The notes under the pieces are model-generated. The model was not told where the DNA came from, made no database searches, and saw nothing but the letters and a program-made list of their open reading frames with translations. From positions 1 through 26,747 of IMG/VR virus record IMGVR_UViG_3300031784_000170: a stretch of DNA of 26,747 nucleotides. One strand, 5' to 3'. Every line of letters begins with the position of its first letter. The first letter of the stretch is position 1. This document shows, piece by piece, positions 1 to 26,747 of this stretch. This DNA comes from a virus. A program made the translations under genes and the position numbers.

Positions 1-173
1 ATCAACTTGCGTTCATTCACGACGAGTTGCAGTGGGAAACAACACCAGACGCTGCTGAGATACTCAAGCTTCACTTAGAGGAATCTGCTAAAGCTGCTGG
101 TGAATACTACAACCTCCGAATCCCTATCGCTGCCGAAGGGAAGATCGGATCCACTTGGGCAGATGTTCACTAA
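1..173 (+). CDS. DNA polymerase (T7 gp5-like, family A), C-terminal end only
   Basis: The window opens inside a gene whose reading frame starts at base 3 and stops at 171-173. The visible 56 residues contain HDELQ (bases 18-32), the motif C of family A DNA polymerases, whose aspartate and glutamate help bind catalytic metal. The tail ends GSTWADVH, in the place where T7 gp5 and cyanophage polymerases end. The enzyme replicates phage DNA in the host cytoplasm. The start and the exonuclease and finger domains lie outside the window. The position directly upstream of other DNA metabolism genes fits the T7 class II gene block. The family call is secure from the motif; nothing can be said about processivity factors. 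Confidence 0.93.
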   Translation, partial: QLAFIHDELQWETTPDAAEILKLHLEESAKAAGEYYNLRIPIAAEGKIGSTWADVH

Positions 174-190
174 TTCCACTTACGATTACC

Positions 191-745
191 ATGAGCATGG
201 TATTGCTGGAAATCCCCTTTATCAAGGAGCTATATGATTCTAAATTGAGACAAAGAGTACAGGGATCTGACATTGAATTGGAGCCTCTGTCCTCCAAAGA
301 AATGAACAAAGGGTACTTTGTTGGAAAGTTCTTGCCTCAGCTTAAAGGTGATTACCTGCCGCTACTTTTTAGGTACTTTTTAGATGCCTATAATGTTGAG
401 ATCTTGTTGTATAGTAATGGTGTAGGTATTGATGCAACAATCCCAAATTTATGTCACCTGTTCTTGACTCAAAGTAAGCTGAGCAAAAGTTATGGTGGAC
501 ATAAATACGAGGATGGTATTGCTGACTTAAACCAAGATCTTCCCAGTTGGAAGGTTTCTTTTAAGAACAAGGTTGCAAAGGGGTGGCTAACTATTAATGA
601 GTTGATTCTTAGGCTGGTTAACCAAGAGGCTGCAGATGAATGGAACCGTTTGACAGATGAGTTTCACAAAGTATTTCACGCTAAATTGATGGAGGAATTT
701 GACCGACGTTACCTATCCACTAAGGGATTCAAATTTGCTACTTGA
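191..745 (+). CDS. Unrecognised 184-residue protein upstream of the Mom-like gene
   Basis: I do not recognise this protein. It is 184 residues from the ATG at 191; a TTG at 155 would add 12 residues but overlap the polymerase end. Neither start has a clear Shine-Dalgarno sequence. The protein looks soluble and mixed alpha/beta, with a basic middle (a KNK run near the centre) and a helical C-terminal third rich in charged residues. No signal peptide or membrane helix is evident. It overlaps the next gene by 47 bases, which suggests translational coupling with the Mom-like protein. The DNA is visibly richer in A+T than the exonuclease and reductase genes, which suggests it was acquired as a late insertion. 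Inference only: it could be a partner or regulator of the modification protein. Confidence 0.7.
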   Translation: MSMVLLEIPFIKELYDSKLRQRVQGSDIELEPLSSKEMNKGYFVGKFLPQLKGDYLPLLFRYFLDAYNVEILLYSNGVGIDATIPNLCHLFLTQSKLSKSYGGHKYEDGIADLNQDLPSWKVSFKNKVAKGWLTINELILRLVNQEAADEWNRLTDEFHKVFHAKLMEEFDRRYLSTKGFKFAT

Positions 746-1349
746 AAAAGTACGCAGCTTTGATGTACGGCTGATCACTATTCAAGAAGCCACCACTATT
801 ATCAAAGAATGGCACTATTCACACTCAACTAATGGACTGCTTGTTTCGTATTGCTTTGGGCTATTCTTTCAAGAGCACTTAATCGGCTCTATGATTTATG
901 GTCATCTTGGTATGGCTAATGTCTGGAAGAAATATGCTAAGCAAAAAGAAGATGTAATTGAGCTTCGTAGGCTTGCGTGTATTGACGACACGCCTAAAAA
1001 TACAGAGTCGTACTTTATAGGTAAAACCTTGCGGTGGCTTAAGAAAAACACACCAATCAAAGTTGTTGTATCGTATGCTGATACCTTCCATGGTCATGCA
1101 GGTACAATTTACAAGGCATCAAACTTCAAGCATGTTGGGATGACTAGCCCCGGTAAAGTCATACTTGACAGTGACGGTAGAACCTTTCACGACAAAGCAA
1201 TCCGCACTACTTATGTGAATGCTAAGGGTGAAAAAAATCTCAAACCATTTGCTCAACGCCTCAAATCTCGATTAGAGAGTGGAGAGGCTCAATACATCAA
1301 CACCCCAGGTAAACATATCTACCTATACAACCTATCCACTACCGAATGA
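699..1349 (+). CDS. Mom-like DNA modification protein (GNAT-type fold)
   Basis: This 216-residue protein resembles the phage Mu Mom family, GNAT-fold enzymes that modify adenine (methylcarbamoyl in Mu) in phage DNA and block host restriction. Landmarks in family order are EWHYS (37-41), ELRRL (88-92), a following SYAD (125-128), and GHAGTIY (132-138), then a short conserved beta region with R and H residues. The start is uncertain: TTG at 699 has GGAGG at 691-695 but only three bases of spacing, while TTG at 735 has AAGGGA at 722-727 with better spacing. It overlaps the unknown upstream gene by 47 bases and the next small gene by four (ATGA). The substrate and the chemical group added cannot be read from sequence. 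The C-terminal 45 residues are basic and may bind DNA. Confidence 0.78.
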   Translation: MTDVTYPLRDSNLLLEKVRSFDVRLITIQEATTIIKEWHYSHSTNGLLVSYCFGLFFQEHLIGSMIYGHLGMANVWKKYAKQKEDVIELRRLACIDDTPKNTESYFIGKTLRWLKKNTPIKVVVSYADTFHGHAGTIYKASNFKHVGMTSPGKVILDSDGRTFHDKAIRTTYVNAKGEKNLKPFAQRLKSRLESGEAQYINTPGKHIYLYNLSTTE

Positions 1350-1543
1350 AAGACACCTTTTCCACCGTCTCTTTGACGTTCTTTCTTAACGATCTCAACA
1401 CCTGGATCGTTGATCGCATTGACAAAGTTGATGCCAGCAGAGGCACCAAACCGCCTGAGGTTTACTACGACAGAGGTATGATCAATGCCTTCAGAGAAGT
1501 ACATACTCTGATTAAATCCACACTCATCACCACCCATGACTGA
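1346..1543 (+). CDS. Small hypothetical protein (65 residues)
   Basis: I do not recognise this protein. The ATG overlaps the stop of the Mom-like gene as ATGA, and its own end overlaps the next start by eight bases, so it reads as part of a tightly coupled string. The 65 residues are mostly helical in character, with a hydrophobic N-terminal stretch (residues 7-22) followed by a charged segment containing DRIDKVDASR and a YYDRGMINAF stretch. There is no signal peptide pattern. Support comes mainly from the start/stop overlaps and the absence of any competing frame. Confidence 0.6.
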   Translation: MKDTFSTVSLTFFLNDLNTWIVDRIDKVDASRGTKPPEVYYDRGMINAFREVHTLIKSTLITTHD

Positions 1544-1658
1544 AAAGAACATTAAAAAAAGACAAAAATATACCAAGACTGCCGCGACTATCACTATTGG
1601 TGGCAGTAAAATGAAAATCTACATCTACAGTACTCCCACCGAAACCACCACTGACTAA
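1536..1658 (+). CDS. Tiny lysine-rich hypothetical protein (40 residues)
   Basis: A 40-residue ORF begins at ATG 1536, eight bases before the upstream stop ends, and stops at TAA 1656-1658, whose last base is the A of the next ATG. The N-terminal half is strongly basic (KNIKKRQKYTK); the C-terminal half is threonine- and isoleucine-rich. It could bind nucleic acid, but that is inference from charge only. It is kept because it fills the gap exactly in a string of overlapping starts and stops. Confidence 0.5.
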   Translation: MTEKNIKKRQKYTKTAATITIGGSKMKIYIYSTPTETTTD

Positions 1659-1792
1659 TGGCTGTTAAATCAAAGACTGCACTCGGACGAGTGGAGTTCC
1701 AATCCAAAGCAAAGTTCAAGCACACCAAACAAGGCAACGGTAAGCGATCCCTGCCTAGTCACGGTCGTAAACAAAAGCGAGGTCAAGGGTGA
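1658..1792 (+). CDS. Small basic cyanophage protein (44 residues)
   Basis: This 44-residue protein starts at ATG 1658, overlapping the previous TAA by one base, and ends at TGA 1790-1792, overlapping the GTG start of the exonuclease by four bases. It is very basic, with about one third Lys plus Arg, and ends SLPSHGRKQKRGQG. From memory, similar short basic proteins occur just before the exonuclease in other T7-like cyanophages, but I cannot check this here. A nucleic acid or exonuclease-binding role would fit its charge and position, but the function is unknown. Confidence 0.65.
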   Translation: MAVKSKTALGRVEFQSKAKFKHTKQGNGKRSLPSHGRKQKRGQG

Positions 1793-2556
1793 GTCTTTTA
1801 ATCGATTGCGACTTCGTGGTATACAAGTCGTGTGCAGCAAATGAGACTGAAATTGACTGGGGATCTGATGTCATTACGGTTACCAGTCGCTTCACCGAAG
1901 CCTATGACATGGTACAGCGAGAGTTGCACAACATTGCCAGGGATCTCGGATGCTTCGATGATAGCATTTTGTTTTTCAGCGATTCTACTAATTTCCGCAA
2001 GACTATCGACCCTGATTACAAAGGGCACCGTAATAGGAAAAAACCATGCGGGTATCGACGGGTAATCAACAAGCTCAAGGAAGAGTACCAAGTGGTAACC
2101 ATGCCAACTTTGGAAGCTGATGATGCCCTAGGTATCTACGCCACCAAGGAAGAAGGTCACATTCTCTGTAGCCCAGATAAAGACCTTCGTCAAATACCGG
2201 GTCAGCTGTATGACCTTACTCAAGATGTGAGTACTATCACCCCAGAAGAGGGTAGACGGTGGCACCTCATCCAAACACTAGCTGGTGATCAAACTGATGG
2301 TTACGGTGGTGTGCCTGGTATTGGCATCAAACGAGCAGTAGCCCTGTTTGATAAGGAAGGGTATTCATGGAAAACAGTTGTTTCAGCGTTTGCTGAAAAG
2401 GATCTCAATGAAGATGTTGCCCTGATGAATGCCCGTCTTGCCAAGATTCTTCAATGCACTGACTATGATTTCACCAATCAAGAACCAAGACTTTGGACTC
2501 CCAGCTCCGATAGTCGAAATGACGATGGAGCAACAATTCAAACTGAAACAGATTGA
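1789..2556 (+). CDS. 5'-3' exonuclease (T7 gp6-like, FEN/PIN fold)
   Basis: This 255-residue exonuclease would degrade host DNA and remove replication primers. Acidic metal-binding motifs appear in family order: DCDF (6-9), a basic arch with YKGHRNRKKP (77-86), EADD (109-112), SPDKD (128-132) and GDQTDG (166-171), followed by the helix-hairpin-helix-type sequence VPGIGIKRA (175-183) that binds duplex DNA. The start is GTG at 1789, overlapping the upstream TGA as GTGA; the protein begins MSLLIDCD, as expected for the family. The C-terminal 20 residues are polar and probably disordered, and their DNA doubles as the start of the next gene. T7 gp6 is somewhat longer at about 300 residues. Confidence 0.92.
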   Translation: MSLLIDCDFVVYKSCAANETEIDWGSDVITVTSRFTEAYDMVQRELHNIARDLGCFDDSILFFSDSTNFRKTIDPDYKGHRNRKKPCGYRRVINKLKEEYQVVTMPTLEADDALGIYATKEEGHILCSPDKDLRQIPGQLYDLTQDVSTITPEEGRRWHLIQTLAGDQTDGYGGVPGIGIKRAVALFDKEGYSWKTVVSAFAEKDLNEDVALMNARLAKILQCTDYDFTNQEPRLWTPSSDSRNDDGATIQTETD

Positions 2557-2752
2557 AGATGCTCTCCGTCACCCAGAGTCTAAGAAGGAAGACATCATCA
2601 CGATCTTCCTTGCCTTACAACGCCAATGCTTCGTGCTTGGCAACTCAATGTCCAACCTAGTAAAGAAATGGCCCACTCCAGTTCCACAGGTCCAGCCTAC
2701 TACCGACGAGGATCCATACAAGTCTGGGATTTCATTCGAGACCAAGACCTAA
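2519..2752 (+). CDS. Conserved small hypothetical protein (77 residues)
   Basis: The gene begins with two near-adjacent start codons, ATG 2519 and ATG 2525, inside the exonuclease end (38-base overlap). The protein has a helical first half (KLKQIEDALRHPES, then EDIITIFLALQRQ) and a polar, proline-rich tail. It has no obvious catalytic motif. Its look is familiar from other T7-like cyanophages, where a protein of this type sits between exonuclease and nucleotide metabolism genes, but no function is known to me. It overlaps the DUF3310 gene by 85 bases. Confidence 0.7.
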   Translation: MTMEQQFKLKQIEDALRHPESKKEDIITIFLALQRQCFVLGNSMSNLVKKWPTPVPQVQPTTDEDPYKSGISFETKT

Positions 2753-2952
2753 ACTTCCACCTTGGCAATGCCATCAAATATATCTGCCGTGCTGGATACA
2801 AAGACAGCAAGATTACTGATTTAGCCAAAGCAATCCACTATCTCACTAATGAACTCGAAGCAACAACAAGCAAAGGAATTCAGGACAAGTTTCCAGGTCA
2901 GGAACAGTACGAGTCCAGCTTCACGGACTATGCAGCGGACTTTGATCGTTGA
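2668..2952 (+). CDS. DUF3310 family protein
   Basis: The 94-residue protein contains the DUF3310 signature: IQVWDFI (17-23), LNFHLGNAIKYICRAGYKD (28-46), then DLAKAIHYLTNELE (51-64). These helical domains are common in phages and are sometimes linked to nucleotide metabolism (similar segments occur beside nucleotide kinases), but the biochemical role is not established. I chose ATG 2668 because the family motif begins about 15 residues later; an upstream ATG at 2626 is also in frame. It overlaps the gene before by 85 bases and the MazG-like gene after by 104 bases. Confidence 0.82.
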   Translation: MAHSSSTGPAYYRRGSIQVWDFIRDQDLNFHLGNAIKYICRAGYKDSKITDLAKAIHYLTNELEATTSKGIQDKFPGQEQYESSFTDYAADFDR

Positions 2953-3223
2953 AGAATTCAAAGAGTTCCTTGATGCTGAGAACCAGCTGATCATGGGTCT
3001 CACAATCAACGCTACTGATTGCTTGAAAGAGTTAGCTGACCTTGTGTATGTCTGCTACCAGTATGCAGAGAACCTTGGATGGGACCTTGATGTGGCTCTG
3101 GACAGAGTACATGAGTCGAACCTATCCAAGCTTGATGCTAACGGTAATCCCATCTACCGAGAAGACGGGAAGGTTCTAAAGGGACCTAACTATCAACCAC
3201 CAAACCTTAGTGATCTTGTCTGA
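2849..3223 (+). CDS. mazG: MazG-like nucleotide pyrophosphohydrolase
   Basis: This 124-residue protein belongs to the all-alpha NTP pyrophosphohydrolase group, which splits (d)NTPs into NMP and pyrophosphate. The metal-binding motifs are EEFKE (35-39) and, after a second helix, ELAD (61-64) followed by VYVCYQYAENLGWD, then the typical ending with DANGNPIYREDGKVLKG. The N-terminal part (KEFRTSFQVRNS, then QRTLIVEEF) matches the usual family start, so ATG 2849 is preferred over ATG 2930 despite the 104-base overlap with DUF3310. Proposed roles in cyanophages include clearing aberrant nucleotides and lowering host alarmone. It sits just upstream of ribonucleotide reductase, which fits a dNTP supply block. 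Confidence 0.85.
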   Translation: MNSKQQQAKEFRTSFQVRNSTSPASRTMQRTLIVEEFKEFLDAENQLIMGLTINATDCLKELADLVYVCYQYAENLGWDLDVALDRVHESNLSKLDANGNPIYREDGKVLKGPNYQPPNLSDLV

Positions 3224-3224
3224 T

Positions 3225-4604
3225 ATGTCTGTTGAACTTATTGCCCGCACTGGTCGAGTACAAAGCTGGATCGATGATCCAACCTCACGACTGCCTGTGT
3301 CCTGCACAGTATTTGTCGTAGAAGATGAAATGGAGGGACCTAATGGAATCGAAGCATCCTGGCGTTTTGTTTCCCACGCTCTCCGCTACGGAGCTGGCGT
3401 GGCTGTCCATCTATCCAAGCTCCGACCCAAAGGAGCTGAAAATGGCAAGGGACTTGTGGCTAGCGGCCCAGTATCCTTTGGAAAGATCTACTCCACACTC
3501 AACGAAATCCTGAGGCGAGGAGGGGTCTACAAGAATGGGGCTGTGGTCCTACATCTGGATCTTAATCATCCTGATGTGCTTGAGTTTATTACTGCTGACC
3601 GTGCTGATCTACCTTGGGTCAAGCGTTGCGTCAACATTAACCGTCCGTGGTGGGAAGCTACCACTCCTGAAGTCAGGGAAGCACTCCTCCAGGGAATCCG
3701 TAAAGGAGACATCTGGCTCAACAAAACAAAGGTAGATCGTAATGGAAATCGTATCCGAGGAAACGTATGCTTGGAAGTCTATCTGCCCTCACGGGGAACC
3801 TGTCTACTTCAACATGTTAACCTCGGGGGATGTGAACTCCATGACATTCAGCGTGCGTTTGTCACAGGAATGTCCCAGCTGTGCGCCCTACACGGAAAAA
3901 CAAATGTTGGAGATAGCGGAGAGTACCTCCCTTCGGAGACAGATCGCCAAGTCGGTCTCGGACTTCTGGGTCTCGCAAATTGTCTTGCCAACCATGGAGT
4001 GACCTATAAGCAGTTTGGTGAGGCACTGAATGACATTCGCAATAATCGGATGGCTCAGACTCCTGCCCATATCCTTGCTGCTGAGATCAACGCTGGCATC
4101 ATGGCTGCTGCTCATGTAGCACGAGAAAACAACATGGATCGGGCGTTTGCTATTGCTCCTACAGCAAGCTGCAGCTACCGATACACCGATCTCAATGGCT
4201 ATACCACCTGCCCTGAGATTGCACCTCCTATTGCCCGTCAGGTGGACCGTGACAGCGGTACATTTGGTGTCCAGAGCTATGACTACGGTCCTGTTGAGAT
4301 CGCGTCAGAGGTTGGCTGGAAGGACTATAACGCAGTGGCAGATGGCATTGTATCTCTGCTTGATAAGACGGGACTTCTTCACGGCTATTCGTATAACTCG
4401 TGGTCTGATGTGATCACGTATGACGAGGAGTTCATTGAGGAGTGGCTGGATAGCCCCCAAACATCTCTTTACTACTCACTTCAGGTGATGGGAGACGTTC
4501 AGGATAAATCCAGTGCTTATGCTGCACTAGATGAAGCTGAGGTTGACGATTACTTGGAGTCTATCCTTAACGACCCTGCTCCCCAGTGTAATTGCGGCGA
4601 ATGA
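3225..4604 (+). CDS. nrdA: Class I ribonucleotide reductase, large (alpha) subunit
   Basis: This 459-residue protein reduces ribonucleotides to deoxyribonucleotides. Key residues line up with E. coli NrdA: C27 (first redox cysteine), N180-x-C182-x-E184 (thiyl radical site in NVCLE), C193 (second redox cysteine), PTASCS (312-317, phosphate loop), Y416-Y417 in SLYY (radical transfer pair) and a C-terminal CNC that can pass electrons from thioredoxin. At 459 residues it is much shorter than the roughly 760 of E. coli and has no N-terminal ATP cone, so allosteric activity control is probably absent. The start is ATG 3225, one base after the MazG-like stop; its end overlaps the beta subunit start as ATGA. 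The adjacent beta subunit argues against a cobalamin-dependent class II enzyme. Confidence 0.92.
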   Translation: MSVELIARTGRVQSWIDDPTSRLPVSCTVFVVEDEMEGPNGIEASWRFVSHALRYGAGVAVHLSKLRPKGAENGKGLVASGPVSFGKIYSTLNEILRRGGVYKNGAVVLHLDLNHPDVLEFITADRADLPWVKRCVNINRPWWEATTPEVREALLQGIRKGDIWLNKTKVDRNGNRIRGNVCLEVYLPSRGTCLLQHVNLGGCELHDIQRAFVTGMSQLCALHGKTNVGDSGEYLPSETDRQVGLGLLGLANCLANHGVTYKQFGEALNDIRNNRMAQTPAHILAAEINAGIMAAAHVARENNMDRAFAIAPTASCSYRYTDLNGYTTCPEIAPPIARQVDRDSGTFGVQSYDYGPVEIASEVGWKDYNAVADGIVSLLDKTGLLHGYSYNSWSDVITYDEEFIEEWLDSPQTSLYYSLQVMGDVQDKSSAYAALDEAEVDDYLESILNDPAPQCNCGE

Positions 4605-5311
4605 ACCCCTACGAAAAACTACAACAAAGAAAGAGGAAGTGGTCTCCTGTTCAGACCACAGCTGGCAAGCTGAATGAGGGTGCGGAGGAAGCTATCTTCC
4701 GTGCTCTTGCTATGCGTCATATGGAACTACCTGTAGGTGAATTTATTGAAGCATCGCTTTCTGAGATTCCAGTACTATCGCAAGACCTGCTCCGATCTAA
4801 CATCAAAGACGAAGAGAACCACGACTTGGCTCTCGGTTACATCGCCAATGCTATCGGCACTGATCCTAAAGCTGAGGAAGAAGCCAAGCGAATCCGAGCT
4901 GCGTGGGAAGCGCATCCTGATCACACGGTCCTCAAAGCACTTGTTGCCGAGCGTGCGTTGTTCTTCGTTCTACTCCCGTTCTTTCGATTTAATGGTGACG
5001 CTGGTCTCCGCACCGTCTCCGCTGACATCAGTCGAGATGAACAAGTCCATGTGGCTGCAAACTCTCTTGTCTGCAGGGAACTTGGACTCACCCCATCTCC
5101 AAGTCTCGACAAGCTCAGGAAGGCGACGATCAATTGGGTTATGACACCTTTGAAATCGTCCACTAACAAATATCTGGACAAAAAATTTTGGCTGGATGCT
5201 AGCGATCGTTTGATGTATGAGGGCAAGGCCCCTGAACTTTCTGACACCAAGCGAGCCCGAATGCCTGCCTTCTTTGAACATGCCAACCCAAATCTCCCTC
5301 AATACGCTTAG
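4601..5311 (+). CDS. nrdB: Class I ribonucleotide reductase, small (beta) subunit
   Basis: This 236-residue protein would hold the metal centre that starts the radical used by the alpha subunit. Metal ligands are visible as ExxH (E71-H74), E117 in AERALFF, and ExxH (E147-H150); an acidic residue in the 42-50 stretch may be the first ligand. E. coli NrdB has its radical tyrosine four residues after the first ligand histidine. Here that position is L78, and the nearest tyrosine is Y80, so a normal tyrosyl radical looks unlikely. The protein is shorter than typical NrdB (about 350-375). The C-terminal NPNLPQYA could serve the alpha-binding tail. ATG 4601 overlaps the nrdA stop, so the two are probably translationally coupled. 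Confidence 0.88.
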   Translation: MNPYEKLQQRKRKWSPVQTTAGKLNEGAEEAIFRALAMRHMELPVGEFIEASLSEIPVLSQDLLRSNIKDEENHDLALGYIANAIGTDPKAEEEAKRIRAAWEAHPDHTVLKALVAERALFFVLLPFFRFNGDAGLRTVSADISRDEQVHVAANSLVCRELGLTPSPSLDKLRKATINWVMTPLKSSTNKYLDKKFWLDASDRLMYEGKAPELSDTKRARMPAFFEHANPNLPQYA

Positions 5312-5468
5312 GCTCCACAACGACAGGCTAGACCAGCTCATCAAAGAAGTTGAAGACTACTTTGACTGGCAGCCTGTCACACCCAAAGATAATATCGAGA
5401 ACATCATGTACCGTGCTGGTCAAGCCAGTGTGGTCGCTTTCCTCAAACAAAAACTGGATGAAATCTAA
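5280..5468 (+). CDS. Small hypothetical protein (62 residues)
   Basis: I do not recognise the fold. The 62-residue ORF starts at ATG 5280, 32 bases inside the end of nrdB, and stops with a TAA that shares one base with the next ATG. It is acidic and helical, with the pattern LDQLIKEVEDYFDWQP followed by IENIMYRAGQASVVAFLKQKL, and could form a small helical hairpin. Location between the reductase and head genes is consistent with other T7-like cyanophages, which have short ORFs here. Confidence 0.65.
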   Translation: MPTQISLNTLRLHNDRLDQLIKEVEDYFDWQPVTPKDNIENIMYRAGQASVVAFLKQKLDEI

Positions 5469-5704
5469 TGTGCTTTGGATCTGCTCCTTCGCCACCGAAA
5501 CCACCGCCGTTGATGCCTGCTCCTAAACCACCCCCGCCGCCTGCTCCTCCACCGCCTGCTCCAGCTCCTGTACAACCAGCTGATGCAGAGCCAATCCTGA
5601 AGACTAAGGAGAGTCGTCGGGAAGAGGCAGGCATGATGTCTAAAGGTACATCTTCACTGCGAATCCCGTTGACGGGTAGCCGTGGAGGTCTTAATCAAGG
5701 CTAA
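5468..5704 (+). CDS. Proline-rich T7 gp7.3-like virion assembly protein
   Basis: The 78-residue protein has an extreme proline-rich stretch (residues 8-36, PPP and APAP runs) and then a basic segment with KTKESRREE and the ending SKGTSSLRIPLTGSRGGLNQG-like pattern. The tail resembles the C-terminus of T7 gp7.3, a minor tail protein needed for adsorption, which ends with a GGGINI-type sequence. Its position just before the portal gene is the gp7.3 position in T7. Start and stop each share one base with a neighbour (TAATG), implying coupled translation. The proline-rich part is probably extended and not folded. Homology to gp7.3 is inferred from position and the C-terminal pattern only. Confidence 0.72.
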   Translation: MCFGSAPSPPKPPPLMPAPKPPPPPAPPPPAPAPVQPADAEPILKTKESRREEAGMMSKGTSSLRIPLTGSRGGLNQG

Positions 5705-7296
5705 TGAAAGCTCGTGATCGCTACACGCAGCTCACCAGTAACCGTAATGAGTTCCTAGACACGGCAGTTGAATGCTCAAAGCTGACGCTGCCGTATCTCG
5801 TACAAGATGATACGAATACCCAGAACTGGAAGAAACTCCCAACTCCTTGGCAGAGTGTTGGTGCAAAGTCGGTAGTCACACTCGCATCTAAGTTGATGCT
5901 TGCGTTGCTACCCCCTCAAACCACCTTCTTTAAGTTTCAGATCCGTGATGACAAGCTAGGACAAGAGATCCCAGCTCAAGTCAGGAGTGAACTAGACCTA
6001 TCCTTCTCCAAGATGGAGAGGATGGTGATGGATTACATCAATGGATCTAGTGATCGAGTCGTTGTCCACCAAGCAGTCAAACATTTGATTGTTAGTGGCA
6101 ATGCCCTCATCTACATGGGTAAAGATGGCCTGAAGAACTTCCCCCTTAACCGCTATGTGGTTAATCGGGATGGTAATGGCAACGTCTTAGAGATTGTCAC
6201 AAAGGAACTGATCTCACGGAAGATACTTGGTGATGTACTGCCCGAACCAAACCCCAACGCACCTGGGGATGATGGCTACAAGACAGGTGCAGATGATGAC
6301 GACGTTGAGGTATACACCTACGTCCGACTAGATAACGGTCGCTGGGTCTGGCATCAGGAAGTGCTCGATAAGATCATTCCTAACAGCCGATCCACTGCTC
6401 CTAAGAATGCTAGTCCGTGGCTCGTCCTCCGTTTCAACACAGTTGATGGAGAAGACTATGGTCGTGGTCGAGTGGAGGAATTCCTTGGAGACTTACGGTC
6501 TCTTGAAGGGCTCTCTCAGGCCCTCGTAGAAGGCTCTGCAGCAGCCGCTAAGGTTGTCTTCGTGGTATCACCCTCAAGCACTACCAAACCCCAAACCCTG
6601 GCTCAAGCAGGCAACGGTGCAATCGTTCAGGGCAGGCCTGAAGACATCGGTGTTATCCAAGTTGGTAAGACTGCTGACTTCCGTACTGCTGCTGAGATGG
6701 CAAGCACCATTGAGCGGCGTCTTGCTGAAGCATTCCTTGTGTTGAATGTACGGCAGTCTGAACGCACTACAGCTGAAGAGGTACGCCTCACTCAAATGGA
6801 ACTTGAACAACAACTCGGTGGACTATTCTCCCTGTTGACTGTTGAGTTCCTTGTTCCGTATCTCAACCGCACACTCCTTGTCCTTCAGCGTGACAATGAG
6901 CTGCCCAAGATTCCTAAAGATCTTGTACGTCCACAGATCGTTGCTGGTGTTAACGCACTTGGTCGTGGTCAGGACAGAGAATCGCTGACACAGTTCATCA
7001 CTCTCATTGCTCAAACCCTGGGACCTGAGTCGCTGATGAAATATATTGATCCCACCGAAGCTATCAAACGCCTTGCTGCTGCACAGGGTATTGATGTCCT
7101 GAACCTTGTTAAGTCTGCTGAGCAGATGCAAGAGGATCAGCAACAACAGATGCAGCGTTCCGCACAGCAATCGCTTGTTGATCAGGCAGGTCAGCTGGCT
7201 GGTGCTCCGATGATGGATCCCTCTAAGAACCCTAACCTCAATGGAAACCCACAAGCCGATCAGGCCGCCCAAGAGCAAGCTCCCCCCAGTCAGTAA
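5704..7296 (+). CDS. Portal protein (head-tail connector, T7 gp8-like)
   Basis: At 530 residues it is nearly the size of T7 gp8 (536). The twelve-subunit portal ring sits at one capsid vertex, is the pump channel during packaging and the tail docking site. The N-terminus has the typical pattern RYTQLTSNRNEFLDTAVECSK followed by TPWQSVGAKSVVTLASKLMLALLPP. The middle holds GRGRVEEFLGDLRSLEGLSQAL, a recognisable portal signature, and the C-terminal part is helical and ends in a Gln-rich tail (QEDQQQQMQ) that is likely disordered. The ATG shares one base with the upstream stop. A small ORF (7241-7435) starts within its last 56 bases. Confidence 0.95.
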   Translation: MKARDRYTQLTSNRNEFLDTAVECSKLTLPYLVQDDTNTQNWKKLPTPWQSVGAKSVVTLASKLMLALLPPQTTFFKFQIRDDKLGQEIPAQVRSELDLSFSKMERMVMDYINGSSDRVVVHQAVKHLIVSGNALIYMGKDGLKNFPLNRYVVNRDGNGNVLEIVTKELISRKILGDVLPEPNPNAPGDDGYKTGADDDDVEVYTYVRLDNGRWVWHQEVLDKIIPNSRSTAPKNASPWLVLRFNTVDGEDYGRGRVEEFLGDLRSLEGLSQALVEGSAAAAKVVFVVSPSSTTKPQTLAQAGNGAIVQGRPEDIGVIQVGKTADFRTAAEMASTIERRLAEAFLVLNVRQSERTTAEEVRLTQMELEQQLGGLFSLLTVEFLVPYLNRTLLVLQRDNELPKIPKDLVRPQIVAGVNALGRGQDRESLTQFITLIAQTLGPESLMKYIDPTEAIKRLAAAQGIDVLNLVKSAEQMQEDQQQQMQRSAQQSLVDQAGQLAGAPMMDPSKNPNLNGNPQADQAAQEQAPPSQ

Positions 7297-7435
7297 GCCT
7301 GACACCTCTGGAGCTGAGAACAAATACGCAAGGAAAACGTTGATCGGTCCTGCTAAGTGTAAGGATGTCGTGAATACTGTTGGACTTGGAAACCTTAATG
7401 TCGAAACCACCTATGGCAAATCAACTGACGTATGA
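7241..7435 (+). CDS. Small hypothetical protein bridging portal and scaffold genes
   Basis: A 64-residue ORF starts 56 bases before the portal stop and runs 38 bases into the scaffold gene. It is basic (KPIRPPKSK near the start) and has a Gly/Asn-containing C-terminal half (GLGNLNVETTYGKST). The interval between portal and scaffold (7297-7397) has no other gene, and this frame crosses it without a stop. It has no motif I can assign. Its short length and heavy overlap mean that it may be spurious, but a minor virion or assembly protein would fit the position. Confidence 0.5.
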   Translation: METHKPIRPPKSKLPPVSKPDTSGAENKYARKTLIGPAKCKDVVNTVGLGNLNVETTYGKSTDV

Positions 7436-8204
7436 TCCAACTGAAGCTACTGATGAAGAGTTCAGTGCTGAAGAGCTAGAGTCTCTAGCAGTTGGAGAAG
7501 AACTTGCACAGGAACAAGAGCGTCTTCTTGCTGGCAAGTACCGTGATGCAGAAGAACTGGAGAGGGCCTACATGGAACTCCAGAAGAAACTCGGAAGCCA
7601 AGACACCGAGCAAGTTGATGAAGAACCGGAGCAAGACACCGAGCAAGTCGATGAAGAGTATGAGCTGCCTGCTGGTGCTGAGCTAATCCAACAAGCATCA
7701 GCTGAATACTACGAGAACGGTGGTCAACTCAGTGAGGAGACACTTAATCGTTTCTCTGAGATGTCCAGCCGTGATCTTGTAGAGTCCTACATGGCACTGC
7801 AAGCTAATCAACCTCAACAAGAAACAGCACAGGTTGCTGACCTCAGTGAGCGTGAGGTGAACTTCATTCAGAACAGTGTTGGTGGTGAACAAGCCTACTC
7901 AAATCTCGTTCAGTGGGCAGGAGAAAACCTCCCTGCCGATTATGTCCAAGCCTTCGATAGCGTGGTGGAGTCTGGTCAGGTTCAAGCTATCCAGCTTGCT
8001 GTCGCAGGTCTGCAGCGTGAATACGAGAATGCTGTTGGCTATGAAGGACGGGTTCTTAGTGGAAAGGCAGCAGCTAACAGCGTGGATACGTTCCGCTCTC
8101 AAGCTGAAGTAGTCCGTGCCATGAATGATCCTCGCTACGAAGCTGACCCTGCCTATCGACAGGATGTCTTCGACAAACTTGAACGTTCCAACATTCAATA
8201 CTAA
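7398..8204 (+). CDS. Capsid assembly scaffold protein (T7 gp9-like)
   Basis: This acidic, helical protein of about 268 residues sits between portal and capsid, the gp9 position. Scaffold directs procapsid formation and leaves before DNA packaging. The N-terminal third is very rich in Glu, Asp and Gln with an internal repeat of QDTEQVDEE. The middle and C-terminal parts are helical (ADLSEREVNFIQNSVGGEQA), with the end ARG-poor and basic-aromatic (DKLERSNIQY), as expected for the part that binds capsid. ATG 7398 is preferred; TTG 7380 and ATG 7413 are in-frame alternatives. The stop shares one base with the hli start. Confidence 0.9.
   Translation: MSKPPMANQLTYDPTEATDEEFSAEELESLAVGEELAQEQERLLAGKYRDAEELERAYMELQKKLGSQDTEQVDEEPEQDTEQVDEEYELPAGAELIQQASAEYYENGGQLSEETLNRFSEMSSRDLVESYMALQANQPQQETAQVADLSEREVNFIQNSVGGEQAYSNLVQWAGENLPADYVQAFDSVVESGQVQAIQLAVAGLQREYENAVGYEGRVLSGKAAANSVDTFRSQAEVVRAMNDPRYEADPAYRQDVFDKLERSNIQY
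7599..7658 (+). repeat. Two-copy direct repeat in the scaffold gene (33-base period)
   Basis: Bases 7599-7625 recur almost exactly at 7632-7658, with one visible third-position change (GTT versus GTC) and a different last base. The repeat encodes QDTEQVDEE twice, in an acidic and probably disordered part of the scaffold. The near-identical DNA suggests a recent slippage duplication. Confidence 0.85.
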
Positions 8205-8398
8205 TGACCGTAACCACCAACGAACGTAACCACCAGAACATCTTCGCTAAAGAACCTCCCATGTATACAGACGAGAATTACACTGTGCCCCATAACGAAC
8301 GTGCTGAACTCCTCAATGGTCGCCTTGCTATGCTTGGTTTCGTGGCTGCTGTTGTCTCTTACCTCGTGACAGGTAAGTTGTTCTTCGGAGTTTATTGA
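8204..8398 (+). CDS. hli: High light inducible protein (Hli)
   Basis: This 64-residue protein has the chlorophyll-binding helix of the CAB/ELIP/HLIP family: ELLNGRLAMLGF (35-46) followed by a hydrophobic run to about residue 61, forming one thylakoid membrane helix. E35, N38 and R40 are the conserved chlorophyll/salt-bridge residues. Hli proteins bind chlorophyll and carotenoid and protect photosystems from excess light; phage copies probably keep host photosynthesis working during infection. Its ATG shares a base with the scaffold stop, so it is co-translated with head genes. A polar N-terminal third of about 30 residues precedes the motif, as in cyanophage versions. Confidence 0.95.
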   Translation: MTVTTNERNHQNIFAKEPPMYTDENYTVPHNERAELLNGRLAMLGFVAAVVSYLVTGKLFFGVY

Positions 8399-8426
8399 AG
8401 CGATTAGCACCTCCTAAACGCTTCAT

Positions 8427-8461
8427 AGGCTCAGCCTCCTGCGAGCGGTGTTGAGCCTTTT
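8427..8461 (+). terminator. Possible intrinsic terminator after hli
   Basis: AGGCTCA at 8427-8433 pairs with TGAGCCT at 8452-8458, followed by a short T run (8458-8461). The 18-base loop contains a further CTC/GAG pairing. The T tract is only four bases, so termination may be partial. If active, it would separate the head operon from the RlpA-psbA part. Confidence 0.45.
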
Positions 8462-8499
8462 GAGTAGACGGAAATAAGAAAGTTCCTTGCTATCTTATT

Positions 8500-8796
8500 A
8501 TGCTACCTCTTCTAACAACTCTGTCGGTGATCTCCTCTTGGTATGGTCCTGGTTTCCATGGGAACCTTACCGCTAGCGGATCACGATACAATCAAAACGG
8601 CCTTACTGCAGCTCACAAGACACTCCCCTTTGGTACCAGACTTCGTGTTTGTTTCCAACGGTGTGCCGTAGTGGTGGTCAACGACCGAGGACCTTACATT
8701 CATGGTAGGACACTCGATCTCAGTAAAGGTGCGGCTGATGCTATCGGTCTCACTGCCTCTGGTGTTGGACGAGTCAAAGTAACACGACTCAACTAA
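8500..8796 (+). CDS. RlpA-like double-psi beta-barrel protein
   Basis: This 98-residue protein is almost only an RlpA domain: [10 protein letters not shown] (12-21), [25 protein letters not shown] (35-50), then VVVNDRGPY (58-66), [15 protein letters not shown] (69-83). H39 and D62 match the positions that are catalytic in bacterial RlpA, a lytic transglycosylase that cuts peptidoglycan lacking stem peptides. A short hydrophobic N-terminus ([11 protein letters not shown]) precedes the domain; it is too short to call a signal peptide, and no in-frame upstream start exists because TGA at 8461-8463 blocks extension. It lies between hli and psbA. A role in host lysis or wall remodelling is inference; it could also be a structural wall-binding protein. 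Confidence 0.85.
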
Positions 8797-8806
8797 CTAC
8801 AAACTA

Positions 8807-9889
8807 ATGGTTGCAACTCTCGCAGCACCTAAGTCCCGAGTCAATCCTTGGGACTCTTATTTAAGCTGGGTAACCAGTACAAACAATCGTCTTTATGTAG
8901 GTCACTTCGGGGTTCTAATGATCCCTTGTTTGTTGGCCGCAACCACTTGCTTCATTCTTGCTTTCATCGCTGCACCACCTGTTGACATCGATGGTATCCG
9001 TGAACCCGTAGCTGGGAGTTTAATGTATGGAAACAACATCATATCGGGAGCCGTCGTTCCGAGCAGCAATGCCATCGGACTACACCTCTACCCAATTTGG
9101 GAAGCTCATTCACTTGATGAATGGCTCTACAACGGGGGTCCGTTCCAACTTACGGTCTTCCACTTCCTCATTGGCATCTATGCTTACATGGGACGGGAGT
9201 GGGAACTTAGCTATCGACTAGGGATGAGGCCCTGGATCTTTGTCGCATACTCCGCACCTGTTGCCGCAGCTACAGCGGTATTCCTTGTCTACCCGTTTGG
9301 TCAGGGTAGTTTCTCCGATGCTATGCCTCTCGGTATATCGGGTACCTTCAACTATATGCTCGTTTTCCAAGCCGAACATAACATCCTCATGCACCCGTTC
9401 CACATGCTCGGTGTCGCTGGGGTATTTGGTGGGTCGCTATTTAGTGCGATGCACGGTTCGCTTGTTACGTCCTCGCTTGTTCGTGAAACGACTGAAGAGG
9501 TGTCTCAGAACTACGGTTACAAGTTTGGCCAAGAGGAAGAGACCTATAACATTGTTGCTGCTCACGGTTATTTTGGTCGGCTTATCTTTCAATACGCCAG
9601 CTTCAATAACTCTCGTAGCCTTCACTTCTTCCTTGCTGCTTGGCCTGTTGTCGGTATCTGGTTCGCTGCTCTAGGTGTTAGCACCATGGCGTTTAACCTG
9701 AATGGGTTTAACTTTAACCAATCACTCATTGATAACAAAGGCAATGTCGTTAATACTTGGGCTGACATTCTCAATCGTGCTGGTCTGGGCTTTGAAGTGA
9801 TGCACGAGCGCAACGCTCACAACTTTCCGCTTGACCTTGCTACTGCTGAGGCAACTCCTGTAGCACTCACTGCCCCTACTATTGGTTAA
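8807..9889 (+). CDS. psbA: Photosystem II D1 protein
   Basis: This is a full-length 360-residue D1, the photosystem II core protein that carries the water-oxidising cluster ligands and the QB site. Numbering runs one ahead of the standard. Visible are the tyrosine Z (Y162), D171, E190-H191, chlorophyll and iron histidines H199, H216 and H273, S265 near QB, and the C-terminal H333, E334, H338, D343 and A345, after which the tail is normally cleaved. The five-helix pattern is intact. Residue E131 (standard 130) is glutamate, as in the high-light D1 form. No intron or frameshift is present. The start lies after an AACTA-rich leader without a Shine-Dalgarno sequence. Phage D1 replaces host D1, which turns over fast in infected cells. 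Confidence 0.98.
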
Positions 9890-9893
9890 CACT

Positions 9894-10058
9894 ATGGCTT
9901 ACGATCCTAAGACTTCTACAGCTATCCCCACGTATGTTGTCAAGACTACTGGTGATCGCTTCTTCATTCCTGCATACCCTGATCCTCATGTTAAGGCTGG
10001 TGATCTTGCCAGCTGTAAGGCACTGAGCCCTAAGGGTGTAGAGAAGGTGGCAACCTAA
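9894..10058 (+). CDS. Small hypothetical protein downstream of psbA (54 residues)
   Basis: The ORF starts four bases after the psbA stop and encodes 54 residues, beginning MAYDPKTSTAIPTYVV and including a DRFFIPAYPDPHVKAGD stretch. It is beta-like and proline-rich, with one cysteine, and has no recognised motif. The close spacing to psbA suggests cotranscription. Similar short ORFs near the photosynthesis genes occur in other cyanophages, but I cannot assign a function. Confidence 0.65.
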   Translation: MAYDPKTSTAIPTYVVKTTGDRFFIPAYPDPHVKAGDLASCKALSPKGVEKVAT

Positions 10059-10142
10059 ATGCAATGGAGTAAGGCACCTCAGTGTCGGACCTTGCTCCTA
10101 TTGGCTTAGGCCGACTACGGTCGATACCCTTTGCCATTGACA

Positions 10143-10158
10143 GTTCGGAGAGACGAAC
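10143..10158 (+). other. Small hairpin before the capsid gene
   Basis: GTTCG pairs with CGAAC across the six-base loop GAGAGA, and a run of seven A bases follows (10159-10165). It is not a terminator on either strand because no U run follows the stem. It may be an RNA processing or structural element of the capsid transcript. Confidence 0.4.
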
Positions 10159-10179
10159 AAAAAAACTGCTACAAAAATT

Positions 10180-10195
10180 TCTCAAGATCTTGAGA
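10180..10195. repeat. Perfect 16-base palindrome upstream of the capsid gene
   Basis: TCTCAAGATCTTGAGA is its own reverse complement over all 16 bases and ends 35 bases before the capsid ATG. It contains AGATCT. As DNA it could bind a dimeric protein; as RNA it could fold only with a very tight loop or pair between two transcripts. No similar palindrome was noticed elsewhere in the window. Confidence 0.8.
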
Positions 10196-10229
10196 GCAAG
10201 TCAAACACACTTTCTCTCTTTTAACTACA

Positions 10230-11246
10230 ATGGCTGCTCCTAACGCAACCCAATCGCCTTTTGGTGTAATTAATAAGGCTGTCGCTGACACCGACAAGTC
10301 TCGTGTATATGATACTAAGTACGCAACGTACCTGAAGCTGTTCAGCGGTGAGCTGTTCAAGGCTTATGAAGCTGCTTGTATCGCAAAAGGTACCGTTCAG
10401 AACCGTACCCTCAAGAATGGAAAGAGCCTCCAGTTCATCTTCACTGGCCGTATGACGGCTGACTACCACACCGTTGGTACCCCTATCCTTGGTAGTGGTG
10501 ATCCGCCTGTGGCTGAGAAGACCATCGTCTGTGACGACCTGCTGGTTTCCAGTGCTTTCGTCTATGACCTGGATGAGACCCTTGCCCACTACAGCCTGCG
10601 TGGCGAGATCGCTAAGAAGATCGGCTATGCCCTTGCTGAGGCATACGATAAGAAGATCTTCCGCACCATCGCTAAGGCTGCCCGTGAAGCTCACCCCATC
10701 ACTGCTGCTCCTGGTCCTGAGCCTGGTGGTTCTATCATCAAGCTGGGTGCTGGTAATGAGCTGAGTGCTCAACACCTCGTCGATGCTTTCTTTGAAGCTG
10801 CTGCTATTCTCGATGAGAAGAACCTGCCTAAGCAAGGTCGTACTGCTATCCTGACCCCGCGTCAGTACTACGCACTTGTGTCGCAGGTGGACACCAACAT
10901 CCTCAACCGTGACTTCGGTGCCTCACAGGGCAACCTGAACAGTGGTGAAGGTCTCTATGAGATCGCTGGTATCTCGATCCGTCGTTCTAACAACCTGCCG
11001 TTCAAGGCTGGCACCATTGCTAAGGTGTCCGGTGAGAACAACGATTACAGCGGTGACTTCTCTGCTCACTGTGGTCTGATCTACCAGAAGGATGCTGCTG
11101 GTGTGGTCGAGGCTATTGGTCCTCAAGTGCAAACCACCTCTGGTGATGTGTCGGTCCTGTATCAGGGCGACATCATCGTGGGTCGTCTTGCTATGGGTGT
11201 TGGCACCCTGAACCCTGCTGCTGCTATTGAGCTGCAGGCTGCCTGA
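10230..11246 (+). CDS. Major capsid protein (T7 gp10-like)
   Basis: The 338-residue protein is close to T7 gp10A (345) and has the HK97-type capsid fold expected of this family. Recognisable features are a N-terminal arm, a KLFSGELFKAYEA helix, the TGRMTADYHTVGTPI loop, DLDETLAHYSLRGEIAKKIGYALAEAYDKKIF spine helix region, the RTAILTPRQYYALV strand, and IAGISIRRSNNLPF. It ends GVGTLNPAAAIELQAA. The start ATG is preceded by TTAACTACA with no Shine-Dalgarno sequence, although capsid genes are usually the best expressed. There is no sign of a gp10B-type frameshift. Two tiny ORFs and a strong terminator follow. Confidence 0.96.
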   Translation: MAAPNATQSPFGVINKAVADTDKSRVYDTKYATYLKLFSGELFKAYEAACIAKGTVQNRTLKNGKSLQFIFTGRMTADYHTVGTPILGSGDPPVAEKTIVCDDLLVSSAFVYDLDETLAHYSLRGEIAKKIGYALAEAYDKKIFRTIAKAAREAHPITAAPGPEPGGSIIKLGAGNELSAQHLVDAFFEAAAILDEKNLPKQGRTAILTPRQYYALVSQVDTNILNRDFGASQGNLNSGEGLYEIAGISIRRSNNLPFKAGTIAKVSGENNDYSGDFSAHCGLIYQKDAAGVVEAIGPQVQTTSGDVSVLYQGDIIVGRLAMGVGTLNPAAAIELQAA

Positions 11247-11257
11247 GGTAACTAATC

Positions 11258-11425
11258 ATGGCTTCTGGTGGCGGTGGAGGTGGTGGTGTTAGCACTACTA
11301 CGCTCCCTACTGTAACTGGTCACACTGTTGTGGAGGTAACCTTCCCTCGTCGTAATAGCGATGCAGGGAGGGCTCCCTACTCCATTAAGAGTGAGACTTA
11401 CGATCCTCGTTCCTCTAAATACTGA
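11258..11425 (+). CDS. Small glycine-rich protein downstream of capsid (55 residues)
   Basis: The ORF starts 11 bases after the capsid stop and encodes 55 residues with a run of seven glycines near the N-terminus (residues 4-10), then a mixed segment with VTGHTVVEVTFPRR and an RSSKY end. Upstream is an AACTA element similar to that before psbA and the capsid gene. Nothing identifies its fold. Its place in the capsid transcript, before the terminator, suggests a minor capsid or decoration role, which is inference. Confidence 0.65.
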   Translation: MASGGGGGGGVSTTTLPTVTGHTVVEVTFPRRNSDAGRAPYSIKSETYDPRSSKY

Positions 11426-11433
11426 GAATAATT

Positions 11434-11631
11434 ATGGCTGCTAATCTCTCTACTGAGAAAGGTACCACTGCCGCTCAGAGCGGTGTGTGTGCTACCGCAA
11501 CCCGAGCCTCTGTTGCTCGTACCCGTCGTGCCTTTGGTGGTACGGCTGTCGCTGCCTCTACGGTAGTGTCTGTCTCTCAAGGCATCCGCAACTATGCGGG
11601 TGGTGTTGAGTGTAACCTGCCTACTATCTAA
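11434..11631 (+). CDS. Small Ala/Thr-rich protein downstream of capsid (65 residues)
   Basis: The 65-residue ORF begins eight bases after the previous stop. It is rich in Ala, Thr, Ser and Val, basic in the middle (RASVARTRRAFGG) and has two cysteines (residues 19 and 60). It ends 13 bases before the terminator stem. Low-complexity composition makes homology calls unreliable. Position suggests a capsid-associated protein, but no function can be assigned. Confidence 0.65.
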   Translation: MAANLSTEKGTTAAQSGVCATATRASVARTRRAFGGTAVAASTVVSVSQGIRNYAGGVECNLPTI

Positions 11632-11644
11632 GTAGGAACTATCG

Positions 11645-11674
11645 GGGAGGCCTTAACTGGTCTCCCTTTTTTTT
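11645..11674 (+). terminator. Strong intrinsic terminator after the capsid cluster
   Basis: GGGAGGCC (11645-11652) pairs with GGTCTCCC (11659-11666), eight pairs including one G-T, with a six-base loop TTAACT and eight T bases directly after. It lies where T7 has its terminator after gene 10, and would make capsid transcripts more abundant than the tail genes. Confidence 0.92.
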
Positions 11675-11703
11675 ATCCATACATATAACGCTATTGTTAT
11701 ACC

Positions 11704-12309
11704 ATGTTCCCAACGACCTACGATACCGACACCGAACTGTCCGCTGTTAACACGATCCTGGGGACTATCGGCCAGGCACCTATCACCACTCTTGACTTCC
11801 ATAACCCTGAAGTTAGCTTCGCCTATAACCTTCTAGGGGCAGCTTCTGAGGATGTTCAAAATGAAGGATGGGTATTCAATCGAGAGGACGCATACCCGCT
11901 GATCCCTAACAGTGACGGTGAGATACTGCTCCCTGCAAATGTCCTACAGATGGACTTCTCAGCTGACCCTGTTTACCGCAACCAAGATGTAATCCGTAGA
12001 GGACAGAAGCTCTACGACAAAAAGAACCATACCTACAAATTCACTGGTAAGCTGGAGTGTGACATCCTCTGGAAGTTTGATTACTATGACCTTCCCCAAT
12101 GCTTCAAGCGTTACATCACTCTCAGGGCATCCCGTGTAGCCGCTGCACAGATGGTGGGTAACCAAGAAGCCTATAAGTATGCCTCTGATGCTGAAGGCAT
12201 GGCTCGTGCTGCCTGTGTTGAGTATGAATGTAATCAGGGTGACTACAGCTACTTTGGATTTGAGGGTGGCTATTCTGCGTATCAACCATTTAAGGCTCTT
12301 GCACGATGA
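11704..12309 (+). CDS. Tail tubular protein A (T7 gp11-like)
   Basis: At 201 residues this matches T7 gp11 (196), the gatekeeper ring between portal and nozzle. The N-terminal LSAVNTILGTIGQAPITTLD and VQNEGWVFNRE, plus the later IIWKFDYYDLP-type region and YITLRASRVAAAQMVG, are typical of the family. It is the first gene after the capsid terminator and there is no clear ribosome-binding site. Its stop overlaps the tail tube B start as ATGA. Confidence 0.95.
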   Translation: MFPTTYDTDTELSAVNTILGTIGQAPITTLDFHNPEVSFAYNLLGAASEDVQNEGWVFNREDAYPLIPNSDGEILLPANVLQMDFSADPVYRNQDVIRRGQKLYDKKNHTYKFTGKLECDILWKFDYYDLPQCFKRYITLRASRVAAAQMVGNQEAYKYASDAEGMARAACVEYECNQGDYSYFGFEGGYSAYQPFKALAR

Positions 12310-15300
12310 CAGCTATTACACAAAGCATCCCTAACTTTTCTCACGGGATCTCTCAACAACCTGACTATCTGAAGAGACCTGGACAAGTTCGTGATCTAGT
12401 GAATGGTCTGCCTGATGTTACACAAGGCCTACTGAAGCGTCCTGGTGGTCGTCGTATTGGTACACTAGATACAACCAGTGGTGGTAAGTGGTTTACCATC
12501 TACAGGGATGAAGAGGAGCAGTACATTGTTCAATACAAAGATGGGTTGTTTAGGGTATGGTCGTTGCTTGATGGACTGCCTAGGGCTGTTAACTATACCG
12601 ATAAACCTAACTCTGATCACATCAAAGTAGATGATGGTGATCCTAATGCTGGTCTTGCTAAGTGTGACAACGTAGCACTTGAACAAGCTACTCAAGCTTA
12701 CCGTGTAGCCAAGTGGCATGTTGATAATATCTGGAATCAGATATGGTCACTTGAACATCAGATTAACGAAATAACTAGGGACTACTACTCAGTCACTGGT
12801 ACTGAGGTGTACTACCAAGATAAGAAGAAAGGTAAGGACTACTATGAGCTTACTCTTGGTCATGTAGTGATGCAATACCCTAAGGAAAAGCTTGATGTCA
12901 ACAAACCGTGGCCGCTGCCAGTCAATAAGAAGATCAGAGTAGGCAACAGACGTCACAGAAATGTACTCATTAAACTACCTCCTGGTGTGTGGCCTCATGG
13001 TACCCTAAACCTTGTTAGGGGTGATATCTATGAGTACATCGTTGAGTTGGTTGCTCCAGCCTCTGACCCTAGAGATCCTCTTCGGAATCAAATTGCTAGC
13101 TTGAAGGGACAGCTTGCTGGGCTTGAGGCTAACCTTGTCGCTGCCAGAGAGGCCTATGAGCTGAAGGCACTACCCTGTGGTATTACCTCCTATCCAGTGG
13201 CTCGCAGTACTAACAACGTTCCAGTTGTTCCTGACTATCTTGCTGACACTGATCCAAAGGACATTGAAGTCTTGACGATCAACGACTATACCTTCATCTC
13301 TAACAGGAACCGTAAGGTAGCGATGGGTGCTGACAAATCACAGCTCAGACCCTACGAAGCATTCGTCAGTATCAATACCCTGGCTGCTAACTCCAACTAC
13401 TCCATTGACTTGTCTTGGACAGATAACCCAACAACTAGCACAGTCACTAGAGCTACCAAGTTAAACGTCAGTCCGTCTAGCTGGGAAGATCGTGATGGTA
13501 ATCCTAAGTACACAGATACACAGGAGTTCACTGAATCACACGGTGCTGGTAAGGATCTACGGTTCACGCTAGAGACTAGAGGACAGTCCGTACCAAAGAG
13601 TAACAAGAACCCAAGCAAGGGCTACAAATCTGAGTACACGACAACGATTACCTTGCTGCATGGTGGTCTTGGTTGGAATGTTGGTGATACCTTTACTGTC
13701 AGCATGAGTGGTAAAAGCTACGTGGTAACTGTTGCAGCTACCTCTAGTGAAGTCACTTATTCGTCAGCTACTGGTGGCACCCCTGTTGAAGCGATCACAC
13801 CGAATACAGGTGTTATCAGTATCTCAACCCTTCTGAATAACCTGAAGTCTGGTATTGAAGCTCAGTCCTTTGGTATCCAAGCAACCATCATTGGCAGTGG
13901 TCTCTACATCACCAGTGCTAAAGCCTTTACCATTAAGACAAGGGCAGCTAGCTACATGACTGCTTTCACCAATGAAGTTGCTAACATTGCCAAGCTACCC
14001 ATCGAATGTAAGAACGGGTACATTGTCAAGATCAACAACAGTGGTGAGAAGGAAGACGACTACTGGGTTCAATTCAAAGGTCGTCAAGGTAACGATGGTG
14101 TCGGTGTATGGGAAGAGACGATCAGACCTGGCATTGAGACCAGCTTCTCTTACTCTTCGATGCCTCACCAACTGAGGCGACTTACTGATGGAACCTTTGA
14201 GTTTGGTCCTGTTGATTGGGAGATGCGTCTTGTTGGTGATAACACAACCAACCCTAAGCCTAGCTTTGTTGGTAAGTCAATCAATAAGATGTTCTTCTTT
14301 AGGAACAGGTTAGGACTGATCAGCGATGAGAACGTCATCCTGAGTCGAGCTGGTGATTACTTCAACTTCTGGAGTAAGACAGCACTTGCTGTACAAGCAT
14401 CCGATCCAGTTGATATTAGCTCTAGCAGTACTTATCCAGCTATCCTGTATGACGCTGTGCCGTTTATGCAGGGCGTTATCTTGTTCTCTCCTACACAACA
14501 ATTCCTACTGACAACTGATCAGGATGTGTTTGGACCTGAGACTGCAAAGCTAATCCTCACATCTACATTCCGCTATAGCATCGATCTTCCTGCATTCAAT
14601 CTTGGTACGACTGTTGGATTCATCAACAAGACTGGTAAATACTCCAGATTCATGGAGATGAGTAACATCAATCGTCAGTCACCTCCTGAACTGATTGAGC
14701 AGTCAAAGATTATCTCAGAGATGATCCCAGGTACAATCAACTGTCTAGCAGATAGTCGAGAGTCAGATATTCTGATGCTTGGCACCTCTTCAGTGGATGG
14801 TTCTGTTTCATCTAACAGGGTCTATGGTTATCGCTACTTCAATGATGGAGAGAAGCGTATTCAATCCGCTTGGTTCAAGTGGGATCTAAGTGGAGAGCTG
14901 GAGCATCATGCAATCCTTGGTGATAGCTACTACACGGTTACTCAGCATAATACTACTGATGGCCCTAAGCTATTTCTTTATCAATATGATCTGAACCCTA
15001 AAGTAGAGTCAACCTACATCTCTGATGGTTCTGGTATTGAGTATCCTGTGTCTCTAGATAACTACACAATGGTTAGCCCTATTGGTATCAGTTATGACAG
15101 GACTACAGGTGACTCTAAGTTTGAACTTCCTTGGCCTTATGATCCGAGCCGCACCGTTGTAGCTTTTGCTATTGGTAGTGGTGCGAAGCAGGGCTGGCTA
15201 AGCTACCCTAAGATCAAACTTGAGAACGGTAAGCATTACTGTCACATGGATGGTGTATGGACTGATACAACCCTTGTAGTTGGCTATGACTATGAGATGA

Positions 15301-15665
15301 AGGTTGTGGTTCCCAACATCTACTTAAGTAAAGATGACTCTACATCTAATCGAGTTGTGGCTGATACCCGCAGCTCATTGATGATCAATAGGATGAAGTT
15401 CAGATTTGGCGAGTCTGGTACATTCGTAACCACTGTCAAACGTAAAGGCAGAGAGGATTACACTGAGCTGTGGGAGACACGACCTAGTGATTCCTATGAT
15501 GCTGATACTCATTCTGTTGCTGCTGAACGTGCCTTGACTGTTCCTGTCTATGAAAGGAATACAAACGTCACGGTTGAACTAACCAGCAAACACCCTACAC
15601 CAGCAACACTGTTCTCACTTGACTGGGAAGGGAACTATACAAACATGTACTACAAACGTGTCTAA
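12306..15665 (+). CDS. Tail tubular protein B, nozzle (T7 gp12-like)
   Basis: This 1119-residue protein forms the nozzle below gp11 in T7-like tails. The N-terminus has the signature SIPNFSHGISQQPDYLKRPGQ (7-27) and GLLKRPGGRR (41-50), and the later block NKMFFFRNRLGLISDENVILSRAGDYFNFW is strongly typical. It is about 325 residues longer than T7 gp12 (794). Helical insertions at about 122-160 (with EHQINEITRDYYS) and 260-288 (SLKGQLAGLEANLVAAREAYE) look like coiled coils, and there is an extra beta-rich stretch near 380-560. The ATG overlaps the tail tube A stop; the end overlaps the next GTG start by eight bases. Confidence 0.95.
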   Translation: MTAITQSIPNFSHGISQQPDYLKRPGQVRDLVNGLPDVTQGLLKRPGGRRIGTLDTTSGGKWFTIYRDEEEQYIVQYKDGLFRVWSLLDGLPRAVNYTDKPNSDHIKVDDGDPNAGLAKCDNVALEQATQAYRVAKWHVDNIWNQIWSLEHQINEITRDYYSVTGTEVYYQDKKKGKDYYELTLGHVVMQYPKEKLDVNKPWPLPVNKKIRVGNRRHRNVLIKLPPGVWPHGTLNLVRGDIYEYIVELVAPASDPRDPLRNQIASLKGQLAGLEANLVAAREAYELKALPCGITSYPVARSTNNVPVVPDYLADTDPKDIEVLTINDYTFISNRNRKVAMGADKSQLRPYEAFVSINTLAANSNYSIDLSWTDNPTTSTVTRATKLNVSPSSWEDRDGNPKYTDTQEFTESHGAGKDLRFTLETRGQSVPKSNKNPSKGYKSEYTTTITLLHGGLGWNVGDTFTVSMSGKSYVVTVAATSSEVTYSSATGGTPVEAITPNTGVISISTLLNNLKSGIEAQSFGIQATIIGSGLYITSAKAFTIKTRAASYMTAFTNEVANIAKLPIECKNGYIVKINNSGEKEDDYWVQFKGRQGNDGVGVWEETIRPGIETSFSYSSMPHQLRRLTDGTFEFGPVDWEMRLVGDNTTNPKPSFVGKSINKMFFFRNRLGLISDENVILSRAGDYFNFWSKTALAVQASDPVDISSSSTYPAILYDAVPFMQGVILFSPTQQFLLTTDQDVFGPETAKLILTSTFRYSIDLPAFNLGTTVGFINKTGKYSRFMEMSNINRQSPPELIEQSKIISEMIPGTINCLADSRESDILMLGTSSVDGSVSSNRVYGYRYFNDGEKRIQSAWFKWDLSGELEHHAILGDSYYTVTQHNTTDGPKLFLYQYDLNPKVESTYISDGSGIEYPVSLDNYTMVSPIGISYDRTTGDSKFELPWPYDPSRTVVAFAIGSGAKQGWLSYPKIKLENGKHYCHMDGVWTDTTLVVGYDYEMKVVVPNIYLSKDDSTSNRVVADTRSSLMINRMKFRFGESGTFVTTVKRKGREDYTELWETRPSDSYDADTHSVAAERALTVPVYERNTNVTVELTSKHPTPATLFSLDWEGNYTNMYYKRV

Positions 15666-16125
15666 GTACATTCACCCGATCACGTTGGAGGCTGCCATAG
15701 AGGTGGCCTCTAACCTTCGTACAGACGACTACAGGGAGCTTGTAGAGGGTCACGGGGTAGATCCTATGGCAGTACTACCACAGACCGCTTCCTGGTCCTC
15801 TACGGTGTCATTCACGGTGCCAGACGGCAGGATTGCTGGACTGGCTGGTGTAGCAGATGGTAACTCCATATGGATGCTATGTACTCCAGCCGTGGAAGAC
15901 TTCCCCCACACCTTTGCAAGAGAAGCGAAGAGGTTCATTAACGCTAGAACAGAACCTCTGTTATGGAACATTGTGGACAAACGGAATACCGTCCACCTGA
16001 AACTACTTCAATTCCTTGGCTTCAAGTTTCTCCGTGAAATAAATCACGGTCCAAATAATCTAACCTTTATCGAATTTTGCCGTGTGCCTTCCAGCAATTG
16101 GAGCAATAGCAGGAGTAGCGTCTAG
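15658..16125 (+). CDS. Internal virion protein A-like (T7 gp13-like)
   Basis: The 155-residue protein is in the T7 gp13 position and has similar size (T7 138). Matching features are an N-terminal segment with RTDDYRELVEGHGVDP, the AGLAGVADGNSIWMLCTPAVEDFPHTFAREAKRF block, and the LWNIVDKRNTVHLKLLQFLGFKFL region, which resembles a GNAT-like fold used structurally. I chose GTG 15658 because the family start (MSKYIHPITLEAA) follows directly; TTG 15619 would lie inside tail tube B. T7 gp13 is needed for making infectious particles. Its end overlaps the next gene by 44 bases. Confidence 0.85.
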   Translation: MSKYIHPITLEAAIEVASNLRTDDYRELVEGHGVDPMAVLPQTASWSSTVSFTVPDGRIAGLAGVADGNSIWMLCTPAVEDFPHTFAREAKRFINARTEPLLWNIVDKRNTVHLKLLQFLGFKFLREINHGPNNLTFIEFCRVPSSNWSNSRSSV

Positions 16126-16870
16126 TGCAATGGGTGCTGTTGGAAGTTACCAACAGGGTCAAGCAGCCAACGCTAACGCTATTGCCAGCTACAAGCATCA
16201 AATTCAGATGCGTGAACATGATTGGCGTATGCAGCTCAGTACCTGGGCACATCGTCGATTAGAGTATAAGAATGAAGTACGCTCTAATGAAGAAGCTGCT
16301 AACCGTGGATATGCTGCTGAGCAGACACGGTTGAATGAGCAGTTCATGCAAGCTGCCTTCCAAAAACAAGACATGCTTGTTGGTCTACTTCAACAGCAAG
16401 GGTTGAACGGTGAACGAGTTGGTAACTCTGCTGCTAAGATCAACCAATCAATGCTATCTCAGTATGGTCGTAATAATGCAACGATTGCTGCCAACCTAAG
16501 TTCTGCTCGCAACGCTATGACAGAACGTCAGGAGGACATTCGTCGTCAGCTGCAAAGCGGTAACCAGAAGGCATACAGTCAGGTTGCTCTCAGACCTATT
16601 GCAGGTATTGCTCCTCAGAAGCCACAACTTAGTGATCCAACCATGGGTCTTGTTGGTGGTCTACTTGGTGCAGCAGCTGGTGGTATTGGTGCATTCAACT
16701 CATTGAAGGCTCCAAGTGCTGGTAACTTTGGTACCAATAACTGGGGAGGCTCTGGTGCATCTAACTTCCGACCTAATACAAACATTCCTGGCATTAACTA
16801 CGGTGGTGTTCCGTCCTTCGCAATGCCGAGTGGAGCAAGCTGGGCTAACTCCTTTAACTACCAAACCTAA
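16082..16870 (+). CDS. Internal virion protein B (T7 gp14-like)
   Basis: This 262-residue protein starts at GTG 16082, overlapping the gp13-like gene by 44 bases. It has an Ala/Gly-rich N-terminal helix (residues 1-25, CLPAIGAIAGVASSAMGAVGS) suited to membrane insertion, then a long charged coil with YKHQIQMREHDWRMQ and REDIRRQ-type stretches, and a Gly/Asn-rich tail that is probably disordered. T7 gp14 (196) is ejected and forms a pore in the outer membrane. The longer C-terminal tail is the main difference. The last base of its stop is the A of the next ATG. Confidence 0.88.
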   Translation: MCLPAIGAIAGVASSAMGAVGSYQQGQAANANAIASYKHQIQMREHDWRMQLSTWAHRRLEYKNEVRSNEEAANRGYAAEQTRLNEQFMQAAFQKQDMLVGLLQQQGLNGERVGNSAAKINQSMLSQYGRNNATIAANLSSARNAMTERQEDIRRQLQSGNQKAYSQVALRPIAGIAPQKPQLSDPTMGLVGGLLGAAAGGIGAFNSLKAPSAGNFGTNNWGGSGASNFRPNTNIPGINYGGVPSFAMPSGASWANSFNYQT

Positions 16871-19776
16871 TGGCAAACCAAGTACAATTTCAAGGGTCTG
16901 CCGAGTCTAAGGGCTTTGCTCCCATACAGCAGACTACCTATATTCCTAGGCTTCAGGAGAACCAAGAGCGTTTACTTGAAGCAGAACAAACTAACTTTGA
17001 ACTAAGCCAGACTTACGCTAGGACTAGGCAGTTTGTTGATAACAATAACCTTGACCAGCTAGCTAAGTTTTCTTCTACTCTGTCTGACACTCTCATGGCA
17101 GAAGCTAAAAAGAAGAACGAAGCTGATATGGAAGAAGGTGTAATGCAGGCCTATATGGATGGCATTAGCACTGAAGAGAATCTAGCTTTTGAGATTGCCG
17201 AAGGCTACCTCAAGGATAACGATGATCAGATCCAAGGTATTGGTGACGCGGCTCAAGCTACTGGTGCTCCATTTATGGGTGTCCAGAAGATCCGTGAACT
17301 GAGTGGATGGAAAGCTTATGGCTATGCCATGGGTATGGCTCAGAATGCTGGTCATGGTTATGGTGCTGCTATGGAGCAGGCATTAGCTGATGTCCCTGAA
17401 GATATCAGTGCTGCAGAGAAAGCTGTCTACCTTTCTAATGCTCGTGCTCAGTTCATGCGTCAGTCTGGTCTACTTGGTATGAACCCTGCTCTCCTTAACA
17501 AGTATGCCTTCCCAGGTATGAGGGAAGCAGACTCTGTTATTATGAACAAGTGGAGGAAGCAGGAAGAGGATACAATCAAAGCTCAATATATCGATGAAGC
17601 TCAAACAGTTCTTGGTGCTGATCCTGTAGGTAACTTCTCTAAAGCTATCGACATGATGGTACGAGGTGGTATCCCTAGGGGTAAGGCTCGTGCTGAGATA
17701 CTTGGTATGTTGGAGAGCACTGAAGACATTAACGCTGTTGGTAGCTCTGTGTCTTGGGATGGTAAGCTGACTTGGGAAGAGAAGTATCCTATTGAGTTTA
17801 GAAACGCTCGTCGTAAGGCTAACCAACAAGAGATCGATAACTACAACCTAGACAAGGCTCAGTCAGCCCTAGAAGGTAAGCAGTGGTTTGATCAACTGCA
17901 AGAGATGTGGGAGCAAGAACCTCCTACTGATGAAGAACTTGCAGCTGCTGAACGCTACATGTCTGATAACTTTGACTATGTTGACTCCAGACTTGGAGAG
18001 CGTTGGAAGAGTAGGACAACTGATGCTGAATCTAAGGAATACTATCGTGATCAATTTGATGCACTGGAGAGAGCAGGGCAGCTTACTGAAGCAATGCTCA
18101 ATGATCCAGCGGTACCGTCTGATGTACGTCGTAGCTTCTTAGCGCAAGCACAAGCACAAGATAAGGCTCGTAGAGATACACCTGAGTTTAAGCAGTATAC
18201 TAAAGAACTAGAAGAGACCCTGAAGCGAAATGCAAAGCAGGAGGGATTACAGCCTAGTGTTGCTGGTTTGGAACTTGCTATTGCTCGTGCCCAAGGTGAC
18301 TTCCAACGTCACTTCACTGCTGCCTTGCAGGGTGGTGCTTCGGCATCACAAGCTGCTGCTAATGCCTTTGCTCTTGTTAATGCCGAGATCCAACGAGGTG
18401 TTGGTGATCCAATCAATAAGATCGCAGGCACTGGTGTGTATGCCTTTGATGATACTGATGGGTTTACTGGTGTAATCCCTAAAGCGTTCCAAGGTAACTG
18501 GCAACGGCACAAAGCTAACATTGATAACATCCTCAGTGCTGGTTCTACAACCATAGATACACATGCTCTCATCCCTGAGGCAACCCTCAAAGAAGCGCTG
18601 AAAGGTATCAACAGTCCTAACTATCAATACCCAGCTATTGCTACTTACATCTCTGATCGCTTTGGTGGTAAAATCAGTCCCTGGGAAGTTATCAACCGTC
18701 AGCTCAAAGCTCGTGGTCTTGGTGAACTACCTACAAATCCAAACCTCCAACCCTCAACTCAAGGTATTCGACCTGAGATGATGAGGCTGCTACACTACAG
18801 ACCTTCCTATAATCGGGTTACTCGTGCATATGAAAGTGCTGGTAGCTTAGACACAGCGGCAGTTCCTTTCAGTGGAGTACTTTCACTGTTACGGAGTGGT
18901 GAAGGTGGTTGGGATTCAGCCAATCGTGGTAGGGCTGGGGATACGCCTGGTGGGGTTGCTGGTCTGAGCCGTAAGACGTTGGGTCAATGGAAACAACTAC
19001 AAGCACAAGGTTACTTTGCCTTGGGTGCTTATCAGTTTATTCCAGAAACATTGAGGCTGGCAGCTGGTGAAGCTGGTATCAATGACAGCACGGTGATGAC
19101 ACCTGCAGTGCAGGATCGCCTTGCAGTGCAGTTGATGATCGGAAGTAAGCGACCACGCCTTGCAGCATACCTGAGAGGTCAGAACGACGACATCGGTGCA
19201 GCGTTGGATGATCTAGCGTTGGAGTGGGCATCAGTTCACACAGCCAGAGGAGGTACAGCCTATGCTGGTATCGGTGGTAACGCTGCTTCGATCTCACGCA
19301 ACAGTGCAGCACAACAACTGCAACGTGCAAAACAACTGTTCCTTAGTGGTAGTGGTGGTAGTAATACTAGTCCTTGGAGGAACCCTGCTCTATTGAATCC
19401 TAGGGTTGCTTACATCACAGGAAACATTGGTCCTGGATCAACTGGGCCGCACCTTGATGTCAAACGCACCGACCGTGGTCGTTTCTCTGAGAATGCTCTT
19501 GACAGGTATGTAGAAATTGATGACCCTCAGTTTGGTCGTATCTCTCCTGGTGATCTAAGGAGGAAGCTTCCTGGTCGTGGTGACGACTTTGATGGGCACG
19601 TAGCTAGAAATTCACACGGTATTGATTACCCAACAGCTAGTGGTTCTAGGGTCTACCTTAAAGGCGGTGCCAAAGTGATAGCTGCTCACGACTCTGGTGA
19701 TGGCAACGGTGATTTAGTCACGATTCAACTGCCTAACGGGCAGAAGTATACATTCTTACACGGTAGAAAAGCGTAA
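16870..19776 (+). CDS. Internal virion protein C (T7 gp15-like) with lysozyme-like and M23-like C-terminal domains
   Basis: At 968 residues it is longer than T7 gp15 (747), and the first 640 residues are helical and typical of the internal core. From about 655 to 815 is a lysozyme-like domain with LLRSGEGGW (E678 likely catalytic), NRGRAGDTPGG, and FALGAYQFIPETL. The last part resembles M23 LytM-type peptidase in reversed order: STGPHLDV (H861, D863) precedes SHGIDY (H916, D919), GSRVYLKGGAKVIA and TFLHG (H964). In T7 gp16 carries the transglycosylase, so wall-degrading function has moved here. The protein probably opens the wall during DNA ejection. Its stop shares one base with the gp16-like start. 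Confidence 0.88.
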   Translation: MANQVQFQGSAESKGFAPIQQTTYIPRLQENQERLLEAEQTNFELSQTYARTRQFVDNNNLDQLAKFSSTLSDTLMAEAKKKNEADMEEGVMQAYMDGISTEENLAFEIAEGYLKDNDDQIQGIGDAAQATGAPFMGVQKIRELSGWKAYGYAMGMAQNAGHGYGAAMEQALADVPEDISAAEKAVYLSNARAQFMRQSGLLGMNPALLNKYAFPGMREADSVIMNKWRKQEEDTIKAQYIDEAQTVLGADPVGNFSKAIDMMVRGGIPRGKARAEILGMLESTEDINAVGSSVSWDGKLTWEEKYPIEFRNARRKANQQEIDNYNLDKAQSALEGKQWFDQLQEMWEQEPPTDEELAAAERYMSDNFDYVDSRLGERWKSRTTDAESKEYYRDQFDALERAGQLTEAMLNDPAVPSDVRRSFLAQAQAQDKARRDTPEFKQYTKELEETLKRNAKQEGLQPSVAGLELAIARAQGDFQRHFTAALQGGASASQAAANAFALVNAEIQRGVGDPINKIAGTGVYAFDDTDGFTGVIPKAFQGNWQRHKANIDNILSAGSTTIDTHALIPEATLKEALKGINSPNYQYPAIATYISDRFGGKISPWEVINRQLKARGLGELPTNPNLQPSTQGIRPEMMRLLHYRPSYNRVTRAYESAGSLDTAAVPFSGVLSLLRSGEGGWDSANRGRAGDTPGGVAGLSRKTLGQWKQLQAQGYFALGAYQFIPETLRLAAGEAGINDSTVMTPAVQDRLAVQLMIGSKRPRLAAYLRGQNDDIGAALDDLALEWASVHTARGGTAYAGIGGNAASISRNSAAQQLQRAKQLFLSGSGGSNTSPWRNPALLNPRVAYITGNIGPGSTGPHLDVKRTDRGRFSENALDRYVEIDDPQFGRISPGDLRRKLPGRGDDFDGHVARNSHGIDYPTASGSRVYLKGGAKVIAAHDSGDGNGDLVTIQLPNGQKYTFLHGRKA

Positions 19777-22700
19777 TGGGTTACGATCCAATCGGCAACA
19801 TGGCCGCTGGTACAACTCAAGCTTCCCTAGACCCCGTATTACAGCAAGAGGCTTACGAGTCTAATAAGCTAATGGTGGCTGAGGAAGAGGAGCGTAAGCG
19901 GCAGCAGCAACAAATGCAAGAGCAACAAGCACAAGCTGAAGCTCAAGCTAAACAAGAACAGGAAGCTAAGTCTGCTAACCCTGTAGGTGAAGTAGGGGCT
20001 GCCGTTGTTGGTGGCCTTATAGACTTTGCTGATGATGTAGGTGAACTGGCTGGTACCATCACTGGCAATAGTTGGGAAGCTATCCCTGAAGATTGGGGTC
20101 CTCAGAATAAAACACAATGGGGTAAAGGCCTTCGTGCTGTTGTCTCTTTTGTTGGACCTACGATTGGTGTAGGTAGTCTTACTAAAGCAGGTATTCTGCA
20201 AATTACAAAACTTGCTAAGCTTGGTACCGCATCCAAAGCTGTCAGTATGCTTGGCACTATGGGTGTTGATATGGCAGCTGGTACTGCTGTAGATGCAATC
20301 AACAGTCACTCTACAGGTGATAACCTGATGAGGTTCCTTAAGGATAATGTTCCTTCTGCTGTTGGTTGGCTGCCTGATGACTGGGCTACTCTGGATACGG
20401 ATAGCCCAGATGTCAAGCGTAATAAGAACATCATGGAAGGAGCAGGGTTAGGTCTTCTAGCGTCTGCTCTGGAGGGTGGTATTGCCTTTGCAAGGAGTCT
20501 TAAGGGTTTACCTCCTGGAGTCACCTTCAAGCCTAAGGATGATGCTGCTAAGGCGGCATTCAATAAGATCACAAACAAGTCACCTATGACTCGTTCTACT
20601 CATCCTCTTATTGACCGCATCCTAAAGGATGAAAACTATAGGGCACAGCATGTGGATGAGATGGCGTTAGTTGATCTTAACCAAGCTGGTGGGATTGACT
20701 ACGTTGATCGCTACATGCCAAGCCTGCACAGTAAAGTCTCTGATGATTATGAGATCCTGCCCTATGCTGTGAGACCTGATGCTGTCCCACAGATGATGGT
20801 AGATGCAGCTCGTATTCAAGACGACATTGGCACCTACTATGGTCGTATGTCAAAGTTCCATACTGATGCAGCTCTTCGGTCTATGGACCTAGATGACATT
20901 GTTGGTCGTCGATTGGTGAAGGATCTGGATAAGCGTACCTTTGAACTTGGTAACTTTGAGGCTAAACTTCCTAACGGTAGGATGATGAATAGTAAGGAAC
21001 TACTCAAGTCTGGTGATGAACTAGCTTTGAAGATCCTTGATCCTCGTCTTGATAAGGAAGCACTGAAGAAGGTCTTTGATGGTTATCGGGACTCTACTAA
21101 GATTGCACTTAATACTCCGTCACTGCAAACACTGAACTCTGAGGCATCAGCTGCTGCTAAGTCAGCTCTAACTGAGCTACAGAGCCTGTATCGTGAAATC
21201 CTCAGTGGTGATACTGCTAGGGCTTCTGCTTACCTGCAGACGAGTCTTGCTGGTGAAGTAGCTGATGCTTCAACTGCAGCAAGGGTAATGGGTGAAGCAG
21301 TTGATACCACCTACATGTATGAGCGTATCCTGGATAAGATGGAGCTGCTCTGGTATGAGACTGATATGTCCAGTTCTATTGCTGGTTGGAAGCTCAATAA
21401 TGAGAAGATATGGCAAGAGGCTATCAAGGCACGAAACTCTAACCCTAGCGAGTTGAAGTCATTTGCTAGTGAAGCACTGGGTAAATTCCGTCTTAACAAC
21501 AAAACAAAAGCTCAGCAGAACAGAACCTTCTGGTCTTCCCTGAAGCAAATGAACAGTGAAAACCCTAAGTACATCGAACCTTTGATTCGTGCTTATGAGT
21601 TGACTGATGGTAATGTCAATGACATCTACAAACTCAACAACTACATGAAGAATGTCTTAGGAGTGATCAACAAGGGTTTCCTTGATGGTCAACCTGAGAT
21701 TCCTAGTCAAGTTGTTCAGGGTATGTGGGCTACCTTCTACAACGCTAAGCTCTCCTCACTGCTCACTCCTGTTAAGGCAATCGCTAACAACTTCGCTCTG
21801 CTACTGATGAAGCCTATGAACGTGGCTTTAGGTGCAGGACTGCGTGGTGATTGGCATACGATCCATAGGGCATGGGCTCAGTATGCTACTCATATGGATA
21901 CGACTATGAGGGCATCTGGTGACTATATGTCACAGACGTTTAAGCGTATTGCTGCTGATCCTACTATCACTCAACGAGCTGACTTCAAGACAGTTAACAA
22001 TGAGATGATTACACTGGCTAGGGAGTTTGCAGCTGCTGAAGCTGCTAAGGGTAACTACGGTGCTTCCTTTAAGGTTCAGTGGATTGACACCATGGAGAAG
22101 ATCAACAACCATCCGTGGGTTCGTTACTCAATGAACTTCATGGAAGCTGGTGATGCCTTCGTTAAGTCAGCTATTGGTATGGCTGAAGCTCGTGGTCAAG
22201 CCTATGACATCCTACTTCGTGATGGACGTAAGATTACAGCTGATGCACTTCAGGAAGTAGCTAACGACATCTATAAGAAGATGTTTGATGGCAATGGTCT
22301 GATCACTGATGAAGCTGTTACTTATGCTTCCCGTGAGATATCAATGAACTTGGATAATGAGTTTGCTTCAGGTCTTGATGACCTACTGAAGAAGGCTCCT
22401 ATCCTTAAGACTGTAGTCTTGTTCCCTAGGACTTCAGTTAACGTTCTTGACTTCGTTCATAAACACTCGCCTCTTTCTGTCTTCATTGGTGAAGCTCAGA
22501 AAGTGAAGGAGATTGATAATCTCATTAAGAACTCAGGTCAGTTTGATGAAGCTGCTAGGTTCCTAGCTACTAAAGGTATTAACCCTAGTGAGGACGGTAT
22601 TGAGCAGGCATGGAAGACTTTCCGTTCAGAGACTGAAGGTCGTGTAGCAATGGGCACCATGATCGTTACTATGGGTGGTTGGGCGTTTGCCTCAGGTAAC

Positions 22701-23681
22701 CTAACTGGTAATGGTAATTACGATAAACAAGTCAACCGATTCCAACAGAACGCAGGAGAGAAGCCTCTAAGGTCTTGGAGGGGCATTGATGGTAAGTGGC
22801 GTAGTTATGACGGCATTGAACCTATAGCCACCTTCCTGGCGCTTACAGCGGACATTCTGGAGAACTTTAACACTCTTGGTTCTACAGCTAGTGAACAGAT
22901 GCTGCAGAAGCTTGGCTATGCAGTCTCTATGAACATGACGAACAAGTCCTTCCTGCAAGGTCTACAGCCTATCTCTGATCTTCTTAGTGGTCAACCTGCT
23001 GCACTTAGTCGGTGGGCATCTAACACTGCTAGTGTTGGTCTCTTCAATCAGATGTCTAGGATCATGATGCCTGGACTTCGTGAAGTTGATACTGACCTCC
23101 AATCAATGCTCCGCAATAAGTGGAACATCTTGGATGCTGCTGGTATTGGTAATGCTTTGCCTAAAGCGTATGATTTCATTGATGGTTCTGTGGTTGGAGA
23201 TAATGACCCAATTACTAACTTCCTGAATAACACACTACCGTTTAAGACGAACTCTGATCCATCTCCTGTTAAGCAGTTCCTCATTGATACTGAGTTTGAT
23301 GTTCAACCTGCTTTGAAGACATCACTAAATGGGGTGAAGTACAACGCTGAACAACGATCACGTCTTGCTCAAATTATGGGTGAATCTGGTCACTTCCGTA
23401 CAGGTCTTGAGTTGTTGATGAAAGATAAACGTGTAAAGGACGATCTAATCAACATTAGAAAGGGTAGGGAGAGTGGCGTCACACAAGAGATGGCAGACCT
23501 TACTAACTCATACACCCACATCCGTATTAAGGCTCTACTGACTGCTTCATTGAACCTTGCTAAGCGTCAGCTGGCAGAAGAGATGCCTGATATTAGAGAG
23601 TCTGAATTGAGGGCTAAGCGTACCCGTCAAGCACAACGCACCAGTAATTATGGTGATGTGTTACAACTACAGAACAAATAA
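19776..23681 (+). CDS. Internal virion protein D (T7 gp16-like)
   Basis: This 1301-residue protein matches T7 gp16 (1318) in length and position. In T7, gp16 is ejected and spans the inner membrane to help pull in DNA. The N-terminus has a Gln/Glu/Ala-rich coil (residues 36-66) followed by a Gly/Val-rich segment, with no transglycosylase domain like that of T7 gp16. Hydrophobic stretches later include GVDMAAGTAVDA and IVTMGGWAFASGNLTGNG. The large helical body has repeated long helices. The gene ends directly before the tail fibre. Loss of the lysozyme domain here is balanced by its presence on the gp15-like protein. Confidence 0.92.
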   Translation: MGYDPIGNMAAGTTQASLDPVLQQEAYESNKLMVAEEEERKRQQQQMQEQQAQAEAQAKQEQEAKSANPVGEVGAAVVGGLIDFADDVGELAGTITGNSWEAIPEDWGPQNKTQWGKGLRAVVSFVGPTIGVGSLTKAGILQITKLAKLGTASKAVSMLGTMGVDMAAGTAVDAINSHSTGDNLMRFLKDNVPSAVGWLPDDWATLDTDSPDVKRNKNIMEGAGLGLLASALEGGIAFARSLKGLPPGVTFKPKDDAAKAAFNKITNKSPMTRSTHPLIDRILKDENYRAQHVDEMALVDLNQAGGIDYVDRYMPSLHSKVSDDYEILPYAVRPDAVPQMMVDAARIQDDIGTYYGRMSKFHTDAALRSMDLDDIVGRRLVKDLDKRTFELGNFEAKLPNGRMMNSKELLKSGDELALKILDPRLDKEALKKVFDGYRDSTKIALNTPSLQTLNSEASAAAKSALTELQSLYREILSGDTARASAYLQTSLAGEVADASTAARVMGEAVDTTYMYERILDKMELLWYETDMSSSIAGWKLNNEKIWQEAIKARNSNPSELKSFASEALGKFRLNNKTKAQQNRTFWSSLKQMNSENPKYIEPLIRAYELTDGNVNDIYKLNNYMKNVLGVINKGFLDGQPEIPSQVVQGMWATFYNAKLSSLLTPVKAIANNFALLLMKPMNVALGAGLRGDWHTIHRAWAQYATHMDTTMRASGDYMSQTFKRIAADPTITQRADFKTVNNEMITLAREFAAAEAAKGNYGASFKVQWIDTMEKINNHPWVRYSMNFMEAGDAFVKSAIGMAEARGQAYDILLRDGRKITADALQEVANDIYKKMFDGNGLITDEAVTYASREISMNLDNEFASGLDDLLKKAPILKTVVLFPRTSVNVLDFVHKHSPLSVFIGEAQKVKEIDNLIKNSGQFDEAARFLATKGINPSEDGIEQAWKTFRSETEGRVAMGTMIVTMGGWAFASGNLTGNGNYDKQVNRFQQNAGEKPLRSWRGIDGKWRSYDGIEPIATFLALTADILENFNTLGSTASEQMLQKLGYAVSMNMTNKSFLQGLQPISDLLSGQPAALSRWASNTASVGLFNQMSRIMMPGLREVDTDLQSMLRNKWNILDAAGIGNALPKAYDFIDGSVVGDNDPITNFLNNTLPFKTNSDPSPVKQFLIDTEFDVQPALKTSLNGVKYNAEQRSRLAQIMGESGHFRTGLELLMKDKRVKDDLINIRKGRESGVTQEMADLTNSYTHIRIKALLTASLNLAKRQLAEEMPDIRESELRAKRTRQAQRTSNYGDVLQLQNK

Positions 23682-24674
23682 ATGGCAATTAACCCTTGCA
23701 GTAACGTACAGATCCTTTATAAAGGTGACGGTACAACTAAATTATTCACCTTCCCATTTACATACATCGCTGAACAAGACATTGATGTGTATATGTGGAA
23801 TGGTACTACAAAAGAATACGTTGAGTATCCTAGGGACAAGTGGTCTTTAGCGAATGCTACTACAATTGAATTTATTGATGCACCTCCTAAGCCGGATCCT
23901 GTAACACCACCTGCTGTAGAAGTCTTTAACATCAAGATCGGTAGGTCTACTGATGTAAGGGATATGGTTGCTAACTTCTACCCAGGCTCAGCTATCCGTG
24001 CAGAGGACCTGAATGATAACTTTGATCAATTACGACTAGCTATCCAAGAGAATAGGTGTCAGCTGTATGGCGAGATTATACACCTTGTCTCTGATGTAGC
24101 TTGGAATAAGTTTAGCATTATCAATAACCTGAGGCACGGTGATACGATCTTTGAACAAGATCAAAAAGAAGGTAGGTGGACTCGGGGCCTTAACGATAAG
24201 CATATAGCAACAACTGATGCTATTGGGGCTAGGTTAGATCCGTATGTTCAAGATACTATCCCTGCTGTAGTACCGCTACCCGGTGCTGAGCAGGAGGGTA
24301 AGACTTGGTTTGATACACAAGATCTTGTCCAACGCTTTTGGGATGCTCAAGCTAAGGCTTGGGTGACCCTTGCTAATACGGGTCCTCAGGGTCTCCCCTT
24401 CCAAACAATGGTGAGTGCTACTCAACCATTAACTAGGAACGATGGCTCACCTATCCAGAATGGTGATGCTTGGTTTAATACAACGACTGCAACGCTCTTC
24501 ATTAACTATGACGATGGGGACTCTAAGCAGTGGGTGAGTACAGCCAAGGCAGGTCCTCCGGGTCCTGTAGGTCCCCAGGGTCCTGAGGGTCCGCCAGGTC
24601 CTATTGCTCCTGGTAATGGCGTTGGTATTAACGCCGCTAAACAAATCATTGTTATTGACGACGGTACTTTCTAA
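23682..24674 (+). CDS. Tail fibre protein with T7-type N-terminal anchor
   Basis: This 330-residue fibre starts directly after the gp16-like stop. The N-terminal 150 residues match the T7 gp17 anchor: QILYKGDGTTKLFTFPFTYI, DIDVYMWNG, DVRDMVANFYPGSAIRAEDLNDNF and LRLAIQENR. They attach the fibre to the nozzle complex. A middle helical part with LRHGDTIFEQ and LDPYVQDTIP follows, then two WF-containing modules and a collagen-like GPx segment (about 291-307), and a short end DDGTF. T7 gp17 is longer (553), so receptor-binding distal parts are probably encoded by the following genes. Confidence 0.93.
   Translation: MAINPCSNVQILYKGDGTTKLFTFPFTYIAEQDIDVYMWNGTTKEYVEYPRDKWSLANATTIEFIDAPPKPDPVTPPAVEVFNIKIGRSTDVRDMVANFYPGSAIRAEDLNDNFDQLRLAIQENRCQLYGEIIHLVSDVAWNKFSIINNLRHGDTIFEQDQKEGRWTRGLNDKHIATTDAIGARLDPYVQDTIPAVVPLPGAEQEGKTWFDTQDLVQRFWDAQAKAWVTLANTGPQGLPFQTMVSATQPLTRNDGSPIQNGDAWFNTTTATLFINYDDGDSKQWVSTAKAGPPGPVGPQGPEGPPGPIAPGNGVGINAAKQIIVIDDGTF
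24552..24605 (+). repeat. Collagen-like Gly-Pro-X repeat in the tail fibre
   Basis: Six consecutive Gly-Pro-X triplets (GPP, GPV, GPQ, GPE, GPP, then GP-I) are encoded by repeats of GGTCCT-type codons. Such segments form a triple helix and join domains of trimeric phage fibres; they are also known sites of recombination between fibre genes. Confidence 0.85.
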
Positions 24675-24683
24675 CTTATTAAA

Positions 24684-25733
24684 ATGGCACTTACTATTCA
24701 ACAACTTCGCACTACTAATAGTGCTAACCTGCCTACTGGTCTTGAGCCTGGACAAATTGCTTTTAACATCCCTAACCGTTGGATGTGTGTTGGTAACGGT
24801 TCAAATGGTATCACTGCTAATGGTGTTGCCATCACTGCTGGTAACAAAACCGTACTTGGTGTTGCTGGTGTAACCGTTCCTGCTGCTGGTGCTGGTAAAG
24901 GCTATAACATTGTTCAACTGGATAACAACGCTACCACTGCTGTTGTCTCTGTTTCTAACACTGATGTAGCTGCTGAGACTGGTACGGCTCTGCAACAGAT
25001 CTACCTTGCTGCTCAGAAGAAGACTAACCCTATTAACACGTTGAAGTCTGGAGACCAAATCATCGTCACTGATGGTGCCAATCAAGGTGCCTATGTGTCT
25101 GACGGTACGAAGGCTGTTCAACTCTCTAGTGGTGTCGCTGCGGCCACTGTACGGGCTGCAGGCAACACTGGAGGCACCCTTGGTGGTGTTTACCTGGCAA
25201 ACAACTCTGACGTTGCTGAGACGGCTTCTGCAGGCCAAACAGCACCTGATCCGTCAGCTGTTGCTACCGCTGCTCAACTTAAGTCGCTGGCTGATCGGGT
25301 TGGTGCTCTTACAACTGGTACGGCTAACCTTGGTACCTATAACGCCACTACTGGTGTAGCTACGGTTAATACTTCGGGTACTGCTCGTGGTTATGCTGCT
25401 GGTAATAAAGTCTCTGCTGCTGCTAAGACGCCTCTTGCTGGTGACTTCTTCCTTGTCACTACTGCTGGCACCATTGCTGGTGAAACCCAAGCTTCTTTGA
25501 ACGTTGCTGTTGGTGCTGGTGATCACCTTGCCTATGATGGTTCGGTGTGGCACGTTGTCAGCCTTGGTAGTGGTATTGCTCCTATCTTGACTGGTCTTGG
25601 TGACGTGGCTGATACGAGCATTGCAACGGTTGGTAACCAGAAAGGTGTGCTGATTCGTGATGGTGGCGTAGCTGCTGATGGTGCCGCTGGTGCCTACAAG
25701 CTTGCCAACGTGATTGATCTCGGTACGTTCTGA
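24684..25733 (+). CDS. Ala/Gly/Thr-rich tail fibre-like structural protein
   Basis: The 349-residue protein begins with a segment resembling the N-terminus of major tropism determinant proteins: TNSANLPTGLEPGQIAFNIPNRWMCVGNGSNG-type pattern. The rest is low in charge and rich in Ala, Gly, Thr and Val, with repeated GANQGAYVSDGT and GDHLAYDGSVWHVVSLGSG beta motifs typical of fibre or baseplate-like adhesins. It ends VIDLGTF, close to the DDGTF end of the preceding fibre. It has no Shine-Dalgarno sequence; the leader is TAACTTATTAAA. A strong terminator follows at once. A receptor-binding or fibre-associated virion role is likely, but the exact family is not established. Confidence 0.75.
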   Translation: MALTIQQLRTTNSANLPTGLEPGQIAFNIPNRWMCVGNGSNGITANGVAITAGNKTVLGVAGVTVPAAGAGKGYNIVQLDNNATTAVVSVSNTDVAAETGTALQQIYLAAQKKTNPINTLKSGDQIIVTDGANQGAYVSDGTKAVQLSSGVAAATVRAAGNTGGTLGGVYLANNSDVAETASAGQTAPDPSAVATAAQLKSLADRVGALTTGTANLGTYNATTGVATVNTSGTARGYAAGNKVSAAAKTPLAGDFFLVTTAGTIAGETQASLNVAVGAGDHLAYDGSVWHVVSLGSGIAPILTGLGDVADTSIATVGNQKGVLIRDGGVAADGAAGAYKLANVIDLGTF

Positions 25734-25741
25734 TTCACTTT

Positions 25742-25767
25742 GGGGGGCTGCATAGCCTCCCTTTTTT
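25742..25767 (+). terminator. Strong intrinsic terminator after the second fibre gene
   Basis: GGGGGGCT (25742-25749) pairs with AGCCTCCC (25754-25761), eight pairs including one G-T, with a four-base loop GCAT and six T bases following (25762-25767). It separates the main tail transcript from the two fibre-associated genes downstream, which have a 53-base gap before them. Confidence 0.92.
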
Positions 25768-25786
25768 CCTTTATTGCTGTATAGCT

Positions 25787-26071
25787 ATGACACTCAAAGT
25801 TCAACATAAGAGGTCGGCTGTTAAAGATAAGGTTCCCCTTGTCGCTGATCTCACCTATGGCGAGATTGGTATTAACTACCACACTGATGATCCTGCTGTC
25901 TATACATTGGATAGCACAGATCAAGTTGTTAGATTGAATGAAACTAAAGCTGCTATTGGTGCAGCACCTCCTACCTTGAAACCCACAGGTAGGTTGTGGC
26001 TTAATACTAACAACGGTGTATTATATACCTATAACGGTACTGTTTGGGTAGGACAACAATCTCGCTCTTAA
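25787..26071 (+). CDS. Small fibre-associated protein with tropism-determinant-like start
   Basis: The 94-residue protein begins with LKVQHKRSAVKDKVPLVA followed by DLTYGEIGINY and VYTLDSTDQVVRLN, a pattern seen at the N-terminus of phage host-range and fibre proteins (major tropism determinant-like: reads as basic RS residues, GEI, then a beta hairpin). The second half (PTGRLWLNTNNGVLYTYNGTVWVG) resembles the W/Y-rich modules also present in the tail fibre. It has no further domain and may be an adaptor or a shortened fibre. The start has no Shine-Dalgarno sequence. Confidence 0.7.
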   Translation: MTLKVQHKRSAVKDKVPLVADLTYGEIGINYHTDDPAVYTLDSTDQVVRLNETKAAIGAAPPTLKPTGRLWLNTNNGVLYTYNGTVWVGQQSRS

Positions 26072-26077
26072 CTAACT

Positions 26078-26747
26078 ATGGCACTTAATTTTCCTAATAC
26101 CCCAACCAATGCTCAGTCCTATGTAGACCCTAATGGTCATACCTGGGTCTATGAGACAGCTACTAATAGCTGGACAGCACAGGGAGCACCTGTTGCTGGC
26201 ATGGTTTATAAGGGTCAAATTGATGTTACTACAGCACCTCCTACGGGTGCTACAACTGGTAGTGTATTCACTGTATCTACTGGTGGTACACCTAATGCAG
26301 GTTTTGTTGGCCTTCCTTCTACGGTAGCTGTTGGTGCTCAAATTATCTTTGATGGCGCTAAGTGGCAGCTTATGTCTTCCACTCAACCAGATGCCACTGA
26401 GGGTGTTAAAGGTATCGTCGAACTTGCCACTGCAGCAGAGACCACCACCGGCACTGATGCCACCAGGGCGGTGCATCCTGCAGGGCTGAAGGTTGAGCTG
26501 GATAAGAAGGCAACGAAGACCGTCACCAGCGACACCGCACCCGCTAACCCCAAGGATGGCGACCTCTGGTACGACAGCGTTAGCGGTGAGCTGTACGTCT
26601 GGTACGACAGCGATGACGCAGGTGCTGTAGCTGGCACCTGGGTGCAGGCCAACCCTCAGCCGACACCGAAGCAGGCAACAGCCAGTGTGGCTGGGGTGGA
26701 TGTAAAGCTATGGAAGAAGACAGGAACGCTGCTTGAACCTGAGACAG
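26078..26747 (+). CDS. Tail fibre protein, C-terminus cut off by window end
   Basis: The ORF opens at ATG 26078, six bases after the previous stop, and stays open for 223 codons to the window edge. It starts MALNFPNTPTNAQSYVDPNGHTWVYE, an adapter type common in cyanophage fibres (VDPNGHTW). Further on is a phage tail fibre repeat pattern: EGVKGIVELATAAE, TDATRAVHPAGLK. The later part has DLWYDSVSGELYVWYD, another W/Y module. From about 26400 the DNA becomes visibly more GC-rich, with many GCC, ACC and GAC codons, unlike the upstream genes. That suggests this distal part was gained by recombination. It probably carries host recognition. Confidence 0.85.
   Translation, partial: MALNFPNTPTNAQSYVDPNGHTWVYETATNSWTAQGAPVAGMVYKGQIDVTTAPPTGATTGSVFTVSTGGTPNAGFVGLPSTVAVGAQIIFDGAKWQLMSSTQPDATEGVKGIVELATAAETTTGTDATRAVHPAGLKVELDKKATKTVTSDTAPANPKDGDLWYDSVSGELYVWYDSDDAGAVAGTWVQANPQPTPKQATASVAGVDVKLWKKTGTLLEPET

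Follow-up and report, generated by a model that had tools for sequence, protein, structure and literature searches.

The gp15-like gene and its domain layout

The window, that is the whole stretch of viral DNA that was analysed (26,747 nucleotides), contains a gene for a protein of 968 amino acids that can be recognized as a gp15-like internal virion protein. Specifically, the gene lies between a gp14-like and a gp16-like gene, and its product is similar to cyanophage gp15, as it matches phrog_24152 (1.3e-55) and, by tblastn, resembles the proteins encoded at the gp15 position in T7-like cyanophages. The genes, domains and motifs considered here are the following:

16082..16870, + strand: gp14-like internal virion protein (Pfam T7_gp14, 4.4e-11)
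16870..19776, + strand: gp15-like internal virion (ejection) protein, 968 aa (open reading frame, neighbors and similarity)
18862..19359, + strand: lambda-lysozyme-type domain, residues 665-830, with a candidate catalytic Glu678 in SGEGG
18901-18903, + strand: Glu678 of SGEGG
19399..19773, + strand: circularly permuted M23-like domain, residues 844-968 (AlphaFold, doubled-profile test and 168 relatives)
19402..19467, + strand: C-terminal half of canonical M23, placed first (strand 845-850 and STGPHLDVKR)
19438-19464, + strand: STGPHLDVK, residues 857-865
19468..19602, + strand: connecting segment between the M23 halves, with an invariant His910 (nt 19597-19599) and two modelled helices
19603..19773, + strand: N-terminal half of canonical M23, placed last (SHGID through FLHG)
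19612-19626, + strand: SHGID, residues 915-919
19750-19764, + strand: TFLHG, residues 961-965
19776..23681, + strand: gp16-like internal virion protein (phrog_6651, 3.2e-240)

Along the gp15-like protein, the motifs therefore follow one another in the order SGEGG, STGPHLDVK, SHGID and TFLHG.

A lysozyme-type domain on the gp15-like protein

The domain preceding the permuted M23-like domain has no match in Pfam. In a profile search its best matches are two structures of lambda lysozyme (3d3d and 1am7, E 0.025), and AlphaFold models residues 665-830 with a pLDDT of 90.2 and a pTM of 0.86. When the model is compared with solved structures by VIA-align, a Z of 12.9 is obtained with the baseplate initiator of cyanophage A-1(L) (8kea), while lambda lysozyme scores 10.8 (3d3d, over 130 residues) and 9.6 (1am7) and the next lysozyme-like rows score 5.6. 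The predicted model thus has the lambda lysozyme fold (GH104-type), and the preliminary description, which had proposed a lysozyme-like domain with E678 in SGEGG, is made more precise by profile, AlphaFold and VIA-align alike. Lambda lysozyme R, with which the front domain shares the paired motifs AGRYQ/LGAYQ and SEG/SGEG, is an endolysin, whereas the copy in the window is a module of an internal virion protein. Glu678, the candidate catalytic residue, is kept in most of 13 relatives and is absent in one of them (L460). In addition, several gp15-like proteins (L443-L448) carry the lysozyme domain of the window without the M23-like domain.

Evidence for a circularly permuted M23 domain

Among peptidoglycan endopeptidases, M23 enzymes form one of the major groups. 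Because profile libraries take them to run from Hx3D to HxH, a permuted member shows up as a half-match or is overlooked. In the gp15-like protein, Pfam Peptidase_M23 covers residues 914-965 only, corresponding to positions 2-52 of the 96 of the profile, and its score stays below the cut-off of 28.7 bits both for the whole window (13.7) and for the domain alone (18.5). A half-match to the first part of the profile is what a permuted domain would give. Moreover, a profile search of the PDB returns LytM as the best solved relative, aligned in two out-of-order pieces (E 0.076).

The comparison was extended with a canonical profile made from 63 canonical-order phage M23 domains, of which a doubled copy served for the permutation test. 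Against the single profile, hhalign produces two out-of-order pieces (82-132 onto 14-66 and 15-35 onto 82-101, score 32.9), whereas against the doubled profile it produces one alignment, 15-132 onto 82-179, that runs across the junction with a score of 42.7 (88.8%). None of 200 controls with shuffled N-half columns gained as much (best 9.3, compared with 9.8 for the real profile). In other words, when order is set aside, homology to the M23 core extends over both halves. For the cyanophage family this gain is seen in the profile-profile comparison only, as HMMER searches with the doubled profile against single sequences gave none. Canonical M23 domains show zero gain. Passing from the single to the doubled profile, the score rises from 27.9 to 52.3 bits for the permuted domain of S-TIM54 and from 61.4 to 77.9 for the S-EIVl-like domains, and two domains from Acinetobacter and Moraxella phages gain 7.6 and 14.8 bits. 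In S-TIM54, Pfam M23 also matches twice, each time significantly on its own, with the pieces in reversed order (1.3e-4 and 3e-5), and the Acinetobacter permuted domain aligns to the cyanophage permuted family (88.5%).

Residues 844-968 are predicted by AlphaFold as a compact single-chain fold (pLDDT 89.5, pTM 0.83) in which the seven expected strands are found, and their order is that of LytM after rotation. The likeness to M23 (LytM, lysostaphin; PF01551) includes the STGPHx strand, the GxD strand and the His that ends the fifth strand. The differences, besides the permuted order, consist of an insert of about 45 residues that joins the halves and of the absence of the segment that lies between the canonical YxH and GQxIG strands. 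The structure prediction and search suggested in the preliminary description did not lead to the refutation that it had specified (absence of the LytM fold), but they fall short of a clean structural confirmation. The model has the strand order of a permuted LytM, while Foldseek against the PDB, and VIA-align on its matches, returned no M23 chain. Both follow chain order and are blind to a permuted fold, and this result is therefore not counted for or against M23. In the BFVD, the matches of the model are mostly relatives (P60, an uncultured tape measure protein, S-TIM5 and another entry).

These searches would fit a phage beta-domain in which STGPHL, HGID and FLHG occur by coincidence, as the highest-scoring structures in VIA-align are lectins, with Z no higher than 4.2. 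The M23 signals in Pfam and against LytM are, in addition, individually weak. The doubled-profile alignment and its shuffled controls make such a coincidence very improbable, as do the permuted domains of S-TIM54 and Acinetobacter, which bridge to canonical M23 and, in the latter case, also to the cyanophage family. By order, ligands and profile score the domain falls outside M23 as commonly defined, the canonical succession Hx3D ... H ... HxH being replaced here by HxD ... SHxxD ... H; its descent from M23 is supported.

Distribution of the permuted order

Scanning viral contigs with an alignment of six C-terminal domains recovered 168 relatives of the permuted domain, of which 67 distinct domains were examined and a non-redundant set of 38 was aligned. 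All 38 keep the permuted order, which, together with the number of relatives found, means that the order is not due to chance. The M23-like pieces in reversed order quoted by the preliminary description are thus present as it gave them, and relatives, doubled profile and modelled strand order agree on their arrangement. HLD (or HVD) is kept even in relatives that have lost STG, and the isolates S-CBP1, P60 and DSL-LC07 share the C-terminal permuted domain.

Two more phage families are permuted, namely one in the tape measure proteins of Acinetobacter and Moraxella phages and one typified by S-EIVl, and the same order is seen in S-TIM54. The permuted M23-like arrangement is genuine and occurs across many phages. 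Both additional families resemble the window in the permuted order and in HLD for HLH, and differ from it in having kept the canonical His of HxGxD and in their context, which is a tape measure protein or, for S-EIVl, a short ORF instead of gp15. Examples of the former are Moraxella Mcat20 and Acinetobacter Ab105-2phi (L009, L010), and of the latter a series of ORFs that start with the permuted domain (S-EIVl, L011:3944-4690, and L272-L351); the S-EIVl ORF at 3944-4690 is annotated as 'peptidase M23 family'. In a scan of genomes, Acinetobacter alone had permuted copies among the loci kept, the remainder being canonical M23, and these copies are probably prophages.

In S-TIM54 (L008:2938-3285), a permuted M23 in which all canonical ligands are kept stands behind a stretch that looks M23-like by eye, and this arrangement may represent a stage on the way from duplication to loss. 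Relatives of S-TIM54 from the contig scan were considered as further permuted domains and rejected, their order being canonical. The S-TIM54 stretch is what duplication followed by loss would leave, and T7 gp15 is oligomeric (PMC8954989); on these grounds, the two pieces in the window might be regarded as half-domains, either left over from M23 copies once arranged in tandem or pairing up across neighboring gp15 subunits to form a complete domain. We consider this unlikely, as AlphaFold predicts one compact fold from a single chain, and three families as well as the short stand-alone ORF of S-EIVl show the same order and linker.

Residues at the canonical M23 metal-site positions

In canonical M23 enzymes, zinc is bound by the His and Asp of Hx3D and by the second His of HxH, while water is activated by the first His of HxH and by one further His (PMC9662197). 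The subfamily of the window has Ser, Asp and Asp in place of the His, Asp and His that bind zinc. Specifically, the first zinc His is replaced by Ser (Ser915 here) in 56/56 distinct relatives, a position at which His is found in 56/57 domains of the canonical phage set, and the second His of HxH is replaced by Asp (Asp863 here) in 38/38 aligned relatives. The replacement of zinc ligands is therefore stronger than the preliminary description had stated. Its reading of the His of SHGID as the usual His of HxGxD has to be corrected, since the position four residues before the Asp is Ser915 and the His comes one residue later. This His916 (54/56 relatives; Phe in P60 and Tyr in L047) was tried as the canonical zinc ligand and ruled out, being one residue off by both the LytM alignment and residue counts.

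The two water-activating His (His861 and His964) are present in 38/38 relatives, and Asp919, at the canonical Asp zinc position, is invariant among the aligned relatives, as are Lys865, His910 and Arg913. Taken together, the five site positions H, D, S, D and H are all invariant in 38/38, with a probability of about 4e-5 given 20 invariant columns out of 138. The S-EIVl-like domains have His, Asp and Asp together with both catalytic His, invariant in 32/32 non-redundant domains, and S-TIM54 retains His, Asp and His. Among canonical bacterial M23 domains picked by their first half, HxH is present in 63/65 and HCD in the other two, which come from MAGs of Eubacteriales and Ruminococcaceae and have the canonical order (L376, L428).

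It is possible, though we do not favor it, that the permuted domain is a pseudoenzyme, no longer binding zinc or cleaving peptides, that serves to hold the peptides of peptidoglycan or to cap gp15 structurally while the lysozyme domain cuts. Throughout the subfamily, every relative has replacements at two of the three zinc positions, P60 and L047 are also devoid of His916, degenerate LytM factors have a precedent in EnvC (PMC9662197), and the equivalent slot of S-CBP4 gp15 holds a degenerate M23 of canonical order. Such a loss is less easily reconciled with the invariance of the two water-activating His, Asp863, Asp919, Lys865, His910 and Arg913 at a domain identity of only about 50%, and with the H-D-D version being invariant in all of the S-EIVl-type domains. 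The invariance of the altered residues across the family argues against simple decay; that is, judging from the alignments, the M23 site of the permuted family is remodelled and conserved. Of the suggestion that the peptidase may be altered or inactive, the alteration of the ligands stands, while these same residues count against inactivation by simple decay. In our estimation there is about an even chance that the metal site has been rebuilt and the hydrolase function kept, which is somewhat likelier than a domain that only binds.

gp15 as a slot for wall modules

T7 has an SLT domain on gp16 and none on gp15. The preliminary description had noted that the single T7 transglycosylase resides on gp16 and that the gp16-like protein of the window has none, in agreement with the Pfam scan of this protein (19776..23681), in which no wall-degrading domain was found; the same holds for wall domains in all eight cyanophage gp16 proteins scanned, that of the window included. 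The gp15 proteins of these phages carry instead a variety of modules: a glucosaminidase and a canonical M23 with all ligands in S-SRP01, an SLT and a degenerate canonical-order M23 in S-CBP4, Hydrolase_2 in S-B28, S-SBP1 and S-RIP2, and SLT_3 in S-CBP3, while no recognized wall domain was found in P-SSP3, P-SSP7 and P-SSP10. S-SRP01 and S-CBP4 use the genome slot of the window with a glycosidase followed by M23, but the order of their M23 is canonical, with full ligands in the former and degenerate in the latter, whereas in the window the order is permuted and the ligands are altered. Upstream of the permuted domain, the module is a glucosaminidase in 16/35 relatives and an SLT in 7/35, the others having another module or an unrecognized stretch; P60 gives a weak tail-lysozyme match in this position. 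In a quick tree of gp16, phages that carry the permuted domain are interspersed with those that have other gp15 modules, a pattern that loss or exchange of modules would produce. A single old origin of the permuted domain, with losses, is also conceivable. Overall, the comparison points to gp15 of T7-like cyanophages as a slot in which wall modules are exchanged.

Some of these features have precedents. The virion protein gp13 of phi29 also carries a lysozyme, so that lysozyme and M23 are on one virion protein as in the window, but it is a tail-tip protein and its M23 is canonical. The M23 of phi29 gp13 is used at entry (PMC9662197). In K1E and K1-5, the wall enzyme found on gp16 in T7 is borne by gp35, a gp15 homologue, and hydrolase domains have been described to move between gp16 and gp15 (PMC8954989); gp35 resembles the window in this respect, but no M23 is reported there. 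Hence, neither the placement of a wall enzyme on gp15 rather than gp16 nor the pairing of two wall activities in a single virion protein is new. Two comparative papers on cyanopodovirus genomes describe no wall domains on the core proteins, and a limited literature search found no report of a permuted M23/LytM domain.

A possible role at genome entry

The reading that we consider probable is that the C-terminal 125 residues or so are a circularly permuted M23 (LytM-type) domain behind a lambda-lysozyme-type domain, and that both act on peptidoglycan at entry. The chain would enter the fold at the HxH strand, cross the inserted linker and end at the strand with the second catalytic His. By analogy with T7, gp15 would be ejected into the periplasm on infection, where both modules may act on the peptidoglycan in the path of the channel: the lysozyme domain would attack glycan strands, and the permuted domain would work on, or at, peptide stems, possibly by cleaving them. 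Two putative wall modules on one protein follow from the sequence and the predicted fold, and the T7 model suggests that this protein is ejected. The proposal that this combination suits the thicker cyanobacterial wall is unsupported, as gp15 of P-SSP7, P-SSP3 and P-SSP10 lacks a recognized wall domain and the permuted M23 also occurs in phages of Acinetobacter and Moraxella.

More tentatively, and a little short of an even chance, phages might hold a separate permuted M23 branch with a rebuilt metal site (H-D-D, or S-D-D and an extra His in T7-like cyanophages), which would be used at genome entry and whose members would trade places, at the end of gp15, with modules of canonical M23, glucosaminidase, SLT and lysozyme type. 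A natural permutation accompanied by a conserved ligand change represents a direct test of the requirements of the M23 site, and the gp15 exchange slot is one possible determinant of how T7-like cyanophages cross the walls of their hosts.

Two further observations concern the modules next to these domains. In eight relatives (L080, L091, L042, L048, L053, L062, L089 and L047), the stretch before the permuted domain is dissimilar to that of the main glycosidase-bearing group. In addition, the gp15-like protein of S-CBP3 (L441:1211-4183) has, after SLT_3, a C-terminal SYHYYGQAFDV, which we take to resemble an M15 peptidase motif.
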